DNA of 64,000 nucleotides. Origin: a virus. Both the position numbers and the translations under genes were made by a program. This document shows positions 1 to 64,000 of the stretch, one piece after another. The first letter of the stretch is position 1; each line of letters begins with the position of its first letter. Location: IMG/VR virus record IMGVR_UViG_3300035670_000192, positions 1 to 64,000 of that record; one strand, given 5' to 3'. The notes beneath the pieces were generated by a model. The model had not been told where the DNA came from and ran no database searches. It saw only the letters and a program-made list of their open reading frames with translations.

Positions 1-2
1 AT

Positions 3-1466
3 AGCCAGTATGCTGGTGCATTCGTTAAAGATCCGATCCTTGGTATGCACGAGTGGGTCGCGTCGTTTGATTTGAACAGTCTGTATCCTCACTTGATCAT
101 GCAATACAATCTCTCGCCTGAGATGTTGATTGAGCCACGAAACTATACCGAAGAAATGCGTAAGTTTATGGCACAATGGGGCAGTAAGATCAGCGTTGAT
201 TCTTTACTTGCTGGAAAGATTCCAACGGATGAACTAAAGAAGTTGAAGGTCACTTTGACGCCAAACGGTCAACTGTTTGATATTAGCAAGCAAGGATTCT
301 TGTCTGAGATCATGGAGCGTATGTATGAAGATCGCGCCATGTATAAGAACAAAGCGACTGAAGCAAAGAAGTTGCTCGAGAAATCTGTTTCGGAATCTGA
401 AAAGCGAGAACTCGAAAAGCAAATTGCTAAATTCAATAACATTCAGTTGGCTAAAAAGGTAACATTGAATTCGGCTTACGGTGCTATCGGTAATCAATAC
501 TTTCGTTTCTTTGATATTCGTATTGCTGAAGCGATTACTCTCAGCGGTCAGTTATCTATTCGCTGGATTGAAAATAAACTTAATGCCTATATCAACAGCA
601 TTGTTAAAACGCGAAATGCTGATTATGTAATTGCTTCAGATACCGATTCAATCTATTTAAACCTCGGACCCTTGATCAAAAAGTCGATACCGAATATTGA
701 GAAGGTCGATAAGTTAAAAATCATTCGCGCAATGGATCAGTTCTGCGATCAGAAACTGCAGCCATATATTGATGCATCATATCAGGAGTTGTCTGAATAT
801 GTAAATGCTTATGCGCAGAAGATGAAGATGAAGCGCGAGGCTCTTGCGGATAAAGCAATCTGGACAGCAAAGAAGCGATATCTGATCAACGTGTATAATA
901 ACGAGGGTGTTGAATACAAGAAACCGAAACTTAAGATCATGGGTCTTGAAGCGGTGAAGTCATCAACACCAAATGCTTGCCGTGAAAAGATTAAGGAAGC
1001 GTTTGAAGTTATTCTCACAAAAGATCAAGATACCTTGATTCAGTTTATTGCAAACTTCCGTAAAGAGTTTAAAACATTGCCTGTTGAAGATGTTGCATTC
1101 CCGAGATCGGTGAATGGAGTAAGAGAATATGCTGACAAGAATAGTGTTTATGCGAAAGGTACACCAATTCATGTTAAGGGTGCACTTATTTTTAATAATG
1201 CGATCCGTACAAAGAACCTTGAAAAGAAGTATCAGGAAATCAAAGAAGGTGAAAAGATAAAGTTCTTATATGTGAAGGAACCAAACCCACTTCAATGTAG
1301 CGTCATATCGTTCTTAACAACTATCCCGAAAGAATTTGACTTGGGACCATATTTAGATTATGATACTCAATTCGAGAAAGCGTTTCTCGATCCGTTGACG
1401 ATTGTTCTTGACAGTATTAACTGGAAGAGCGAGAAAACTAATTCGCTAGATGACTTTTTCTCATAG
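3..1466 (+). CDS. 43: Family B DNA polymerase, T4 gp43-like (5' truncated by window edge)
   Basis: This is the C-terminal polymerase part of a replicative family B DNA polymerase. The reading frame is open from base 3, so the start and the exonuclease domain lie outside the window. Motif A reads FDLNSLYPHL (about residue 21 after the first in-window ATG at base 45), motif B is KKVTLNSAYGAIGN with the KxxxNSxYG pattern, and motif C is ASDTDSIYL with the two catalytic Asp. The KKPKLKIMGLEAVKSSTP stretch is the usual thumb-entry region of T4-type enzymes. It is followed 9 bases later by uvsX, as in many T4-like phages. The identity is secure; only the N-terminus is unseen. Confidence 0.95.
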   Translation, partial: SQYAGAFVKDPILGMHEWVASFDLNSLYPHLIMQYNLSPEMLIEPRNYTEEMRKFMAQWGSKISVDSLLAGKIPTDELKKLKVTLTPNGQLFDISKQGFLSEIMERMYEDRAMYKNKATEAKKLLEKSVSESEKRELEKQIAKFNNIQLAKKVTLNSAYGAIGNQYFRFFDIRIAEAITLSGQLSIRWIENKLNAYINSIVKTRNADYVIASDTDSIYLNLGPLIKKSIPNIEKVDKLKIIRAMDQFCDQKLQPYIDASYQELSEYVNAYAQKMKMKREALADKAIWTAKKRYLINVYNNEGVEYKKPKLKIMGLEAVKSSTPNACREKIKEAFEVILTKDQDTLIQFIANFRKEFKTLPVEDVAFPRSVNGVREYADKNSVYAKGTPIHVKGALIFNNAIRTKNLEKKYQEIKEGEKIKFLYVKEPNPLQCSVISFLTTIPKEFDLGPYLDYDTQFEKAFLDPLTIVLDSINWKSEKTNSLDDFFS

Positions 1467-1475
1467 GAGATACAA

Positions 1476-2540
1476 ATGAGTTTACTTGATAAGATTAAGA
1501 AAAATTCCACGATTAAGGATTCAGCAATTCTTGCTCGTTCCAAGTTCTTTGCCGCAAAGGATATGATTCAAACCAGCATTCCCGTTGTGAACGTTGCCTT
1601 CTCTGGCGACCTTGATGGCGGTTTCACTCCTGGTCTTACGATGTGGGCTGGTCCGTCAAAGCACTTCAAGACTGCTTTCAGTCTCTTGATGGTGAAAGCA
1701 TATCAGGTTAAGTATCCTGACGCAGTTGTATTGTTCTACGACTCAGAGTTTGGTACTCCACAAAACTATTTCACTTCGTTCGGTATCGATACCGATCGCG
1801 TTGTTCACACTCCAATCACGGACGTTGAACAATTGAAGTTTGACATTATGCAACAGTTGACTAACATTGAGCGTGGCGAGCGTGTGATGATCGTCATTGA
1901 CTCGATTGGTAACTTGGCTTCGAAGAAAGAAGTCGAGGATGCGTTGGATGGTAAGTCAGTTGCTGACATGAGCCGCGCAAAACAAATCAAATCCCTGTTC
2001 CGTATGGTAACACCTCACCTCACCTTAAAAGATATTCCTATGGTTGTAGTAAATCACACCTATAAAGAAATAGGTTTGTATCCCAAGGATATTGTCGGTG
2101 GCGGAACAGGTTCCTATTACTCTGCTGATAACATTTATATCCTCGGTCGTCAGCAGGAAAAGGAAGGTACTGATCTGATTGGTTATAACTTTATCATTAA
2201 CGTGGAGAAGTCTCGTTATGTTCGAGAGAAAGCCAAGATTCCTGTAACTGTTCGTTTCGACGGCGGCATTAGTAAATACAGTGGTCTTCTTGACATGGCA
2301 CTTGAGTCTGGTCATGTTACAAAGCCAAATGTGGGTTGGTATGCTAAAGTAAATACAGCCACTGGCGAAGTTGAACCCAAGAAGTGGCGTTTGGCTGATA
2401 CTGAATGTGCCGAATTCTGGGATAGCATTCTTGCAGATGACGGATTCAAAGAGTGGATTCGTAAAAACTATCAATTCAGTTCAGCAGTTGCTGGTAATCT
2501 AGATACCACTCCTGTTGGAGATCAAGAAGATGATGAGTAA
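1476..2540 (+). CDS. uvsX: UvsX RecA-like recombinase
   Basis: RecA-family strand-exchange protein for recombination-dependent replication and repair in the infected cell. It is 354 aa, slightly shorter than T4 UvsX (about 390). Walker A is GPSKHFKT at residues 59-66, the variant GPSKxFK form typical of UvsX; Walker B is VMIVIDSIGN followed by LASKKE, also characteristic. The C-terminus is acidic (GDQEDDE), as usual for RecA/UvsX proteins. A clear AGGAGA ribosome site lies just before the ATG. It sits between polymerase and the gene-40-position ORF, matching the T4 order. Confidence 0.95.
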   Translation: MSLLDKIKKNSTIKDSAILARSKFFAAKDMIQTSIPVVNVAFSGDLDGGFTPGLTMWAGPSKHFKTAFSLLMVKAYQVKYPDAVVLFYDSEFGTPQNYFTSFGIDTDRVVHTPITDVEQLKFDIMQQLTNIERGERVMIVIDSIGNLASKKEVEDALDGKSVADMSRAKQIKSLFRMVTPHLTLKDIPMVVVNHTYKEIGLYPKDIVGGGTGSYYSADNIYILGRQQEKEGTDLIGYNFIINVEKSRYVREKAKIPVTVRFDGGISKYSGLLDMALESGHVTKPNVGWYAKVNTATGEVEPKKWRLADTECAEFWDSILADDGFKEWIRKNYQFSSAVAGNLDTTPVGDQEDDE

Positions 2541-3045
2541 TTTTCTTGATAAGTTTCATAAGTGGAATCGCGATCGTAAATATCGTAAAGACAAGTATTA
2601 CGAAATTTATCATGAACCAAGTGTTTATGAAAACGACAATGTTTCGATCGCTTTCCGTTTATTGAAAGGAAAGTATAAAGATGTAGTTTTCACCATTGGT
2701 AGAATTCAAATTGGTGAAACGTTGAGTGATGGTTCAGCAAAAGCAAATTTTGATGTTGAAGTTATCAAACAACCAAGCAAACTAAAAGGTGACTTGACTC
2801 TGAAAGAAGATTTCAATAGAATTACTGGTGACATTCTATTGGTTGTCCTTGAAGATGCAATTAAAGCGGCGGATGAAAGAATTAACTCTTTAGAACAAGA
2901 GTTAAGGGGAGCAGAAAATGAGTTTGACGAAGATCGAGCAAATTATATTGAAGAACCTGTTCAAAAACGAACCGTTCGTAAGAAAGACCCTTCCGTTTCT
3001 AAAAAGCGAGTACTTCCAAGAAAGAGTCGAAAAAATAGTATTTGA
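2530..3045 (+). CDS. Gene-40-position protein, unknown function
   Basis: Small protein of 171 aa lying between uvsX and the helicase, the place of T4 gene 40 (head-vertex assembly chaperone). I do not recognise gp40 sequence signatures, so the link is by position only. The start ATG at 2530 overlaps the uvsX stop and has a GGAG site; an upstream TTG at 2515 is less likely. The first 120 residues look like a folded mixed alpha/beta domain; the tail is basic (KKRVLPRKSRKN) and is encoded in the same DNA as the helicase start, because the two genes overlap by 128 bases in different frames. The tail may exist mainly because of that overlap. Confidence 0.65.
   Translation: MMSNFLDKFHKWNRDRKYRKDKYYEIYHEPSVYENDNVSIAFRLLKGKYKDVVFTIGRIQIGETLSDGSAKANFDVEVIKQPSKLKGDLTLKEDFNRITGDILLVVLEDAIKAADERINSLEQELRGAENEFDEDRANYIEEPVQKRTVRKKDPSVSKKRVLPRKSRKNSI
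2882..2905. promoter_or_regulatory. Perfect 9-bp hairpin just before the helicase ribosome site
   Basis: TTAACTCTT (2882-2890), six-base loop, AAGAGTTAA (2897-2905). The Shine-Dalgarno GGGGAG for the helicase follows immediately and its ATG is at 2918. The hairpin lies inside the upstream gene, so ribosomes translating that gene would melt it. This is the arrangement expected for translational coupling, but function is inferred. Confidence 0.5.
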
Positions 3046-4303
3046 AGAAGTACAAAGTTATGTTCTAAAATATAATAACGTTCCTTCATTTGAAGCGATT
3101 AACATCTCTCTTTCTCAGAGAGATAATCTTTTTGAAGAAGATTTTCGCCAGACAAATGAATTAATTGAATCGCTGAAGTCCAGCGATGACTCAAGTAAGA
3201 TGGAATGGCTACTTGAGTTGACAGAGAAGTTTTGTCAAGAGAAAGCACTTCATAACGCGATCCTAGAATCAATTCATATTCTAGATGAAAAGACTGATAA
3301 GACTAAAGGTGCGATTCCGAAGATTCTTTCGGACGCACTTTCAGTTTCTTTCGATCCTAACATTGGTCACGACTATATTGAAGATGCATCAAAGCGATTT
3401 GATTTCTATCATCAAGTTGAAAAGCGCATTCCTTTTGATCTAGACTTCTTCAATCGTATCACTAAAGGCGGTTTGCCGACTAAAACTCTAAACGTCGCGT
3501 TGGCAGGCACTGGCGTTGGTAAGTCATTGTTCATGTGCCACGTGGCTGCAGGTGCGTTGAGTCAAAACTATAACGTCTTGTACATTACTCTTGAAATGGC
3601 TGAAGAAAAGATTGCTGAACGTATTGACGCGAATCTCTTGAACGTTAAGTTAGATGACCTCGCAAACTTACCGAAAGATACTTATGAAAGAAAGATCTCT
3701 CGCATCAAAGAGAATATTAAAGGTAAGTTGATCATTAAAGAATATCCAACTGCGTCCGCAGGTTCGATTCACTTTCGAACGTTGTTGAACGAACTTGCCA
3801 TCAAGAAAAACTTTAAGCCCGATATCGTCTTTATTGACTATCTGAATATATGTGCTTCGGCTCGTTTGAAACACGGCGCGAACGTAAACTCGTATTCATA
3901 TATCAAAGCGATTGCGGAAGAAATTCGCGGTCTTGCGGTTGAGTTTAAAGTCCCGATTGTTTCAGCCACTCAAACGACTCGCTCAGGTTTCACCAATACC
4001 GATCCTGGTCTTGAGGATACTTCTGAATCGTTTGGTTTGCCTGCAACGGCTGACTTTATGTTTGCCCTAATTACTTCTGAGGAACTCGAAAAACTGAATC
4101 ACATTATGGTGAAACAGTTGAAGAATAGATATAATGATCCAACGATGAATAAAAGATTTGTGATCGGCGTTGATCGTTCGAAGATGAAACTTTATGATGT
4201 TGAAGCCGCCGCACAAACGACCTTGGCTGATTCTGGACAGGAGTTAGATCGCGGAATGGATAGAGATAGACCGAAGAATAAATTTAGCGCCATTAAGGTA
4301 TGA
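2918..4303 (+). CDS. 41: Replicative DNA helicase, T4 gp41 / DnaB family
   Basis: Hexameric 5'-3' replicative helicase that works with the primase encoded at 43650. It is 461 aa, close to T4 gp41 (475). The N-terminus (FLKSEYFQ, YNNVPSFEAIN) and SFDPNIGHD, FNRITKGG, LYITLEMAEE and RIDANLL stretches all match the gp41 pattern. Walker A is GTGVGKS at residues 197-203, Walker B is IVFIDYLNIC, and the DnaB-type SATQTTRSG motif follows. The start ATG lies within the preceding gene with a strong GGGGAG site, and the stop overlaps the next ATG (ATGA). Confidence 0.95.
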   Translation: MSLTKIEQIILKNLFKNEPFVRKTLPFLKSEYFQERVEKIVFEEVQSYVLKYNNVPSFEAINISLSQRDNLFEEDFRQTNELIESLKSSDDSSKMEWLLELTEKFCQEKALHNAILESIHILDEKTDKTKGAIPKILSDALSVSFDPNIGHDYIEDASKRFDFYHQVEKRIPFDLDFFNRITKGGLPTKTLNVALAGTGVGKSLFMCHVAAGALSQNYNVLYITLEMAEEKIAERIDANLLNVKLDDLANLPKDTYERKISRIKENIKGKLIIKEYPTASAGSIHFRTLLNELAIKKNFKPDIVFIDYLNICASARLKHGANVNSYSYIKAIAEEIRGLAVEFKVPIVSATQTTRSGFTNTDPGLEDTSESFGLPATADFMFALITSEELEKLNHIMVKQLKNRYNDPTMNKRFVIGVDRSKMKLYDVEAAAQTTLADSGQELDRGMDRDRPKNKFSAIKV

Positions 4304-4959
4304 AATTAGATAAGATACAGAAAAAAGTTGACGCCATTAGCCCATCTTGGGTGGGCGTCAAGTCTGTACCTGCTATCATTCGCAGTCTGAATAAAGCATT
4401 TGAAAAATCTATTCTTTACTTCACTTCTTCTCGTTATGATGAAGCCTATCTCCCAAACCACTCAGTTATTGTTTCAGGGCAGTATTGTCCTCGAATCTTT
4501 TCGACGATTCCTGAGAACATATTGATCACTTTAAGTTTCCCTGTTGCGAATAAAAAGGTGGTCATTACTGAAAAGGAAGCCAAGAATCTGGCTATTAAGG
4601 TCATTCGGGCGATTCACCATGAATATCGCCATAAACATCAACAGCGTGGTCGAGGCTATTCTTACACCAAACAGTATACGCCAAAACAGAAGAAAGACCG
4701 TATGAAGTTGATGTACTATGGTAACCCAGACGAGATCGACGCTCATGCTTATGAAACTCAAGCCGAGCGTCTGAATATAAATAACCTTCGTAAGGCGCAT
4801 AAGATCAATTGGACCGAATGCGAGTCAATCTATATGTACCGACTACATTTTCGGAAATCCGATCCGAAGATATGGAAACGGTTTCTTAAGAAGGTTTACA
4901 AACTCAATGTTGAAGTACAAGCAATACCTAAAAGAACAGGAAACAAAAAGTCACATTGA
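4300..4959 (+). CDS. Putative zinc metalloprotease-like protein (HExxH)
   Basis: 219 aa protein with a HEYRH motif at residues 107-111, preceded by a predicted helix (AIKVIRAIH), and a downstream NPDEIDAHAYE stretch that could give the third zinc ligand. This is the layout of a zincin-type metallopeptidase, but no specific family is recognised and activity is unproven. The start overlaps the helicase stop by four bases, so it is translated with the replication genes. A strong hairpin is encoded near its 5' end (4328-4361). It is one of three unrelated HExxH proteins in the window (others at 4907 and 57402). Confidence 0.6.
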   Translation: MKLDKIQKKVDAISPSWVGVKSVPAIIRSLNKAFEKSILYFTSSRYDEAYLPNHSVIVSGQYCPRIFSTIPENILITLSFPVANKKVVITEKEAKNLAIKVIRAIHHEYRHKHQQRGRGYSYTKQYTPKQKKDRMKLMYYGNPDEIDAHAYETQAERLNINNLRKAHKINWTECESIYMYRLHFRKSDPKIWKRFLKKVYKLNVEVQAIPKRTGNKKSH

Positions 4960-5290
4960 CGACTTTATGGATTACTGTAGGGATTATCTAAATGTAAGTG
5001 AAATGCCTGAACTGGTATTGATTCCTGATAAGGCTATTGCTGCTGAGAACAAGAGTTTTGGTGGGTATTCTCCGAGCGAGAAAAAAATCTATTTGAATAC
5101 AGGTGGTAGACATACTGCTGATGTTCTCAGGACTCTAGCCCATGAAATGGTACATCATAAACAGAATTTAGATGGTGTACTTACCAACTATGCTGGTGAA
5201 ACTGGCAGCGAATTTGAGAACGAAGCAAATAGCGTTGCTGGTATTATTATGAGAAACTATGGTAAACAAAATCCAAGAATTTACGAATAA
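4907..5290 (+). CDS. Small HExxH metalloprotease-like protein with capsid-targeting-like N-terminus
   Basis: 127 aa. The core is LAHEMVHHKQ with HExxH at residues 79-83 and a downstream FENEANSVAG where Glu106 could be the third zinc ligand, a compact zincin pattern common in phage proteins annotated as peptidases. The first residues MLKYKQYLKEQE resemble the capsid-targeting peptide of T4 internal proteins (MKTYQEFIAEA). It overlaps the previous gene by 53 bases. The substrate is unknown. If packaged, it could act on host proteins after injection; that is inference. Confidence 0.65.
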   Translation: MLKYKQYLKEQETKSHIDDFMDYCRDYLNVSEMPELVLIPDKAIAAENKSFGGYSPSEKKIYLNTGGRHTADVLRTLAHEMVHHKQNLDGVLTNYAGETGSEFENEANSVAGIIMRNYGKQNPRIYE

Positions 5291-5302
5291 GGTTGGCTAC
5301 TA

Positions 5303-6427
5303 ATGCCAACTCGTAAGCCTCCATCAAGAGTTACTACTCGTCGTCCTGCTCCTAAACAAAAACCAAGGGCAGGATATAAGGCTGCGCTCACTCAAGAAAA
5401 GATTCTTTCTGAAATTAAAACTGGCGTCAAAGGTGTAATTGCTTATCCAGAAAATCGTAAAACAATTCGTGTTGATGTTCCCGTTAACAATATCAATCTG
5501 CGAACAAAAACGGCAATTGAAGTATCGAAGTTGTTTGATGAAGCAATTATTTCACCAAAAGATCCTAAAATTGTTTTACTTGGGACCGACTTTCGAGTTA
5601 TAATAAAGCCTGCAAAAGGTTCAAAGAAAACAGGATCGGCGCCAGAGTATGGCGCTATTGGTAAAATTAATCTTCGCAGTTTTGATACAAATTCATTTGC
5701 GAGTTTAACGCCAGAGTTTTCAAGAGGATCAGTACCAACAAACGTTAAAGAAGCATCAGATGTAAAATGCGTTTCTGATTTGAATACACAAATTACAGAA
5801 ATGATGGGTTCTTCATTTGAAGGTGTTGATCTGACAATTGCTGGCTTTCGTGTAAAGAATATTGTTGGTGCGATACCTGTAACAAATGGTGAACCAAAAG
5901 CAGACGTTATGTTGGTTCAATATGATAAAGCGCGCAAGCGTTTGTCTCCCGCATTTTATATGTCTTACAAGATGGGTAGTGATGCAAAGGGATTTCAAAA
6001 TTATTCAGGCTTGTCCGATAAGAGTGCACCTGAAATATTTAAAGATCCAGAGACAATTCGTTTTTATGAGAAACTATATACTTTGCAGAAGCAAGGAAAT
6101 CGTAAGAGTTGCTTCAGAAAATTAAAGTCTCAAGATATTATCGGCAAATCATTGTGGGGAATGAAGTACGGTAGTGGGACTTATGGTTTAGATAATGTGC
6201 ATTTAATTGCTCAGGGTGAGTTGAACATTTCTCGCGGTACGGTCAATTATGACCATATTCAAAAGAATGGTAACTTCAATTTAACTGGTGGTTATGATCC
6301 TGTTTTTGGTGCACGTTATACTCCAGGTCGTGGTAATGTTGGTCCGAATGATATTCGTATCAAAGACATGCGACTTGGAATTTTCCCTATGGCTTATTTC
6401 ATGAGTAGAGACGCGAGAGAAATTTAA
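5303..6427 (+). CDS. Conserved phage protein, possible PD-(D/E)xK-type nuclease
   Basis: 374 aa, unknown function. A basic, Pro-rich N-terminus (residues 1-25, PTRKPPSRVTTRRPAPKQK) precedes a globular region. Around residues 190-240 a Lys-Ala-Asp strand (EPKADVMLVQY) is followed by YMSYKMG and FQNYSGLS. This Asp...xSxK...Q spacing resembles degenerate PD-(D/E)xK cores in restriction-like phage proteins, but I cannot confirm it. The gene lies 3 bases before rmlB and 12 bases after the HExxH gene; neither neighbour fixes its role. Confidence 0.5.
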   Translation: MPTRKPPSRVTTRRPAPKQKPRAGYKAALTQEKILSEIKTGVKGVIAYPENRKTIRVDVPVNNINLRTKTAIEVSKLFDEAIISPKDPKIVLLGTDFRVIIKPAKGSKKTGSAPEYGAIGKINLRSFDTNSFASLTPEFSRGSVPTNVKEASDVKCVSDLNTQITEMMGSSFEGVDLTIAGFRVKNIVGAIPVTNGEPKADVMLVQYDKARKRLSPAFYMSYKMGSDAKGFQNYSGLSDKSAPEIFKDPETIRFYEKLYTLQKQGNRKSCFRKLKSQDIIGKSLWGMKYGSGTYGLDNVHLIAQGELNISRGTVNYDHIQKNGNFNLTGGYDPVFGARYTPGRGNVGPNDIRIKDMRLGIFPMAYFMSRDAREI

Positions 6428-6430
6428 TTT

Positions 6431-7378
6431 ATGACAACATTTGTGACTGGTGGTTTGGGATTTATCGGTTCCAATTTTGTAATCGCTCACCTTAAAAAGC
6501 ATCCCTCAGACGAAATCGTCGTTATCGACAATAACTCTTATGCCGCAAATGCCAGTAATCTAGATGGTTATTGGGAAGATTGGCGTTTGTCGAACAAGCA
6601 CATCGACATTAGAAACTACGAAGAATTGGATTTACTCTATAACCGTTATGAACCGCATATTACTTATCATTTTGCTGCTGAATCTCATGTGGATAATTCC
6701 ATTCGTGGTGATGATATTTTCGTCGATACAAATATTATCGGAACTCATAATATTCTAAAATGTATTAAGAAGTATGGCGGTAAACTCGTACATATTTCAA
6801 CCGACGAAGTTTATGGTAGTCTGTCTCACGAAGATCCTCCATTTTCAGAAACGACTCCATACAATCCTCGCAATCCGTATTCTGCGACCAAAGCCGCCAG
6901 CGATCATCTTGTTCGCTCATATGTGAATACGCATAACATTGAAGCGATTGTGACTAACTGTTCAAATAACTACGGTCCTCGTCAACATCATGAGAAGTTC
7001 ATTCCGACTGTAATTCGTCATATTAGAAACAATACTCCTGTTCCCGTTTATGGTACAGGCGAAAACGTTCGTGATTGGTTGTATGTTGAAGATCATTGTG
7101 AGGCTTTATTGGAAATTGGTCAACACTTTAAGTCAGGTGAACGATACAATATTGGTGGTGGTCATGAAGTAAGCAATCTTGAAATGGTTGCTATGATTTT
7201 AGACATTATGGGTAAGCCAATTAATATGTACCAATCATGGATCAATTTCGTAAATGATCGTAAGGGTCATGATTTTAGATATGCAATGAACGCTGAGAAG
7301 ATTCAAAAGGAACTTGGTTGGTCGGCAAAAACAGATATTATTGTTGGTCTTGAAAAAACATTGGAGTGGTATAAATGA
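6431..7378 (+). CDS. rmlB: dTDP-glucose 4,6-dehydratase (RmlB)
   Basis: Short-chain dehydrogenase of 315 aa that converts dTDP-glucose to dTDP-4-keto-6-deoxyglucose. It has the Rossmann motif TGGLGFIGSNF at the N-terminus, AAESHVDNSI, the STDEVYGSL catalytic segment, YSATKAASDHLV with the Tyr-x3-Lys pair, and NNYGPRQHHEKFIP followed by DWLYVEDH, all diagnostic of RmlB. Its stop overlaps the rmlA start (ATGA), so the two are co-translated. It forms the middle step of a three-gene nucleotide-sugar cluster. Confidence 0.93.
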   Translation: MTTFVTGGLGFIGSNFVIAHLKKHPSDEIVVIDNNSYAANASNLDGYWEDWRLSNKHIDIRNYEELDLLYNRYEPHITYHFAAESHVDNSIRGDDIFVDTNIIGTHNILKCIKKYGGKLVHISTDEVYGSLSHEDPPFSETTPYNPRNPYSATKAASDHLVRSYVNTHNIEAIVTNCSNNYGPRQHHEKFIPTVIRHIRNNTPVPVYGTGENVRDWLYVEDHCEALLEIGQHFKSGERYNIGGGHEVSNLEMVAMILDIMGKPINMYQSWINFVNDRKGHDFRYAMNAEKIQKELGWSAKTDIIVGLEKTLEWYK

Positions 7379-8253
7379 GAAAGGGAATAATTTTATCTGG
7401 TGGCATGGGCACTCGTTTGTATCCATGCACTGAAGTGACATCAAAGCAATTGTTGCCTGTTTACGACAAGCCACTTGTTTACTATCCACTCACTACACTA
7501 ATGCTTGCTGGTATTCGCGATATTATGATTATCAATTCGCCAAATGATGCTGAACAGTTTAAGCGTTTGTTGAAAGATGGATCACAATGGGGTTTGCATA
7601 TTTCATATGCAATTCAACAAGAGCCAAAAGGAATTGCTGAGTGTTTTCGCATTGCTGAAAAGTGGATTGGTAAAGATGATGTTGCTTTAATTCTTGGCGA
7701 TAACATTTTCTACGGAAATGATTTAATCAATCGTTTCAATTATGCCAAGAACAATACAGGCTGCACTTTGTTTGCATATCATGTACAGGATCCAGAACGT
7801 TTTGGTGTTCTTGAAGTGAATGAACATGGCGATCCAGTGGCTATTTTAGAAAAACCAAAAGTTGCTCCAACAAACTATGCTGTGACTGGTTTATATTTCT
7901 ACGACAATAATGTTGTAGACTATGCTTGGCAAATCGCTCCTTCTGCTCGTGGTGAACTTGAAATCACCGATATTAATAATATCTACATGAAGGATCATAA
8001 CTGTAAGGTAGAATACTTGAATCGCGGTATTGCCTGGATTGATACAGGCACTTTTGAATCTCTTGCTGAAGCATCGACATTCGTTGGATCAATTCAAAGA
8101 AGAACTGGCACAATGATTGCATGTCCAGAAGAAATTGCTTATCGTAATGCTTGGATTACACAGCATCAGTTATCAAATGCTGCTAGAAAGTATTCAAAAT
8201 CGGATTACGGTAAGTATCTCGATAAAATCATATCTATGGGTCGTTATAGTTGA
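7375..8253 (+). CDS. rmlA: Glucose-1-phosphate thymidylyltransferase (RmlA)
   Basis: 292 aa, normal RmlA length. It makes dTDP-glucose from dTTP and glucose-1-phosphate. The nucleotide-binding start IILSGGMGTRLYP, the KQLLPVYDKPLVYYPL segment, EPKGIAECF, LILGDNIFYG and ITDINNIYM are all RmlA hallmarks. It overlaps rmlB by four bases, and its stop lies 8 bases before the ATG of the next gene. It gives the phage its own entry into dTDP-sugar synthesis. Confidence 0.95.
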   Translation: MRKGIILSGGMGTRLYPCTEVTSKQLLPVYDKPLVYYPLTTLMLAGIRDIMIINSPNDAEQFKRLLKDGSQWGLHISYAIQQEPKGIAECFRIAEKWIGKDDVALILGDNIFYGNDLINRFNYAKNNTGCTLFAYHVQDPERFGVLEVNEHGDPVAILEKPKVAPTNYAVTGLYFYDNNVVDYAWQIAPSARGELEITDINNIYMKDHNCKVEYLNRGIAWIDTGTFESLAEASTFVGSIQRRTGTMIACPEEIAYRNAWITQHQLSNAARKYSKSDYGKYLDKIISMGRYS

Positions 8254-8261
8254 GGTGTAAA

Positions 8262-9038
8262 ATGAAAATTCTAGTTGTTGGTCGTGGATGGACAGGTAAA
8301 AAGGTTTTTAATGAACTCGTAAAGCGAGGTCATATTGTAACTTATTGTAGTCATGATGATGCTATTGAAGAGGCTACTGACGGTGGATATCAGTGGGTGG
8401 TCAATTGCGCAGGCATGACTGGTTCGCCGAACGTCGATGCTTGCGAATTGCAGCGCGAAGAAACGGCAGAAGCAAATGCTATTTTCCCAGCGTTACTTCT
8501 TGATGCATGTAATCGCGGCTGGGCGAAGTTGGCTCATTTTTCGAGTGGTTGTATCTATCAGGGCGAGATCACTCATGTAAACGATGACCCAAACTATTTC
8601 GGTAGCATTTATTCAGTTACCAAGGGAGTTTCAGATCTTTACTTGAAGGATCGTGCTCTTGTGTTCCGCATTCGTATGCCTTTCACTGGGTTGAACGAAA
8701 AGAAGAATTATCTAACAAAGGTAATGAACTACGCCAAGAACGGTAAGTTAATCGACTCAGGTCAAAACTCACTTACAGATCTTGATGAAGCCGTTCGTGT
8801 TGCCTGTGATCTTATCGAAAAGGGCGAAATGGGTCCTGTAAATCTCGTTAACGAAGGTTCGGTCAATATGCACGAACTCGTTGAATTGATGGGATTGGAT
8901 AACGTTCAATGGTTCACTGAGGAAGAATTCAAAGCCGCTACGTTGGCTTCGCGTTCAACCTGCACAATTCCAGCCCACCCTGCAATGCGTCCAGTGCGTG
9001 AAGCATTGGCTGAAGCAATTGCCAAGATGAAGCAGTAA
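8262..9038 (+). CDS. Probable bifunctional dTDP-4-keto-6-deoxyglucose 3,5-epimerase/4-reductase
   Basis: 258 aa Rossmann protein starting GRGWTGKKVF. The segments NCAGMTGSPNVDACE, FSSGCIY, GSIYSVTK, FRIRMPF, NYLTK and LTDLDEAV line up in order with the plant NRS/ER and giant-virus UDP-rhamnose epimerase-reductases (which have, from memory, AGVTGRPNVDWCE, TGCIF, GSFYSKTK, RVRMP, FITK). That family does both 3,5-epimerisation and 4-reduction, which explains why no rmlC is present. RmlA, RmlB and this protein would then make dTDP-L-rhamnose. ATG 8262 has a GAGGTG site; TTG 8250 is a less likely start. A plain RmlD-type reductase is the alternative. Confidence 0.75.
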   Translation: MKILVVGRGWTGKKVFNELVKRGHIVTYCSHDDAIEEATDGGYQWVVNCAGMTGSPNVDACELQREETAEANAIFPALLLDACNRGWAKLAHFSSGCIYQGEITHVNDDPNYFGSIYSVTKGVSDLYLKDRALVFRIRMPFTGLNEKKNYLTKVMNYAKNGKLIDSGQNSLTDLDEAVRVACDLIEKGEMGPVNLVNEGSVNMHELVELMGLDNVQWFTEEEFKAATLASRSTCTIPAHPAMRPVREALAEAIAKMKQ

Positions 9039-9093
9039 TCTAAAAGAAACTAAATATACTCGTATCCCACAGAGCGGAGAGAGTGTATTCTGA

Positions 9094-10266
9094 ATGTTAT
9101 CCTTTAGAAATTATTATTTAACAGAAGAAATTGAACCCGTTAAGCATCTAAAGCATTTAACGCACGCAGAGGATAATTTCATTCACGGTGGAGAAACTGG
9201 TTTTCACCACACGGTTGATGCTCTTTCGGCAGTTAATGACAAACTGCACGGTCATTTCAATACTACAAAAGTGACGACCAAGTACGACGGATCCCCTTCT
9301 CTCGTATTTGGTCGTCATCCACAAACAGGTAAGTTTTTCGTAGCCAGCAAGTCTGCCTTTAATGTAAACCCTAAAATTAATTACAGTGAAGCCGATATTG
9401 AAAAGAATCACGGTCACGCTCCAGGCTTGGTAGAAAAACTTAAAACCGCACTACGCCATCTCCCTAAAGTCGCCCCAAAACACGGCGTTTATCAAGGTGA
9501 CATTATGTACACCAAAGGTGACGTGGCTAAAAAGAGTGGAAAGTACCATTTCACTCCAAACACGATCACTTATTCTACTCCTATAGACTCAGAACACGGT
9601 CAAAAGATAGCCAAGGCTCATATCGGCTTGGTTGTACATACCAAATATCATGGCTCAGATTTGAGCAACATGACCGCTGGATTCGACGTCGATCATGATA
9701 GATTTGGCTCTCATTCAGATGTCCATCTAATTCATCCAGGCGTTAAACCAGTAGAGCATTCCGAAAAGAATAAAAAAGAATTCAATACCTATCTTGGGGC
9801 AGCAATTCGCCATCATCAGGCGTCTCACCCAGAGATGTACCACGTGGTTCGTTCACATGGAGAGAACTTCGACCGTTATATCAATCATACTGTTCGCGAA
9901 GGTACTAAACCGAACGTCGAAGGCTATCGTGCCTTTGTTTCTAACCGTTTCGAGAATGAAATCGAGAAGAAAAAGACTCAAAAGGGTAAATTAAAGCAAC
10001 ACGAAGCCCTTAATGCATTTAATAATGATGTAAATCGCAATCATACTCATCTATCTCAAGCATTTAAGATTCACCACGCCATTCAAAAGGCAAAAAATGC
10101 TTTGATAAATACCTTATCTTCCTCTGCTGAATTTGAGCATCATATTGATGGTAAGGCTACCAAGCCTGAGGGGTTTGTAATGGTTCATAATGGTCACCCC
10201 ACAAAATTAGTCGATCGCGCCGAGTTTGCGCGTCAAAATCTTCTAAAAGGAAGGAAGAATAAATAA
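9094..10266 (+). CDS. Ligase-superfamily covalent nucleotidyltransferase (DUF6267-like)
   Basis: 390 aa. Lys63 in TTKYDGSPSLVFG fits motif I (KxDG) of the DNA/RNA ligase and capping-enzyme superfamily. GVYQGDIMYT fits motif III, PEGFVMV (Glu359-Val362) fits motif IV and TKLVD with Lys371 fits motif V, so the whole adenylation domain seems present. It resembles phage proteins known as DUF6267. The substrate (RNA, DNA or neither) cannot be read from sequence. The N-terminus MLSFRNYYLTEE looks like the T4 capsid-targeting peptide, suggesting packaging. It is the first gene of the block before the NadR-like gene. Confidence 0.75.
   Translation: MLSFRNYYLTEEIEPVKHLKHLTHAEDNFIHGGETGFHHTVDALSAVNDKLHGHFNTTKVTTKYDGSPSLVFGRHPQTGKFFVASKSAFNVNPKINYSEADIEKNHGHAPGLVEKLKTALRHLPKVAPKHGVYQGDIMYTKGDVAKKSGKYHFTPNTITYSTPIDSEHGQKIAKAHIGLVVHTKYHGSDLSNMTAGFDVDHDRFGSHSDVHLIHPGVKPVEHSEKNKKEFNTYLGAAIRHHQASHPEMYHVVRSHGENFDRYINHTVREGTKPNVEGYRAFVSNRFENEIEKKKTQKGKLKQHEALNAFNNDVNRNHTHLSQAFKIHHAIQKAKNALINTLSSSAEFEHHIDGKATKPEGFVMVHNGHPTKLVDRAEFARQNLLKGRKNK
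10258..10265 (+). promoter_or_regulatory. T4-type late promoter motif AATAAATA
   Basis: Matches the NATAAATA late-promoter element described for T4-like cyanophages and is close to T4 TATAAATA. It lies 27 bases before the ATG of the adenylyltransferase-kinase gene and straddles the end of the ligase-like gene. There is no -35 element, as expected for such promoters. Confidence 0.45.
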
Positions 10267-10292
10267 TCTTATTGCCAACAGATGGTAAAAAT

Positions 10293-11747
10293 ATGAGTAA
10301 AGCAACAGTAGTATGGGGTCGTTTTAACCCTCCAACAGAAGAAGGTCACGGAAGAGTTGTCCATGGTGCGATAGAGCACGCCGAGAAAACAGGCGGGACA
10401 CATTATATTTTCCCAACCCACACTCAAGATAGTCGCAGCAATCCTCTTTCTCATGGGGATAAAGTTCATGCACTTCGTAAACTATTTCCGAAGGCAAACG
10501 TCGTTTCACACCCAAAGATCCGTACTATTATTCATGCTATGCAGCATATGGAAAAGCAGGGTCACACTCACGTCACGATTCATGCTGGTTCGGATCGTGT
10601 CGGTGAATATCAAGAGTTATTGAACAAGTATCGTGCAAAAGAATTCCCAAAAATTAAAAAGATAGAAGTCAAATCAGCAGGTCATCGCGATCCAGATTCA
10701 GAAGGAGAAGAAGGAGAATCTGCTTCTAAGCATCGAGCATTAGTTGCTGCTGGAAAAAGAGACGAATTTATTTCAAAATATAGCGACAAGAAACTTGGCG
10801 CACATATACATGACAAGGTAAAAGCAGGCATGAGTAAACTAAAAGAAAGTTATAAAGCAATTTTCCTTGTTGGTGGACCAGGAAGCGGTAAAGATTTTCT
10901 TATTCATTCAGTGTTCAATGAGCACAATTTAATTGAATTAAGTCTCGATAAATTAAACAAAGCAATTCTTGAACAAAAGAATCTTCTTGAACTTGAAGAT
11001 TATCCATCTGTAATTATTAACGGCACTGCTGAGAATAAAGAAAAGATTATCGTTTCAAAAGCAATTCTTGAAACCATGGGTTATGATACAGCCATGGTGT
11101 TCGTCTATACTTCAGATGAAGTTTCTCGCAATCGTAACAACTTCCGTCTTACAAAAGGTTCAAAGACCTTCAATGAAGAAGTTCGTTCACAACGTTATCA
11201 AACGTCAGTTGCAAATATGAATTTGTTCTTTGAACAATTCAAAACATTTTTCATTTACGACAATTCAGAAAATATTATTATTGCTGAAGAAACTCGTAAG
11301 AGTGAAATTGCAGGTTGGTTAAGAGAACTGTCAGAAGGCGTTGAGCGTTTTCTTGACGAAAGAGTATTGGAAGCAGGCACGGATGATGCTGCTAATTTCA
11401 TTAAACATTTAACACCAGGACAAGTGACAAATGATGTTAAAAATTATTCAGAAGCTGAAAAAGTCGCTGATGAAGATAAAAAGAAAGGCGTTCGAAGAAA
11501 AGAACAGAATCCATTGGAAGGATATTCGGGAGATGCAAGAGGGGGCGGCATTGCCGTTGCCAGATCTGCTGAGCCGACCATCGGCGAAGAAGAAAATAAG
11601 AAGCCTAAGAAAAAGAAGTTAAAAGATTTAACTCCTGTTTCTGTCGCAAAGTCTGGAATGAGCAGTTACTTTGATGGAAGAATGGGTGCTGTGCCTACAG
11701 GCGGTATTGGTTTAACATCGACAGCGGTTCAAGAAGAAACAAAATGA
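10293..11747 (+). CDS. NadR/NadM-like adenylyltransferase fused to P-loop kinase
   Basis: 484 aa from ATG 10293 (an upstream TTG at 10272 is possible). Residues 5-170 are a HIGH-superfamily nucleotidyltransferase: WGRFNPPTEEGHG holds the (T/H)xGH-type site and GESASKHRALVAAGKRDEF matches the SxTxxR substrate-binding segment. Residues 190-340 start with FLVGGPGSGKD, a Walker A kinase. The order transferase then kinase is that of NadR, which adenylylates NMN and phosphorylates nicotinamide riboside, so NAD salvage is plausible but unproven. Residues 345-484 are disordered and charged with acidic linkers like those of the next protein. The stop overlaps the next ATG. Confidence 0.7.
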   Translation: MSKATVVWGRFNPPTEEGHGRVVHGAIEHAEKTGGTHYIFPTHTQDSRSNPLSHGDKVHALRKLFPKANVVSHPKIRTIIHAMQHMEKQGHTHVTIHAGSDRVGEYQELLNKYRAKEFPKIKKIEVKSAGHRDPDSEGEEGESASKHRALVAAGKRDEFISKYSDKKLGAHIHDKVKAGMSKLKESYKAIFLVGGPGSGKDFLIHSVFNEHNLIELSLDKLNKAILEQKNLLELEDYPSVIINGTAENKEKIIVSKAILETMGYDTAMVFVYTSDEVSRNRNNFRLTKGSKTFNEEVRSQRYQTSVANMNLFFEQFKTFFIYDNSENIIIAEETRKSEIAGWLRELSEGVERFLDERVLEAGTDDAANFIKHLTPGQVTNDVKNYSEAEKVADEDKKKGVRRKEQNPLEGYSGDARGGGIAVARSAEPTIGEEENKKPKKKKLKDLTPVSVAKSGMSSYFDGRMGAVPTGGIGLTSTAVQEETK

Positions 11748-13822
11748 AAAAGTTTCCTTCGGTAACGAAAGATAAAGAATCAGGGCTACCTAAAAAGTAT
11801 GTGGCTGGTCTTAGCACATCCACAGCAAAGGCTCGCGCTGCTCATTGGAAAAAGATGAGCAAATATTCAGATAAAGATCCAAGAGCATACAAACCTGCTC
11901 CTGGTGATGCAACTGCAAAAACAAAACCAAGCAAATACACTAAACGTTTTCATAAAATGTTTGGTGAGGAAATTGGTATTGTAATTGAAGGTGCGCCAGA
12001 AAAGATTGAAGGAACAAACTGCGCTAACTGTATTCATTGGGTAAAAGAATCAGAAAAGCCAGTAGACAAGAGTGAACTAAACGAGTTTGGTGGATTGAAA
12101 GCACCAAACGAAGCCTATGTTGAAATGGCAAAGCATGTTGACTTGGTAACATTACCAGGAAAGGCTAATGTAAAGATTAAAGCCTATTGTAATCATGAAG
12201 ATATTCATGATTTCGTAACTGAAAGAATGTGCTGCGCATATTGGGACAATGAAGATGCTAAGAGAGAGTTTAAAGGCGTAAGTCCAAAGATGGATGAGTC
12301 AATTGTAAAAGTTGATGGTAAGTTTCGTCTTGTTTCGAAAAAGACAGGGCGCAATCTTGGCACATACGATACAAAAGCTGGCGCAATGAAAAGAGAAAGA
12401 CAAGTACAGTATTTTAAGAGTTTGGGAGAAACAATGAAAAACGAAAGTAGAATCGCAGGTGTGTTGGCTGCAATGAATAAAGCTCGCCCTGAACCAAAAG
12501 TTGGAGATCGCGTCATAACAATTCAAGGCGGTCAAAATACTGGCACTGTAGAAAAAATCAAAGATAATCATGTCTATTTCCGCAGCGACCACAGTCGACC
12601 TTCTCTTGGTGGCGGTTCACACAAGCCACTTTATAAGACTCATATCAGCAATGTTCGTTTGCACGAAGGATTTGATCCTTCTCCTTCAGATATTGCTAAG
12701 ATGCTTGTTAAAAAACATGGCGCTGGTAATGTCACAAAGAAACACATTAGCGATTTAGAATCAGATCGTGATTCACACAAAGGTTTGGATCATGATGAAA
12801 TCATGAAGCATGTCAAGAAAATGGAAGAAGCAGTTTCTTTCGGTCGCTCTGGTGGCGTAATGCACTACAATCCAAAAACTGAAAAGTCAGAGAAAGATGG
12901 TACTGCGAAATTATACGATCCAGAAAAGCACGACAAAAAATTCTCACCTAAAGGTGGATTTGCAGTAAAGAAACGAATGGATGAAGAAAGCGAACTCGAT
13001 GAAGCCCAAAAGAAACTCAAGCCATCATATTGGCGCGCAGAGTGGCGTTTGGGCACACAAACAGAAGTTGATAAGAACAACAAAAAGATCTACGACAAAC
13101 TTGCAAAAACAGATCCTGCTAAAGCAAAAGCATTTCATAATAATCTCATGAAATTGCGTAAGGAAGAAGTTGAGCAAACTCGCGAAGGTTTCTTAGATTT
13201 CGTAAAGAAAAAGAAGCCTGTAAATAAACCAAAAGCAACTGGTGCTGAGATGCGCGCTTTCTTCTCTAATTTGGAAAGAAAAACAAAGGTAGCAAAACCA
13301 CAACAACGTGGTAGTGTTTATCACGTTCATCAAGTAGCCACTGAAGAAGTTAGCCTCGACGAACGAATTGACGTTAACAAGCAGAAGAAAAATGCTGTAT
13401 TGCGTCAAGCTGGCGTTAATGCTGCAATCGGCGGCAAGGTTCCTTTCGCTGGATCTGCCCTTCAAATGGGTCGTAAGGCTGCTAAGAAACTACCTTCAAA
13501 AACTCTAGCAAAATCATATCGAGAATTGCCAAGAGTCGCTGAAGAAGCAATCGAAGAAGGTAAAGCCGACACTTCCTTGGCTGCAAAAGCCAAGAAGTCT
13601 GGCGTCTCTCTCGGAACACTTCGTAAAGTATATAACCGTGGAGTTGCTGCTTGGAATTCGGGTCACCGTCCAGGTACGACACCACAACAATGGGGTCATG
13701 CTCGTGTAAATTCGTATATTACGAAGGGTAAAACATACCACACAGCAGATAAGGATTTGCGTCGTGAATCAGTAGATTTCAACGAAGCATTTAAAGAAGA
13801 ATTTAATGATGAGATTGAGTGA
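11744..13822 (+). CDS. Multi-module protein joined by Glu-rich linkers, probable internal virion protein
   Basis: 692 aa made of at least eight small unrelated modules separated by acidic linkers. By residue: 1-75 basic (KKYVAGLS...RFHKMF); 85-180 Cys-rich (Cys93, 96, 149, 163, 164, possible metal or Fe-S site); 188-228; 250-305 a beta, KOW-like segment (VGDRVITIQGGQNTGTVEKI); 310-362 helical; 364-415; 420-480; and 604-675, which matches the widespread phage module with GTTPQQWGHARVNSYI (DUF5824-like). Linkers such as FGEEIG, LGETMKNES, LDEAQ and TEEVSLDE resemble T4 prohead-protease sites (hydrophobic-x-Glu). No enzyme is recognised. Confidence 0.65.
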   Translation: MKKFPSVTKDKESGLPKKYVAGLSTSTAKARAAHWKKMSKYSDKDPRAYKPAPGDATAKTKPSKYTKRFHKMFGEEIGIVIEGAPEKIEGTNCANCIHWVKESEKPVDKSELNEFGGLKAPNEAYVEMAKHVDLVTLPGKANVKIKAYCNHEDIHDFVTERMCCAYWDNEDAKREFKGVSPKMDESIVKVDGKFRLVSKKTGRNLGTYDTKAGAMKRERQVQYFKSLGETMKNESRIAGVLAAMNKARPEPKVGDRVITIQGGQNTGTVEKIKDNHVYFRSDHSRPSLGGGSHKPLYKTHISNVRLHEGFDPSPSDIAKMLVKKHGAGNVTKKHISDLESDRDSHKGLDHDEIMKHVKKMEEAVSFGRSGGVMHYNPKTEKSEKDGTAKLYDPEKHDKKFSPKGGFAVKKRMDEESELDEAQKKLKPSYWRAEWRLGTQTEVDKNNKKIYDKLAKTDPAKAKAFHNNLMKLRKEEVEQTREGFLDFVKKKKPVNKPKATGAEMRAFFSNLERKTKVAKPQQRGSVYHVHQVATEEVSLDERIDVNKQKKNAVLRQAGVNAAIGGKVPFAGSALQMGRKAAKKLPSKTLAKSYRELPRVAEEAIEEGKADTSLAAKAKKSGVSLGTLRKVYNRGVAAWNSGHRPGTTPQQWGHARVNSYITKGKTYHTADKDLRRESVDFNEAFKEEFNDEIE

Positions 13823-13824
13823 CA

Positions 13825-13832
13825 AATAAATA
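13825..13832 (+). promoter_or_regulatory. T4-type late promoter motif AATAAATA
   Basis: Intergenic, three bases after the preceding stop and 27 bases before the Dps-like start codon; an AGGAG ribosome site follows. It suggests late expression of the Dps-like and following modular genes. Confidence 0.5.
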
Positions 13833-13858
13833 ATAGAACCTAACCAGGAGTAAATTTC

Positions 13859-14392
13859 ATGTTCATTAAAGACAAATCACTATTATCAGTAGCCGATGCA
13901 GCAAAGTCTGTTATGGCTACAAAACTTAAAGAAGATGTAGAAGTGCAAAAGGCAGGTCTTGTCACAATGGCTGACAAGGCTTTAAACGACGTTTATGGCG
14001 TTTATTTGAAGGCTCATACCTATCATTTGAATGTCGACGGCGCAAACTTCCCACAATACCACAAACTTTTCAAGAAAGTTTATGAGGGTTTGTACGAGTC
14101 AGTAGATGGTCACGCTGAGCATATTCGTATCCTAGGTGGATATGTAATGCTTTCACCAGCAACGCTTGCTCGCAAGTCTTCAATCGTAGAAGATACTTCT
14201 ACAATGCTTGCACCACGCGAAATGCTTTTAAATTTAAACAATGAGATGTCGAAACTCATTCGTGAGATGAAAACACTTTACGCTGCTGCTGAAGCTGCTA
14301 ACGAAATCGGATTCTCAAACTTCTTGCAAGCCAAGATTGAAGAATTCGGTAAACTTAACTGGATGGTTGCCACAACGCTCAAAGGCGTTTGA
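13859..14392 (+). CDS. Dps-like ferritin-fold protein
   Basis: 177 aa. Residues 30-177 fit the four-helix Dps fold: LYLKxH-type helix (VYGVYLKAHTYHLNVDGANF) then QYHKLFKKVYEGLYESVDGHAEHI and RILGG. Aligned by eye to E. coli Dps, ferroxidase residues His51, His63, Asp78 and Glu82 are kept as His56, His68, Asp83 and Glu87, but Asp67 is replaced by Lys72. A 27-residue basic N-terminal extension ending KLKEDVE is unlike bacterial Dps. Dps proteins bind DNA and oxidise iron; here it could protect phage or host DNA, or be packaged with it. It has its own late-promoter motif. Confidence 0.8.
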   Translation: MFIKDKSLLSVADAAKSVMATKLKEDVEVQKAGLVTMADKALNDVYGVYLKAHTYHLNVDGANFPQYHKLFKKVYEGLYESVDGHAEHIRILGGYVMLSPATLARKSSIVEDTSTMLAPREMLLNLNNEMSKLIREMKTLYAAAEAANEIGFSNFLQAKIEEFGKLNWMVATTLKGV

Positions 14393-14410
14393 TTTACTGA
14401 GGATATTCGC

Positions 14411-15133
14411 ATGAACGAAATTAACGAAAATGCTGCTTGGCATAAGGTCTTTACTTCTGGTTCCGAGGCGCTCAAGAGCAAGTTGAAGAAAACTCATGCG
14501 AAAAATCCAAAGTTCCAGGAATTTCTAAAGAGCATTGGTCATGAGGGTGCACAAAAGAGCGTCGCTCAAGCCAAGAAAGACGTTGGTCAAATCAACAAAG
14601 CAAAAGCAAAGGCTGCAGCTCCAAAACCTGTTGATCGTACGGAACTCATTAAACGTGCGGCAGAAAAACGTGCAGCAAGAACACAAGTTGCTAAGCACCG
14701 TGCTGCTTGGGGCGGCGAAGTTCCTGGTGCAGAGTATGATAATCCAATTTCAATGGCTCGTGCGGGTCATACAATTAAGGGTTATCGTTTGGGTGAAGAT
14801 GCAACTCAAACTGATGAAGCATTGCTACCAAAACAGCAGAAAGTTCGTCAAGATTTAATCGACAAAGAGATGGCTGAAAAGAAAGCAAAGCGTCAGGCTG
14901 GCACAGCATATGGTCATTACGCTTCACTTGCTCGCAAAATGCGTAAGATGCAGGAAGAAGTTGTCGTTGTTGATGAAGCAACAAAACAAGAAGCAGAAAA
15001 AGTTCTTGGTGGCTCTGTCAAAACACGAACAGGAAATGAACCAAAAGGTAAGCATCCACTAGGTTATCGCGATGCTCGTCGTTTAGCAAGAGCAAAACTA
15101 AAACAATTATTAACTCAAAGAAAAGGTAAGTAA
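14411..15133 (+). CDS. Basic modular protein with acidic linkers
   Basis: 240 aa, Lys/Ala-rich and helical. The segments KNPKFQEFLKSIGHEGAQ, RTELIKRAAEKRAARTQVAKHRAAWGGEVPG and a C-terminal HPLGYRDARRLARAKLKQLL are separated by acidic stretches (LGEDATQTDEALL, EEVVVVDEATKQEAE). It belongs to the same style of module-plus-linker proteins as its neighbours and is probably a DNA-binding internal head component; this is inference. It lies 18 bases after the Dps-like gene and one base before the next gene, so all are probably one transcript. Confidence 0.6.
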   Translation: MNEINENAAWHKVFTSGSEALKSKLKKTHAKNPKFQEFLKSIGHEGAQKSVAQAKKDVGQINKAKAKAAAPKPVDRTELIKRAAEKRAARTQVAKHRAAWGGEVPGAEYDNPISMARAGHTIKGYRLGEDATQTDEALLPKQQKVRQDLIDKEMAEKKAKRQAGTAYGHYASLARKMRKMQEEVVVVDEATKQEAEKVLGGSVKTRTGNEPKGKHPLGYRDARRLARAKLKQLLTQRKGK

Positions 15134-15134
15134 A

Positions 15135-16430
15135 ATGAGTGACTATAAAGATATTTTCGCCAATCTTCTCGTCAAGACACACTTCACAGAAGAAAAAGAC
15201 GAGCGCGAATACGACTACGAAGGCGACATGGCAAAGTCGCAATTAAAGAGCATCATCACAAATGCTCAGAAGTTGCACGACATGCTTGACGACTCAACAA
15301 ACTTACCTGAGTGGGTTCAAAGCAAGATTACTCTTGCTGAAGACTATGTTCTTACTGCCGCCAATTATATGGAAGGCGAGTTAGACGAAGAATACGAAAT
15401 TGACGAAGAAAAAATGACAGACGCTCAAATGAAGCGTCGCGAAGAACTCGTCAAGGGTATGAAATCTGCAGACTGGGAAAAGCGTTATCCAGGTCGCGGT
15501 AAAGAAGTAATGTACGCCACTGCCACAAAGATGGCAATGAAAGAAGATCTAGATGAAGAAGTTGAGCAGATTGATGAACTCAAGAAATCAACATTGGCTT
15601 CTTATGTCAACAAAGCAGCAAATCAAGTGCGCGCAAAATCAGGAATTGCTGCCAGTTTTGAAACGCAAGGCGCAAGAAAAAGAAATCCTGAAAATAAAAC
15701 AGCATATTGGGATGTAGCACAAGACTATAGAAAGGGTGCTAGAAAACGTCTTACTGGTATTGAAAAGGCAACTGCTAAACTAGCCAAAGAAGAAGTTGAA
15801 ACAGTTGAAGAAGGTGCGGCTGATTGGAAAAAAGCCTTTGATAAAAAATCAAAGTCGAATCTTCAAAAAGATACTTGGGGAATGAAATTAGCCAGCAAAC
15901 ACACTCTAATGTCAAAGAGCCATTTTGACAATAAAGATGATGTTAAACATGCAGTTGACCAAATCAAACGCGATAAAACCATAAAGATGGATGAAGATGT
16001 TCGTTACTTCTCAGGTACAACAGTTAGCGGTAAGCCATGGAAGTTCATTCCACCAGGTGAACCAAAGATGTTGAGCCCAGAGTTCGTAAAGGATCGCGTA
16101 CCAACTCTTACAGACAAAGAAGCCCATGAAGTTGCTGTTGTCGCAAAAGATCAGTATAACGACGTCGAAAAGAAGTTTGCTGAAATGAGCGAAGCAAAGG
16201 GTGGTACAGTACCAAAGACAGCAAGAGAAAAAGATCTTGCTGCAAAGGCTCATCCAAAGCATTTGATTACACGCAAAGACGTTCTTCACGCTCGTGGCGT
16301 TAAACTCGGCGAAGAAGAATTGCGCGAGAAGATGCGCGAAAAGATGTTTGCTGGTAAGACAATGACCAAGAAGCAAGCCGATCCAGTTGTATTTCACCCA
16401 ATGGGCAAAAAGAAACAACCACAAAAATGA
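15135..16430 (+). CDS. Multi-module Glu-linker protein, probable internal virion protein
   Basis: 431 aa. The modules are familiar from marine T4-like phages: residues 18-82 (DEREYDYEGDMAKSQL ... LPEWVQSKITLAEDYV), 92-137 (MTDAQMKRREELVKGMK ... EVMYATATKMAMKE), 140-217 (DEEVEQIDELKKSTLASYV ... KNRKRLTGIEKA-like), 225-285, 285-350 and 350-400. Each is bounded by acidic linkers (LDEEYEIDEE, DLDEEVEQIDEL, KEEVETVEEG). No catalytic motif is seen. The arrangement suggests a polyprotein cut in the prohead, or an array of DNA-condensing domains. The stop overlaps the next start (ATGA). Confidence 0.65.
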   Translation: MSDYKDIFANLLVKTHFTEEKDEREYDYEGDMAKSQLKSIITNAQKLHDMLDDSTNLPEWVQSKITLAEDYVLTAANYMEGELDEEYEIDEEKMTDAQMKRREELVKGMKSADWEKRYPGRGKEVMYATATKMAMKEDLDEEVEQIDELKKSTLASYVNKAANQVRAKSGIAASFETQGARKRNPENKTAYWDVAQDYRKGARKRLTGIEKATAKLAKEEVETVEEGAADWKKAFDKKSKSNLQKDTWGMKLASKHTLMSKSHFDNKDDVKHAVDQIKRDKTIKMDEDVRYFSGTTVSGKPWKFIPPGEPKMLSPEFVKDRVPTLTDKEAHEVAVVAKDQYNDVEKKFAEMSEAKGGTVPKTAREKDLAAKAHPKHLITRKDVLHARGVKLGEEELREKMREKMFAGKTMTKKQADPVVFHPMGKKKQPQK

Positions 16431-16822
16431 CTAAAGAACTTGAAAAATTAAATACTGATCTAGATTTATTTCTAGCAAAGCCATTTTTAGATCTTGGCAC
16501 AGCGTATAGCGTTCTTGCTATGACGCTGGGTCAAAATGGTCTTGTTTTGCCAGTCATAAACATGAAAGAAGATGATGAGTTTTTGTTTGAACTGAAAGAT
16601 GGTTCAAACGATTATACAGGACATTATTTGTATATTACATACGATCTTACCCCGCAAGGATATGACGTTTATGCGAATGTTGTCGATGAAGATGAATTAG
16701 ATTATCTCGGTGTGGATGATGAAGAGTTGGAAGAAGTAGAATCTGAGGATGAAAATCCAACAGATTATGGTGTCTCGCAATTTCTATTACGCACGAGAAG
16801 AACAGACGATACCAGTTGGTAA
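16427..16822 (+). CDS. Acidic conserved protein, unknown function
   Basis: 131 aa, strongly acidic from residue 85 (VDEDELDYLGVDDEELEEVESEDE). Residues 40-80 look like beta strands (FLFELKDGSND, GHYLYITYDLT). No family recognised. It overlaps the modular protein by four bases and is followed by a widely conserved small phage gene. Confidence 0.6.
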   Translation: MTKELEKLNTDLDLFLAKPFLDLGTAYSVLAMTLGQNGLVLPVINMKEDDEFLFELKDGSNDYTGHYLYITYDLTPQGYDVYANVVDEDELDYLGVDDEELEEVESEDENPTDYGVSQFLLRTRRTDDTSW

Positions 16823-16827
16823 TTCGT

Positions 16828-17217
16828 ATGTTTGAAAATTTGAATGATGAAAACTTTTTATTATATGCTGTAAAATGTTATAGCAAACCAAATGCTGTGA
16901 TGAGCGAGTTTGAAGATGATTTAAATCGCATACAGTATATAAAAAGATTAATTACAAAATATCGAGATTCTGGTGAATTTAAAGGTCGTTTGATTTTAAA
17001 TCATATCACCGTTTTATATAATGTTTTTGGCGTTGAAGGTGCGACTCGAATATTATTTTATAAGTTAGAAGAAAAAGACTACGAAATAATTAAACCATTT
17101 CTAGTTTTTTTAAATTATATGCCAGAAATTGTTTTTGGTATTCGCGGTAAAAATTTACGGTCAAGCGATATTGGTCTAGACCAGGAAGCAGTAAAATGTC
17201 TAAGAGAGTTAAAGTAA
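16828..17217 (+). CDS. Conserved T4-like phage protein, unknown function
   Basis: 129 aa, helical. The patterns ENLNDENFLLYAVKCY, LNRIQYIKRLITKYR, LILNHITVLYNVFGVEGATRILF and LVFLNYMPE recur in many marine and freshwater T4-like phages that I remember, always without a known function. The start is ATG 16828; the TTG at 16816 would overlap the previous gene. Its end overlaps the small gene at 17196. Confidence 0.75.
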   Translation: MFENLNDENFLLYAVKCYSKPNAVMSEFEDDLNRIQYIKRLITKYRDSGEFKGRLILNHITVLYNVFGVEGATRILFYKLEEKDYEIIKPFLVFLNYMPEIVFGIRGKNLRSSDIGLDQEAVKCLRELK

Positions 17218-17354
17218 AAGAGGAAGCACCAGCAGTTTCAATTGCAGCAGGTGGCGTACCGTCTCTCACAAATCCATCAGATGTTTATGCGCTTCAATTG
17301 AAAAATAGAATTAAGAAAAAGGTGCTCAAAAGAAAGCCACCCAAATTTATGTAA
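17196..17354 (+). CDS. Small basic protein (52 aa)
   Basis: Open frame MSKRVKVKEEAPA...KKKVLKRKPPKFM with basic ends and a Ser/Ala/Gly-rich middle. It overlaps the previous gene by 22 bases. The gap before the lipoprotein gene would otherwise be empty in a genome that leaves few gaps, and the composition is typical of conserved T4-like phage mini-proteins. Function unknown. Confidence 0.6.
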   Translation: MSKRVKVKEEAPAVSIAAGGVPSLTNPSDVYALQLKNRIKKKVLKRKPPKFM

Positions 17355-17365
17355 GTGAGGCAAAA

Positions 17366-17617
17366 ATGAAAAAGACTATTCCACTTTTTGCTTTGTTATT
17401 TGCTCTAGCAGCGTGTGAAGAAAGATATAGATATCCATGTCAAGATCCAGAAAATGCTGAAAAGGCAGAGTGCAATCGCCCTGTTTGTGAACTTGATGGG
17501 ATGTGCTATGACACGCTAAATGGATTACCGCCACAGCAAGCACCAGTTGAAGAAGAAGCAGCTCCAGCTGCAGATTGTAATTGTAATACTGACAATATTG
17601 AATCTATAGGAGAATAA
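17366..17617 (+). CDS. Small Cys-rich lipoprotein
   Basis: 83 aa. Signal peptide with lipobox LAAC, acylated Cys17 predicted; it would be exported and lipid-anchored. The mature part has seven further Cys (YPCQDPE, CNRPVCELDGMCYD, DCNCN) and a Pro/Ala/Glu stretch. No family recognised. It is followed by a membrane protein and the endolysin, so it may take part in envelope modification or lysis timing; this is inference. Confidence 0.65.
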   Translation: MKKTIPLFALLFALAACEERYRYPCQDPENAEKAECNRPVCELDGMCYDTLNGLPPQQAPVEEEAAPAADCNCNTDNIESIGE

Positions 17618-17619
17618 TT

Positions 17620-17976
17620 ATGTTTAAGGGTCCACGTTATACTGATTCAGAATTGATGGCTCGATTGAAATTTACGGTCGGTCTTTCATTGGCATTTACG
17701 CTCACAGGTATTGTGTTTGTAGTTCTTTACTCACTCATCTTTGTGACGCAGCCAATGACTCAATCACCAAACGATTCAAAGTTTTTTGAATTGATTACTC
17801 CGATTGCAACATTCTTGACTGGTATTTTATCAGGTATTATGCTTGGCAAAAATGATGATAAGAAAGAAGAACCAAAAGCATCACCGCCAGCAGAACCTGA
17901 GGCTCCAAAACCAGAAGATCTACTTCCTGAACCTATGAAAGAACTTGTTGAAGAAGTAGAAGATACGATTGCCTGA
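17620..17976 (+). CDS. Two-helix membrane protein with acidic cytoplasmic tail
   Basis: 118 aa. Hydrophobic segments at about residues 22-42 (LAFTLTGIVFVVLYSLIFV) and 58-75 (PIATFLTGILSGIMLG) are followed by a Pro/Glu-rich tail (KKEEPKASPPAEPEAPKPED). The topology, small size and place directly before the endolysin would fit a holin or an accessory membrane protein, but there is no specific motif. A second holin-like protein lies at 41040. Confidence 0.55.
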   Translation: MFKGPRYTDSELMARLKFTVGLSLAFTLTGIVFVVLYSLIFVTQPMTQSPNDSKFFELITPIATFLTGILSGIMLGKNDDKKEEPKASPPAEPEAPKPEDLLPEPMKELVEEVEDTIA

Positions 17977-17984
17977 GGTAAATT

Positions 17985-19154
17985 ATGAGTTTGAAATCAT
18001 TGCAACAAAAGATTGGCGTTACAGCAGACGGTTTGTGGGGACCAGGAACTCTACGCGCTGCAGCAGCCTATTATAAATTATCTCCTGCTCGCGCTGCTCA
18101 TTTCTTTGGGCAAACTGCACATGAGACTGGCGGTTTCAAAGCATTTAGCGAAAATCTAAATTATTCTGCAAAGGGTTTAGTTGGCGTATTTAAAAAATAC
18201 TTTCCAAATGAAGCAGTTGCGAAAAGATACGAAAGAAACCCTCAAGCAATTGCAAATCGCGTTTATGCAAATCGTATGGGCAATGGAGATGAGGCTTCTG
18301 GTGACGGTTGGAAGTTTCGCGGTCGTGGTGCATTACAATTAACAGGCAGAACAAACTATGAAACGTTTGCTGCCTATTGTAACCGCCCAGATGTGATGAC
18401 CAATCCTGATTTGGTTGCTACTGAGTTAGCATTCGAATCAGCAATGTTTTTCTTCGAAAGAAATCGACTATGGAGCATATGCGATCAAGGAGTGAATGAT
18501 GCTTCGATATTATCCCTTACTAAGAAAGTTAATGGTGGTACTCACGGCTTGGAAGATCGCAAGACTAAGACGAAAACGTACTTCAGTCAATTAAGCGCAC
18601 CTGCTGGTGCAGCACCACCAAAAGTTGCTGCACCTGTTTCTGCCGCTGCACCTGCCGCTCCTGCAGGAAAAGTAAATCCTGAGATGCAATTGTCTGAACA
18701 CTTTAATTTAAAAGAGTTCACTAAATCTGAAACTGCAACTCGTAAACGTATTGATAATACACCTAATGCTGCTCATGCTGAGAATCTAAAAAATGTTTGT
18801 GAAAAAATACTTGAACCAGTTCGTCGTCATTTTGGTAAGCCTGTTCGTATTAACAGTGGCTATCGCGGTCCCGCTCTCAATGCCGCTGTGGGCGGATCAA
18901 GCAAGTCTCAACACTGTAATGGCGAAGCCGTAGATTTTGAGATTGACGGTTTACCGAATCCAGATCTAGCAAAATGGGTTGCTGAGAATTGCGAGTTCGA
19001 TCAGATTATTCTAGAATTCTATGATCCAAAAGAAGGACCAAACTCAGGTTGGGTTCATGCTTCTATTAAAAGAGATGGGAATAATCGCAAACAAAAAATG
19101 ACTGCAGTTACAGTCAATGGAAAAACAGTTTATAAACCAGGGTTTGTAGTTTAA
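17985..19154 (+). CDS. Bifunctional endolysin: GH19 chitinase-like plus M15 peptidase
   Basis: 389 aa. The N-terminus (IGVTADGLWGPGTLRAAA) resembles a short peptidoglycan-binding repeat. Residues 30-200 are a GH19 chitinase/lysozyme-like domain with catalytic Glu47 in AHETGGF and the WKFRGRGALQLTGRTNY signature. An Ala/Pro linker (about 205-228) leads to a C-terminal M15 D,D-peptidase-like domain with SGYRGPALNAAVGG, SQHCNGEAVDF (zinc-binding His and Asp) and WVHAS. It should cut both glycan and peptide bonds of peptidoglycan. There is no signal peptide, so release would need a holin. Confidence 0.88.
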   Translation: MSLKSLQQKIGVTADGLWGPGTLRAAAAYYKLSPARAAHFFGQTAHETGGFKAFSENLNYSAKGLVGVFKKYFPNEAVAKRYERNPQAIANRVYANRMGNGDEASGDGWKFRGRGALQLTGRTNYETFAAYCNRPDVMTNPDLVATELAFESAMFFFERNRLWSICDQGVNDASILSLTKKVNGGTHGLEDRKTKTKTYFSQLSAPAGAAPPKVAAPVSAAAPAAPAGKVNPEMQLSEHFNLKEFTKSETATRKRIDNTPNAAHAENLKNVCEKILEPVRRHFGKPVRINSGYRGPALNAAVGGSSKSQHCNGEAVDFEIDGLPNPDLAKWVAENCEFDQIILEFYDPKEGPNSGWVHASIKRDGNNRKQKMTAVTVNGKTVYKPGFVV

Positions 19155-19156
19155 GC

Positions 19157-19164
19157 AATAAATA
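19157..19164 (+). promoter_or_regulatory. T4-type late promoter motif AATAAATA
   Basis: Located two bases after the endolysin stop and 22 bases before the first tail-adhesin gene, with GTAGAGGA ribosome site between. It probably starts the tail-fibre transcription unit. Confidence 0.55.
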
Positions 19165-19186
19165 CTGCAAAAGTAGAGGAAATTAA

Positions 19187-19384
19187 ATGCTGATAGAGAT
19201 CACAAAATTAAAAGGCGATGCAATTGAGCCAAACAGCGTCACCTCTACACAAATCTCGACGGATATTAATACAAAATTAACTGCTGCATACGATCAAGCA
19301 AATGCTGCATACGAGCAGGCAAACACTGGCGGTGGTGGAACCACTGGCGGATTCAGTAAGTCATTTTTAATGGCAGGATTATAA
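19187..19384 (+). CDS. Small tail-adhesin family tag protein
   Basis: 65 aa consisting of the tag shared by the following adhesins (ITKLKGDAIEPNSVTSTQI), a short helical stretch (AAYDQANAAYEQAN) and a Gly-rich tail (GGGGTTGGF). There is no receptor-binding domain. It may be a connector or a stripped-down fibre gene. Confidence 0.65.
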   Translation: MLIEITKLKGDAIEPNSVTSTQISTDINTKLTAAYDQANAAYEQANTGGGGTTGGFSKSFLMAGL

Positions 19385-19387
19385 CAA

Positions 19388-19720
19388 ATGGCAGAAACAT
19401 TTAAAATTTTAGGTCAAGTTGCAGCAAACGCAACGACTACACATAACGTCTATACAGTTCCTGCTGCAACGCAAGCTGTTATTTCTTCGATTGTAATCGT
19501 AAACAGAAATAATAATGCAAACTGCACGTATCGCGTTGCTACTCAACCTGCGGGCGAAGCATTAGATAATAAGCACTATATTGCTTACGATGCTCCAATT
19601 GCAGCATTGGATACAGTCGCATTATCGCTTGGTGTCACATTAGGCAACACTGATATAATCTCTGTATATTCTGCAAATGCAAATCTATCATTCAGTGTAT
19701 TTGGTACAGAGATAACCTAA
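19388..19720 (+). CDS. Small conserved tail-region protein
   Basis: 110 aa, beta-rich (AVISSIVIVNRNNNANCTYRVA, IISVYSANANLSFSVFGTEI). It resembles a small structural protein found in T4-like marine phages near tail fibres. Function unknown; a virion or fibre-accessory role is inferred from position. Confidence 0.65.
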   Translation: MAETFKILGQVAANATTTHNVYTVPAATQAVISSIVIVNRNNNANCTYRVATQPAGEALDNKHYIAYDAPIAALDTVALSLGVTLGNTDIISVYSANANLSFSVFGTEIT

Positions 19721-19721
19721 G

Positions 19722-21386
19722 ATGGGTTTTAAGACCGCCTCCTTTGTCAGCATTTCAAATATTGGATTAAATCCAACAATCAGTGTCGCTAACACTCGCA
19801 GACTCAATAATCCAATTTGGAATTTTAAAAAAACAATCATTGTAACATTCAAGCAATCTGGCGAATGGGTATGCCCAGAAGGTGTCAGTGAAGTTGAGTA
19901 TCTCGTTGTCGCTGGCGGTGCTGGCGGTGGTGGAGATGCTGGCGGTGGTGGTGGTGCTGGTGGTTTTAGAACAGGCACTGGATTATCAGTCACAGCAGGT
20001 CAAACATACACTATTACAGTCGGTAGTGGTGGTAGCTCTTCTAGAGGATCACAAGGTTCGAATGGAACAAGCAGTATATTTTCAACAATAACTGCTGCTG
20101 GTGGTGGCGGTGGTGGAGTGTTCATAGGTAATGGGAGCAGTGGTGGTTCTGGTGGTGGGGCTGGTGCTGGTCCTGTTGGAACATCAAGAACTGGTGGTTC
20201 GGGAAATACACCATCAACTTCTCCATCACAGGGTAATAATGGCGGAAATAGTCCAGCGCATCGAGCAATGGGTGGTGGAGGAGGAGCAGGCGCAGCTGGT
20301 GCAAATGGTGTTGATGGATCGCCATATGGCGGTGATGGCGGTAACGGCACTGCGTCGACAATTTCAGGAACATCCGTAACTTATGGTGGCGGCGGTGGTG
20401 GCGGCGGTGGTGTATTCACACCACTACTTGGTGGAGGTGGACTTGGAGGATCAGGTGGCGGTGGAAGAGGTCAAAATAACACCACAGAAGCAGTCGCAGG
20501 TACAACAAATACTGGTGGCGGCGGTGGTGGCGCAGGAATCAATAATTTTGATTTAGCAACTCCTAAAAATGGTGGCTCTGGTATTGTCATTATCAAATAT
20601 CAAATGCCACCAACAGGCGCACAAGTATTCAATTCAACGACAGATTGGGTATGTCCAGAAGGTGTCACTTCTGTTGATTATCTTGTCGTTGCTGGTGGCG
20701 GCGGTGGTGGTAAAGGTTATGCTGGCGGTGGTGGTGCAGGTGGCTATCGCACAGGCACTGGACTTGCAGTTACAGCAGGTCAAACATATACAATCACAGT
20801 CGGTGGTGGCGGATCGGGTGGATCTGGACCATCTGTAGCAATTGGCACAACAGGTAGCAACTCAACATTTAGCACTATCACATCAAATGGTGGTGGTGGA
20901 GGCGGTGGTCCTGCTGCAGGAGCCAGTGGCGGTTCTGGCGGTGGTGGTAGTGGCGAAGTAAATGGTAATGCTAGCACTGCGTTTCCTGGCGGTAGTGGTA
21001 ACACACCATCAACATCTCCATCACAAGGTAACGACGGCGGCACTGGTTCAAGATCTCCAAGTAGTGCTGCTGGTGGAGGTGGCGGAGGTGCTGGCGCAGT
21101 TGGTTCGAACGGTAACTCTGGCGTTAATGGTGGTAATGGCGGTGATGGTTCCGCTTCAACACTTTCTGGATCATCAGTGACTTATGCTGGTGGTGGTGGT
21201 GGTTCTGCATTTGCTTCACCAAATACACCAGGAAATGGTGGCACAGGCGGTGGTGGTAATGCGGTTCACGGTCAAAGTCCAGCTTCTGGTGCATCAGGCA
21301 CTGCCAATCTTGGTGGCGGTGGCGGCGGCGGTGGTAGTGGCGGTGGTGCAGGTGGCTCTGGTGTCGTCATTCTCAAATTAAACTAA
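19722..21386 (+). CDS. Tail adhesin with two glycine-rich domains
   Basis: 554 aa. A 50-residue N-terminus is followed by two tandem copies (about 52-285 and 300-554) of the domain that starts W-VCPEGV-x-x-V-EYLVVAGG, has GGGAGG(F/Y)RTGT, TAGQTYTITVG, FSTI, NTPSTSPSQGN and GSSVTYGGGGGG, and ends in a Val/Ile-rich strand (GIVIIKY, GVVILKLN). Such Gly-rich motifs form polyproline-II-helix sandwiches in T-even gp38 adhesins, which bind host receptors. The copies differ mainly in the Gly-loop segments between the fixed motifs. Pro-rich reading frames on the opposite strand are shadows. Confidence 0.75.
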   Translation: MGFKTASFVSISNIGLNPTISVANTRRLNNPIWNFKKTIIVTFKQSGEWVCPEGVSEVEYLVVAGGAGGGGDAGGGGGAGGFRTGTGLSVTAGQTYTITVGSGGSSSRGSQGSNGTSSIFSTITAAGGGGGGVFIGNGSSGGSGGGAGAGPVGTSRTGGSGNTPSTSPSQGNNGGNSPAHRAMGGGGGAGAAGANGVDGSPYGGDGGNGTASTISGTSVTYGGGGGGGGGVFTPLLGGGGLGGSGGGGRGQNNTTEAVAGTTNTGGGGGGAGINNFDLATPKNGGSGIVIIKYQMPPTGAQVFNSTTDWVCPEGVTSVDYLVVAGGGGGGKGYAGGGGAGGYRTGTGLAVTAGQTYTITVGGGGSGGSGPSVAIGTTGSNSTFSTITSNGGGGGGGPAAGASGGSGGGGSGEVNGNASTAFPGGSGNTPSTSPSQGNDGGTGSRSPSSAAGGGGGGAGAVGSNGNSGVNGGNGGDGSASTLSGSSVTYAGGGGGSAFASPNTPGNGGTGGGGNAVHGQSPASGASGTANLGGGGGGGGSGGGAGGSGVVILKLN

Positions 21387-21404
21387 AAGGTAAAGGTAAA
21401 TTAA

Positions 21405-21965
21405 ATGCCAGTAGAAATTACAAAACTTAAAGGTAGTGCAATTCGTTCAAACACAGTGACGAATACACAACTTGCTTCAAACATTTTACCAACAGATCGC
21501 GTTCTTAAAACTGGCGATACCATGACAGGCGAGTTGACGATCTCGGCTGGTGGTTTAAACATGGAATCGACAACCACGATTCAACAAACAAGAGAGCGTG
21601 TGAATGTCGCTGCAGTTGCTCTAAGTGCAAATCTAACTGTTAATCTATTAGATGGTGCTGTGACTTATTTGACTTCAGATTCTACAGCAAATTGCACTGT
21701 GAATTTTAGAGGCAATAGTTCAACAACGTTAGACTCTGTATTATCAAACGGTCAATCAATGACTTCTTTGATTCTCGTCACAAACGGTGCAACAGGTTAT
21801 GTGATTGATAATGTTCAAATTGATGGCGCTAGTGTAACTCCAAAATGGTCAGGTAACACAACACCAACAGCAAATACAAATGCAATTGATGCGTTTGGTT
21901 TCACAATCATCAAAACAGCAACAAATACATATACTGTTCTTGGTTCAAAAACAGAGTTTGTTTAA
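21405..21965 (+). CDS. Tail-fibre-type protein with shared N-terminal tag
   Basis: 186 aa. It begins VEITKLKGSAIRSNTVTNTQLASNI, the tag common to this locus. LKTGDTMTGELTIS follows, a motif typical of long-fibre shaft ends, and then a beta-rich C-terminal domain (VNLLDGAVTYLTSDS ... YTVLGSKTEFV). It is likely a fibre or head-proximal adaptor. There is no Gly-rich receptor domain. Confidence 0.65.
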   Translation: MPVEITKLKGSAIRSNTVTNTQLASNILPTDRVLKTGDTMTGELTISAGGLNMESTTTIQQTRERVNVAAVALSANLTVNLLDGAVTYLTSDSTANCTVNFRGNSSTTLDSVLSNGQSMTSLILVTNGATGYVIDNVQIDGASVTPKWSGNTTPTANTNAIDAFGFTIIKTATNTYTVLGSKTEFV

Positions 21966-21977
21966 AGGATTCTGTAG

Positions 21978-22958
21978 ATGCCTCTAATTTCTACAATCGC
22001 AAGTGGCTCAATCTCTGTAGTTGGTGGGGCTGGAATTAGAATCATCAAAAGAAAACCAGCTGGTGGCGGTGGTGCTGGTCCAATTCTCGTAGAATATCTT
22101 GTCCTTGCTGGTGGCGGTGGCGGTGGTAATCTTGGCGCAGGTGGTGGTGCTGGCGGTTATCGTACAGGCACAGATTTTGAAGTAACGCCAGGAACTACAT
22201 ATAGCATCACTGTCGGTAGTGGTGGTGCTGGAACTAACCAACCAAGCGGATATGCAGTTGGCGGAAAAGGAAATGATTCAATATTTTCTACGATCACTTC
22301 TACTGGTGGTGGAGGTGGTGGTGGCTTTGCACTAGCAGGTGCAAGTGGTGGTTCTGGTGGCGGTGGCGCATCTCCAGCAGCTGCTGGTGGTGCAGGTAAT
22401 ACTCCATCAACTTCTCCATCTCAAGGTAATGGTGGTGGTTCAGGCGGTGTTGCAACACATCGTTGGCTTGGTGGTGGCGGCGGTGGTGCGAGCGCATCTG
22501 GCGCTAGTACAAGCGCGTCTCCTGCCCCTCTCGGTAATGCTGGTCTTGGTGGAGATGGGTTAGCCTCTTCAATTACTGGTACATCGGTAACTCGAGGTGG
22601 TGGCGGTGGTGGTTGTGCTGGCATTCGTGCGCCAGGCGCAGCTACTCCATCTCAACAAAGAGCTGGTGGTGCTGGTGGCGGTGGTGCAGGCGGTGGTTCA
22701 ACTTTAGCAACAGCACCAGGTGGTAATGCAACTGTTAATTTAGGTGGTGGCGGTGGTGGTGGTGGATTTTATCCTGCTCCTGCACCAAGCCCTGGAGGAT
22801 TCGTTGCAAGAGGTGGTAACGGTAGTTCTGGTGTAGTAATTATCAAATATGCTGACACATATCCTGCCGCTTCAGAAACAACAGGCAGTCCAACAATTAC
22901 AGTTTCAGGCGGCTTTAGAGTTTATGTATTTACTGCTTCTGGCAGCATTACTTTTTAG
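21978..22958 (+). CDS. Glycine-rich tail adhesin, paralogue 1
   Basis: 326 aa. N-terminus PLISTIASGSISVVGGAGI, then one Gly-rich adhesin domain (EYLVLAGGGGGG, AGGYRTGTDFEV, TYSITVG, NTPSTSPSQGN, TSVTRGGGGG, GVVIIKYADTYP) and a terminal beta hairpin (FRVYVFTASGSITF). It is closely related to the next gene (same first 20 residues except two conservative changes), which points to a recent tandem duplication. The probable role is receptor recognition. Confidence 0.72.
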   Translation: MPLISTIASGSISVVGGAGIRIIKRKPAGGGGAGPILVEYLVLAGGGGGGNLGAGGGAGGYRTGTDFEVTPGTTYSITVGSGGAGTNQPSGYAVGGKGNDSIFSTITSTGGGGGGGFALAGASGGSGGGGASPAAAGGAGNTPSTSPSQGNGGGSGGVATHRWLGGGGGGASASGASTSASPAPLGNAGLGGDGLASSITGTSVTRGGGGGGCAGIRAPGAATPSQQRAGGAGGGGAGGGSTLATAPGGNATVNLGGGGGGGGFYPAPAPSPGGFVARGGNGSSGVVIIKYADTYPAASETTGSPTITVSGGFRVYVFTASGSITF

Positions 22959-22978
22959 TTTTTAGGAAATTAAATTAA

Positions 22979-23974
22979 ATGCCTTTAATTTCTACAATTG
23001 CAAGTGGTTCGATTTCAGTCGTTGGTGGGGCTGGAATTAGAGTTGTCAAAAGAAAGGTTGCTGCAGCAGCCGCAGCAGGTCCAATTCTCGTAGAATATCT
23101 CGTTCTTGCTGGCGGTGGAGGTGGTGGTCGCGGTGGCGGCGGTGGTGGCGCTGGTGGTTATCGCACAGGCACAGATTTTGAAGTATCGTCTGGAACGACA
23201 TACACAATTACCGTTGGTGGTGGTGGTTCTGGTGGTGTAGATTTTGTTGGCGCAGCACCGAATGGCACAGATTCAGTATTTTCAACTGTCACATCTTCTG
23301 GTGGTGGAGGTGGTGCAAACGCTGCAGCAAAACCTGGCGCTAATGGTGGCAACGGTGGTGGTGGTTCATATAATTTAGGTAACAATGGTGGAACAGGAAA
23401 TACACCATCAACTTCTCCATCACAGGGTAACAATGGCGGTGGAGCATTTACATATACTCCTGGACCATTTAGTTCTTTGTCGTGCGTGCGAAATCTTTCT
23501 GCTGGTGGTGGTGGCGCTGGTGAAGCTGGCGAAAGCTGCGTAAAAAACACCGTCGGTGGTGGTGGTGGTGGAACAGCAGGTCGTGGTGGAAATGGTCTTG
23601 CTTCAACAATCACAGGATCTTCAGTTACTCGTGGCGGCGGCGGTGGTGGTGCAAGTGGCTTTCGAAATGCCCCAGCTTGCGTTATCGAACAAAGACCTGG
23701 TGGAACTGGCGGCGGTGGTCGGGGTGGTGGATCAACTGATGCAACCGTTGCGGCAACTGCTGGCGGCACCAATTTAGGTGGTGGCGGTGGCGGTGGCGGA
23801 AATTCTCCAGGTGCAGGGTTTGCAAATGGTGGAAATGGTGGCTCTGGCGTTGTGATTATTAAATATGCAGATAGTTACCCAGCAGCAGCATCAACAACAG
23901 GTAGTCCAACAATTACAGTTTCTGATGGATTTAGAGTTTATGTCTTTAATGCTTCTGGCAGCATTACTTTTTAA
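22979..23974 (+). CDS. Glycine-rich tail adhesin, paralogue 2
   Basis: 331 aa, same plan as the previous gene, with near-identical ends (PLISTIASGSISVVGGAGI; DGFRVYVFNASGSITF) and a diverged centre. The centre carries three Cys (LSCVRN, ESCVKN, PACVIE) absent from other Gly-rich domains except one Cys in paralogue 1. The pattern of fixed ends and changing middle fits alternative host-range specificities. Confidence 0.72.
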   Translation: MPLISTIASGSISVVGGAGIRVVKRKVAAAAAAGPILVEYLVLAGGGGGGRGGGGGGAGGYRTGTDFEVSSGTTYTITVGGGGSGGVDFVGAAPNGTDSVFSTVTSSGGGGGANAAAKPGANGGNGGGGSYNLGNNGGTGNTPSTSPSQGNNGGGAFTYTPGPFSSLSCVRNLSAGGGGAGEAGESCVKNTVGGGGGGTAGRGGNGLASTITGSSVTRGGGGGGASGFRNAPACVIEQRPGGTGGGGRGGGSTDATVAATAGGTNLGGGGGGGGNSPGAGFANGGNGGSGVVIIKYADSYPAAASTTGSPTITVSDGFRVYVFNASGSITF

Positions 23975-23987
23975 TTGAGATTAAATT

Positions 23988-25007
23988 ATGAAAACACTTG
24001 AGGAGAAAAAACTCCTAGTTAAGATGGCAAAAATGTTTGGTCAACCTGTCGATCAAGCATTGATTGAATCTATTGAAAAAGAAGAAAAACTTTTAAAGAC
24101 TCTTTTTAAAGAAGAAAATAAAGAAGAACCTAAAATTATTCATTACGAAAAAGGAACGACATTCCTTAATCGTAAACCAATTATTGAAAAAGAACCTGAA
24201 CCTATTGTCATTCAAGAAAAAATTGAAGAACCAAAGGTATTGACTGAAGTTGATATGGATCGTGGTGGAGTTTCTCCGCCAAAACCTGTTGATTACATAA
24301 CGACTCCAAACAAACCAGATATTATTAAACAAACAATGGCTGCACTTAATACTGCAGCACCAAAACTCGCATCAACTCTTGAACGTAAAGAAATAGAAGG
24401 CATCAAACGTACTCTTGCGGAAATGATGCAAAAGATCGGCACACTCTCTTGGGGTGGTGGCGGTACTGGTATTGTTAAGATTTGGGATGCTGATGATCTT
24501 GATCGTGCAAATGCTGCTGACGGATTATTTGTTCAGTATAATGAATCGCGAAGGCAGTTTACGTTTTCTTCAGGAGCAGGTGGTGGCACTCAAGGTCCTC
24601 AAGGAGCAACTGGCGCACAAGGAGCAACTGGTGCGCAGGGCGTTCAAGGGGCAGTAGGAGCGCAAGGAGCAACTGGTGCGCAGGGTGTCCAGGGAGCAGT
24701 AGGTGCACAAGGTGATGCAGGTTCTCGCTTTTTAGCGAATACTGTTCTCGTAACAAATACAACATATACAGTTTTAGATACTGATTATTATATTGGCGTT
24801 GATGTTGCCAATTCTGTCACAATCACAATTCCAACTTCTACAACCACAGGAAGAGAAATCGTAATTAAAGACGAGTCTGGTAATTGTGAAAATAATGTCA
24901 TAACAATTTCTGGTCCTGTTGATAATGATGCAAATGGAGTTATTTTAGCGATTAATAATGGAGGTTTGCATCTATTATATCGTGGTAATTATTGGAGAAT
25001 TATCTAA
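23988..25007 (+). CDS. Tail protein with collagen-like repeat
   Basis: 339 aa. Residues 1-110 are charged and helical; residues 120-150 are helical (KRTLAEMMQKIGTL). About 196-240 is a collagen-like Gly-x-y run (GPQGATGAQGATGAQGVQG type, two 18-residue copies) expected to form a trimeric stalk. The C-terminal 95 residues are a beta domain (TVLVTNTTYTVLDTDYYIGV ... IVIKDESGNC) like small fibre-head domains. It overlaps the next start by one base (TAATG). A fibre role is likely. Confidence 0.65.
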   Translation: MKTLEEKKLLVKMAKMFGQPVDQALIESIEKEEKLLKTLFKEENKEEPKIIHYEKGTTFLNRKPIIEKEPEPIVIQEKIEEPKVLTEVDMDRGGVSPPKPVDYITTPNKPDIIKQTMAALNTAAPKLASTLERKEIEGIKRTLAEMMQKIGTLSWGGGGTGIVKIWDADDLDRANAADGLFVQYNESRRQFTFSSGAGGGTQGPQGATGAQGATGAQGVQGAVGAQGATGAQGVQGAVGAQGDAGSRFLANTVLVTNTTYTVLDTDYYIGVDVANSVTITIPTSTTTGREIVIKDESGNCENNVITISGPVDNDANGVILAINNGGLHLLYRGNYWRII

Positions 25008-26296
25008 TGTCTTATTTACTTAATAAAAATGTAAATGTATTGAATGCTAATTCAATCGTTTCAACTACAAATCCATTACCAGTTACCACCCTTGGAAGCA
25101 TTTATAACTCTAGTGGCAATTTAGATACGTCAAAAGACGGATTTGGACGAGCAAGAGTTGCTGAACCATTTACAATTTTTGATTCAAGTTTTAGATATAG
25201 TGATGATTCAAGAAACTGGAATGCAAACACGGCAAATAGCGGAACATCTGTATTTACTGCAAATCAATCTTTTGTTGGAATGTCAGTAAACGGAACATCA
25301 GATAGTAGAGTAATTCGCGAATCTAAAAAAGTATTTAAATATCAACCAGGAAAAAGTTTACTGACGTTAAGTTCATTTACAATGGCGCAGCCAAGATCAG
25401 GTCTTCGTCAAAGAGTAGGTTACTTCAGCGATAAAGATGGTCACTTTTTAGAAGCAAATAATACCACACTTTATCTTGTCGAAAGATCAGGAACAACAGG
25501 AAGTGCAGTTGATACTCCTGTTATGCAATCGTTGTGGAATGTCGATAAACTTGATGGAACAGGACCTTCTGGATTGTCTGTAAATGTCGCTAACTCGCAA
25601 ATTTTCTGGACTGATACAGAATGGCTTGGTGTAGGTTCGGTCCGTGTAGGATTTGTTATTGATGGTCAATTTATTATTTCTCACATTTTTCATCACGCAA
25701 ATCGTTCAACTGGCGTTTATATGACTAGTGCAACGTTACCTTTGCGTCTTGAAATTGAAAATACATCAGCAACAGGCGTATCCTCCACATTGAAACATAT
25801 ATGTAATTCTGTAATGTCAGAAGCTGGTTATACTCCAAGTGTTGCAACAAGAGCAGTTTCGACTGCTTTGACTGGCGTCAATTTAAATCAAACATCATTC
25901 ACTCCTTTAATTGCGATTCGCCTTAAGGCTGGGTTTGAAAATGCTGTTGTTGTTCCAGCGCTAGTCACTGCATGGGGTTTGCAAAACACGCCATTTATCT
26001 ATCGCTTATCTATGAATGAAACAATAACTGACGGAAGTTGGGTTTCTGCTGGATCCGAAAGTGCTGTAGAATATAATATCACATCAACTTCAATGTCTGG
26101 TGGTGATGTTCTTATGGAAGGATTATTCGGTGGTGGCACTATCGGTTCGCATCTAACCTTAAACTTATCAGAACACAATCACAGTTATCAGTTAAGAAGA
26201 AGATTAGACGGAACTAGAGAAACCATTGTTGTTTCTGTATTAGCAACTACAAATAACGACGATTGTGTTGGCACTTTAACGTGGCAAGAGTTTTAA
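25007..26296 (+). CDS. Probable tail-fibre / virion structural protein
   Basis: 429 aa from ATG 25007. Beta-rich, without low complexity (FGRARVAEPFTIFDSSFRYSDD, LLTLSSFTMAQPRSGLRQRVGYFS, DGQFIISHIFHHANRSTGVYMTS, EHNHSYQLRRRLDGTRETIVVSV). It resembles large virion proteins of marine T4-like phages, which are often found beside fibre genes. I cannot name a specific function. Confidence 0.6.
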   Translation: MSYLLNKNVNVLNANSIVSTTNPLPVTTLGSIYNSSGNLDTSKDGFGRARVAEPFTIFDSSFRYSDDSRNWNANTANSGTSVFTANQSFVGMSVNGTSDSRVIRESKKVFKYQPGKSLLTLSSFTMAQPRSGLRQRVGYFSDKDGHFLEANNTTLYLVERSGTTGSAVDTPVMQSLWNVDKLDGTGPSGLSVNVANSQIFWTDTEWLGVGSVRVGFVIDGQFIISHIFHHANRSTGVYMTSATLPLRLEIENTSATGVSSTLKHICNSVMSEAGYTPSVATRAVSTALTGVNLNQTSFTPLIAIRLKAGFENAVVVPALVTAWGLQNTPFIYRLSMNETITDGSWVSAGSESAVEYNITSTSMSGGDVLMEGLFGGGTIGSHLTLNLSEHNHSYQLRRRLDGTRETIVVSVLATTNNDDCVGTLTWQEF

Positions 26297-26297
26297 G

Positions 26298-26305
26298 AAT
26301 AAATA
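26298..26305 (+). promoter_or_regulatory. T4-type late promoter motif AATAAATA
   Basis: Lies directly after the previous stop and 22 bases before the next ATG, followed by a GAGGG ribosome site. The spacing is the same as at 19157. Confidence 0.55.
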
Positions 26306-26327
26306 CCCTAAAAGTCGAGGGATGTAA

Positions 26328-27755
26328 ATGGCTGGTAAGTTATCGGGTGGTGCGATTGAAGCAGGAACCATCACCACGGATCAATTAACAACTTCTTTAA
26401 GTGAAACCATTTCCTCTGGCGGTGGTCCTAAAGTCACATCATTAATTTATCCAGATGACGACACAGCCGCAAATACCATTGGCGGTCAAACAGTTTATAT
26501 TAATGGCTCTGGTTTTGATTCTAATGTTACTGTTTATATTAATAATTCTGCTGTACCTTCCGTAACTTATATTAATTCTGGTAATGTTCAAATTACCACA
26601 CCAAATCTTGCCTCAGGAACATATCCGTTATATGTGATTAATCCAGAGGACGGTGGTACTGCAATCGTCAGTCCAGGTATTGTAATTTCTCCAGAACCAG
26701 TTTGGGTTACTGGAACGACACTAGAAGGTTTTTTACTTTCTTCTTCAGTCTCGAGAAATCTATCCGCAACAGGCGATGGTTCTGTAACCTATACTCTAAA
26801 AGACGGAAGTACGCTGCCTGGTGGTTTAACATTAGCAGCAAATGGTTTATTGAGCGGAACAATCACTTCTCCACCAAATACATCAACCACATATACCTTC
26901 ACTGCTCTTGCAATTGACTCTGAAAATCAAAGTACAGAAAGAACATTCAGCATTCTTGGCTCTGCGCTGACAGCAACAGGCGGTACAGTTTCAAATATTT
27001 CTGGCTATCGTGTTCACACCTTTACGTCAACAGGTTCTTTAACTGTGACTGGATCTGGTTCCGTAGAATACTTGGTAGTCGCTGGTGGTGGCGGCGGTGG
27101 TGCTGGTCCTTATCAAGGCGGCGGTGGCGGTGGTGGTGGTCTTGTAGAAGGTTCAGTTTCATTAAGTCAAGAAACATACACCATTACAATTGGTGGTGGT
27201 GGCGCTGCTTCAACTGGCACAGGTGTTCGTGGCTCAAATACTTCTATCTCAGGTAATGATATAACATCAATTATTGGTATTGGTGGTGGCGGCGGCGCAG
27301 GTGAATTGCCATCTCCTGGTGGTGGTGCAATTGCTGGTAGTGGCGGTTCTGGTGGTGGTGGATCGCATGGATCGCCAAGCCCAGGTCTTGCTGGTGGTGC
27401 AGCCCTTCAACCAACAAGTGAATCTGGTGGATATGGTAATGATGGTGGTTTCGGTCACAGCAGCCCAGGCAATTACGTTGGTGCTGGTGGTGGTGGTGCT
27501 GGCGCAGTCGGTGGGAATGCAAGTTCAACATTAGCAGGAACTGGCGGTGACGGCAGAGCATCATCTATCACTGGATCATCAGTAACCTATGCTGGTGGTG
27601 GCGGTGGAAAGAAACGAGATGGTGCAGGTGCTGCAGGAGGAACTGGTGGTGGTGGTACTGGCGGTTCTTCTGGTGGTACAGCAAATCTCGGCGGTGGTGG
27701 TGGTTATGCCTATTCTGGCGGTTCAGGTGTAGTAATTATAAGGTATCCAGTATAA
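26328..27755 (+). CDS. Tail adhesin: tag + IPT/TIG + Ig-like + glycine-rich domain
   Basis: 475 aa. The tag GKLSGGAIEAGTITTDQL leads into an SSGGGPKV hinge. About 40-125 is an IPT/TIG fold (IYPDDDTAANTIGGQTVYI...GSGFDSNVTVYIN). About 128-215 is a putative Ig domain (LPGGLTLAANGLLSGTI, a He-PIG-like signature). About 225-475 is a Gly-rich adhesin domain (SNISGYRVHTFTSTGSLTV, EYLVVAGGGGGG, SVTYAGGGGG, GVVIIRYPV). The stop overlaps the next ATG. Confidence 0.75.
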   Translation: MAGKLSGGAIEAGTITTDQLTTSLSETISSGGGPKVTSLIYPDDDTAANTIGGQTVYINGSGFDSNVTVYINNSAVPSVTYINSGNVQITTPNLASGTYPLYVINPEDGGTAIVSPGIVISPEPVWVTGTTLEGFLLSSSVSRNLSATGDGSVTYTLKDGSTLPGGLTLAANGLLSGTITSPPNTSTTYTFTALAIDSENQSTERTFSILGSALTATGGTVSNISGYRVHTFTSTGSLTVTGSGSVEYLVVAGGGGGGAGPYQGGGGGGGGLVEGSVSLSQETYTITIGGGGAASTGTGVRGSNTSISGNDITSIIGIGGGGGAGELPSPGGGAIAGSGGSGGGGSHGSPSPGLAGGAALQPTSESGGYGNDGGFGHSSPGNYVGAGGGGAGAVGGNASSTLAGTGGDGRASSITGSSVTYAGGGGGKKRDGAGAAGGTGGGGTGGSSGGTANLGGGGGYAYSGGSGVVIIRYPV

Positions 27756-29278
27756 TGGCAGGTAAATTAGAAGGAACTGCGATTCAAGCAGGCACAATAT
27801 CGACAACACAATTGGCTCCTGCGCTGAGCACTGCAGTGTCATCAGGCGGTGGAATTAAGATAACAGGAATAAGTTATCCTGGTGCAAACACAGCTGCAAA
27901 TACCAACGGTGGTCAAACAATTACATTAACTGGTACTGGTTTTAAACCAGGCGTTATCGTTTCAATTAATAACGCAACAGTTCCTGCTACAAGTTTTATA
28001 AATGCAAATAGCATTAGTTTCACAACACCTGCAGGTTTAGCGGCAAGAACGTTTCAAGTATATGTAACAAATACTGATGGTTCTTCGACAATTCTATTCC
28101 CAGGAATTGATATATCAAATGAACCTGTTTGGGTAACTAATTCCACACTTCCTGGATTCGTAACGCCAGGACCAATTTCTATAGATTTTAGTGCAACAGG
28201 TGATGGTGAGATCACTTATGCTTTGGCATCAGGTAGTACACTACCATCAGGGTTGACGATTGCTTCAAATGGTCGCTTTAGTGGCACAAAATCTGCAAAT
28301 GCAGAATCTGACACAACCTATACTTTTGATGTAGTTGCAACTGACGCTAACAATCAGTCAACGACAAAAACATTTTCATTATCTGAAATTGTGACTTTAT
28401 CGGGAACTGGCGGTACTGTATCAAACATCACAGGTTATCGCGTTCACACCTTCACAAGTTCAGACACATTTACGATCAATGCTGGTCCAAGAACTGTTGA
28501 GTATCTGATTGTTGCTGGTGGTGGCGGTGGTGGTGCTGGTGGTGGCGGTGGTGCAGGTGGCGTTTTAAGTGGCAATCTCACTATGAATTCTGGTGTGACT
28601 TATACAGTCACTGTCGGTGCTGGCGGTGTCGCATCATATGCTGGTAGTGCTTTTGCAGCAAGCAGCGCTGCAGTAAATGGTGCAAATTCTTCAGTAAGTG
28701 GATCAGACATTACATCAATTATTGCAGTTGGTGGTGGTGCTGGTGCAACCACAAATACTGTTTTTGGTGGCGGTTCAATCGCTGTCAATGGCACATCATA
28801 CAAGGGCGCAAATGGTGGCTCTGGTGGCGGTGGCGGTGGCAACTCAGAAGGACCAAGCATCTTCGGTAATGTTCCAGGTGGCGTTGCAGTTTATCCAGGA
28901 AGTCCATTTATAAGTGGAACACGCCAAGGTTATAACGGTGGTGCTGGTGGTGGTTATGGTAATTCTCCAGCCGCTGGTGGTGGCGGTGCTGGTGCAGCAG
29001 GTGAACCTGCACTTTCATTTAGACCAGGAGTTGGAGGCGGTGGTACTGCTTCTCCAATTAGCGGAAGTTCAGTCACTTATGGTGGCGGCGGTGGTGGTGG
29101 ATCTTATGGTCATGGTGGCTCTGCTGGTGGTTCTGGTGGTGGTGGAGCAGGCAGAGGATTTACTCAAGGTGGTTCAGCAACTTCTGGTAGCACAAACACT
29201 GGCGGTGGCGGCGGTGGAGGAGGAGTCAGCGGTGGCTCTGGTGGATCGGGAATCATCATCTTAAGATACGCGGTGTAA
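27755..29278 (+). CDS. Tail adhesin: tag + IPT/TIG + Ig-like + glycine-rich domain, paralogue
   Basis: 507 aa, same domain order as the previous gene: tag GKLEGTAIQAGTISTTQL, TIG domain (ISYPGANTAANTNGGQTITL), Ig-like domain (STLPSGLTIASNGRFSG), then a Gly-rich domain ending SGIIILRYAV. The long antisense Pro-rich frames here are shadows of GGT/GGC codons. It was probably derived from its neighbour by tandem duplication, with divergence of the Gly-rich part. Confidence 0.75.
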   Translation: MAGKLEGTAIQAGTISTTQLAPALSTAVSSGGGIKITGISYPGANTAANTNGGQTITLTGTGFKPGVIVSINNATVPATSFINANSISFTTPAGLAARTFQVYVTNTDGSSTILFPGIDISNEPVWVTNSTLPGFVTPGPISIDFSATGDGEITYALASGSTLPSGLTIASNGRFSGTKSANAESDTTYTFDVVATDANNQSTTKTFSLSEIVTLSGTGGTVSNITGYRVHTFTSSDTFTINAGPRTVEYLIVAGGGGGGAGGGGGAGGVLSGNLTMNSGVTYTVTVGAGGVASYAGSAFAASSAAVNGANSSVSGSDITSIIAVGGGAGATTNTVFGGGSIAVNGTSYKGANGGSGGGGGGNSEGPSIFGNVPGGVAVYPGSPFISGTRQGYNGGAGGGYGNSPAAGGGGAGAAGEPALSFRPGVGGGGTASPISGSSVTYGGGGGGGSYGHGGSAGGSGGGGAGRGFTQGGSATSGSTNTGGGGGGGGVSGGSGGSGIIILRYAV

Positions 29279-29279
29279 A

Positions 29280-31958
29280 ATGGCAGGTAAACTAAAAGGC
29301 ACATCAATCAGAAGTGGTTCACTAACAACCACACAGTTAAACAATTCTTTAACTGAAACGATTTCTTCTGGTGGTGGACCGAAAATAAAATCTTTAACTT
29401 ACGTCGGATCAAACACTGCTGCGAACACTGGCGGTGGAGAAACTCTTTATTTGACAGGTTCTGGTTTCAATTCAAACTTTAGCATATACATTAACGGAAA
29501 CACGGTTTCAACGACAACATTTAATAGTTCAAGTAATATTTCTTTTACAACGCCTGCATTATCTGCCTGCACTTATCCAGTTTATTTGGTAAACAATAAT
29601 GACGGTGCAATGGCAATATTAGTTCCAGGAATACAGTATTCAACTTCCCCTGTATGGACAACGGCTGCAACGTTGGACGAAATTCCAGGAACTGAAGTCG
29701 CTTGGAATATACAATTGGCTGCAACCAGCGATAGTAATATAACGTACACTCTTGCTGACGGTAGTTCTTTGCCATCAGGAATTACATTAGCATCAAATGG
29801 TGCATTGACAGGTACTTTATCTTCACCATCTGCTGAAGACACAACTTATAACTTTACTGTCGTTGCAACAGACGTGGAAAATCAAGTACAGTCTCGTGCA
29901 TTTAGTGTGACTGTTACGGTTACAGATCCACAGTTCTATCTTACGACTCTACTTCTTCATGGTGATGGAACGAATAATCAAACGAATCATTCGTTTATAG
30001 ATTCCTCAAATAATGCGTATAGTTTGACCAGAGGTGGTAATGCAACGCAAGGTACTTTCTCGCCGTTTAGTCCAGTTGGTTGGAGTAACTATTTTGATGG
30101 AACTGGAGACTATTTGACTGCACCTGCTACCGATCAGTTCGCATTCGGCACTGGTGCGTGGACAGTAGAGTTTTGGGTGTATCCTCTTGCTTATGGTAGT
30201 TCAGTCGCTGGCGGTCAACTTTTCGGAACAGTGAATGGTGCATCGTCTGGTTATTCGATTAATCTCGGAACCAGTAACAGCACATTCAGAATCATATCAA
30301 ACGCCACAGGAACTTGGGCTGACAATTTACAAGTGGAAACGGGTGGTGGACCAGCATTAAATACCTGGTCTCATATGGCGATTACCAGAGATGGTGCAAA
30401 TTTAAGCATCTATAAAAACGGCACGCGTGTTGCAAATACCTCATCTGCTACTTCTTGGAATTTTACAGGCTCAACTGGTGTGATTGGTCGATTTAATGAT
30501 GGATCAACTACAAGAGAATTTAACGGCTATCTTTCAAACTTGCGCGTTGTGAAAGGCACTGCTGTTTATGATCCAACTCAATCTTCTATAACAGTTCCAA
30601 CTGCTGCTTTGACCGCAGTAAGCAACACACAATTATTGACTTGTCAAAATAGTCGCTTTTTGGACAATAGCACTAATGCATTTACGATAACTCGCGTTGG
30701 CGATACAGCAATTCAGCCATTTTCTCCACTCAAACCAACAGCTGCTTATTCAACAGCAAATGTTGGCGGTAGTGTCTATCTTGATGGATCTGGCGATTAT
30801 GTTGAAGTTTCGAACGCAATGAATCTTGGAACTTCAGAATTCACAATTGAGTTTTGGATGTATCCATTAACACAATATGCTGATGGAAGTAATATTTCTA
30901 TTTTAAGTGGAGAAGCAGCATCACAAGGTGCAACTGGATGGGGAATGGGTTTAACTTCATATAATGGTTTTAATGGCTTAACACTTGGCTCTGGTACTTA
31001 CGGTCAAGGCACTGGTGGCGATTATGTCGATAATTATTGGGGAAGAAAAAATTGTTGGGATCATATTGTATGGCAAAGAAGAAATTCAGTATTGGAATGT
31101 TATATTAATGGAGTTTCTCAATCATTGAGCAGTTTCTCGGAAGGTAATGGTTCTACTAGCGATACTAAAGATTTTAGTGGCAGTAATACAACTAAACGAT
31201 TAGGAACCGATTTGGGTGGTGGCGGTCCATTCCATGGTTATATTTCAGGATTCAGAATTGTTTCTGGTAATGCAGTTTATGCTGGTAACTTTACTCCACC
31301 AACTTCACCACCAACAAATATTGCAAATACTAAATGGTTGATGACATTTACCAATGCTGGCGTTATTGACAGCACTTCTAGAAATGTTATTGAGACTGTT
31401 GGTGATGCGAAAGTTAATACCGCAATTAAAAAATATGGTACAGGATCTATTGCGTTTGATGGTGTATCTGATGAATTAAAGATTAAATCGTCAACTTTGC
31501 TAGATTTTGAATCTGACTTCACCATTGAATTTTGGGCGTATATTAATACTCTTGAAGATAATATGCGTTTATTTACGCGCCAAGTGTACACAAGTTCACC
31601 TAATATCGAAATGCAAACTAAGGCAGACGGTTCTCTTGTGGCAAGATTAAATAACACTTCAGCTACACCTACGACAGTAAGTTCAGCTGGTGTATTGACG
31701 ACTGGCGCTTGGTATCATATAGCCTTTGTGCGGTACGGTTCAGCAACTAATAATGTGAATGTGTATGTTAATGGGAATTCTGTAATTTCGTTTACTCAAA
31801 CTTCTGCTTGCAACCCTGCTGCAGATTTGTATATTGGTAATTATCCAGGGTTGGATAGAACTCCTAACTGCTATATTGACGATTTCCGTATCACAAAAGG
31901 ATATGCTCGATACACTTCTAACTTCACAGCGCCGACGGCTGCGTTTAAAGATAAATAA
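29280..31958 (+). CDS. Tail adhesin: tag + IPT/TIG + Ig-like + three LamG-type lectin domains
   Basis: 892 aa. Tag (GKLKGTSIRSGSLTTTQL), TIG domain (40-125) and Ig-like domain (125-215) as in neighbours, then three concanavalin A-like/LamG domains at about 218-430, 440-690 and 700-892. Each has YFDG(T/S)GDYL or equivalent, FTIEFWMYP-type strands, an HxA(I/F)xR strand and a GYxSxxRxxxGxAxY end. Such domains bind glycans, so the host receptor may be a surface polysaccharide. The C-terminus YIDDFRITKGYARY...AFKDK recurs in the protein at 32350. Confidence 0.78.
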   Translation: MAGKLKGTSIRSGSLTTTQLNNSLTETISSGGGPKIKSLTYVGSNTAANTGGGETLYLTGSGFNSNFSIYINGNTVSTTTFNSSSNISFTTPALSACTYPVYLVNNNDGAMAILVPGIQYSTSPVWTTAATLDEIPGTEVAWNIQLAATSDSNITYTLADGSSLPSGITLASNGALTGTLSSPSAEDTTYNFTVVATDVENQVQSRAFSVTVTVTDPQFYLTTLLLHGDGTNNQTNHSFIDSSNNAYSLTRGGNATQGTFSPFSPVGWSNYFDGTGDYLTAPATDQFAFGTGAWTVEFWVYPLAYGSSVAGGQLFGTVNGASSGYSINLGTSNSTFRIISNATGTWADNLQVETGGGPALNTWSHMAITRDGANLSIYKNGTRVANTSSATSWNFTGSTGVIGRFNDGSTTREFNGYLSNLRVVKGTAVYDPTQSSITVPTAALTAVSNTQLLTCQNSRFLDNSTNAFTITRVGDTAIQPFSPLKPTAAYSTANVGGSVYLDGSGDYVEVSNAMNLGTSEFTIEFWMYPLTQYADGSNISILSGEAASQGATGWGMGLTSYNGFNGLTLGSGTYGQGTGGDYVDNYWGRKNCWDHIVWQRRNSVLECYINGVSQSLSSFSEGNGSTSDTKDFSGSNTTKRLGTDLGGGGPFHGYISGFRIVSGNAVYAGNFTPPTSPPTNIANTKWLMTFTNAGVIDSTSRNVIETVGDAKVNTAIKKYGTGSIAFDGVSDELKIKSSTLLDFESDFTIEFWAYINTLEDNMRLFTRQVYTSSPNIEMQTKADGSLVARLNNTSATPTTVSSAGVLTTGAWYHIAFVRYGSATNNVNVYVNGNSVISFTQTSACNPAADLYIGNYPGLDRTPNCYIDDFRITKGYARYTSNFTAPTAAFKDK
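31950..31957 (+). promoter_or_regulatory. Possible late promoter motif GATAAATA
   Basis: NATAAATA element at the end of the lectin gene, 15 bases before the next ATG. It is closer to the start than the other examples, and it encodes the fixed AFKDK terminus, so it may be coincidental. Confidence 0.3.
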
Positions 31959-31972
31959 TCAGGTGATTGTAA

Positions 31973-32338
31973 ATGCCAGATAAACTTCCAGGAACATCAA
32001 TTCAAAGCGGAACGATTCAAATCGAAACCTTTTCGTCAGCGCTCAGCGAACAAATCTCGAGTGGTGGTCCAAAGGTAAGCAATTTGATCTATTTCGGTGC
32101 AAATAATTCAGCAAGTGCATCTGGTGGTCAAACAATCACATTAAATGGTTCGAATTTCGATTCAAATGTAACTGTGTATATTGAAGGAAATGCGGCACCA
32201 TCAGTTACTTACATTAGCGCAAGTAACGTACAATTTACGACTCCAGCATTATCAGTAGGAACGTATCTAGTTTATGCGATTAATCCAGACGGTGGCTTTG
32301 GAATTAGCGTGCCTGGATTATCTGTAACGAGTTATTGA
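31973..32338 (+). CDS. Truncated adhesin: tag + IPT/TIG domain only
   Basis: 121 aa. It has the common tag (DKLPGTSIQSGTIQIETF), the SSGGPKV hinge and a complete TIG domain (TITLNGSNFDSNVTVYIEG ... YAINPDGGF), then stops after LSVTSY. The Ig-like and receptor domains present in its four relatives are absent, yet it keeps a good start and a normal stop. It may be an intact short fibre cap, or the remnant of a cassette that lost its tip. Confidence 0.65.
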   Translation: MPDKLPGTSIQSGTIQIETFSSALSEQISSGGPKVSNLIYFGANNSASASGGQTITLNGSNFDSNVTVYIEGNAAPSVTYISASNVQFTTPALSVGTYLVYAINPDGGFGISVPGLSVTSY

Positions 32339-32349
32339 GGAAGGTTTAA

Positions 32350-35300
32350 ATGCCAAATAAACTATCAGGAACAGCGATTCAAAGTGGTACGATCACTTCA
32401 ACTCAGCTGTCAGCGACTTTGACGACAACAATTGAGTCTGGCGGTGGTCCGAAGATCGCATCCATTATCTATCCTGGTGACGATACTGCTGCAAACACAA
32501 ATGGTGGTCAAACGCTATACATCACAGGTTCAGGTTTTAAATCAAACTCAACAGTTTATATTAATGGCAATAACGTTCCTTCCGTTTCTTATATCAGCGC
32601 AAGCAATTTGTCTTTCACAGGTCCTGCTCTTTCTTCAGCATCATATCCTGTTTATGTGATTAATCCAGAGGATGGCGCAACTGCAATTTTAATTCCAGGT
32701 CTTCAAGTTTCTGGTGAGCCAAGTTGGGTTACTGATGCTACATTGTCTGAGCAAGATGCTGCTGGTGCTTGGAATATCTCTCTATCCGCAACTGGTGATG
32801 CTCCATTAACTTATGCTCTTGCTGCTGGTAGTTCTTTACCAACGGGCATCTCTTTGGCTTCAAACGGCGTCATTAGTGGTACAATCACAACACCACCAGA
32901 AGCAGATACAACTTACAATTTCACTGTTGTTGCGACTGACGCGCAAAATCAAGATTCATCAAGAGCGTTTAGTGTAACCGCAAAAACTGGTGAAGGTCTA
33001 CTATTTGCGAATAATGTTCTACTAATCCATGCTGATGGCACAAACAATCAGAACAATCATACGTTCTTAGATTCATCAAATAATAACTTCACAATCACAA
33101 GATACGGTAATGCTTCACAAGGTTCATATAGTCCACACAGTCAAACTGGTTGGAGTAATTATTTTGATGGTAGTGGAGATTATTTTGCTGCATCAAATCA
33201 AATCTCAAATTTTGGAACAGGCGATTTTACGATAGAGTGTTGGGTTTATAAGACTGGCACAACTAGTGTTGTTTTATCAAATCAAGACGGCGGTACAGAT
33301 GCGAATTATTTCGTGCTTGATGCAATAAATGCTAATGTAACATTTCAAATTCGAGATAACAGTTCGCAAGCATATGCGTATGGTCCAGCAATGGCAAACA
33401 ATACATGGACTCATATTGCGGTAACAAGAAGCAGCAATTCAGTCAAAGTATTTGTAAATGGTGTTTCTGGTGATGCTGTAACAATATCAAAGAGTGTAAC
33501 CTCAAGGCAATTCCTTATTGGCGCATTTTTATATACAGGATTTGAAACTTATTTTGGTGGATACATTTCAAATGTTCGTGTTGTTAAAGGCACTGCTCTA
33601 TACACTTCTAACTTCACACCATCAACAACACCACTGCAGCCAGTCACAAATACTTCTATTTTGACTTGTCAATCAAATCGATTTGTTGATGAAGGTCCGA
33701 ATAATTACACACTTACTCGCAATGGCGACATTTCGGTGCAACCGTTTGGTCCATTTGCTCCTGTTATAACGACTGCTAATAGTAACAGTGTTTACTTTGA
33801 TGGGAGTGGAGATTATTTGACAACTGCAAGTGATGCAGCATTTGGTTTTGGGACAGGCGATTTTACGATTGAGGGTTGGATTTACACAAACAGCTCATCT
33901 ACACAAAGAATAATCAGTAGTTCTGAGAATAATGGTGAGTTGCTGTTAGTGAATTCTGGCGGCAACGTTTATTTAAATTGGTTTGATGGTTCTTCTGACT
34001 TTGGTAATAGTTCAAATTTCGTTCCGCAAAATTCTTGGGCACATGTAGCAGTAACAAGATCTTCTGGAAGCGTTAGACTTTTCATAAATGGAACTTTATC
34101 TAATACTCCAGCAACAAGCACTAGAAGTTATGGTACAAGATCAGTTACTGTAGGTATATATGGTGGTGACAACTCAACTCAACCATTTAATGGAAGTATC
34201 TCTAATCTTCGAATTTTAAAAGGAACGGCGCTTTATACATCATCATTTACAGTTCCGACATCACCACTTACTGCGATATCAAATACATCTCTACTCACTT
34301 GTCAATCTACAACGTTTATTGACAACAGCACAAATGCATTAGCCATCACTCCAAGCGGTAATGTTCGACCAAGATCGTTTAATCCATTCGGATATGTCAA
34401 CACTGCTTCTGCATACTCAACAGCGAATGTTGGTGGTAGTGCGTACTTTGATGGAAGTGGGGATTATTTGTCTGCACCAGACAGCACAGCATATGATTTC
34501 GGTACAGGCGATTTTACTGTAGAGGCTTGGATATATCCAACAACTGCGAGTGGAGTAAGAATTCTAGTAGGGCAATATTCAGGCTCAGATGGATTCTCGT
34601 TAGAATTAACAAACACAAATACATTAACAGTATGGCTAGAAGGATCAACTATCGCTACTTCTAGCGGAACTGTTATCGCAAATGCATGGAATCATGTTGC
34701 AGTATCTAGAAGTGGTTCTTCACTACGATTGTTTATAAATGGGGCTGTTGACGGAACTGCCACAAATTCAACAAACATTTCTGGATCTTCAAGTGCGCTT
34801 TATATTTCTAGCAGCGCTTCTACTCCTGGCGCTGGAGTGTTTACTGGATATATGTCTGGAGTTCGAGTTGTGAAGGGTACTGCAGTTTATACTGGAGCAT
34901 TCGCGTTACCGTCTGCACCACCAACTAACATCGCCAACACATCTTTACTTCTCAACTTCACCAACGCTGGCATCTTCGACCAAACAGCGAAGAATGTGAT
35001 TGAAACCGTCGGTGATGCAAAGGTCAGCACAGCACAGTTTAAGTATGGTAGTGCGTCGATGTACTTTGATGGAACTGGCGATTATTTGACTATACCAGAT
35101 AGTCAATCGTTCAACTTCGGTTCTGGTGATTTTACAATTGAAATGTGGATATACTTTAATGCATTCTCTGACGGTAAAGCGATTATAACAAAGGGGTGGT
35201 CGACTGTTAATGCACCTTTCCTCATATACACGGATGGTGTACAAAACAAAGTAAAATTCTACAGCTCTTCAAATGGTAGCACATGGAATATCGCTGATGG

Positions 35301-35574
35301 TATTGCAGTATTGAATTCCCCATCAACTGGTCAATGGTATCATATAGCAGTAACTAGAAGTGGAAGTACGTTTAGAACGTTTGCTAATGGAACCGAAACA
35401 GCAAATGTAACCTCGTCAGCTGCAGTATATTCGACAACTCAACCAGTAACGATTGGTTCTGGAACAGGCAGTACATCGATAAATGCATATATTGACGATC
35501 TTCGTATCACCAAGGGCTATGCTCGCTACACCTCTAACTTCACAGCACCAACTTCTGCGTTGAAGGATAAGTAA
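32350..35574 (+). CDS. Tail adhesin: tag + IPT/TIG + Ig-like + four LamG-type lectin domains
   Basis: 1074 aa, the largest fibre protein here. The tag NKLSGTAIQSGTITSTQL, TIG domain and Ig-like domain (LPTGISLASNGVISGTI) fill residues 1-215. Four LamG-like lectin repeats follow at about 220-435, 440-650, 655-865 and 870-1074, each with NYFDGSGDY/YFDGSGDYL, FGTGDFTIE, WxHVAVTRS and GYISNVRVVKGTALY-type strands. The last repeat ends YIDDLRITKGYARY...ALKDK, as in the protein at 29280. The probable role is glycan binding during adsorption. Confidence 0.78.
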   Translation: MPNKLSGTAIQSGTITSTQLSATLTTTIESGGGPKIASIIYPGDDTAANTNGGQTLYITGSGFKSNSTVYINGNNVPSVSYISASNLSFTGPALSSASYPVYVINPEDGATAILIPGLQVSGEPSWVTDATLSEQDAAGAWNISLSATGDAPLTYALAAGSSLPTGISLASNGVISGTITTPPEADTTYNFTVVATDAQNQDSSRAFSVTAKTGEGLLFANNVLLIHADGTNNQNNHTFLDSSNNNFTITRYGNASQGSYSPHSQTGWSNYFDGSGDYFAASNQISNFGTGDFTIECWVYKTGTTSVVLSNQDGGTDANYFVLDAINANVTFQIRDNSSQAYAYGPAMANNTWTHIAVTRSSNSVKVFVNGVSGDAVTISKSVTSRQFLIGAFLYTGFETYFGGYISNVRVVKGTALYTSNFTPSTTPLQPVTNTSILTCQSNRFVDEGPNNYTLTRNGDISVQPFGPFAPVITTANSNSVYFDGSGDYLTTASDAAFGFGTGDFTIEGWIYTNSSSTQRIISSSENNGELLLVNSGGNVYLNWFDGSSDFGNSSNFVPQNSWAHVAVTRSSGSVRLFINGTLSNTPATSTRSYGTRSVTVGIYGGDNSTQPFNGSISNLRILKGTALYTSSFTVPTSPLTAISNTSLLTCQSTTFIDNSTNALAITPSGNVRPRSFNPFGYVNTASAYSTANVGGSAYFDGSGDYLSAPDSTAYDFGTGDFTVEAWIYPTTASGVRILVGQYSGSDGFSLELTNTNTLTVWLEGSTIATSSGTVIANAWNHVAVSRSGSSLRLFINGAVDGTATNSTNISGSSSALYISSSASTPGAGVFTGYMSGVRVVKGTAVYTGAFALPSAPPTNIANTSLLLNFTNAGIFDQTAKNVIETVGDAKVSTAQFKYGSASMYFDGTGDYLTIPDSQSFNFGSGDFTIEMWIYFNAFSDGKAIITKGWSTVNAPFLIYTDGVQNKVKFYSSSNGSTWNIADGIAVLNSPSTGQWYHIAVTRSGSTFRTFANGTETANVTSSAAVYSTTQPVTIGSGTGSTSINAYIDDLRITKGYARYTSNFTAPTSALKDK

Positions 35575-35585
35575 TATCCGTATTG

Positions 35586-35593
35586 TATAAATA
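35586..35593 (+). promoter_or_regulatory. Late promoter, perfect TATAAATA
   Basis: Exact T4 late-promoter box in a 134-base intergenic gap, 115 bases before the secreted repeat protein. The rest of the gap is AT-rich with an AGGAG site at its end; no other structure is seen. It probably drives the 35709-40863 unit. Confidence 0.6.
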
Positions 35594-35708
35594 TAGAGTA
35601 AATAAAACAGAGAATTGATGAATTTTGTCATTTAACTGCTGATTTTCTAGTTTCTAGGAAACTAAATTATGTTTTTGTCATAAAGACATAAGAATTTCAG
35701 GAGAAAAA

Positions 35709-37430
35709 ATGAAGAAGTTATTTCTTGCCCTACTATTCGCAGTAGGTGCATCTCAGGCATTCGGTCAAGCAACAGAGACCGTTTCAACATCTACAGTCAC
35801 TAGCACAAGCACTGTAGACACAACGTCCACGAACACCAACACAAATACCAACACGAACACGAACTATAACACAGACGTGTCAACATCAACTTCGACGAGC
35901 GATAATACCAACACAAATTATAACACAAATACGTCGACTTCGACGAGTGATAATACTAACACGAATTATAATACAAATACGTCGACTTCAACAAGCGACA
36001 ACACCAACACTAACTACAATACAAATACTTCGACGTCTACTTCGACGAGCGATAATACCAACACGAACGTCAATACAAATACGTCAACATCCACAAATAC
36101 GAATACCAACTATAATAATATGTCTGGTGAGGTGACGTATAATAACAACAATACTACAACTTCGACGAACACGAATAATAATAACAATACGTCGACGGTA
36201 ACAAGTACAAACACGAATAATAATACGTCAACAAACACCAATTACAATTATGGTGATACAACGACGAATAATACAAACACGAATGTAAACACAAACACTT
36301 CTACCTCGACAAACACGAATAATAACAACAATGTAAATACGTCGACTGCAACCAACACAAATATGAACACGAATGTGAATACGTCAACTGCTACTAACAA
36401 TAACAATAACGTAAACACTTCGACTTCATCTAATACAAATAATAACACCAACACAAACTATAACGTAAACAGTGGAACTCAGACGTTCAATAATAACAAT
36501 AACACGAACGTAACTTCCAACAATACAAATACGAATGTTAATAACACAACATCCAACAATACAAACACGAACTTTAATAATAATGTTTCAACATCTACGA
36601 ACGTGAACACGAATAATAATAACAATAACAGCGTTTCTGTGAATACAAATAATAACAATAACGTGAGCACTTCTACCAATACGAACAATAACAATAATAA
36701 TCTATCTGGTGAAGTAACATATAATAATAACAACACAAATAACACTACTGTAAACTCGAATAATAAAAACGAGAATGTGAATACATCTACTTCAACAAAC
36801 ACCAATAATAACAACAACGTTTCCACAAACACGAACTATAATAATAGTGTAAGCAATAGTGTTTCAAACAACACAAACAAAAACGAAAATGTCAACACCT
36901 CAACAAGTGTGAACAAGAACGAAAACGTGAATAAGAGCGAAAGCACAAGTCAGAGTAACGTGAAAACAGAGAACACGAATACGAATATCAATCGTAACGA
37001 AAACATTACAAAGTCTGAAACAACAATTAAAGCACCTCCTGCTAGTGCTATCGCTCCAATGATCTCAACATATAGCCAAGACGTCTGCGTGTCAGGCGTT
37101 TCTGGCGCTGTTCAGACTCAAGTCTTTGGTCTTTCTGCTGGTAAAGCCGTTCGCGATATGAATTGCGAAAGATTAAAATTATCAAAGACTCTATACGACA
37201 TGGGCATGAAAGTTGCTGCTGTATCAATGATGTGTCAAGACGAAAGAGTCTTCAAGGCTATGGAAATGGCTGGCACACCTTGCCCATATATGGGTAAGAT
37301 TGGTAAGGATGCAACAGAACAGTGGAATGAAAATAAAGAAGATCGTCCAGACTTCAAAAAGAAGTGGTGGAAAATTTGGGGTAACAACACAGAAACTTCT
37401 GAAGATCTACCAGTAGCATCTGGTGGCTAA
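35709..37430 (+). CDS. Secreted Ser/Thr/Asn-repeat protein with conserved C-terminal domain
   Basis: 573 aa. Signal peptide MKKLFLALLFAVGASQAFG. From about residue 28 to 435 almost only Thr, Asn and Ser occur, in units such as NTNTNYNTNTSTST and NNNNVNTSTST, with two copies of LSGEVTYNNNNT-like inserts (MSGEVTYNNNNT, LSGEVTYNNNNT). The last 110 residues form a normal domain with four Cys (DVCVSGVSGAVQTQVFGLSAG, MNCERLKLSKTLYDMG, MCQDERVFKAM, GTPCPYMG), conserved in marine phages as far as I recall. It is likely exported or surface-exposed, and the repeat could be a stalk. The stop overlaps the next start. Confidence 0.68.
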   Translation: MKKLFLALLFAVGASQAFGQATETVSTSTVTSTSTVDTTSTNTNTNTNTNTNYNTDVSTSTSTSDNTNTNYNTNTSTSTSDNTNTNYNTNTSTSTSDNTNTNYNTNTSTSTSTSDNTNTNVNTNTSTSTNTNTNYNNMSGEVTYNNNNTTTSTNTNNNNNTSTVTSTNTNNNTSTNTNYNYGDTTTNNTNTNVNTNTSTSTNTNNNNNVNTSTATNTNMNTNVNTSTATNNNNNVNTSTSSNTNNNTNTNYNVNSGTQTFNNNNNTNVTSNNTNTNVNNTTSNNTNTNFNNNVSTSTNVNTNNNNNNSVSVNTNNNNNVSTSTNTNNNNNNLSGEVTYNNNNTNNTTVNSNNKNENVNTSTSTNTNNNNNVSTNTNYNNSVSNSVSNNTNKNENVNTSTSVNKNENVNKSESTSQSNVKTENTNTNINRNENITKSETTIKAPPASAIAPMISTYSQDVCVSGVSGAVQTQVFGLSAGKAVRDMNCERLKLSKTLYDMGMKVAAVSMMCQDERVFKAMEMAGTPCPYMGKIGKDATEQWNENKEDRPDFKKKWWKIWGNNTETSEDLPVASGG

Positions 37431-39841
37431 TGAAGAATTTATTCCTTGCTCTATTAGTGGCAATGGTTGCTCCTGCCTTCGGGCAGGTTGCAGCCTACAC
37501 TGATCCAGTTGCTGAACAAACATACACTGTTATTCAACAGCAAACAGCCACGCCTATTGAAGAAATAAAGAACACTGGTGGAATCGCATTGACATTATAT
37601 GATGATGGTGTGTCTAATCCAATAGACTTGCCGTTTGAATTTTACTTTTATGGCAATCCATATGATTCTGTTTTCGTATCTCAAAACGGTTTTATAAGTT
37701 TTACAAGTAATGCTAACGGATGCTGCTCTGGCAATGCATTGCCATTCTTTTCAGACAATCCTTATTATAATATGAACAATTCTATCTTTGGTATGTGGTC
37801 TGATCTTGCAGATTTCAACAATCCTGGCAATCCATATTATCAATCATTCAATGATCGCTTTGTTGTTGGCTGGTATGGCGTTGATGAACTAGGAACATCA
37901 AATAAATTCACATACGAAATTACATTGTTTTCTAACAATGACTTTTCTATAAACTATGGATCATTTGATTATCTTGGTCCAACAGGAAGAACATTTACTT
38001 CTGGTTTCCAAGGTGATCAGGCTGGTGAATCGTATCAAATCTATAATGGTAATAATCCAAGCGGTTTACAAAATACAACTTATTATGTTCAGTCCAGTGA
38101 AGTTGTACCAATACCTGAACCAGAACAACCAATTGCACCTGATTGCAATATAAACCCAACAGATCCAACTTGCATTATCAATTCGATAATTGATGATCAA
38201 GAAGAAACCTATTTTGCTGACGAAAATTCTGGTTTTGACGATGGCTCTGATGATGGCGGTAGTGTATTTGAAGAAGAGGAAGAACAAGATATTGCCATAG
38301 AAGAAGAAACCTTTGTAGCAGCTGAAGATCCTATAGAAGAAGAAACATTTACCGAAGAACCTGAATCATTAGAGGAAATGTTAGCTGATGATGATTCTGC
38401 AGATGAGAGTTTAGATAGTATTGAAGAAACTCTTGTTGCTAAAGAATTGAACGACGAGCAAAAATCAAACGAACTTGCTGATTCTATTGCAACGAATGTA
38501 CTAGAGGCAGCATTGGCAATCGCTGCTGATACAACAGCATTAAGTATTGGTGGTAGTTCTGGTTCACCTTCATCATCTACGAATAATGCAGCCAGTGCAG
38601 CATCAAATCAAACTGTAGAATCAGCAATTGAAGCGATCGAGTCAGCAACGCAATCAGAATCAACAACGTCTGAGACTCTAGTATTTGCTTCGACGACAGA
38701 ATCGGTGCAAGAAACGACAGCAGCTGCTGCCACAACTTCTGATGCTTCAGATTTAATCAGTTCAGATTTATCATCAGCAGATGCTCTCGATATCCTAGAA
38801 ACTGGACGCGCATTGGGTCAAGAGTCACTTTTGGCTACTATGAGTATGACAGAGATGGCTGCAACCGAATCCATGAATCAAGCAGAAAGTGTTGCTGTAG
38901 AATCTTCATCTGAATCATTAGTAGCCTCTGCTGCTTCTGTTGCCGAAACCGCTATAGTTGCATCCTTTGAAACACAAGAGCAGCAGCAATCAAACGAAGT
39001 AGAAACTTCCAACATCGAAAGTTCAATTCAAGAACAAGCTGAACAAAATAACGAAACTCTTGTCGCTGATACTTCTATGGAACAAACTCAAGAAACTGTT
39101 TCTTTTGAAGTTGAGCAAGTTGCTGAATCTATGATACCTCAGCAATCTCAAGATTTTATGGTTGAGACGCAAACTGAAGAGGTTGTCGTTGCTGATACGA
39201 ATGTCATTGAATCATCAAACGAAATGCAAGACACATCAATGATGGTAGAAAATACTCAAGAAGAGCAACAAAGCGCTGTTGAGTTTACTACCGTAGAACA
39301 AACTATGGAAATGTTTGCAGAAAATATCAACAGTCAAGTTCAATCAGAGCAAGAAGAACTTGAGAATAGTATTATTCAGCAAGCAATCGCGTCATCACAA
39401 CAAAGTGAAGACAATAACAGTATGGGCTTTGCGGAAGCAGAAGCAATGACAATAGCCAATGATCCTGCTCTCGCAAATGCTTTCAATGTTCAACCCAATA
39501 CAGCAAGTCTAGAATTGCTTGGTGTTCTTGGTAGCGCAGGTCAAGAAAAGTCTGACGCTGAACTTCGTGCTGAACAAGTCGTGGCAGCAAATAAAGAAGA
39601 ACAAGATGCTATCAATGCAAACTATATGGAAGCAGATCAATCTGGTATTCTTGCTGCCATTGGTTCTGAAACTGATGTGAGTGCCTATAGAACTGCGATG
39701 TTGAGAGATAATAATGTATGGTACAAACCAGAGGACATATACAAGGGCGTGATCATTAAAGACAACGTTCGTGGCTCATACTTTCTAGAAAAAGGAAATA
39801 CAGACACTTATAAAAAGATGGTCGAAGAGCAATATAAGTAA
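37430..39841 (+). CDS. Secreted acidic protein with nidogen-like N-terminal domain
   Basis: 803 aa. Signal peptide MKNLFLALLVAMVAPAFG. Residues 25-225 look like a nidogen/extracellular beta domain (LPFEFYFYGNPYDSVFVSQNGFISF, FGMWSDLADF, NDRFVVGWYGV, TYEITLFSNNDFSINYG). Residues 240-720 are a long disordered Glu/Ser/Thr/Ala region (EEEEQDIAIEEE, then SESLVASAASVAETAIV-type runs). The last 60 residues (AYRTAMLRDNNVWYKPEDIYKG ... GNTDTYKKMVEEQYK) form a conserved end. It may work with the preceding secreted protein; function unknown. Confidence 0.62.
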   Translation: MKNLFLALLVAMVAPAFGQVAAYTDPVAEQTYTVIQQQTATPIEEIKNTGGIALTLYDDGVSNPIDLPFEFYFYGNPYDSVFVSQNGFISFTSNANGCCSGNALPFFSDNPYYNMNNSIFGMWSDLADFNNPGNPYYQSFNDRFVVGWYGVDELGTSNKFTYEITLFSNNDFSINYGSFDYLGPTGRTFTSGFQGDQAGESYQIYNGNNPSGLQNTTYYVQSSEVVPIPEPEQPIAPDCNINPTDPTCIINSIIDDQEETYFADENSGFDDGSDDGGSVFEEEEEQDIAIEEETFVAAEDPIEEETFTEEPESLEEMLADDDSADESLDSIEETLVAKELNDEQKSNELADSIATNVLEAALAIAADTTALSIGGSSGSPSSSTNNAASAASNQTVESAIEAIESATQSESTTSETLVFASTTESVQETTAAAATTSDASDLISSDLSSADALDILETGRALGQESLLATMSMTEMAATESMNQAESVAVESSSESLVASAASVAETAIVASFETQEQQQSNEVETSNIESSIQEQAEQNNETLVADTSMEQTQETVSFEVEQVAESMIPQQSQDFMVETQTEEVVVADTNVIESSNEMQDTSMMVENTQEEQQSAVEFTTVEQTMEMFAENINSQVQSEQEELENSIIQQAIASSQQSEDNNSMGFAEAEAMTIANDPALANAFNVQPNTASLELLGVLGSAGQEKSDAELRAEQVVAANKEEQDAINANYMEADQSGILAAIGSETDVSAYRTAMLRDNNVWYKPEDIYKGVIIKDNVRGSYFLEKGNTDTYKKMVEEQYK

Positions 39842-40284
39842 TGCTAGCAGAACTCGCAGCAATTAATGCCGCATACGCTGTGATTAAAGAAGTGATAAGT
39901 AATGGCAGAGAACTCGGAGAATGCGCTGGGCACTTGGGCAACTTCTTTCATAATAAACAAAAATTAGAAACGAAAGTTGTCAATACCACCGCAATCGAAA
40001 GAACTCAGTTAGAAGAATTTTTTGCTTTGGAAGAAGCACGAAGGAAAGAAAAAGAACTTAAAGATTATATGTTAATTGCAGGTCGACCTGGTTTATGGGA
40101 TGACTGGATAAAGTTTCAAAGAGCGCATGCGCAGAAAGAATTGGAAGAGGCGCAAGCACGAAGAAGGGCTGCATTGATAGCAGCGCAAAAAGAAGAAGAA
40201 TTGATTCTAATGACATGTATTGGAATTTTATTTTTTATATTTGTTGGAATTATATTTGGTTTTGTTTATATCATAACAAGATAA
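39841..40284 (+). CDS. Coiled-coil protein with C-terminal membrane anchor
   Basis: 147 aa. A helical start (LAELAAINAAYAVIKEVISNGRELG), a long charged coiled coil (LEEFFALEEARRKEKELKDYM, AGRPGLWDDWIKFQRAHA, KELEEAQARRRAALIAAQKEEE) and a single C-terminal transmembrane segment (about 124-145) are visible. Similar proteins follow the same secreted genes in marine T4-like phages in my memory. It overlaps the previous stop by one base. A membrane-tethered structural role is inferred. Confidence 0.62.
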   Translation: MLAELAAINAAYAVIKEVISNGRELGECAGHLGNFFHNKQKLETKVVNTTAIERTQLEEFFALEEARRKEKELKDYMLIAGRPGLWDDWIKFQRAHAQKELEEAQARRRAALIAAQKEEELILMTCIGILFFIFVGIIFGFVYIITR

Positions 40285-40308
40285 AAGTTTTACAGAGGAA
40301 TAGCATCG

Positions 40309-40863
40309 ATGAGTAAGGATATAGACGAAAAAGTAGATCAATTAGAAGCAGCCAAGGAACAGTATATGAGCGAAAATACTGTTATTAGCATTGGCGGTTA
40401 TGCATTCACACCAGCCAAACTTATGATCGCTGGCGGTATTGTTTCAACGGTTCTTGGCGGTCTCTATGGTGCATTTGAAGTCTATAAAGACTATATGGAC
40501 ATGAAAGCACAGATTCAAGAATACGTTGCCCCAGACCTATCTGGCATTCAAGAACGTATGACTAAACTTGAACAGAAGATCGATAATGCCGTTGTATTGG
40601 TAGACGAAAGTAACGATATTATTCGCGATGTTCGTACCGACCTAAAGGGTGATATTGATTCCCTTCAAGCAGATGTCGATGCAGCAGAGCGTAGAAATCG
40701 CGAACTCGATAAGGAAGTTCGTGGATTCGTCGCAACAACAGATCGCGATATGTCAGGTCGATTAAGAACGATCGAGCGCGAAACAGACGCTAAATTAAAG
40801 GAATTAGAGAAGAAAGTCGACGATAAAATTCAAAAAGCCTGGGAAAACCCGTTGGCTAAATAG
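40309..40863 (+). CDS. Coiled-coil membrane protein
   Basis: 184 aa. A short charged start, one hydrophobic segment at about 40-60 (KLMIAGGIVSTVLGGLYGAF), then a long predicted coiled coil to the C-terminus (GIQERMTKLEQKIDNAVVLV ... TIERETDAKLKELEKKVDDK). No family recognised. It forms a pair with the previous anchored coiled-coil protein. Confidence 0.58.
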   Translation: MSKDIDEKVDQLEAAKEQYMSENTVISIGGYAFTPAKLMIAGGIVSTVLGGLYGAFEVYKDYMDMKAQIQEYVAPDLSGIQERMTKLEQKIDNAVVLVDESNDIIRDVRTDLKGDIDSLQADVDAAERRNRELDKEVRGFVATTDRDMSGRLRTIERETDAKLKELEKKVDDKIQKAWENPLAK

Positions 40864-40872
40864 GAACGTGAG

Positions 40873-41037
40873 ATGGAAACATTATGTCTCCGCAATGCTC
40901 AGACGCGATATATTGTGAGTATTGGTAATAAGATTCTAATTGTAACGCACGATTATCATTTTGCGAAACGATTGGAGGCAGAGGTTCGCGGTCGTAAAAT
41001 AACTGATGAATCTTATACTATTCTTGTTAGGAGATAA
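40873..41037 (+). CDS. Small protein (54 aa), unknown function
   Basis: Open frame METLCLRNAQTRYIVSIG ... ESYTILVRR, 54 aa, with a GTGAG site before the ATG and a stop 2 bases before the next gene. It fills the only space in this run of genes, and the composition looks protein-like (beta strands and one helix). Too short to assign. Confidence 0.5.
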   Translation: METLCLRNAQTRYIVSIGNKILIVTHDYHFAKRLEAEVRGRKITDESYTILVRR

Positions 41038-41039
41038 AA

Positions 41040-41279
41040 ATGAATCTATTTGCAAATTTAAAATCAATGCTATCGGACGGTGAAAACGGTTCGGTGTCAT
41101 CAAAACGAGTCATTACAGTTATGGCAACATTTTTAGTTGCTTTGGCATTTGTATTGAATTTGTTTTGGGGATTCGTTGTTGAGAAGTTTATGTACGACTC
41201 AATGATGATGATCGTGTTGGGTGGTCTTGGTACAACTGTCGCTGAGAAGTTTGCTCCAAAAAAACCACCTGTTGCTTAA
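41040..41279 (+). CDS. Holin-like small membrane protein
   Basis: 79 aa. An amphipathic N-terminus, two transmembrane segments at about 26-46 (ITVMATFLVALAFVLNLFWGF) and 52-66 (MYDSMMMIVLGGLGTT), and a short basic tail (EKFAPKKPP). This size and topology fit a class II-type holin, and the gene heads a cassette with a secreted nuclease and a spanin pair. No sequence signature proves it. Confidence 0.55.
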   Translation: MNLFANLKSMLSDGENGSVSSKRVITVMATFLVALAFVLNLFWGFVVEKFMYDSMMMIVLGGLGTTVAEKFAPKKPPVA

Positions 41280-41292
41280 TTAACAGGAGAAG

Positions 41293-41514
41293 ATGATGGA
41301 TACATTAATTGTATTGTTATTAGTTGCTGTTGCTGCTTGGGTTGGCTGGAAATTGTGGAAAAATCCAGACGCAAACAATGACGGCGTTGTTGATCACAAA
41401 GACGTTGTGCATGCTGCTAAAGAAGTTGCTACGGAAGCAAAAACGGAAGCAGTTGCTGCTGCTGGTAAAGCAGTTGAAAAAGTGAAAAAGGCTCGTGCAA
41501 AGAAGGCGAAGTAA
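41293..41514 (+). CDS. Membrane-anchored small protein with EF-hand-like loop
   Basis: 73 aa. N-terminal membrane segment (LIVLLLVAVAAWVGWKLW), then DANNDGVVDHKDV, which fits a calcium-binding EF-hand/dockerin loop (D-x-N-x-D-G-x-V-D), and an Ala/Lys/Glu helical tail. Two start codons (41293, 41296) are possible. The stop overlaps the nuclease start (TAATG). Role unknown. Confidence 0.55.
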   Translation: MMDTLIVLLLVAVAAWVGWKLWKNPDANNDGVVDHKDVVHAAKEVATEAKTEAVAAAGKAVEKVKKARAKKAK

Positions 41515-41933
41515 TGAAAAAGTTATTAGCCTTTTCTTTGCTGTTCTTTTCAAGTGTGACAATTGCAAATCCATATGACTTCAAAATCTTGAAAGTCAGT
41601 GATGGTGATACAGTGGTGTTTGAAGCACCATTTATGCCAGCACCATTGAAACCTCAATTGAGTTTGAGAATTCTTGGTGTTGACACGCCAGAAAAGGGTG
41701 CACGCGCTGGTTGCCCAGCAGAGGCTGCTGCGGCAGAAAAAGCCAGCGCGTTTACCAAAAACCTTGTCGCTAATGCTCAGAAGATTCAAGTCGAATTGAA
41801 GGCGCACGACAAGTTTGGTGGGCGTGTTCTTGGTGATCTAATTGTCGATGGTCAGAGATTATCTGAACTGTTGATTCAAAACGGTCATGCTCGAGCATAC
41901 TTTGGTGAAAAGAAACAATCATGGTGTAATTGA
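41514..41933 (+). CDS. Secreted staphylococcal-type thermonuclease (SNase-like)
   Basis: 139 aa with signal peptide MKKLLAFSLLFFSSVTIA. The SNase core has DGDT (Asp30/Asp32), LRILGVDTPE giving Arg52, Asp57 and Glu60, and KFGGRVLGDL giving Arg104; these match the catalytic Arg35, Asp40, Glu43 and Arg87 of the S. aureus enzyme with the same spacing for the first three. LLIQNGHARAYFG is also typical. It would be a Ca-dependent periplasmic or released nuclease. It sits inside the lysis-type cassette; possible roles are clearing DNA released at lysis or destroying DNA of competing phages at the envelope. Confidence 0.82.
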   Translation: MKKLLAFSLLFFSSVTIANPYDFKILKVSDGDTVVFEAPFMPAPLKPQLSLRILGVDTPEKGARAGCPAEAAAAEKASAFTKNLVANAQKIQVELKAHDKFGGRVLGDLIVDGQRLSELLIQNGHARAYFGEKKQSWCN

Positions 41934-42100
41934 TGTTTATACTAGAACCTTTTGCAATTCCGTTCATTTACTTGTTCAAGTGGTTGGCTGAATTGTTTTT
42001 ATTATTGTCTAATTCAACATACTGGCTTTATTCAAAATTGCTTGGAGCCAGCATTTGGTTGAGTGATCAAGTTGAGAGTAATATCTGGCCAAAGGAATAA
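41933..42100 (+). CDS. Small hydrophobic protein (55 aa)
   Basis: Open frame MFILEPFAIPFIYLFKWL ... ESNIWPKE overlapping the nuclease stop by one base (TGATG). It is aromatic and hydrophobic with one or two possible membrane segments. It ends 3 bases before the next ATG. A membrane or lysis-accessory role is possible. Confidence 0.5.
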   Translation: MFILEPFAIPFIYLFKWLAELFLLLSNSTYWLYSKLLGASIWLSDQVESNIWPKE

Positions 42101-42103
42101 ATT

Positions 42104-42667
42104 ATGCTTATACCATTGCCATATAAGATCCTTGCGGTGGTTCTTGTAGTTGGTGGCGCATTTGCTGCTGGTTACAAAAAAGGAACATCTGCTGGTGAAG
42201 TCATGATTCAACAAGCGGCTAACGAAGCAGAGCAGTTGAAGATTGAACTTGAAAAAGAACAAAACAATATCAAAGAGCGTGTTGTGACTGAATACGTCGA
42301 CAAGATTAAAGTTGTCAAAGAACGTGAAGTCATCTATCAAAACGCTGCTGAAAACGAAGTCAAGGGCAAATACAATCTAACCAATGGTTGGGTTTATCTG
42401 CACGACGCCAGCGTTCAAGGGCAACAGCTTGATCCACAAAAGACAACTGATGATACTGATTCAGTTGTAAAAGACAATCAAGCACTTGGTACTGTATTGG
42501 CAAATTATTCTATTTGTTTACAAAATGCTCAGCAACTTGTAAGTTTGCAATCATGGATTCTTGAGACAAAGGCGTCAGTAGACAAACAAAATGCTGATCG
42601 TGGATTAGATATTAGTTTACCTGATATGCCAAAAATGCCATGGAAGAAAGAGGAGGCTGCACAATGA
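42104..42667 (+). CDS. Inner-membrane spanin-like protein (Rz-like)
   Basis: 187 aa. One N-terminal transmembrane segment (ILAVVLVVGGAFAAGY), then a periplasmic coiled coil (EAEQLKIELEKEQNNIKERVV ... IKVVKEREVIYQ) and a less regular C-terminus with two Cys absent from most of the chain. This is the plan of an i-spanin. The small lipoprotein gene starts within its last codons, the usual Rz/Rz1 overlap. I infer a two-component spanin for outer-membrane disruption. Confidence 0.65.
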   Translation: MLIPLPYKILAVVLVVGGAFAAGYKKGTSAGEVMIQQAANEAEQLKIELEKEQNNIKERVVTEYVDKIKVVKEREVIYQNAAENEVKGKYNLTNGWVYLHDASVQGQQLDPQKTTDDTDSVVKDNQALGTVLANYSICLQNAQQLVSLQSWILETKASVDKQNADRGLDISLPDMPKMPWKKEEAAQ

Positions 42668-42852
42668 GATTTCTCGTAGCACTTTCTTTTTTGTTTCTTG
42701 CTGCTTGTGGTAATCCATTAACTCGTTTGGTACCAAAGATTGAAATGCCAGCACCACCTGCAGATTTAATGAAACCGCCGCAACCATTAAAAACAATTGT
42801 TCCACCTGTAACACCCCAATCGGAGTTAACGAGAGATGTCCCACTTAAATGA
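42664..42852 (+). CDS. Outer-membrane lipoprotein, o-spanin-like (Rz1-like)
   Basis: 62 aa. Signal peptide with lipobox LAAC and predicted lipidated Cys15, then a short Pro-rich mature part (EMPAPPADLMKPPQPLK, VPPVTPQ), as in Rz1 proteins. I use ATG 42664 with its GAGGAGG site because it gives a clean signal peptide; ATG 42640 would add eight residues. It overlaps the Rz-like gene by four bases and the next gene by 17. Confidence 0.68.
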   Translation: MRFLVALSFLFLAACGNPLTRLVPKIEMPAPPADLMKPPQPLKTIVPPVTPQSELTRDVPLK

Positions 42853-43111
42853 AGTTGGATTAAGTTATTTTGCTCATCTCATTCGAGCGTGGAAATGGGC
42901 TTTTATGTTATTAGTGCACGGTTTATTTCCAAATATTTGGAAAACGGCAGTGAGCGATCAATTGTGTGCGCACAAAGAATTAGATAGAGCAACTAGAAAT
43001 TACATCTTAAAAAAGATGTATGACATTGACGAAAACAAAATGCCTAGTATTTGGGAACGCGCGAGCGATCGTGAACTAGTTGTAAGAAAAATACTTTCAT
43101 CGAAAGATTGA
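42836..43111 (+). CDS. DUF6356-like small membrane-associated protein
   Basis: 91 aa. The N-terminus (SHLNEVGLSYFAHLIRAWKWAFMLLVHGLFPNIW in pattern) matches a family known from phages and proteobacteria as DUF6356: a short amphipathic/hydrophobic helix ending in HGLFP. The C-terminal half is charged. Function unknown. It overlaps both neighbours by a few bases. Confidence 0.7.
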   Translation: MSHLNEVGLSYFAHLIRAWKWAFMLLVHGLFPNIWKTAVSDQLCAHKELDRATRNYILKKMYDIDENKMPSIWERASDRELVVRKILSSKD

Positions 43112-43269
43112 TGAAATCTTTCAAAACCTATATACATGATGCATGGAGCATGAAGTATAAAAAGAAGATTGATTGCTCCAACCCTAAAGGATTTTCACAA
43201 AAAGCACACTGCCGCGCTCGAACACTTCGACGCGCAGGAGTCATTACAAAGAGTACACCAGTAAAATGA
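43111..43269 (+). CDS. Small basic Cys-motif protein with capsid-targeting-like N-terminus
   Basis: 52 aa. It starts MKSFKTYIHDAW, similar to the T4 internal-protein targeting peptide MKTYQEFIAEA, then has a Cys-x-NPKGFSQKAHC motif (Cys22 and Cys34) that I remember from small proteins of marine phages. The C-terminus is basic. It overlaps the previous stop by one base and the next start by four (ATGA), which supports it as a real gene. Confidence 0.6.
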   Translation: MKSFKTYIHDAWSMKYKKKIDCSNPKGFSQKAHCRARTLRRAGVITKSTPVK

Positions 43270-43610
43270 TTGACTTCGAAGGCAGATTAAGTAAAATAGA
43301 GACTGAGGTCGCTGCAATGCGAGAGAAAGTCTCCTTCTTCTCAGTCATCTACGAGAAGTTTGATCGAACACTGGACAAACTAGACGAAAGAACTATCGAA
43401 GACAAGCGCGAACTTCAAGCAATGATGGATGATCTTCGCACTGATCTGGTGCAAGAGATGAAAGCATTGCGCGAAGAAATGGCTGCGCAGCACGCAATAG
43501 AAAAACAAAAAATAGACGATTTAAACAAATGGCGTTGGCTTGTAATGGGTGGCGCAGTTGTTGTTGGGTGGCTTATTTCTAAATTAGGTTTGCCTTTTGA
43601 AATAAAATAG
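43266..43610 (+). CDS. Coiled-coil protein with C-terminal transmembrane segment
   Basis: 114 aa. Residues 5-85 are a continuous heptad-like helix (GRLSKIETEVAAMREKVSFF, LDKLDERTIEDKRELQAMMD), followed by a membrane anchor at about 90-108 (WLVMGGAVVVGWLISKLGL). Such proteins are common in phages; some are holin-like or superinfection proteins, but there is no specific evidence here. Confidence 0.58.
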   Translation: MIDFEGRLSKIETEVAAMREKVSFFSVIYEKFDRTLDKLDERTIEDKRELQAMMDDLRTDLVQEMKALREEMAAQHAIEKQKIDDLNKWRWLVMGGAVVVGWLISKLGLPFEIK

Positions 43611-43649
43611 TTTATAGTATTTAATCCGTTGGCTTATTTGTGATGTATT

Positions 43650-44729
43650 ATGAGTGTCTACATTGATCGGAAATATTTGCTTTTAATTTCATCTCGATTA
43701 CAACAATTCAAACAGAAAAAAGAAGATCTATTCAACTTTCGCTGTTTGTATTGTGGAGATTCGAAGAAGAACAAACTGAAGGCTCGTGGGTATGTTTATC
43801 GCAAATCGAACGACTACTTCTACACCTGTCATAACTGCAACAAGTCTACGACGTTTGCGAAGTTTTTACAGGAAGTCGATAGTGGAACCTATAAACAATA
43901 CGCCCTGGAACGATACGCAGTTGGTGAAACAGGACACCACAACTACAAAAAACCCGACTTCCAGCAACTCAAGGGAAATGCCTATTCCCGATTCCAGTCT
44001 ACTCTCGACAAGTCCAGAGGAGATTCAACGACAGTTGAAAGCCTGGAGAGAACTCCAAGAGCGTTTACACATTATTGTATAGAAAATTTACCTGCAGATC
44101 ACCCTGCGCGTGACTATATACAAAAGAGACAAATTCCCAAGAAGCACTGGAAAGAAATATTCTTTACAGAGAAATTCAAGGATTTTCTCGATCTAGAATT
44201 CCCCCAACATGGTAAAGACGAGGTCCCTAACGACGAGCGTATCGTACTCTTTTACACTAACGAAAAGAGTCAGGTAACAAACGTCGCGGGGAGGGCTTTG
44301 TCTTCCAAATCGAAAATTCGATACGTTACGGTGAAGATATCAGATGAAAAGAAATTGTTCGGATTGCATCGCTTGCGCAAGCAAGAACGTGTCTATGTCG
44401 TCGAAGGGCAGTTTGATTCTTTATTTCTCGAAAATAGCATTGCCTCTGGCGATAGTAATTTGGGCGGCGTGGCAGCAGTTCTTCCAGAGTTAAATGTAAC
44501 TCTTGTTTATGATAATGAACCGCGCAATAAAGATATTGTAAAGCAAATTGAAAAGTCTATCGATAAAGGTTATAAAGTTTGTTTGTTTCCAGAAGCAGTA
44601 AACGGTAAGGATATCAATGAAATGATTTTAAATGGGTTGACTTCTGAACAAATAAAGATTATTATAGATGCCAACACTTTCAGCGGGTTAGAAGCCAAAC
44701 TGAAGTTTATGAATTGGAGAAGGTGCTAA
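43650..44729 (+). CDS. 61: DNA primase, T4 gp61-like
   Basis: 359 aa, close to T4 gp61 (342). The N-terminal zinc-binding domain has FRCLYCGDSKKN and YTCHNCNKSTTF (two CxxC pairs), and the central TOPRIM-like region has VYVVEGQFDSLFLENSIA and TLVYDNEPRNKDIV. It makes RNA primers for lagging-strand synthesis with the gp41 helicase. It is separated from the gene 43-41 cluster by nearly 40 kb in this genome. Confidence 0.9.
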   Translation: MSVYIDRKYLLLISSRLQQFKQKKEDLFNFRCLYCGDSKKNKLKARGYVYRKSNDYFYTCHNCNKSTTFAKFLQEVDSGTYKQYALERYAVGETGHHNYKKPDFQQLKGNAYSRFQSTLDKSRGDSTTVESLERTPRAFTHYCIENLPADHPARDYIQKRQIPKKHWKEIFFTEKFKDFLDLEFPQHGKDEVPNDERIVLFYTNEKSQVTNVAGRALSSKSKIRYVTVKISDEKKLFGLHRLRKQERVYVVEGQFDSLFLENSIASGDSNLGGVAAVLPELNVTLVYDNEPRNKDIVKQIEKSIDKGYKVCLFPEAVNGKDINEMILNGLTSEQIKIIIDANTFSGLEAKLKFMNWRRC

Positions 44730-44730
44730 C

Positions 44731-44988
44731 ATGGTCACATTAGATGATCTTGGTCTAGAGATAATTAAACATCCAATCTCTAAAGTGCGAGTACAGTTTC
44801 ATAACGGCAAGTGGTATGTTGAATATCGCCGTCAAGCAAAATATTTTTTTGATCGTTGGTGGTGGTTTGATGACTCAATTTATTCCGATTATAAAGACGC
44901 TTACGTTCGCGCACAAACACTTGCGGCAGACGGTGGCGTTTCTGAAATGAGGCATAAAACTCTTGAATTTGATGTGAAGGATTTTTGA
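44731..44988 (+). CDS. Conserved small protein, unknown function
   Basis: 85 aa with a beta-rich, aromatic core (VRVQFHNGKWYVEYRRQAKYFFDRWWWFDD) and a helical second half (SDYKDAYVRAQTLAADGGV). It lies one base after primase and one before thyX, so it is co-expressed with nucleotide and replication genes. No family recognised. Confidence 0.6.
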   Translation: MVTLDDLGLEIIKHPISKVRVQFHNGKWYVEYRRQAKYFFDRWWWFDDSIYSDYKDAYVRAQTLAADGGVSEMRHKTLEFDVKDF

Positions 44989-44989
44989 G

Positions 44990-45646
44990 ATGAAGGTAAA
45001 ATTAGTTTCATATAGTAAACCAGTTCTTGAGGGGTTGGAGACGCCAACGGATCTTGTTGCCTATTGCGCAAGAGTCTCCAATCCCTCCAATCAAATGAAT
45101 TCTGAAACAGCAGAAAAGTTAATCAAATACTTGATTAAACATCAGCACTGGTCGCCGCTTGAAATGGCAACCATGTGTTTAGAGATTGAAACAACAAGAG
45201 ATATTGCTCGTCAGATTTTGCGTCATCGTAGTTTTTCGTTTCAAGAATTCTCGCAACGTTATGCTGATCCAACTAAAGATTTAGATTTTGAATTTCGTGA
45301 CGCCAGACTTCAAGATCCCGTAAACCGTCAAAATAGCGTAAAGACGGACGACTACATGCTTATGTACGAATGGCATGAACGCCAACGTCAGATCTTAGAA
45401 TTAGTAAAATCTAACTATGCTTGGGCGATTAAAAATAATATTGCCAAGGAACAGGCTCGTGCGATTCTTCCTGAAGGTCTCACTCTTTCGCGCATGTATA
45501 TGAGCGGAACTCTAAGATCTTGGATTCACTATATACAACTCCGCAGCGGTAATGGCACGCAACTTGAGCATATGAATATTGCAAAAGAATGTGCTAAAGT
45601 CATCGCTGAGGTATTTCCGCTTTCAACACAATTCGTAGAACAATAA
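44990..45646 (+). CDS. thyX: FAD-dependent thymidylate synthase ThyX
   Basis: 218 aa. The ThyX signature RHRx7S is present as RHRSFSFQEFS at residues 78-88, with QRYADP following; LIKHQHWSPLEMATMCLEIE and RAILPEGLTLSRMYMSGTLRSWIHY complete the family pattern. It makes dTMP from dUMP with FAD and methylene-tetrahydrofolate. It forms a nucleotide-synthesis pair with the downstream ribonucleotide reductase. Confidence 0.95.
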   Translation: MKVKLVSYSKPVLEGLETPTDLVAYCARVSNPSNQMNSETAEKLIKYLIKHQHWSPLEMATMCLEIETTRDIARQILRHRSFSFQEFSQRYADPTKDLDFEFRDARLQDPVNRQNSVKTDDYMLMYEWHERQRQILELVKSNYAWAIKNNIAKEQARAILPEGLTLSRMYMSGTLRSWIHYIQLRSGNGTQLEHMNIAKECAKVIAEVFPLSTQFVEQ

Positions 45647-45656
45647 GGAGCAAATA

Positions 45657-47546
45657 ATGGCGACACGACTTCCGTCCATTTATCAAGATTTCATTCACAT
45701 TTCGCGCTACGCTCGTTTCAATGACGAACTAGGTCGTCGTGAGACATGGGATGAAACCGTTGACAGATACATTAATTTCTTTAAAGAAAAAACAAATAAC
45801 AATAAACAAGTTCCATGGGAAGAGTTGCGTTCAGCAATTTTAAATTTGGAAGTCATGCCATCAATGCGTTGTTTAATGACTGCTGGTCCTGCTTTGGAAA
45901 AAGATCAAGTGGCTGGATATAATTGCTCCTATGTCGCCATTGATAACACTAAAGCATTTGATGAGATCATGTATATTCTCATGTGCGGCACTGGCGTTGG
46001 CTTTTCTGTTGAGTCAAAGTATACAAACAAGTTGCCAGAAGTTCCAGAAGAACTACACGAAACAGATACAACTGTTGTCGTTGCTGATAGTAAGATTGGT
46101 TGGGCGTCTGCTTATCGTGAAATCATTTCATTACTTTATTCTGGCAAGATTCCAAAGTGGGATGTCAGCAAGGTTCGTCCAGCAGGTGAGCGTTTGAAGA
46201 CATTCGGTGGTCGCGCTTCTGGTCCAGAACCACTTGTAGATTTAATTAAATTCACTCTCAATATTTTTCAAAAGGCACGTGGTAGGAAACTATCAACGTT
46301 GGAATGTCATGACATCGTATGTAAGATTGCTGATATTGTTGTTTGCGGTGGTGTTCGCCGTTCTGCTCTCATTTCTCTTACCGACCTCAACGATGACCAC
46401 TTGCGCCATGCTAAATCGGGTGACTGGTGGACACATAACGGTCAACGTGCACTCGCAAACATTTCGGCAGTGTATGACAAAAGAGTAGACATGGATACAT
46501 TCATGAACGAATGGCATGCATTATACATGTCTCGTTCAGGTGAGCGTGGTATCTTCTCGCGTCAAGCATCACAAGCCGTTGCTGAAAAGAATGGTCGTCG
46601 TGATCCAAAGCATGAGTTTGGTACAAATCCATGTTCTGAGATTATTCTTCGTCCATTTGAGTTCTGTAATCTTTCAGAAATCGTTGTTCGTGCAAATGAT
46701 GATGTTGATTCATTGAAGCGTAAGGCTCGTCTTGCTACAATCATCGGTACGTTGCAATCAACACTCACAGACTTCCGTTATATTAACAAGCGTTGGAAGA
46801 ACAATTGTGACGAAGAAAGATTGCTGGGCGTTTCATTGACTGGCATTTGCGATAACAAGTTGCTAAATAAGCCATCACAGAAACTCGCGGATGCGCTTGA
46901 TGAAATTCGTTTACACTGTGTTGAAACAAATAAAGAACTCGCCGAAGCTCTTGGTATTCCACAGTCAGCTTCAATCACTTGCGTTAAACCTTCTGGCACT
47001 GTTTCACAATTGGTTGATTCCGCATCAGGCATTCACCCACGTTACGCTCAGTTTTATATCCGTCGCGTGAGAGCAGATATGAAGGATCCACTTGCTCAGT
47101 TTATGATTGGTAAGGGATACAAGGCTGAAGAAGATTTCTACAGCAAGTCAAACTGGGTATTCAGTTTCCCAATGAAGGCACCAAAGAACTCCGTCACTCG
47201 CAATGACATGACTGCAATTGAGCAGTTGGAACTTTGGAAGATGTATCAGGATCACTGGTGTGAACATAAGCCTTCGATCACTGTATATGTTGGTGATGAT
47301 GAGTGGATGGAAGTTGGTGCATGGGTTTATAAGAACATCTCGATTCTTTCAGGTGTTTCTTTCCTCCCACGCGACAACGGTTCATATCGTCAAGCGCCTT
47401 ACGAAGAAATTGATGAAGCCAAGTACACTGAACTTCTTGCTCTCCAAAACGTTGACATCAACTGGGTGGAGTTTATGGAAGAAACAGATACAACAACTTC
47501 AGCAAAGGAACTCGCTTGCACTGCTGCGGGTGGATGTGAAATTTAA
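45657..47546 (+). CDS. Class II (adenosylcobalamin-dependent) ribonucleoside-triphosphate reductase
   Basis: 629 aa, the size of monomeric class II enzymes also found in cyanophages. AGYNCSYVAID carries the first redox Cys, GTGVGFSVES and GTNPCSEIILRPFEFCNLSE the active site with the radical Cys, KPSGTVSQLVDSASGIHPRYA is a conserved binding segment, and the C-terminal ACTAAGGC tail supplies the shuttle Cys pair. It converts NTPs to dNTPs and depends on host vitamin B12. An AGGAGC site precedes the ATG. Confidence 0.93.
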   Translation: MATRLPSIYQDFIHISRYARFNDELGRRETWDETVDRYINFFKEKTNNNKQVPWEELRSAILNLEVMPSMRCLMTAGPALEKDQVAGYNCSYVAIDNTKAFDEIMYILMCGTGVGFSVESKYTNKLPEVPEELHETDTTVVVADSKIGWASAYREIISLLYSGKIPKWDVSKVRPAGERLKTFGGRASGPEPLVDLIKFTLNIFQKARGRKLSTLECHDIVCKIADIVVCGGVRRSALISLTDLNDDHLRHAKSGDWWTHNGQRALANISAVYDKRVDMDTFMNEWHALYMSRSGERGIFSRQASQAVAEKNGRRDPKHEFGTNPCSEIILRPFEFCNLSEIVVRANDDVDSLKRKARLATIIGTLQSTLTDFRYINKRWKNNCDEERLLGVSLTGICDNKLLNKPSQKLADALDEIRLHCVETNKELAEALGIPQSASITCVKPSGTVSQLVDSASGIHPRYAQFYIRRVRADMKDPLAQFMIGKGYKAEEDFYSKSNWVFSFPMKAPKNSVTRNDMTAIEQLELWKMYQDHWCEHKPSITVYVGDDEWMEVGAWVYKNISILSGVSFLPRDNGSYRQAPYEEIDEAKYTELLALQNVDINWVEFMEETDTTTSAKELACTAAGGCEI

Positions 47547-47561
47547 TATTAGGAGAATAAA

Positions 47562-47879
47562 ATGGATCCAATTTTAGCAACTATTGTTTGGTTTGGTGGT
47601 AATTTTGCGCCAGTTGGTTACTTGTATTGCAATGGTGATACACTTCCAATTCAACGCAATGAAGCATTGTTTAGTTTGCTTGGAACTTATTATGGTGGTG
47701 ACGGTCGCACGAATTTCAAGTTGCCAGATCTTCGTCCTGACGTAATCGATTATCAAATCACAAAGGATAAGGATGGTAATGAGAAGGTCGTTGCTGTTGT
47801 TAAAGGTAAGCGTGAGTGGAGAGTTGATGAGCCAAAGTGTTTGATCTCATCACAGGGTTATTATCCATCACGTCCGTAA
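47562..47879 (+). CDS. Phage tail collar domain protein
   Basis: 105 aa. FGGNFAPVGYLYCNGDTLPI, EALFSLLGTYYGGDGRTNFKLPDL match the tail-collar (microcystin-dependent protein-like) domain, normally found at fibre or tail-collar junctions. The remaining 45 residues are unremarkable. It is far from the fibre locus, between RNR and a lipoprotein gene. Confidence 0.85.
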   Translation: MDPILATIVWFGGNFAPVGYLYCNGDTLPIQRNEALFSLLGTYYGGDGRTNFKLPDLRPDVIDYQITKDKDGNEKVVAVVKGKREWRVDEPKCLISSQGYYPSRP

Positions 47880-47912
47880 TTTTGTTGTTAGTAAATAAAA
47901 AGGAGAATATAT

Positions 47913-48137
47913 ATGAATAAGTCTATTATTGTTGGTCTTGTTGCTCTTGGTCTTACTGCTTGTGGTGGCGCTGTTGAAGATCAGCCAACCGATGCAGTAA
48001 CTGCTGAAGCGCCTGCTGCTGAAGTTTCTGAACCAGAAGCTGCTGCTGCTGAAGCACCTGCTGCTGATGCAGGCGTTGTTGGTCAAGAAGAAGCAGCAGC
48101 TGATGTTGCTGTTGTTGACACTCCAGCTGCTGAGTAA
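47913..48137 (+). CDS. Ala/Glu-rich small lipoprotein
   Basis: 74 aa. Signal peptide with lipobox LTAC, lipidated Cys17 predicted. The mature part is low-complexity Ala/Glu/Pro/Val (AEAPAAEVSEPEAAAAEAPAADAG). An AAAGGAG site precedes the ATG. It would be an exposed envelope lipoprotein of unknown role; a superinfection or receptor-masking role is possible but unsupported. Confidence 0.6.
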   Translation: MNKSIIVGLVALGLTACGGAVEDQPTDAVTAEAPAAEVSEPEAAAAEAPAADAGVVGQEEAAADVAVVDTPAAE

Positions 48138-48188
48138 TTAATTCTTTAATCTGTTAGGTTTTGTTTTGAAAAAACTATGAGGTGACTT

Positions 48189-49424
48189 GTGAAATTTAGT
48201 ATTATCACCGCGACACACTTAAAAAATGCGTTTCTTTTTGAACTGTATCAGAGTTTAACAGAACAAACCTATACAGATTGGGAATGGGTACTGTGGCTCA
48301 ACGGGGGAGCAACACGCTCCCTCGTTGATTCTGCTATCGTATCAGATCCTCGCGTTAAGATTTATGAATGTCACGAAAACAATACTTGCGTGGGATTCAA
48401 TAAACATAACGCCTTTATGAAAGGTGAAGGGGATATTCTTGTCGAAGTCGATCACGACGACCTTCTCCTACCAACTTGCTTAGAAGAATTGAAGCAAGCA
48501 TTTGAAAATAATTCCGATGTCGGTTTCGTTTACAGCAACGACATTAACTGGCATATGAAAGATGAATTCACGCCATACAGTCCATACTATGGTTGGGTTC
48601 ATGAAAAGCATGAATGGCGCGGAAAGGAATATATTTCAATGATTTCCTTTCCACCGTCAAGTCATAGTGTTGCATTCATTTGGTACGCACCAGATCACGT
48701 TCGTGCATGGCGTAAAGATCTTTATGTTCAGATTGGTGGTCATGATCCAAAGTTGGATATTTGCGACGATCACGAATTGATGATTCGTACTTATCTTGCA
48801 ACAAAGATGCATCACATCAGCAAGCCGCTTTATGTTTATCGCATCACTGGTAATAATACTTGGCTCGAACGCAATAAAGCAATTCAAGAACGTACTGTTG
48901 AATTGTTTCATAAACATGCATGGGACTTGGCAGTTAAAGACGCTAAAGATCGCAATTTGATGATTATTGATCTTGGCGGTGGCATTAACGGAAAGGCAGG
49001 TTGTACTACTCTAGATCTTGAGGGTGGTGATATTACTTGCGATTTAAATGATGGAATCCCACTTCCAGATAATAGCGTTGGTGTATTGAATGCGTCACAC
49101 TTGATTGAACATTTACACGATAAGCATAAGATTATGTCTGAAATTTATCGCGTTCTTGCTGATGGTGGTTGGGCATTCATTGAAGTGCCAAGCACAGACG
49201 GACGCGGTGCATTCCAAGATCCAACGCACGTCAGTTATTGGAATGAGAATTCTTTCTGGTATTACACGCGCAAGGATAAGGCTCGCTTTATTCGTAATGA
49301 TACGATTCGTTTCCAAGATTTCCGTTTGGATACAATTTGGTGGGACGATAAGATCGCTGTCACTAACGCATGGCTTGTTGCGGTTAAGGATAACAAGCGA
49401 AGACCACATCCAGTTAAGATTTGA
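48189..49424 (+). CDS. Glycosyltransferase family 2 fused to SAM methyltransferase-like domain
   Basis: 411 aa, GTG start with GAGGTG site. Residues 1-255 are a GT-A glycosyltransferase (FSIITATHLKN, SLTEQTYTDWEWVLWLNGG, VEVDHDD with the acidic metal site at 88-91). Residues 257-411 are methyltransferase-like (MIIDLGGG, ASHLIEHLHDKHKIMSEIYRVL, GWAFIEVPSTDGRG). It could transfer and methylate a sugar, possibly rhamnose from the rml genes. The GT and MT in one chain is unusual for a phage protein of this size. Target unknown. Confidence 0.8.
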   Translation: MKFSIITATHLKNAFLFELYQSLTEQTYTDWEWVLWLNGGATRSLVDSAIVSDPRVKIYECHENNTCVGFNKHNAFMKGEGDILVEVDHDDLLLPTCLEELKQAFENNSDVGFVYSNDINWHMKDEFTPYSPYYGWVHEKHEWRGKEYISMISFPPSSHSVAFIWYAPDHVRAWRKDLYVQIGGHDPKLDICDDHELMIRTYLATKMHHISKPLYVYRITGNNTWLERNKAIQERTVELFHKHAWDLAVKDAKDRNLMIIDLGGGINGKAGCTTLDLEGGDITCDLNDGIPLPDNSVGVLNASHLIEHLHDKHKIMSEIYRVLADGGWAFIEVPSTDGRGAFQDPTHVSYWNENSFWYYTRKDKARFIRNDTIRFQDFRLDTIWWDDKIAVTNAWLVAVKDNKRRPHPVKI

Positions 49425-49436
49425 TAGAGAAAAATT

Positions 49437-52400
49437 ATGAGCGATAAAATCGCAATATTTTATCATATCTACCAAGCAAATCATTGGGTAGAGATGTTCG
49501 AGAAACAGATTATCGCACTACAGCAGTCAGGTGTGTATGATTCTGCAAGCCATATACATTTCGGTGTAAATGGTAACGAACCTCTACCTTATGATTTGAT
49601 CAAAGTGAACTCTGTAAAAAGAAATAATAAAACAGATTCAGAAGCAGATACTCTTTTCGATCTTTATAAATTTGCTGTAAAAAATCCCGACTATAAAATT
49701 CTGTATCTTCATACAAAGGGAACTGGTTGGGGTAATGAAAAGATTAAAAATGATAAGCATTACGAAGTTTTAAAAAATGTTTTGTATAAAAACCTTGACC
49801 TTTGGTGGTCATATATGGGATACTTCAACATCACTCGTTGGAGAGATTCTGTAAAACTTTTGAATGAGTATGATTGCGTTGGTACTGAATGGACAAAAGA
49901 AGCAAGCATTTTAAATCATAAAATTAGCCATCCGCATTATTCTGGAAACTTTTGGTGGGCTAATGCGAGTTACATTGCGCAATTAGATCCAGGTTTTTTA
50001 TATGAGAATACTGAATGGAAACGCCATCAGCCAGAGTTTTGGATTGGTACGAAAGATCCTAATTTCTATAACTATTATTATAGCGGTAATAATTTATACC
50101 TCGAACCGTTGCAGCCAGAAAGTTACCAAGATACTCCCATAATAAAAACAAACGTCATCATGAACAAATCAAACAGAGAAAAAGTTATTGATTCCATATT
50201 AAGCGCATGGAAACCACATAATGCATTTGCACAATGGTTAGTTCATGAAATTAAACCGTCAACAATTGTTGATCTTGGTGTTGATTATGGCTATTCAACG
50301 TTTACTTTCGCAATGCCAGAAATTGGAACGGTATATGGTATCGATAATTTCAAATCTGACCCATTAACTGGTAATCATCCTGATCAGAAAGAAAAAACTT
50401 TTTCAACACTAAAGCAACTTGAGTTGAATAATGTTGAGATTATAGAGGGCGACTTCTCTGAAGTTGCAAAAACTTGGAATAAGAAGATCGATATCCTTCA
50501 TATTGACGGCTATCATACTTATGAATCCGTAAAAGAAAATTATGAGGTTTGGTCTAAATTTTTGTCTGATGATGGCATCATACTACTACATAACACTAAA
50601 GTTACGCAATCAGACTTCGGAGTCAAAAAACTATTCAGTGAGATAGAATTACCAAAATTAAATCTAATTGATGGGTATGGATTGGGTGTGATTAGTAAAA
50701 ACGAAAAGACCATAAACATTATCAGAGAAATATTCATGGGCAATATACAGTCAGAAAAACCAAAAGGTGCTAAAATTTGTATGATTTCGATGTTCAAGAA
50801 TGAAGCATCGAATATTCGTAAAATGTTAGATTCAGTCGCACCTTATATCAAGTATTGGGTTCTGCAAGATAACGGCTCAACTGATGGTACTGTTGATATT
50901 GTGAAGCAATGGGCTGCTGAAACGAATATTCCTGGTCATCTCTATAAAGTAGAAGAAGGTTGGGTAAATTTTGGTTGGAATCGCGATCATCTACTACAGA
51001 CTGCCTTGAAGTCCGATCACGGTTGTGATTGGATCATGAAAATGGATTGCGATGAAACTTTAGAAGTTGCAGAAGATTTTGATTGGTCGATATTTGAAGA
51101 TACCAGCCCACAAAGTTTTCATGTTACATCTATTGCCCCAGGATTAATCTATTACAGAGCATGGATTTGGAACGCTAAACTTCCTTGGAAGTTCAATCAC
51201 GACCCAGCGCACGAAACCATCTCTCTCGAAATGGATGGGATTGGAGAAAATTTCGTAAGAACAAGTCTGCCAAAAACATTTAAGATGATTGGTGGAGTTT
51301 CACATGGCGAAAGTTATTCAGTCCCTACCAAATATGTAACTGACGCACTCAAACTTGAAGAGAAGTTAATTCGCGAAGGTACGATGTTGACCGATTTGTA
51401 TCATTTCTGGTATATCGGTAAGTCATACGAAGATTGCTATCGTGGTAATTTTTTCCCACTCAAGGAAGTGCATCAGGAAGAATATGCTCGTCGCTGCATA
51501 TTCTATTTTAACAGTGTTGTGAATCACACTCATAAATTTAATGAAACACAAACGGCAAGTCATGTTGATGAAATGGCTTATTATGCAGTGTGCGCTATCG
51601 GTAACGCATATCGTTTCTTGAAGGATTACGAGAAAGCGATTTGGCATTATCAGAAAGCAGAATCATTCGCAGAAATTCGCAATGACCATCACATTTATCT
51701 TGCGGAAGTATACGCAGAACTCGGTGAATGGGAAAAGATGTACAATCATACATCATTCATAATGCGCCCAGAAAGAACGAATCCCTTTCCAACGTATCAT
51801 TTCCTAATCAATACCAACATGTACAATGATACTGGCGGTTATCCAAAGCATTTGCATAAGATTGCAATGGAGAATCAAAATAGAGAAAAGCCAGTGTTTA
51901 AAATAAACTCAAAAGCGTCGCAAAAGAAAAGAATTTTCGTCGTTGATGATTTCTATGCTGATCCATACGCTGTTCGCGACTTTGCATTAAAAGCGAATTT
52001 TGAAGGCGATATTAATTGGTACAAGGGTAAGCGTACAAAGGAAAAGTATTTAACGGAAGAAATGAAAAAAGCAATTGAAGATATTATGGGAATTAAGATC
52101 AAAAAGTGGGACCATGGCATGAATGGTAGTTTGCAATATTGCACACCTGAAGATGCTTTGGTATATCATTATGATTCTCAAACTTGGGCAGGTGCTGTAT
52201 ATCTAACACCTAATGCTCCATATGACACTGGAACGTGTTTGTATGCGCATAAAGGCACAGGAATCAGATCTGCGGATGAACCAGGCGCTGATGCTTGCTT
52301 CAGTGGTGGTTTTTATGATTCTACGAAGTTTGATTTAGTTGACAATATCGGAAATGTTTTCAATCGACTAGCAATTTGGGATGCTCGTTGTTTCCATGCA

Positions 52401-52466
52401 GCCAACAAATATTTTGGGCAAACAGTTAACGATTCTCGTTTGTTCCATTTATTCTTCTTTGATTAA
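49437..52466 (+). CDS. Four-domain glycan-modifying protein: GT-like, methyltransferase, GT2, 2OG-Fe(II) oxygenase-like
   Basis: 1009 aa. Residues 1-230: glycosyltransferase-like domain with ILYLHTKGTGWG. 245-430: class I methyltransferase (STIVDLGVDYGYSTF, GTVYGIDNF, DILHIDGYHTYE). 445-690: family 2 glycosyltransferase (ICMISMFKNEASNIRKML, QDNGSTDGT, DxD at Asp537-Asp539). 700-780: helical, TPR-like. 830-1009: DUF6445-like oxygenase fold (FVVDDFYADPYAVRDFA) with His911-x-Asp913, His987 and Arg1001, the metal- and 2-oxoglutarate-binding pattern. It probably builds or decorates a glycan on the virion or host surface; substrates unknown. Confidence 0.75.
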   Translation: MSDKIAIFYHIYQANHWVEMFEKQIIALQQSGVYDSASHIHFGVNGNEPLPYDLIKVNSVKRNNKTDSEADTLFDLYKFAVKNPDYKILYLHTKGTGWGNEKIKNDKHYEVLKNVLYKNLDLWWSYMGYFNITRWRDSVKLLNEYDCVGTEWTKEASILNHKISHPHYSGNFWWANASYIAQLDPGFLYENTEWKRHQPEFWIGTKDPNFYNYYYSGNNLYLEPLQPESYQDTPIIKTNVIMNKSNREKVIDSILSAWKPHNAFAQWLVHEIKPSTIVDLGVDYGYSTFTFAMPEIGTVYGIDNFKSDPLTGNHPDQKEKTFSTLKQLELNNVEIIEGDFSEVAKTWNKKIDILHIDGYHTYESVKENYEVWSKFLSDDGIILLHNTKVTQSDFGVKKLFSEIELPKLNLIDGYGLGVISKNEKTINIIREIFMGNIQSEKPKGAKICMISMFKNEASNIRKMLDSVAPYIKYWVLQDNGSTDGTVDIVKQWAAETNIPGHLYKVEEGWVNFGWNRDHLLQTALKSDHGCDWIMKMDCDETLEVAEDFDWSIFEDTSPQSFHVTSIAPGLIYYRAWIWNAKLPWKFNHDPAHETISLEMDGIGENFVRTSLPKTFKMIGGVSHGESYSVPTKYVTDALKLEEKLIREGTMLTDLYHFWYIGKSYEDCYRGNFFPLKEVHQEEYARRCIFYFNSVVNHTHKFNETQTASHVDEMAYYAVCAIGNAYRFLKDYEKAIWHYQKAESFAEIRNDHHIYLAEVYAELGEWEKMYNHTSFIMRPERTNPFPTYHFLINTNMYNDTGGYPKHLHKIAMENQNREKPVFKINSKASQKKRIFVVDDFYADPYAVRDFALKANFEGDINWYKGKRTKEKYLTEEMKKAIEDIMGIKIKKWDHGMNGSLQYCTPEDALVYHYDSQTWAGAVYLTPNAPYDTGTCLYAHKGTGIRSADEPGADACFSGGFYDSTKFDLVDNIGNVFNRLAIWDARCFHAANKYFGQTVNDSRLFHLFFFD

Positions 52467-52480
52467 AGATATATACTGCC

Positions 52481-53125
52481 ATGGCATACTTAAACGCTAA
52501 CATCCCGCCCATAGAATGCTATGTGCGGACCAATTTTCTTCAGAACAGAACAGAGTTCGATGAAGCAAAAGACACATATCTTCCAGTTCTTATATTCGGA
52601 GTTGCGTCTGTTCCGCACCGTGTTCCGTTATTTCATTTTATCATGGAAGATGAGGGGCTTTGGTTCCGCATGCCGATCCACGCCTTCTGTCATAAAACTC
52701 CTGCGCCGCAAGAGGAACTATACAATCTAGTTCTGTGGGATTCTTTCAGTTCATATATTGGCGTCACACAGTTTGACTTTTTGATTAACAAACGAATCAA
52801 GTATATTGATCGCAATAAGAAGTGGAACGAAGGCACATATATGTTCACACTTGATTGGTCTCAGGAGGATAAAAATGTTCTTGACACAGGGTTTAGTGAA
52901 GTACCTGGACAGCATAAGTGCGGTCATCTTATTAAATTGGACAACGGAAATTTCGCAATACAGCCTAACAATCGTGTGCGTGCTTTTGAACCCTCATTTG
53001 TCACTAAACCTGGTCAAAACGTTATTGAGCGTAAACTAGGCACAAATATGTGGTCTGTTGAGAACACCAGTAAGTGGGTTCTTTCTGACGACGATCGTTA
53101 TGATTATGAGGTAACGCAAAAATGA
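52481..53125 (+). CDS. Conserved T4-like phage protein, unknown function
   Basis: 214 aa. ANIPPIECYVRTNFL, VLIFGVASVPHRVPLFHFIMEDEG, RMPIHAFCHK, LVLWDSFSSY and YMFTLDWS...GQHKCGHLIKLDNGNFAIQPNNR are patterns I recall from conserved, unnamed proteins of marine T4-like phages. It overlaps the oxygenase gene by four bases, so the two are probably co-translated. Confidence 0.65.
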   Translation: MAYLNANIPPIECYVRTNFLQNRTEFDEAKDTYLPVLIFGVASVPHRVPLFHFIMEDEGLWFRMPIHAFCHKTPAPQEELYNLVLWDSFSSYIGVTQFDFLINKRIKYIDRNKKWNEGTYMFTLDWSQEDKNVLDTGFSEVPGQHKCGHLIKLDNGNFAIQPNNRVRAFEPSFVTKPGQNVIERKLGTNMWSVENTSKWVLSDDDRYDYEVTQK

Positions 53126-53694
53126 TGTCAATGAACGTGAAAGATTACTTGAAAGTTTATGACAATTTTTTAGATGCAAAGACTTGTAAAAATGTTGTAA
53201 AGAAAATAAAGAACATCGATTGGCATATGCATTCATTTTACACAGCAAAAGATGATGCGTATGTGAGTTATGATAAAGAACTTTCTATTGCATATTCTTC
53301 AATACCAGAAGCTGCCGAAATTAATAAGAAAGTTTGGTTTGCAATTGAACAATATGTCTTAAAAGATCACTCATACATGGCTGAGTGGTTTGGTGGTTGG
53401 AATGGATACAGTCAAATTCGTTTTAATCGATACAAAAAGAATACACAAATGAAGTTGCATTGCGATCATATTCACAGCATGTTTGATGGAAATAGAAAAG
53501 GTGTTCCTGTCTTGTCAATCTTAGGTGCACTTAATGACGACTATGAAGGCGGTGAATTGGTATTTTGGGAATCTGAACGAATTGAACTTAAAGCTGGTCA
53601 ACTTATGATCTTCCCTAGCAACTTTATGTACCCACATCGTGTAGATGAAGTTACGAAAGGAACTAGATATAGTTTTGTTTCTTGGACTTGGTAA
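53122..53694 (+). CDS. 2-oxoglutarate/Fe(II)-dependent oxygenase
   Basis: 190 aa prolyl-hydroxylase-type fold. Iron ligands His113 and Asp115 (KLHCDHI) and His172 (YPHRV), with Arg182 (GTRYSFVSW) for 2-oxoglutarate. QIRFNRYKKNTQM, LNDDYEGGELVFWE and ELKAGQLMIFPSNFMYPHRV are family hallmarks. It hydroxylates an unknown protein or small molecule. Such genes are frequent in marine phages. Two adjacent ATGs (53122, 53125) are possible starts. Confidence 0.88.
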   Translation: MMSMNVKDYLKVYDNFLDAKTCKNVVKKIKNIDWHMHSFYTAKDDAYVSYDKELSIAYSSIPEAAEINKKVWFAIEQYVLKDHSYMAEWFGGWNGYSQIRFNRYKKNTQMKLHCDHIHSMFDGNRKGVPVLSILGALNDDYEGGELVFWESERIELKAGQLMIFPSNFMYPHRVDEVTKGTRYSFVSWTW

Positions 53695-53704
53695 CGGAGA
53701 AAAA

Positions 53705-53899
53705 ATGATTTCGGAAGAATATAAAAAAGTAAATTGTAACAATTGCGAGTCAGAGTATTTCTTAAAATACTTTTTCGAGAAAGTTACAAACGAGCCTCAA
53801 TACTGCCCTTTCTGCGGCGAAGAAATAGAAGAAGATTATGAGGACGACGAAGAAGACGAAGAAGAAGATAATTTCGAAGACGACGATCGATATAATTAA
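53705..53899 (+). CDS. Small zinc-ribbon protein with acidic tail
   Basis: 64 aa from ATG 53705 (GGAGA site). The two pairs CNNC and CPFC suggest a zinc ribbon of the rubredoxin/TFIIS style, followed by an Asp/Glu-only tail. It ends just before a strong terminator. A transcription- or nuclease-modulating role is possible; unproven. Confidence 0.6.
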   Translation: MISEEYKKVNCNNCESEYFLKYFFEKVTNEPQYCPFCGEEIEEDYEDDEEDEEEDNFEDDDRYN

Positions 53900-53901
53900 A
53901 A

Positions 53902-53909
53902 GATAAATA
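53902..53909 (+). promoter_or_regulatory. Possible late promoter motif GATAAATA
   Basis: NATAAATA element overlapping the left arm of the terminator at 53905 and 33 bases before the GIY-YIG gene start. It may serve as promoter for the next gene while the hairpin stops the previous transcript. Confidence 0.35.
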
Positions 53910-53941
53910 CTCATTAGTGTTGTGCTAATGAGTATTTTTTT
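53905..53941 (+). terminator. Rho-independent terminator
   Basis: Perfect 13-bp stem AAATACTCATTAG / CTAATGAGTATTT (53905-53917 with 53925-53937), seven-base loop, then a T run. It separates the oxygenase/zinc-ribbon genes from the GIY-YIG gene. Confidence 0.85.
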
Positions 53942-54394
53942 ATGCTTGACTATGAAAACCCTTGGCTCTATCAAGGCAAACCTTTTACTTCCGAAGATAT
54001 TCAAGATAACTATGGCTTTGTGTATTGCTTGACAGACTCCGTCAACAATCGTAAGTACATTGGTCGCAAATATTTCTGGTCTGTACGAACAGTAAAGAAA
54101 GTCAAGGGACGACGTAAGAAAAACAAAAGCGAAAGTGATTGGAAGGATTACTATGGTTCTTCCAAGACAATTCTTGAGATTATAGAACAACACGGCAAAG
54201 AAAGATTTAAAAGAGAGATTATTTCTTTGCATAAAACCAAAGGTGAGGTAAACTATCAAGAAGTAAAAACGCAGTTCATAAAAGAAGTCCTCGAGGCTGT
54301 GAATGAAAACAACGAGCGTGCATACTACAATGAAAATATAGCCAATCGCTATTTCTACCGCAATCGTAAAGAGGGGAGTCAAAATGACAGTTAA
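53942..54394 (+). CDS. SegE-like GIY-YIG endonuclease family protein
   Basis: 150 aa. YGFVYCLTDSVNNRKYIGRKYF supplies the GIY and YIG strands, and DWKDYYGSSKTILEIIEQHGKERFKREIISLHKTKGEVNYQEVKTQF follows the pattern of the SegE-like phage proteins. T4 Seg proteins are free-standing homing endonucleases. The ATG starts right after the terminator T run; a ribosome site is not obvious. Confidence 0.7.
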   Translation: MLDYENPWLYQGKPFTSEDIQDNYGFVYCLTDSVNNRKYIGRKYFWSVRTVKKVKGRRKKNKSESDWKDYYGSSKTILEIIEQHGKERFKREIISLHKTKGEVNYQEVKTQFIKEVLEAVNENNERAYYNENIANRYFYRNRKEGSQNDS

Positions 54395-54740
54395 CGATTT
54401 AGTAGACGAGAAGAAGGACTTTGATGGTGTTTATTTCTGTAAGACGAAAGAAGGCGACAATGATGGATGGTCGCTGACGTTTCTAAGTTTAAATGAAAAG
54501 AAAGATCGTAAGTTTGAAGAACATGAAGCGGGTATCAAGTATCAAGTCATGTTTTATGAAAATAATAAAGTTGAATTGTTCGAAGCCATTCTGGGCGACC
54601 CAAATACCTATCTGAAAAATCTTATAGACTCGAATCAAGAGGGTCTCATTATCAAGAAGTGTAAGCGATCGAAAAAGATCATTTCTCAGATCCTCGGAAA
54701 GGAGGGTTTTCGTAAGTTTAGGGAAATTTTCGAAAGTTGA
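54384..54740 (+). CDS. Hypothetical protein
   Basis: 118 aa, highly charged, alpha/beta mix (DFDGVYFCKTKEG, GIKYQVMFYENNKVELFEAILG, IIKKCKRSKKIISQILGKEGFRKF). It overlaps the GIY-YIG gene by 11 bases. Nothing recognised. Confidence 0.5.
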   Translation: MTVNDLVDEKKDFDGVYFCKTKEGDNDGWSLTFLSLNEKKDRKFEEHEAGIKYQVMFYENNKVELFEAILGDPNTYLKNLIDSNQEGLIIKKCKRSKKIISQILGKEGFRKFREIFES

Positions 54741-54787
54741 CGTAAGTTGTTGATTTTACAACAGTTTCGTAAGTTATTGATTTTACA
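54711..54787 (+). repeat. CGTAAGTT short direct repeats upstream of an early promoter
   Basis: CGTAAGTT occurs at 54711, 54741 and 54768, and again at 55067. The copies at 54741 and 54768 extend to 20 bases (CGTAAGTT-G/A-TTGATTTTACA) with one difference. The AAGT-x-(A/G)TTGATTTT core recurs at 60275 and 60433. These may be regulator-binding sites or promoter elements for early genes; see findings. Confidence 0.5.
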
Positions 54788-54800
54788 GGGTTTTTTTCTA

Positions 54801-54829
54801 TTTACATCTGACGCGAAATAGTGTATTAT
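54801..54829 (+). promoter_or_regulatory. Sigma70-type promoter
   Basis: TTTACA (54801-54806), 17-base spacer, TATTAT (54824-54829). It lies 33 bases before the 54863 gene. Host-type promoters of this kind mark early genes in T4-like phages. Confidence 0.6.
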
Positions 54830-54862
54830 AGATGATGTGATAGGCTAAAACCAGAAGGAAAG

Positions 54863-55060
54863 ATGAAGCAATATTACGAAGTTTACGAAAACGCGATCAT
54901 CACTTTTAACGGTAAGAAAACGCGAGGAAACAAGCGTATACTTAAGACCAAGAGCCGACGCGAGGCGCTAAAATTATACAGCGCGAGTACGAAAACGCGC
55001 TGGGTGGAGGAAATCACCGACTACGGTAGCGGTGAAAGCGTGGATATTATCACTAGTTGA
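54863..55060 (+). CDS. Small basic hypothetical protein
   Basis: 65 aa, basic (GKKTRGNKRILKTKSRREALKLY), with an AGAAGGAAAG site before the ATG and its own sigma70-type promoter upstream. It is probably an early gene; small basic early proteins often target host machinery, but nothing specific is seen. Confidence 0.55.
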   Translation: MKQYYEVYENAIITFNGKKTRGNKRILKTKSRREALKLYSASTKTRWVEEITDYGSGESVDIITS

Positions 55061-55078
55061 GGTTGACGTAAGTTATTG

Positions 55079-55108
55079 AAAGGCAAGGGGATTTTCCCCT
55101 TGTCCTTT
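55079..55108 (+). terminator. Stem-loop terminator overlapping the next promoter
   Basis: Stem AAAGGCAAGGGG / CCCCTTGTCCTTT with one bulged base and loop ATTTT. The downstream arm contains the -35 box (TTGTCC) of the following promoter, so terminator and promoter share bases. No long T run follows (CTTACGTTTT). Confidence 0.55.
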
Positions 55109-55128
55109 CTTACGTTTTACTGTATAAT
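55100..55128 (+). promoter_or_regulatory. Sigma70-type promoter for the AAA+ ATPase gene
   Basis: TTGTCC (55100-55105), 17-base spacer, TATAAT (55123-55128). The gene starts at 55161 with an AAGGTG site. The -10 box is perfect. Confidence 0.65.
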
Positions 55129-55160
55129 TGTATTATGTTAGTAGATAAGGTGAAATTCTA

Positions 55161-56030
55161 ATGCCACGTGGCGTACCAAAAGCAGGTTTTCGTCGTACTA
55201 AAAAGCAGCGTGCTGGTATCAATCACGCGCCGCAGTTTGTACTCCCAATTTCAACTGAAACGATCCCGCAGATCGAAGCGAAACTGAAAGATCGCTTCGA
55301 GGCGCTCGAGGTCATGTCCGAGGCTACAGGTCGCGGCATTAATCGGTCGCTCATCGTCTCTGGTCCCGCAGGGCTGGGTAAGTCGTACACCGTCGAATCC
55401 AAACTGGCGGCGCTCGAGCGTAAGGGTCATCACGTCGTATACATTAAAGGATACGTGCGTCCGTTGTCGCTTTACAAGTTGCTGTACGAAGCACGATTCA
55501 CGAACAGCGTGCTCGTGTTCGACGACTCTGATTCTATTTTCCACGACGACGTCAGCATGAACTTGTTGAAGACTGCGTGCGATTCTACGGAGCGTCGTGT
55601 TCTTCACTGGTTGTCACGTTCGCTCGAACGTGAAGAAGATGAGGACGGCGAGAGCATTCCTGAGAAGTTCGAGTTTGAAGGTTCGGTCATTTTCATCACG
55701 AACTATGACTTTGATGCTCTGATTCGGTCAGGCAACAAGTTGGCTCCGCACTTCGAGGCTCTCGTTTCTCGTTCGCATTATCTCGATCTTGCGATGAAGA
55801 CCAAGATGGATTATCTTGTTCGCATCAAGCAAGTTGTTCGTGGCGGGATGTTGCGAGATCGTGGCATGGCTGACATAGATACTATTCAGATCATGCAATT
55901 TATCGAAAACAACGTTGACCGTCTGCGCGAGTTGTCACTGCGTATGGTAGTGAAACTTGCAGGCTTGTATAAGATGGATCGCGTCAACTGGCAGAAACTT
56001 GCGAAGCAGACCTGCTTCCGTGGAGTATAA
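55161..56030 (+). CDS. AAA+ family ATPase
   Basis: 289 aa. Basic N-terminus (PRGVPKAGFRRTKKQR). Walker A is SGPAGLGKS at about 67-75, Walker B is NSVLVFDDSDS, and an FITNYDFD sensor-1-like segment and C-terminal helical lid follow. It may be a loader or remodeler for replication or transcription. The first half of the gene is visibly GC-richer than its neighbours, which hints at a different origin or codon preference. It has its own early-type promoter. Confidence 0.7.
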   Translation: MPRGVPKAGFRRTKKQRAGINHAPQFVLPISTETIPQIEAKLKDRFEALEVMSEATGRGINRSLIVSGPAGLGKSYTVESKLAALERKGHHVVYIKGYVRPLSLYKLLYEARFTNSVLVFDDSDSIFHDDVSMNLLKTACDSTERRVLHWLSRSLEREEDEDGESIPEKFEFEGSVIFITNYDFDALIRSGNKLAPHFEALVSRSHYLDLAMKTKMDYLVRIKQVVRGGMLRDRGMADIDTIQIMQFIENNVDRLRELSLRMVVKLAGLYKMDRVNWQKLAKQTCFRGV

Positions 56031-56034
56031 TTGT

Positions 56035-56268
56035 ATGGCTAAGAAAGTTACATTATGGGCTGTTCGTGGTCCCAAAGGTTTGATCAAGAGTATAAAACCA
56101 GAAACCACTAAAGATTGTTTGATTCAATGGAACGTTGCTGCTGTTGCAGAGATGTATGGTTGTTGGGGTGAATTGTGGGTTCGTGGTGTGGGTGGTTATA
56201 AAAAGGCATGGAAATATCTAGAAAAAAATGGTTATAAGGCTGTAAAAGTCACAATCATAGAAGTTTGA
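56035..56268 (+). CDS. Small hypothetical protein
   Basis: 77 aa from ATG 56035, 4 bases after the ATPase stop. VTLWAVRGPKGLIKSIKPETTKDCLIQW and YGCWGELWVRGVGGYKKAWKYLEKNGYKAVKVTI look like one compact alpha/beta domain. No family recognised. Confidence 0.55.
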   Translation: MAKKVTLWAVRGPKGLIKSIKPETTKDCLIQWNVAAVAEMYGCWGELWVRGVGGYKKAWKYLEKNGYKAVKVTIIEV

Positions 56269-56269
56269 T

Positions 56270-56298
56270 TTTACAATCTAAAACAGGTAGAGTATTCC
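56270..56298 (+). promoter_or_regulatory. Weak sigma70-type promoter
   Basis: TTTACA (56270-56275), 17-base spacer, TATTCC (56293-56298). The -10 box matches poorly and abuts the ATG at 56300, so transcripts would be leaderless; doubtful. Confidence 0.25.
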
Positions 56299-56299
56299 T

Positions 56300-57400
56300 A
56301 TGGCTAAATTTATTCCGAAAGTTGTTCCTGAACCCTCGTGGGAAAAACAGGAAGGACCCTGTACGCAATTCGATCTCGTCTTTGCGTTTCAGTGGTACAA
56401 TCACAATAAAGAGTCGCGTGATGCGCGCAAGTATCTGATTGAGTATCTTGTAAAGAACAACGAGATCAGTCCATTACAGAAGCAAGCAGCGGATTATCTA
56501 AACCTGTCCTGGAATATCGTGGACGGTTGGTTGGCGCGTTGCTTGAGTCGTGGTGCATTGGTGCCCGATACTGTATTTGCAAACTTTAAGGAGCGCATGC
56601 GTGTTTTCAGAAGTCGCCTGGACGAAATCGTCACAGAAAAGAATCTTGGAACAGTCGTCCCCGACAACAGCAACGTCGTCTCAATTCAAGAGCGAGTTCA
56701 AGGTAAGGTCGACTTCTTCATCATGGAACTTGAAGCCAAGTTCGATAACGTTTGGCATGAACAAAGCGGAGAAGAATTCGTACCATACACCTGGATGGTC
56801 GAGAATGAAGTGAAGCCGATGCATGCTTCTAAGATCGCGGAATATTTCAAGCAGCGTGCCGCTGACTGGATCGCGATCATCGAGTCGAAAGATGAGTATG
56901 TGAAAGAATCATATCCACGCCCTCGTAAAGAAATGATCGAGGCTGCGAAATTCTTCGGTCTTGTTGCGACCGACGCTGAGAAACTCTCTTCGAACAAGAG
57001 TGCGGCTCGTAAGCCACGCAAGAAGAAGCCAGTCTCCTTCGACAAGAAGGTTAAGAATCTCAAGTACAAGAAGGAAGACATTGATAACAAGTTGGTGTCC
57101 ATCGATCCTGTCAAGATCGTTGGGGCTGAAAAGTTATGGGTCTATAACGTTAAGACGCGCAAACTGGGCGTCTACGTCGCCTCTGATGCCGCTGGGCTTG
57201 AGGTGAAAGGATCCGCGATTCAAAATTATAAATATAGTGAGTCTATCTGTAAGACTCTCCGAAAGCCGAAAGATGTTCTCTCGCGGGTTCTCGAAGGTGG
57301 TAAAGTTGTGTTGCGTAAAGTGATGGGCGAGATTAATTCGAAACCCCAAGAACTGAACGGTCGAATCAATAAGGATACAATTCTACTGCGAGTGGAGTAA
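56300..57400 (+). CDS. Hypothetical protein with possible helix-turn-helix and basic linker
   Basis: 366 aa. Residues 30-100 are helical (RKYLIEYLVKNNEISPLQKQAADYLNLSWNIVDGWLARCLSRGA), compatible with a winged-helix-like DNA-binding fold. A Lys/Arg-rich linker lies at about 230-245 (ARKPRKKKPVSFDKK). The C-terminal 110 residues are beta-rich (KLWVYNVKTRKLGVYVA). It may bind DNA or work with the AAA+ ATPase upstream; neither is proven. Confidence 0.5.
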   Translation: MAKFIPKVVPEPSWEKQEGPCTQFDLVFAFQWYNHNKESRDARKYLIEYLVKNNEISPLQKQAADYLNLSWNIVDGWLARCLSRGALVPDTVFANFKERMRVFRSRLDEIVTEKNLGTVVPDNSNVVSIQERVQGKVDFFIMELEAKFDNVWHEQSGEEFVPYTWMVENEVKPMHASKIAEYFKQRAADWIAIIESKDEYVKESYPRPRKEMIEAAKFFGLVATDAEKLSSNKSAARKPRKKKPVSFDKKVKNLKYKKEDIDNKLVSIDPVKIVGAEKLWVYNVKTRKLGVYVASDAAGLEVKGSAIQNYKYSESICKTLRKPKDVLSRVLEGGKVVLRKVMGEINSKPQELNGRINKDTILLRVE

Positions 57401-57401
57401 C

Positions 57402-57935
57402 ATGATTGCAATTACCAGCAATTTTTTAAACAGATCCGACTCAGCGATGATTCGGAAATATTCTAAATTTGTCCTCAATCGTCTGGTGCGTCCGTGCGTT
57501 CAGAAGAAAGCGAAGATCAATGTAAAAGTTCTTGGCGAACAAGAAATTAAAGATGCTGCTGAAATTCTCGAACTGAAAAAGTATAAAGCATGGTGCACCT
57601 ATGATGGTCTTGACGACGAGGGCAACAAGAAGTTCACTGTTGTTCTTAATTACAAACGCATTAATAAATTGGGCAAGAAGCCAATCACAAGATTGAAGAA
57701 TGTTCTCATTGATCTTGGGCATGAATTGACTCATGTAAAACAATATCTCAACAATGAGTTGTTTGATTACAAGAGCGGCGATGTTCGATATAAGGGATTG
57801 TTCTTTGATGCCTCGCATTACATGGAAGAAGAAAAGTATTTCGAAAGTCCATGGGAAGTTGAAGCGTATGGTCGTGAGTTGGGTCTTTATAGAATCTTTT
57901 GCAATAAATTAAAAGAGGAGCGTTTGAGTAAGTAA
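57402..57935 (+). CDS. SprT-style HExxH metalloprotease-like protein
   Basis: 177 aa. LIDLGHELTHVKQYLNNE carries HExxH at residues 107-111, and SPWEVEAYGRE downstream can supply the third ligand. WCTYDG...KFTVVLNYKRI is a strand pattern that precedes the metal helix in SprT-like proteins. Starts one base after the previous stop. It is the third HExxH protein in the window, here in the early region. Confidence 0.65.
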   Translation: MIAITSNFLNRSDSAMIRKYSKFVLNRLVRPCVQKKAKINVKVLGEQEIKDAAEILELKKYKAWCTYDGLDDEGNKKFTVVLNYKRINKLGKKPITRLKNVLIDLGHELTHVKQYLNNELFDYKSGDVRYKGLFFDASHYMEEEKYFESPWEVEAYGRELGLYRIFCNKLKEERLSK

Positions 57936-57937
57936 TC

Positions 57938-58129
57938 ATGAATAAGAAGAAACAGAATGAGTTTCGCGAAAAGCAATACAGTCGAAACAGTGAAGGATTG
58001 AAACAGCGTCGTTTGAAGAATGAGTCTCGGTGGAAGTTCAATCCGAATGCAGAGTACGAAGATGAAGCCGATGACTTGAACGACGAAGAACTAGATGACT
58101 ATGATCTAGATTCTTATGATAGACGATAA
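57938..58129 (+). CDS. Small hypothetical protein, basic then acidic
   Basis: 63 aa: basic N-terminal half (NKKKQNEFREKQYSRNSEG), acidic C-terminal half (DEADDLNDEELDDYDLDSYD). Two bases after the previous stop. Nothing recognised. Confidence 0.5.
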   Translation: MNKKKQNEFREKQYSRNSEGLKQRRLKNESRWKFNPNAEYEDEADDLNDEELDDYDLDSYDRR

Positions 58130-58147
58130 AAATTTATTATAATTTAG

Positions 58148-58176
58148 TTGACCTGTAAGTGTAACTATGTTATAAT
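58148..58176 (+). promoter_or_regulatory. Strong sigma70-type promoter
   Basis: TTGACC (58148-58153), 17-base spacer, TATAAT (58171-58176), the best host-type promoter seen in the window. It transcribes an 80-base leader with two hairpins and then the DUF262-HNH gene. Confidence 0.75.
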
Positions 58177-58181
58177 GGATG

Positions 58182-58233
58182 TACAAGGTATGAAAACCTT
58201 GTAATGGTACTCCTTCGTATCCCGAAGGATTTT
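58182..58233 (+). promoter_or_regulatory. Two-hairpin leader of the DUF262-HNH gene
   Basis: Hairpin 1: TACAAGGT / ACCTTGTA (58182-58189 with 58196-58203), perfect 8 bp. Hairpin 2: TCCTTCG / CGAAGGA (58211-58217 with 58223-58229), perfect 7 bp, followed by TTTT. Hairpin 2 could act as a weak attenuator; the leader may hold an RNA-based control. Function inferred. Confidence 0.5.
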
Positions 58234-58266
58234 GGTTAATTTAATCTAATGTTAAAGGTGGTAATT

Positions 58267-59868
58267 ATGTCAAATGTAGTTCATGGGGTCATCCCCAATA
58301 TCCCTCTTCCCGTAACAAAGACGCTGACGATCTTTGAATATAATAACGGGATCAATGACGGCACATACAACATCGACCCTGTCGGTCAACGTCTCAGTAC
58401 AGACAATTCTCAGGAAACAAAATCCCAAGCAATTGTCGTATCCATCATAGATGGTTCAGACGTTGGTGAAATTTCTTTCCGTTGTTACAAGTGTACAAAT
58501 AAAGAAACTGGTCGCGAAGAAGAAGTTTACGAAATCATCGACGGTAGTCACCGTTCTCGAGCAATCAACAAATTCATCTCGGGTAAGATTCGTATTCCTT
58601 CCGACTGTAAAGTTGTTGTCAAATTGGCTTCTGGTGAGAAGGTTTCAATCGCTGGTTTGCGATATAGAGATCTTCCGCAAGAGTTAAAAGACTTCTTCAA
58701 CTTCTATGTGGTGCGTCTTTGCATTTATCCAAACGCAACGGCAAAGCAAGCAGCAAAACTCTTTCAGAATAAGAACAACACGACTTCGGTCAATCACCAA
58801 GAGATGTTGAATTCTAACTCTGAGAATCTTGTTGCTATCGCTGTTCGTGAAATTGCGCGCAAATTGTACAATCATACGCCGCAGTACAATATGCACGAAC
58901 TCTTTCAAGAGCGAATCATCACGAAGGGTGTCTCTGCTGGTGAGAAGAAACCGAAGTATCTTGCTTATCCAAACAAGCGTCTTTGCTATGATGAGTTTGT
59001 TGCAATTTTGTTCATCTATGCTATTGAGAACGGATTGACGAAAGCATCATACGAAGATCTTGAAAATCTTTACACCGTATATGGTGATGAGGATAATGGT
59101 AAGTTCTTAGACGATAAGAAATTCTTGTCAAGCACTGTTGATCGAGTTAATGGTTGTTTGGACTTCTTGGTCAAACTCGGTGAGGCATACATTTGCGATA
59201 TATCAACAAAGGGTATGACTCTGGATCGCGTTGTAATGGCTGCTCGATATTACTGGTGGTTGAAGTCGCAAGGAAAGGATTTTAAATTGTCCAATCCATC
59301 TGTCTTTGTTCAAGTTTTGACTGGAGCACTGACTGCTCTTGTTGGTAAACCTGGTAGCAATTCTGTACCTGCTGCTGACAAGTGGGTTAACACTCTGGTT
59401 GATGCAAAGAAGTTCTCGCTTCCTGAAGGTGAACCGATTCCTGTTTCATCTAAGATGCGCGAATGGATGAGCGGTTACAATGCTGATGGTGAACGTGTTC
59501 GACAAACGGTCTTGTGGCTTGAAGAAGCAATGCAGGACTATTGTGCAGAGCATAATTTGGATAACGTTGGTCTTACGTTCAAGGACACCGTTCGTGGATT
59601 CTCTTTCGCAGTTCGCGAGGCTGCTCTGGCGCGTCAAGGATTCCGTTGCTGGGTTACTGGTGAACCGCTGTCAATGGATAACGCTGATGCGGGTCACATC
59701 GTTGCGCATGCTGAAGGTGGTCCAACTAAACTGGAAAACTGTGCCATGATTCGCAAGGATCTGAATAAGGCAATGGGCTCTACAAACGCACGTGAATGGC
59801 GTCGTATGTGGCGTCAAGCCAATGGTTTAGATGTGAACGTTCCTCCTGCTGGTGAGGAGACCAAGTAA
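58267..59868 (+). CDS. DUF262-HNH (GmrSD-like) putative nuclease
   Basis: 533 aa from ATG 58267 with AAAGGTGG site (ATG 58249 is an alternative). The N-terminal 120 residues resemble DUF262/ParB-like nucleotide-hydrolysing domains: PVGQRL and the diagnostic DGSHRSRAI in place of DGQQR. The C-terminus (about 450-520) is an HNH nuclease: FRCWVTGEPL, DAGHIVAHAEGG, KLENCAMI. The middle is helical. The same combination forms type IV restriction enzymes such as GmrSD and some Brx/Ssp defence nucleases. In a phage it could attack host DNA or rival phages with modified DNA. Confidence 0.65.
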   Translation: MSNVVHGVIPNIPLPVTKTLTIFEYNNGINDGTYNIDPVGQRLSTDNSQETKSQAIVVSIIDGSDVGEISFRCYKCTNKETGREEEVYEIIDGSHRSRAINKFISGKIRIPSDCKVVVKLASGEKVSIAGLRYRDLPQELKDFFNFYVVRLCIYPNATAKQAAKLFQNKNNTTSVNHQEMLNSNSENLVAIAVREIARKLYNHTPQYNMHELFQERIITKGVSAGEKKPKYLAYPNKRLCYDEFVAILFIYAIENGLTKASYEDLENLYTVYGDEDNGKFLDDKKFLSSTVDRVNGCLDFLVKLGEAYICDISTKGMTLDRVVMAARYYWWLKSQGKDFKLSNPSVFVQVLTGALTALVGKPGSNSVPAADKWVNTLVDAKKFSLPEGEPIPVSSKMREWMSGYNADGERVRQTVLWLEEAMQDYCAEHNLDNVGLTFKDTVRGFSFAVREAALARQGFRCWVTGEPLSMDNADAGHIVAHAEGGPTKLENCAMIRKDLNKAMGSTNAREWRRMWRQANGLDVNVPPAGEETK

Positions 59869-60104
59869 TGAAACAGTTGAAAGTTGCGATTAAGAACTTT
59901 GAAGAGTCGATGAAGAATGTAGAAGTACCACCGTGCTTCGATTCTAAACTCGAATATTTGTTCTGGCTTGAAGGTGAGAAAGAAGCACCAACACAACCAC
60001 CAAGATTCATCTGTCGTGATTGTGATGTTTCTTATCAACGAAAGATGATAAAGCAAGGTCGATGTTTCAACAAAGAGATCGACTTGAGGAAGATCACTAA
60101 ATGA
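59868..60104 (+). CDS. Small Cys-motif protein
   Basis: 78 aa. The start overlaps the preceding stop by one base. PRFICRDCDVSYQRKMIKQGRCF holds a CxxC pair and a third Cys, perhaps half a zinc finger. Unknown function; it might regulate the co-translated DUF262-HNH protein. Confidence 0.5.
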   Translation: MKQLKVAIKNFEESMKNVEVPPCFDSKLEYLFWLEGEKEAPTQPPRFICRDCDVSYQRKMIKQGRCFNKEIDLRKITK

Positions 60105-60274
60105 AAATGAAATATTTCATACAAATGCAATACACTAACGGATTTCGTTACACTGTTGTTGAGGCTGATTCGGAAGAGGAAGCCAAGAAGTTAGCAAGAA
60201 GTGAAATTAAAAAGAAAGACGTTATTGATTGTGTTGTTATTGAGGCTGAAAAGTTACAGCAAAATAATTCATAA
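60101..60274 (+). CDS. Small hypothetical protein (57 aa)
   Basis: Open frame MKMKYFIQMQYTNGFRYTV ... EAEKLQQNNS with ATGA overlap to the previous gene. It looks like a beta-beta-alpha-beta mini-domain (VVEADSEEEAKKLARSEIK), a layout common in small phage proteins. It is the last gene before the RNA region. Confidence 0.6.
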   Translation: MKMKYFIQMQYTNGFRYTVVEADSEEEAKKLARSEIKKKDVIDCVVIEAEKLQQNNS

Positions 60275-60280
60275 AAGTGA

Positions 60281-60310
60281 TTGATTTTCAGGACATGCTT
60301 ACTATATAAT
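60281..60310 (+). promoter_or_regulatory. Sigma70-type promoter before structured element
   Basis: TTGATT (60281-60286), 18-base spacer, TATAAT (60305-60310). No open frame follows; the transcript would start near 60317 and include the hairpin cluster at 60331-60402. Confidence 0.55.
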
Positions 60311-60316
60311 TTGCTT

Positions 60317-60410
60317 ATGGTGTTAAGTATGAATTCCTGGAGTGTTTCGCTACTCCCTCGCAATGATGAGGTAGGACAAAGTCCCAAGGTGCCCTTGAAT
60401 TCCCCTCCCG
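60317..60410 (+). ncRNA. Candidate small structured RNA
   Basis: Non-coding. GAATTC at 60331 and 60397 can close a multibranch loop containing GGAGT/ACTCC (60339-60343 with 60352-60356), CTC/GAG (60357-60359 with 60368-60370), GGAC/GTCC (60374-60377 with 60381-60384) and CAAGG/CCTTG (60385-60389 with 60393-60397). It has its own promoter. It is not a tRNA: there is no T-loop or CCA end. Expression and borders are unproven; it could instead be a leader for the tRNA cluster. Confidence 0.4.
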
Positions 60411-60462
60411 CACCGAAAAACGCGAACCTTTTAAGTCATTGATTTTATTAGTATTTTTAACG

Positions 60463-60491
60463 TTTACGAAACAGCCTTATTCTGCTATAAT
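60463..60491 (+). promoter_or_regulatory. Sigma70-type promoter of the tRNA cluster
   Basis: TTTACG (60463-60468), 17-base spacer, TATAAT (60486-60491), about 70 bases before the first tRNA. Confidence 0.65.
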
Positions 60492-60559
60492 AGTCTTATA
60501 AGGTTGATGAAGGAAGTCCCTGCGACTCTCCTGTTCTTTAAAAGATGAATTTTATGATT

Positions 60560-60635
60560 GCCGCTGTAGCACAACTGGTAGTGCACCTGATTTGTAATCA
60601 GGGGGTTGTAGGTTCAAGTCCTATCGGCGGCACCA
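60560..60635 (+). tRNA. tRNA-Thr (TGT)
   Basis: Cloverleaf with acceptor GCCGCTG/CGGCGGC (one G-T pair), anticodon loop TTTGTAA, T-loop GTTCAAG and encoded ACCA end. Confidence 0.93.
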
Positions 60636-60641
60636 ATTTAT

Positions 60642-60716
60642 GTTCCCTTCATCTAGCGGTAAGGATATCGCCCTTTCACGGCGGGTACACGAGTTCGAAT
60701 CTCGTAGGGAACGCCA
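60642..60716 (+). tRNA. tRNA-Glu (TTC)
   Basis: Acceptor GTTCCCT/AGGGAAC, anticodon loop CTTTCAC, T-loop GTTCGAAT, encoded GCCA end. Confidence 0.93.
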
Positions 60717-60736
60717 TATTTTTGTTATGAGATTTT

Positions 60737-60810
60737 GGGACCATAGCTGGAAGGTCTAGCATAGGACTTTTAATCCTTCGACGAGGGTTCGATTCCCTCT
60801 GGTCCTACCA
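60737..60810 (+). tRNA. tRNA-Lys (TTT)
   Basis: Acceptor GGGACCA/TGGTCCT (one G-T), anticodon loop CTTTTAA, T-loop GTTCGATT, encoded ACCA end. Confidence 0.93.
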
Positions 60811-60822
60811 TTTTGTGATTGT

Positions 60823-60898
60823 TCCGCAGTAGTTCAATTGGTAGAATCCTGGTCTCCAAAACCAGTTGTTGGCGGTTCGAGTCCGTCCTGCGGACCCA
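60823..60898 (+). tRNA. tRNA-Trp (CCA)
   Basis: Acceptor TCCGCAG/CTGCGGA, anticodon loop CTCCAAA with CCA anticodon, T-loop GTTCGAGT, discriminator C and encoded CCA. Confidence 0.92.
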
Positions 60899-60903
60899 GT
60901 TTT

Positions 60904-60978
60904 TGGCGAGTAGATCAGAGGTAGATCAGCTGACTGTTAATCAGCCTGTCGCAGGTTCGATCCCTGCCTCGCCAGCCA
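60904..60978 (+). tRNA. tRNA-Asn (GTT)
   Basis: Acceptor TGGCGAG/CTCGCCA, anticodon loop CTGTTAA, T-loop GTTCGATC, encoded GCCA end. Confidence 0.93.
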
Positions 60979-61004
60979 TCTTGGTGCTTGCAGGGAATTC
61001 ACTG

Positions 61005-61146
61005 TGAGTCATCCGTTGGTGCAAAGACTTTTCCGTTTGAATAGCACCAACGATATATGAGGTTGAACGGAATGCATTCTATGTTGCGTGGGGGCATAGA
61101 TAAGAATAATCCAGTAGCGTGAGAATTCGCGAACGATAGCCCACGC
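61005..61146 (+). ncRNA. Pseudoknotted structured RNA, 5' segment
   Basis: Non-coding stretch between tRNA-Asn and tRNA-Ala. Helix 1 CGTTGGTGC/GCACCAACG (61014-61022 with 61044-61052, 9 bp) encloses TTCCGTT (61031-61037), which pairs with AACGGAA (61066-61072) outside it: an H-type pseudoknot. Then TCTATG/CATAGA (61078-61083 with 61095-61100) encloses GCGTGGG (61086-61092), which pairs with CCCACGC (61140-61146): a second pseudoknot. All helices are perfect. No CDS fits. The family is unknown to me; large phage RNAs such as GOLLD and ROOL also lie in tRNA clusters and should be compared. Confidence 0.6.
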
Positions 61147-61153
61147 CATTTTT

Positions 61154-61228
61154 GGGGAACTAGTGCTAACGGGAACACGCTGCGTTTGCATCGCAGAGTT
61201 TGGGGTTCGATTCCCCAGTTCTCCACCA
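61154..61228 (+). tRNA. tRNA-Ala (TGC)
   Basis: Acceptor GGGGAAC/GTTCTCC (one G-T), anticodon stem CTGCG/CGCAG with loop TTTGCAT, T-loop GTTCGATT, encoded ACCA end. It lies between the two structured non-coding segments. Confidence 0.9.
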
Positions 61229-61234
61229 AAACGT

Positions 61235-61527
61235 TCCGACTCATAATCGGATAGTGTGCGTCCGCACGATGAGAAGCGAGATCATGACTCGCAGGACCTT
61301 ACCCTTGGGTTGAAAAGGGCGCTGGCAATGCGACAATCCTCTTTGGTCGTGAAGTGGATGGAAGGACTGCGTGATGGCATTAGTACCCGTAAGGTAGAGA
61401 CTAGTGCTTGATGGTCTAAGTTACCACCGCAAAGAGGAAGCAACTAATTAACGCTGGATGTGGCGAGCAGTAATGTGTCGCCTTCATCGGATGCCCAGAA
61501 CGAGCAAACCCAGTTGTCTCATCCAGC
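61235..61527 (+). ncRNA. Pseudoknotted structured RNA, 3' segment, with tRNA-Met-like anticodon arm
   Basis: About 290 non-coding bases. It starts with TCCGA-CTCATAA-TCGGA (61235-61251), an exact 5-bp/7-base anticodon arm with CAT. GCGAG/CTCGC (61276-61280 with 61288-61292) follows. ACCTTAC (61296-61302) pairs with GTAAGGT (61389-61395); inside it CCTCTTTG (61338-61345) pairs with CAAAGAGG (61430-61437) beyond it, giving a long-range pseudoknot. GCTGGATG/CATCCAGC (61453-61460 with 61520-61527) closes a 3' domain containing GGCGA/TCGCC. The 3' end directly precedes tRNA-Gln. Not RNase P or tmRNA by eye. Confidence 0.6.
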
Positions 61528-61536
61528 ACTTATTAT

Positions 61537-61610
61537 TGAGGAGTCGTCTAACGGCAGGACAGCAGGTTTTGATCCTGCTTATCGTGGTTCGAATCCATGC
61601 TCCTCAGCCA
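61537..61610 (+). tRNA. tRNA-Gln (TTG)
   Basis: Acceptor TGAGGAG/CTCCTCA, anticodon stem GCAGG/CCTGC with loop TTTTGAT, T-loop GTTCGAAT, encoded GCCA end. Confidence 0.92.
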
Positions 61611-61617
61611 AAATTAT

Positions 61618-61704
61618 GGACAGGTGGGAGAGCGGTTAAATCCAATTGACTGTAAATCAATCACCCAACGGGTTACGCTAGTTCGAATCTAGCCCTGTCC
61701 ACCA
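61618..61704 (+). tRNA. tRNA-Tyr (GTA)
   Basis: Acceptor GGACAGG/CCTGTCC, anticodon loop CTGTAAA, long variable arm (CCCAACGGGTTACG region) as expected for bacterial tRNA-Tyr, encoded ACCA end. Confidence 0.93.
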
Positions 61705-61708
61705 TTTT

Positions 61709-61783
61709 GTGACGGTGGCTGAAAAGTGAGGCGAGAGTCTGCAAAACTCTTCTATGCTGGTGCGAATCCAGTCCGTCACTCCA
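61709..61783 (+). tRNA. tRNA-Cys (GCA)
   Basis: Acceptor GTGACGG/CCGTCAC, anticodon stem AGAGT/ACTCT with loop CTGCAAA, discriminator T and encoded CCA. Confidence 0.9.
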
Positions 61784-61787
61784 TTTC

Positions 61788-61864
61788 GGGACAATGGCAC
61801 AGTTGGTTAGCGCACAGTCCTGATAAGACTGAGGTCGATGGTTCGAATCCATCTTGTCCCACCA
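61788..61864 (+). tRNA. tRNA-Ile (GAT)
   Basis: Acceptor GGGACAA/TTGTCCC, anticodon stem CAGTC/GACTG with loop CTGATAA, T-loop GTTCGAAT, encoded ACCA end. Confidence 0.93.
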
Positions 61865-61870
61865 GTTTAT

Positions 61871-61946
61871 GCACGGTTGGTCTGAGAGGTTAAGCGACAC
61901 CTTTACACGGTGTATCATGTAGGTTCGAGTCCTACACCGTGCACCA
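61871..61946 (+). tRNA. tRNA-Val (TAC)
   Basis: Acceptor GCACGGT/ACCGTGC, anticodon loop TTTACAC, T-loop GTTCGAGT, encoded ACCA end. Confidence 0.92.
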
Positions 61947-61985
61947 ACATTTAATATAATCTTAACGGAGATTAATCTTCTTGGG

Positions 61986-61993
61986 GATAAATA
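61986..61993 (+). promoter_or_regulatory. Late promoter motif GATAAATA
   Basis: NATAAATA element 41 bases before the Ala/Val-rich gene; a CAGGAGA ribosome site lies between. It puts a late-type gene inside the tRNA region. Confidence 0.5.
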
Positions 61994-62034
61994 GGTTTGT
62001 GTTCGAACAATTAAATCCTCCAGGAGACCGACAA

Positions 62035-62679
62035 ATGAGACTACACGATCTTGCCGTAAGACTCGCTGCTGTTGAATCCAAGTTAGCCACACTAACTGGC
62101 ACAGTTGCAAATACAGATATTATCGATGATGTTGCTGAATTCGATCAAAGACTTTCAGTAGTTGAAGTTCAAGTTGACCAATTGATTGCTCTTAAGACAC
62201 AAGAACAAGTTGCTGTGCTTGTTGCTGCCCCAGCAGCCGCCGCAACCATCGCTGTTGAAGAAGTTGTTCTTCTCTCACCAAGTGCTGAAGATTCAGAAGC
62301 AGTTCTTGTTGTTGAAGATGTTCTTCATGCTCAACATGAAGCCGAGGCAATTGACAATCCAGAAGTTGCAGTTGTTGTCGCTGCTGCCGTTGCTGCAGTT
62401 GTTGCTGCTGATCCAGAAGTTGTGAAGGATCCAGAAGCAGTTGCTGTGCTCATCAAGGAAGCAGTTGCCGAAGCACCAGTTCCATCTGCTGAAGCAGTTG
62501 TTGCCACAGCAGAGGCTGTCGCTGCAGTTGTTGCTGCTGCTACAGGTGCCGAAGTTGCTCCAGAAGTTAAGGAAGAACTTGCAGTTGCAGTTGCTGCTCC
62601 TGCTGATCCAGTTCTTGATGGTCTTGAAGCACGTTTGGCAGTTGCGGAAGCAAAGGTCGATAGTCTATTGGGAAAATAA
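62035..62679 (+). CDS. Ala/Val/Glu-rich protein with terminal coiled-coil motifs
   Basis: 214 aa from ATG 62035 (AGGAGA site). The N-terminal LHDLAVRLAAVESKLATL and C-terminal GLEARLAVAEAKVDSLL are similar heptad helices, and FDQRLSVVEVQVDQLIAL is a third copy. Between them lies a low-complexity Ala/Val/Glu region (VVVAAAVAAVVAADPEVVKD). The repeat of the helix at both ends suggests an oligomeric rod. It has a late-promoter motif and its own terminators, so it is probably made in quantity late in infection; a virion or decoration role is inferred. Confidence 0.6.
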   Translation: MRLHDLAVRLAAVESKLATLTGTVANTDIIDDVAEFDQRLSVVEVQVDQLIALKTQEQVAVLVAAPAAAATIAVEEVVLLSPSAEDSEAVLVVEDVLHAQHEAEAIDNPEVAVVVAAAVAAVVAADPEVVKDPEAVAVLIKEAVAEAPVPSAEAVVATAEAVAAVVAAATGAEVAPEVKEELAVAVAAPADPVLDGLEARLAVAEAKVDSLLGK

Positions 62680-62682
62680 TAT

Positions 62683-62715
62683 CAGGTGTTCGAAGTTTGA
62701 TTCGACGCCTGTTTT
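62683..62715 (+). terminator. Imperfect stem-loop terminator
   Basis: CAGGTGTTCGAA / TTCGACGCCTG (62683-62694 with 62701-62711) with one bulge and a G-T pair, then TTTT. First of two tandem terminators after the Ala/Val-rich gene. Confidence 0.55.
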
Positions 62716-62727
62716 AATATATGATAG

Positions 62728-62756
62728 AGAGGGAGCCAAGTGCTCCCTCTTTTTTT
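62728..62756 (+). terminator. Rho-independent terminator
   Basis: Perfect 9-bp stem AGAGGGAGC / GCTCCCTCT (62728-62736 with 62742-62750), five-base loop, seven-T run. It ends one base before tRNA-Arg. Confidence 0.88.
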
Positions 62757-62833
62757 GCGGTCGTAGCACAATCGGATAGTGCAAGAGATTTCTAATCTCT
62801 AGGTTGGGGGTTCGAGTCCCTCCGATCGCGCCA
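62757..62833 (+). tRNA. tRNA-Arg (TCT)
   Basis: Acceptor GCGGTCG/CGATCGC (one G-T), anticodon stem AGAGA/TCTCT with loop TTTCTAA, T-loop GTTCGAGT, encoded GCCA end. It stands apart from the main cluster, directly after a terminator, so it needs read-through or another promoter. Confidence 0.92.
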
Positions 62834-62847
62834 GTTTGGAGTATCAT

Positions 62848-63075
62848 ATGAAAAAGTATATTCATGTCAATCAGCACGTCATTCGTGCAAATAAAAAGAA
62901 CAATGAGAATAATCCTGTGCTTACCATTAAGGAAGGCAGGAAGAATACTTATTGTCATCGTGTAAAGATACATGGACCAAGTGAAGTTGTGTATTCAGGA
63001 AATGACAAATTACTTCTTCCTTGTGGCGCAAGAGTTGCTGTAGTTACAGAAAGCGAAATTGAAATTATAGAATGA
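62848..63075 (+). CDS. Conserved small phage protein
   Basis: 75 aa. The pattern KYIHVNQHVIRANKKNN, NTYCHRVKIHGPSEVVYS, LLPCGARVAVVTES recurs in many phages and mobile elements I remember, with no known function. ATG 62848 follows a TTGGAG site; the TTG at 62836 is less likely. It overlaps the next gene by four bases. Confidence 0.7.
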   Translation: MKKYIHVNQHVIRANKKNNENNPVLTIKEGRKNTYCHRVKIHGPSEVVYSGNDKLLLPCGARVAVVTESEIEIIE

Positions 63076-63761
63076 AAGTTTTTATCGGATACGATGAAAA
63101 AGAAAAAATTGCAGCGGAAGTGTGCGAATATCGGCTGAAGCAGTTTAATTCAAATTTAGAAATCGTTTTCCTTAAACAAGAAGAGTTAAGAAAACAGAGA
63201 GTATACTATCGCGAAAACGATTCTTTGAGTTCTACCGAATTCGCGTTTACAAGATTTTTAGTTCCTGCTTTGTGTGAATATAAAGGTTGGGCTCTATACA
63301 TAGATTGCGACTTTTTATTTCTTGAGGATGCTTCCAATCTCTTAAAACAAACAGACGATAAGTATGCGGTAATGGTAGTAAAACACAACTATCAACCTAA
63401 CACATCATATAAAATGGATAACCAAAAACAATTTCTATACCCAAGAAAGAATTGGTCGTCGTTGATTCTCTGGAATTGTGCGCATCCTTTAAATAGAGAA
63501 TTGACAATTGACTTAGTCAATTCTTCCAGTGCGCAATTCCTACATAGGTTTTCTTGGCTGACTGATGATGTGATTGGAGAAATTTCACACGAATGGAATT
63601 GGTTAGTCGGTTGGTATAAAGAACCAAAAGATGGTGCACCAAAAGCATTACACTTCACGGAAGGTGGTCCTTGGTTTAAGGGCTATGAAAAGTGCGAGTA
63701 TTATGAATTGTGGAATGAAGCGTTGAATGATTTTTCAAAACGAACACAAACAAAATTTTAA
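63072..63761 (+). CDS. GT-A fold glycosyltransferase-like protein
   Basis: 229 aa. VFIGYDEKEKIAAEVCEYRL, FTRFLVPALCEYKGWALYIDCDFLF with DxD at Asp78-Asp80, SSLILWNCAHPLNR and ALHFTEGGPWFKGYE fit a GT8-like family found in cyanobacteria and marine phages. It could act on the phage-made nucleotide sugar. The last 35 bases overlap the next frame. Confidence 0.75.
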   Translation: MKVFIGYDEKEKIAAEVCEYRLKQFNSNLEIVFLKQEELRKQRVYYRENDSLSSTEFAFTRFLVPALCEYKGWALYIDCDFLFLEDASNLLKQTDDKYAVMVVKHNYQPNTSYKMDNQKQFLYPRKNWSSLILWNCAHPLNRELTIDLVNSSSAQFLHRFSWLTDDVIGEISHEWNWLVGWYKEPKDGAPKALHFTEGGPWFKGYEKCEYYELWNEALNDFSKRTQTKF

Positions 63762-64000
63762 ACTCGTTCATACATATCTAAGATATGATGAGTTGAATTT
63801 CCCCGAGCGCGACCAGATTTGGTGGGACACTTGTGCGCATGAGGGCTATCAAATAGCCATCGAAAAAATGAAAGCAGAAATCCTAGACCCAAACATCGGT
63901 CTCAAGTATCCGATTTGTGTTAAGTATATGGAAGATGGGAGTTATCATGTTGAGCATGGCGGGAAAAGGTATGAAGCCTGTAAGCAACTGAAACTGGAAA
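63727..64000 (+). CDS. Partial hypothetical protein (3' end outside window)
   Basis: Open frame from ATG 63727 to the window end, at least 91 codons. FKLVHTYLRYDELNFPERDQIWWDTC and LKYPICVKYMEDGSYHVEHGGKRYEACKQLKLE look like normal coding sequence. It overlaps the glycosyltransferase gene by 35 bases. Function unknown. Confidence 0.55.
   Translation, partial: MIFQNEHKQNFKLVHTYLRYDELNFPERDQIWWDTCAHEGYQIAIEKMKAEILDPNIGLKYPICVKYMEDGSYHVEHGGKRYEACKQLKLE

Follow-up and report, generated by a model that had tools for sequence, protein, structure and literature searches.

Structured spacers in a phage tRNA cluster

The DNA analyzed here (the window, 64,000 nt) is taken from the record (65 kb) of an uncultivated virus, whose T4-type replication genes include those for UvsX, a DnaB-like helicase, primase and ribonucleotide reductase. 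The tRNA genes are clustered in the order Thr-Glu-Lys-Trp-Asn, a gap of 175 nt, Ala, a gap of 308 nt, and Gln-Tyr-Cys-Ile-Val...Arg; between tRNA-Val and tRNA-Arg, positions 61981-62679 encode a 232-aa Ala/Val-rich repetitive protein with no PHROG match. ARAGORN places tRNA-Asn (gtt) at 60904-60978, tRNA-Ala (tgc) at 61154-61228 and tRNA-Gln (ttg) at 61537-61610, all on the + strand. tRNA-Asn is the upstream neighbor of the first element described below (RNA A), the CCA end of tRNA-Ala directly abuts the second (RNA B), and tRNA-Gln is the downstream neighbor. A first-pass annotation of the two gaps had listed seven helices, six of them as three interlocked pairs, and had argued that so much pairing was hard to explain by chance. 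All seven are present, with perfect Watson-Crick pairing. Counting perfect helices of 7 bp or more, the 175-nt gap (60979-61153) holds four vs. 0.60 in dinucleotide shuffles (P = 0.003), whereas the 308-nt gap (61229-61536) holds three vs. 1.34 (P = 0.15). The excess over chance thus stands for the first gap and not for the second, and homologs were needed to decide, since the pairing seen by eye in the 308-nt gap is not significant.

By comparison with homologs, tRNA-Ala is flanked by two separate predicted structured RNAs, A and B, plus a small third element, C. The idea that a single RNA is wrapped around tRNA-Ala was dropped, as A and B are independent families with differing distributions (B follows many tRNAs, and A was seen in few of the large B carriers examined). 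On the other hand, covariation supports the presence of structured, pseudoknotted, non-coding RNAs within the cluster. Comparison backed five of the seven listed helices and five of the six that were said to form pseudoknots, the sixth being 61296-61302/61389-61395, which is found in this phage only: locus L304 has ACCTTAC without GTAAGGT, and other close relatives lack both. This phage-specific helix, together with the shuffle result for the B region, would fit an explanation of the elements as fortuitous pairing or degenerate tRNAs in spacer DNA, but the compensatory change in families A and B is strong and B is a single-copy element across distant phages. We consider this explanation to be refuted by the covariation and its remaining probability to be negligible.

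RNA A lies at 60979-61153 (+), between tRNA-Asn and tRNA-Ala, and is supported by homologs and pair counts; model R2 matches its modeled part (61012-61147) with 130 bits. A scan for its central motif yielded 15 distinct copies, most of which lie between tRNA-Asn and tRNA-Ala, while an exact pattern, AACNRNGCGTGGGNNCATAGANNAGAAT, was too strict and gave zero matches. A 5′ hairpin (60987-60993/61002-61008) is predicted by the minimum-free-energy fold and was compared by eye only. It is followed by a first pseudoknot (61014-61072), in which 61014-61022/61044-61052 is interlocked with 61031-61037/61066-61072, and by a second one (61078-61146), in which 61078-61083/61095-61100 is interlocked with 61086-61092/61140-61146. 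These four helices, all of them in the first-pass annotation, hold among the 15 copies, where 94.9% of 389 cells are paired vs. 28-49% in slid controls and nine of 27 pairs change on both sides. Particularly, in the first pseudoknot CGTTGGTGC/GCACCAACG is replaced by ATCAGTGT/ACACTGAT and CCGTT/AACGG by CTGTT/AACAG, and in the second TCTATG/CATAGA is replaced by GCCATG/CATGGT. Helix 61086-61092/61140-61146 is invariant among the scan hits because the search pattern fixed those seven pairs; in the tandem second copies of RNA A found in three other phages (L315, L325, and L356), which were not selected by the pattern, GCGTGGG/CCCACGC is replaced by GTAAC/GTTAC. Judging from these alignments, RNA A represents a family with a covarying double pseudoknot, both pseudoknots being subject to covariation. 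It is a smaller family, rarer than B: among 26 large B-carrying records only three have it, and these were chosen as A carriers. B is present in most RNA A carriers, and none was seen in three fragments (L328, L357, and L359).

Distribution and fold of RNA B

RNA B belongs to a family of about 205 nt and is placed at 61229-61447 (+; RNA end about 61440), where model R1 matches with 148 bits. Homologs were reached through relatives of the UvsX of the window, which pointed to 15 virus records that have tRNA matches. The gap after tRNA-Asp in L089 aligns to the 308-nt gap (67% over 148 nt), and compensatory changes are apparent between the two; two conserved DNA motifs from this alignment work were scanned over IMG/VR. 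The first scan gave 41 matches, and alignment and HMM revealed the element in 16 of them; a second gave 113, all but a few of which were kept by the HMM; and a third, with a broader pattern for the 5′ core of B, gave at least 120, those listed looking genuine by eye. Pooling the IMG/VR pattern scans with HMM/CM searches, and deduplicating by the sequence around the 5′ part, we obtained at least 149 distinct copies of B. The carriers are well over a hundred uncultivated phages, often giant, and B is nearly always near tRNA genes. UvsX identity among the carriers goes from 93% down to 25%, or UvsX was not found, a range wide enough to indicate that several phage lineages carry B. The B-carrying records are mostly fragments; exactly one B copy was found in each of the 47 carrier records tested, among them contigs of 335-364 kb. 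G019, a related phage with a tRNA array that was searched alongside these 47, has no detectable B copy. Using blastn, the B copies of L106, L171, and L160 gave chance 21-mers or nothing against 50,697 phage records, and that of L160 had no B match in a plasmid set; megablast or blastn of the region or the cluster against phages returned only tRNA-Ala matches, or none. A pattern scan of GTDB genomes, with a pattern that needs the P8 arm described below, returned 59 matches, none of which fits the family B HMM. We found no earlier description of these RNAs in the open-access literature; within that literature and Rfam, family B is previously undescribed.

All 1096 tRNAs located within 1.5 kb of B are on its strand. 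B starts between −3 and +5 nt from the tRNA end in 83 of the 123 copies having an upstream tRNA, and CCA is encoded by 82 of these 83 directly adjoining tRNAs. At the other end, the next tRNA starts within about 6 nt of the end of the model in 31 of 72 copies. The preceding tRNA varies (Tyr, Ser, Met, Asp, Ala, Asn, and others), and 11 of the 149 copies are in loci without tRNA, where the gene neighbors differ and are various phage genes.

To test the structure of B, 45 distinct copies were aligned and scored for 42 pairs that make up ten helices, two pseudoknots among them. In the window, all on the + strand, the family alignment places P1 at 61235-61239/61247-61251, P2 at 61254-61258/61263-61267, P3 at 61276-61279/61289-61292 and P5 at 61320-61322/61330-61332. 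The P2 loop would pair with about 61294-61297 to form pseudoknot PK1 (its register in this copy is approximate), and the strand before P4 with the P4 loop to form PK2 (61296-61319); this copy is atypical in PK2 and in P4 itself (about 61302-61306/61315-61319). P6 (61337-61345/61430-61438) is here a 9-bp helix that contains the 61338-61345/61430-61437 helix of the first-pass annotation, which proved to be conserved and covarying; all five P6 pairs tested change on both sides. Beyond it, the alignment places P7 (61354-61357/61424-61427) and, within 61354-61427, P8 (61364-61368/61413-61417) and the variable hairpin P9 (61377-61384/61400-61407), together with a kink-turn-like loop.

Among the 45 copies, 95.6% of 1,889 cells are paired vs. 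81.5% in shuffles and 36-52% when slid, a percentage favored by the derivation of the structure from the same 45 sequences. Both-sided changes occur in 28 of the 42 pairs (17.2 in shuffles) and in 237 cells (59 in shuffles), counts that are not probabilities because the sequences are related. As the structure is self-derived and the sequences are related, the covariation argument rests on the margin over the slid controls. The nested part of the structure was found independently by RNAalifold. Moreover, the P2 loop and the strand after P3 co-change, as seen by eye, through the combinations ACC/GGT, GTC/GAC, ACG/CGT, ATC/GAT, and ACA/TGT. The arm beyond P7 is modular, the core being kept where the arm differs. 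A kink-turn-like layout (a three-base bulge and opposed GA steps) was present in 37 of the 45 arms, a count biased by a search pattern that required TGATG, and the arm is probably kinked. Elsewhere in the family a continuous helix, a very small hairpin or some unrelated insert takes the place of this layout, and identical P9 sequences recur on different B cores. B also has many invariant, apparently unpaired positions. On this comparative evidence, B is a new RNA family whose predicted secondary structure covaries across independent phages.

Comparison with known RNAs

At gathering thresholds, cmscan found no Rfam family but tRNA in the window and, with E up to 10, nothing credible overlapping the elements in the window and L106. 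The models for GOLLD, ROOL, tmRNA, and RNase P, to which the first-pass annotation had pointed, gave no match in the region; the GOLLD and ROOL covariance models were unmatched there both at gathering thresholds and with E up to 10, and in related loci as well. Of the two origins then considered, a relative of GOLLD or ROOL and a new class, the second is the one that agrees with these results. Both GOLLD and ROOL assemble into cages made of RNA alone; they are large phage RNAs with pseudoknots and are often located close to tRNA islands (PMC12286853). Like B, GOLLD is a structured phage RNA beside tRNA genes (PMC12286853), but it exceeds 800 nt in many members, vs. about 205 nt for B; ROOL shares with B the pseudoknots and the frequent location by tRNA islands, but not a covariance-model match. 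With this precedent, and with further odd RNAs in the arrays, one of them tRNA-like, B and perhaps A could be pictured as an RNA cage or oligomer of this kind, or as a decoy that draws off tRNA-attacking nucleases of the host defence. We regard this as quite unlikely: the size of B is far below that of GOLLD, there is no sequence or model match, no oligomer contacts were seen in the comparison of B copies, and the 5′ near-palindrome GAACGTTC is not kept throughout the family (ACGTGC and AACCCGCC are variants).

In T4, the tRNA cluster ends with tRNA-Arg, and two stable RNAs, RNA C and RNA D (species 1 and 2), are encoded immediately downstream of it. These are 139 and 119 nt long, vs. about 205 nt for B, and model R1, run without filters over positions 69500-73500 of NC_000866, gave 3.6 bits at best (E 0.35). 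Judged by length and model score, family B is distinct from both T4 RNAs. Similarly, tmRNA is a pseudoknot-rich RNA that adjoins tRNAs, and tmRNA genes are present in two B-carrying loci, but no tRNA-like domain or tag reading frame was seen in A or B, and ARAGORN and Rfam give only tRNAs; a 12-bit permuted-tmRNA match in the relaxed-threshold Rfam search falls inside tRNA-Ala. The tmRNA genes are located 1151-1532 bases past the B motif in L107 and about 1.9 kb past it in L154, and their tags are ANDNYYTEELRLAA and ANDELYALAA. The Rfam models of RNase P RNA and group I introns had no match up to E = 10. A group I intron proposed by eye, with AGACTA/TGGTCT as P7, was rejected, as the spacing is too short and Rfam gave no match.

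The strongest rival for B is a role at the tRNA 3′ end: B would be a self-cleaving ribozyme of new fold that cuts its own 5′ border and so trims the upstream tRNA, like the theta (HDV-like) ribozymes of gut phages, whose cleavage site is at the 3′ end of phage tRNAs (PMC10879173). B shares this location with theta ribozymes (PMC10879173), as its start in the 83 copies described above illustrates, and its many invariant, apparently unpaired positions are in line with such an activity. Nevertheless, we consider it very unlikely. A tRNA whose CCA carries a cyclic phosphate could not be charged, and CCA is already encoded in nearly all the tRNAs that adjoin B, vs. 4.5% of theta-associated tRNAs (PMC10879173). 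Theta ribozymes have a small minimal HDV-like fold and neighboring tRNAs mostly without CCA, and by inspection B lacks the HDV strand order P1-P2-P3-P3′-P1′-P4-P2′ with the catalytic C in J4/2; its 5′ end is in no helix of that order. Moreover, B is also found without an upstream tRNA, and no Rfam ribozyme matched the region at gathering thresholds or with E up to 10. RNA A does have an interlocked P1/P2-like order, but with 2 nt between the P2 and P1′ strands and no P3 hairpin.

Array RNAs and a proposed role for B

Element C (61451-61529, +) is a small stretch that would be closed by 61453-61460/61520-61527. It is 86-95% conserved in seven loci from related clusters, with just three sequence variants and an unchanged 8-bp helix. 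Across 128 tRNA clusters there are 520 distinct gaps of 60-800 nt, and at least six further recurrent RNA families (E, F, G, H, J, and N) occur in related arrays; six such arrays compared with Rfam gave tRNA as the only family. Family J (about 112 nt) has 41 distinct copies in 54 loci, often directly 3′ of B, with 12 of 19 predicted pairs changed on both sides and no Rfam match in the arrays checked (L144:1528-1641, +; L175:4888-4998, −; L160:9261-9373, +; alignment A3). Family F (about 158 nt), with 13 distinct copies in tRNA arrays, often close to RNA A, is closed by TGAGAGT/ACTCTCA-type ends (L168:813-968, L213:9187-9347, and L302:11194-11346; alignment A4). Family H (about 72 nt; L149:7507-7578, −; L146:5950-6023, +; and others) is tRNA-like, with an acceptor-like stem, a T-like arm and a TCCA end and without a D arm; it was not called as tRNA, and may be a tRNA mimic. 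Several copies per array were found of family E (about 70 nt, 18 distinct copies; for example, L087:6132-6203 and L205:7474-7542, −), which reads TTTTAGGAT...CAGCAAA...ATCCTGTTG and whose stem ends co-change. Family N (about 88 nt, 17 distinct copies; L087:1113-1202; L205:2272-2363, −; L200:14295-14383, −) has a ribosome-binding site and a mini-ORF (such as MKRSGKR*) in a hairpin, followed by a second stem, and family G (about 59 nt, seven distinct copies; L213:8806-8863; L089:4606-4664, −) is highly conserved (TTCTTAAACGACCCGTAGAACTCCCGGGCG). In the 170-kb record of phage G019, ARAGORN also calls a tRNA with anticodon cta (L087:7856), labelled Pyl, possibly an amber suppressor tRNA, that is, stop-codon reassignment.

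The sequence comparisons establish the existence, predicted folds, location, strand, single copy, and modular arm of the RNAs. From their position and strand, we infer that A and B are co-transcribed with the tRNAs in the polycistronic array of the phage and released by the host enzymes that mature tRNAs: the 5′ end would arise when the upstream tRNA is cut off at its CCA, and the 3′ end would be made, or roughly set, when RNase P cleaves at the next tRNA. tRNA processing cannot release every B, given the copies in loci without tRNA. B would then fold, with P1-P5 and the two neighboring pseudoknots forming a conserved core that P6/P7 close and that carries the interchangeable, probably kinked arm P8/P9, and would act in trans during infection, as RNA or as an RNA-protein particle. 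Action in trans with a conserved partner is suggested by a core that is constant in unlike phages, by the one copy per record and by the lack of a fixed neighbor. A cis-regulator of one gene is not favored, as the neighbors of B differ, and an anti-Shine-Dalgarno role for the CCTCC in P6 was discarded, as other members have GGTCCC there. Overall, A and B are probably free-standing RNAs, cut from the transcript of the tRNA array by tRNA-processing enzymes, with B acting in trans. The partner of B might be some conserved part of the translation or tRNA metabolism of the host, a guess, rather unlikely to be right as it stands, that comes from the association of B with tRNA arrays and not with any protein gene. 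More broadly, we tentatively propose, as a plausible reading, that the tRNA arrays of large uncultivated phages store undescribed structured RNAs (at least A, B, E, F, G, H, J, and N), and that B is a widespread RNA machine in single copy, its core constant and its arm exchangeable, acting on a conserved host part as tmRNA or 6S RNA do in bacteria.

An RNA with two predicted pseudoknots, kept in single copy from T4-like phages to contigs of 335-364 kb and yet missing from Rfam, hints at a central part of large-phage biology that has been overlooked because most carriers are uncultured. The models and the conserved positions now make family B searchable and open to testing. Finally, the "spacers" of phage tRNA clusters, including the region of T4 RNA C and D, may be recast as RNA-gene territory and not leftovers, with A and B as part of a wider set of array RNAs.
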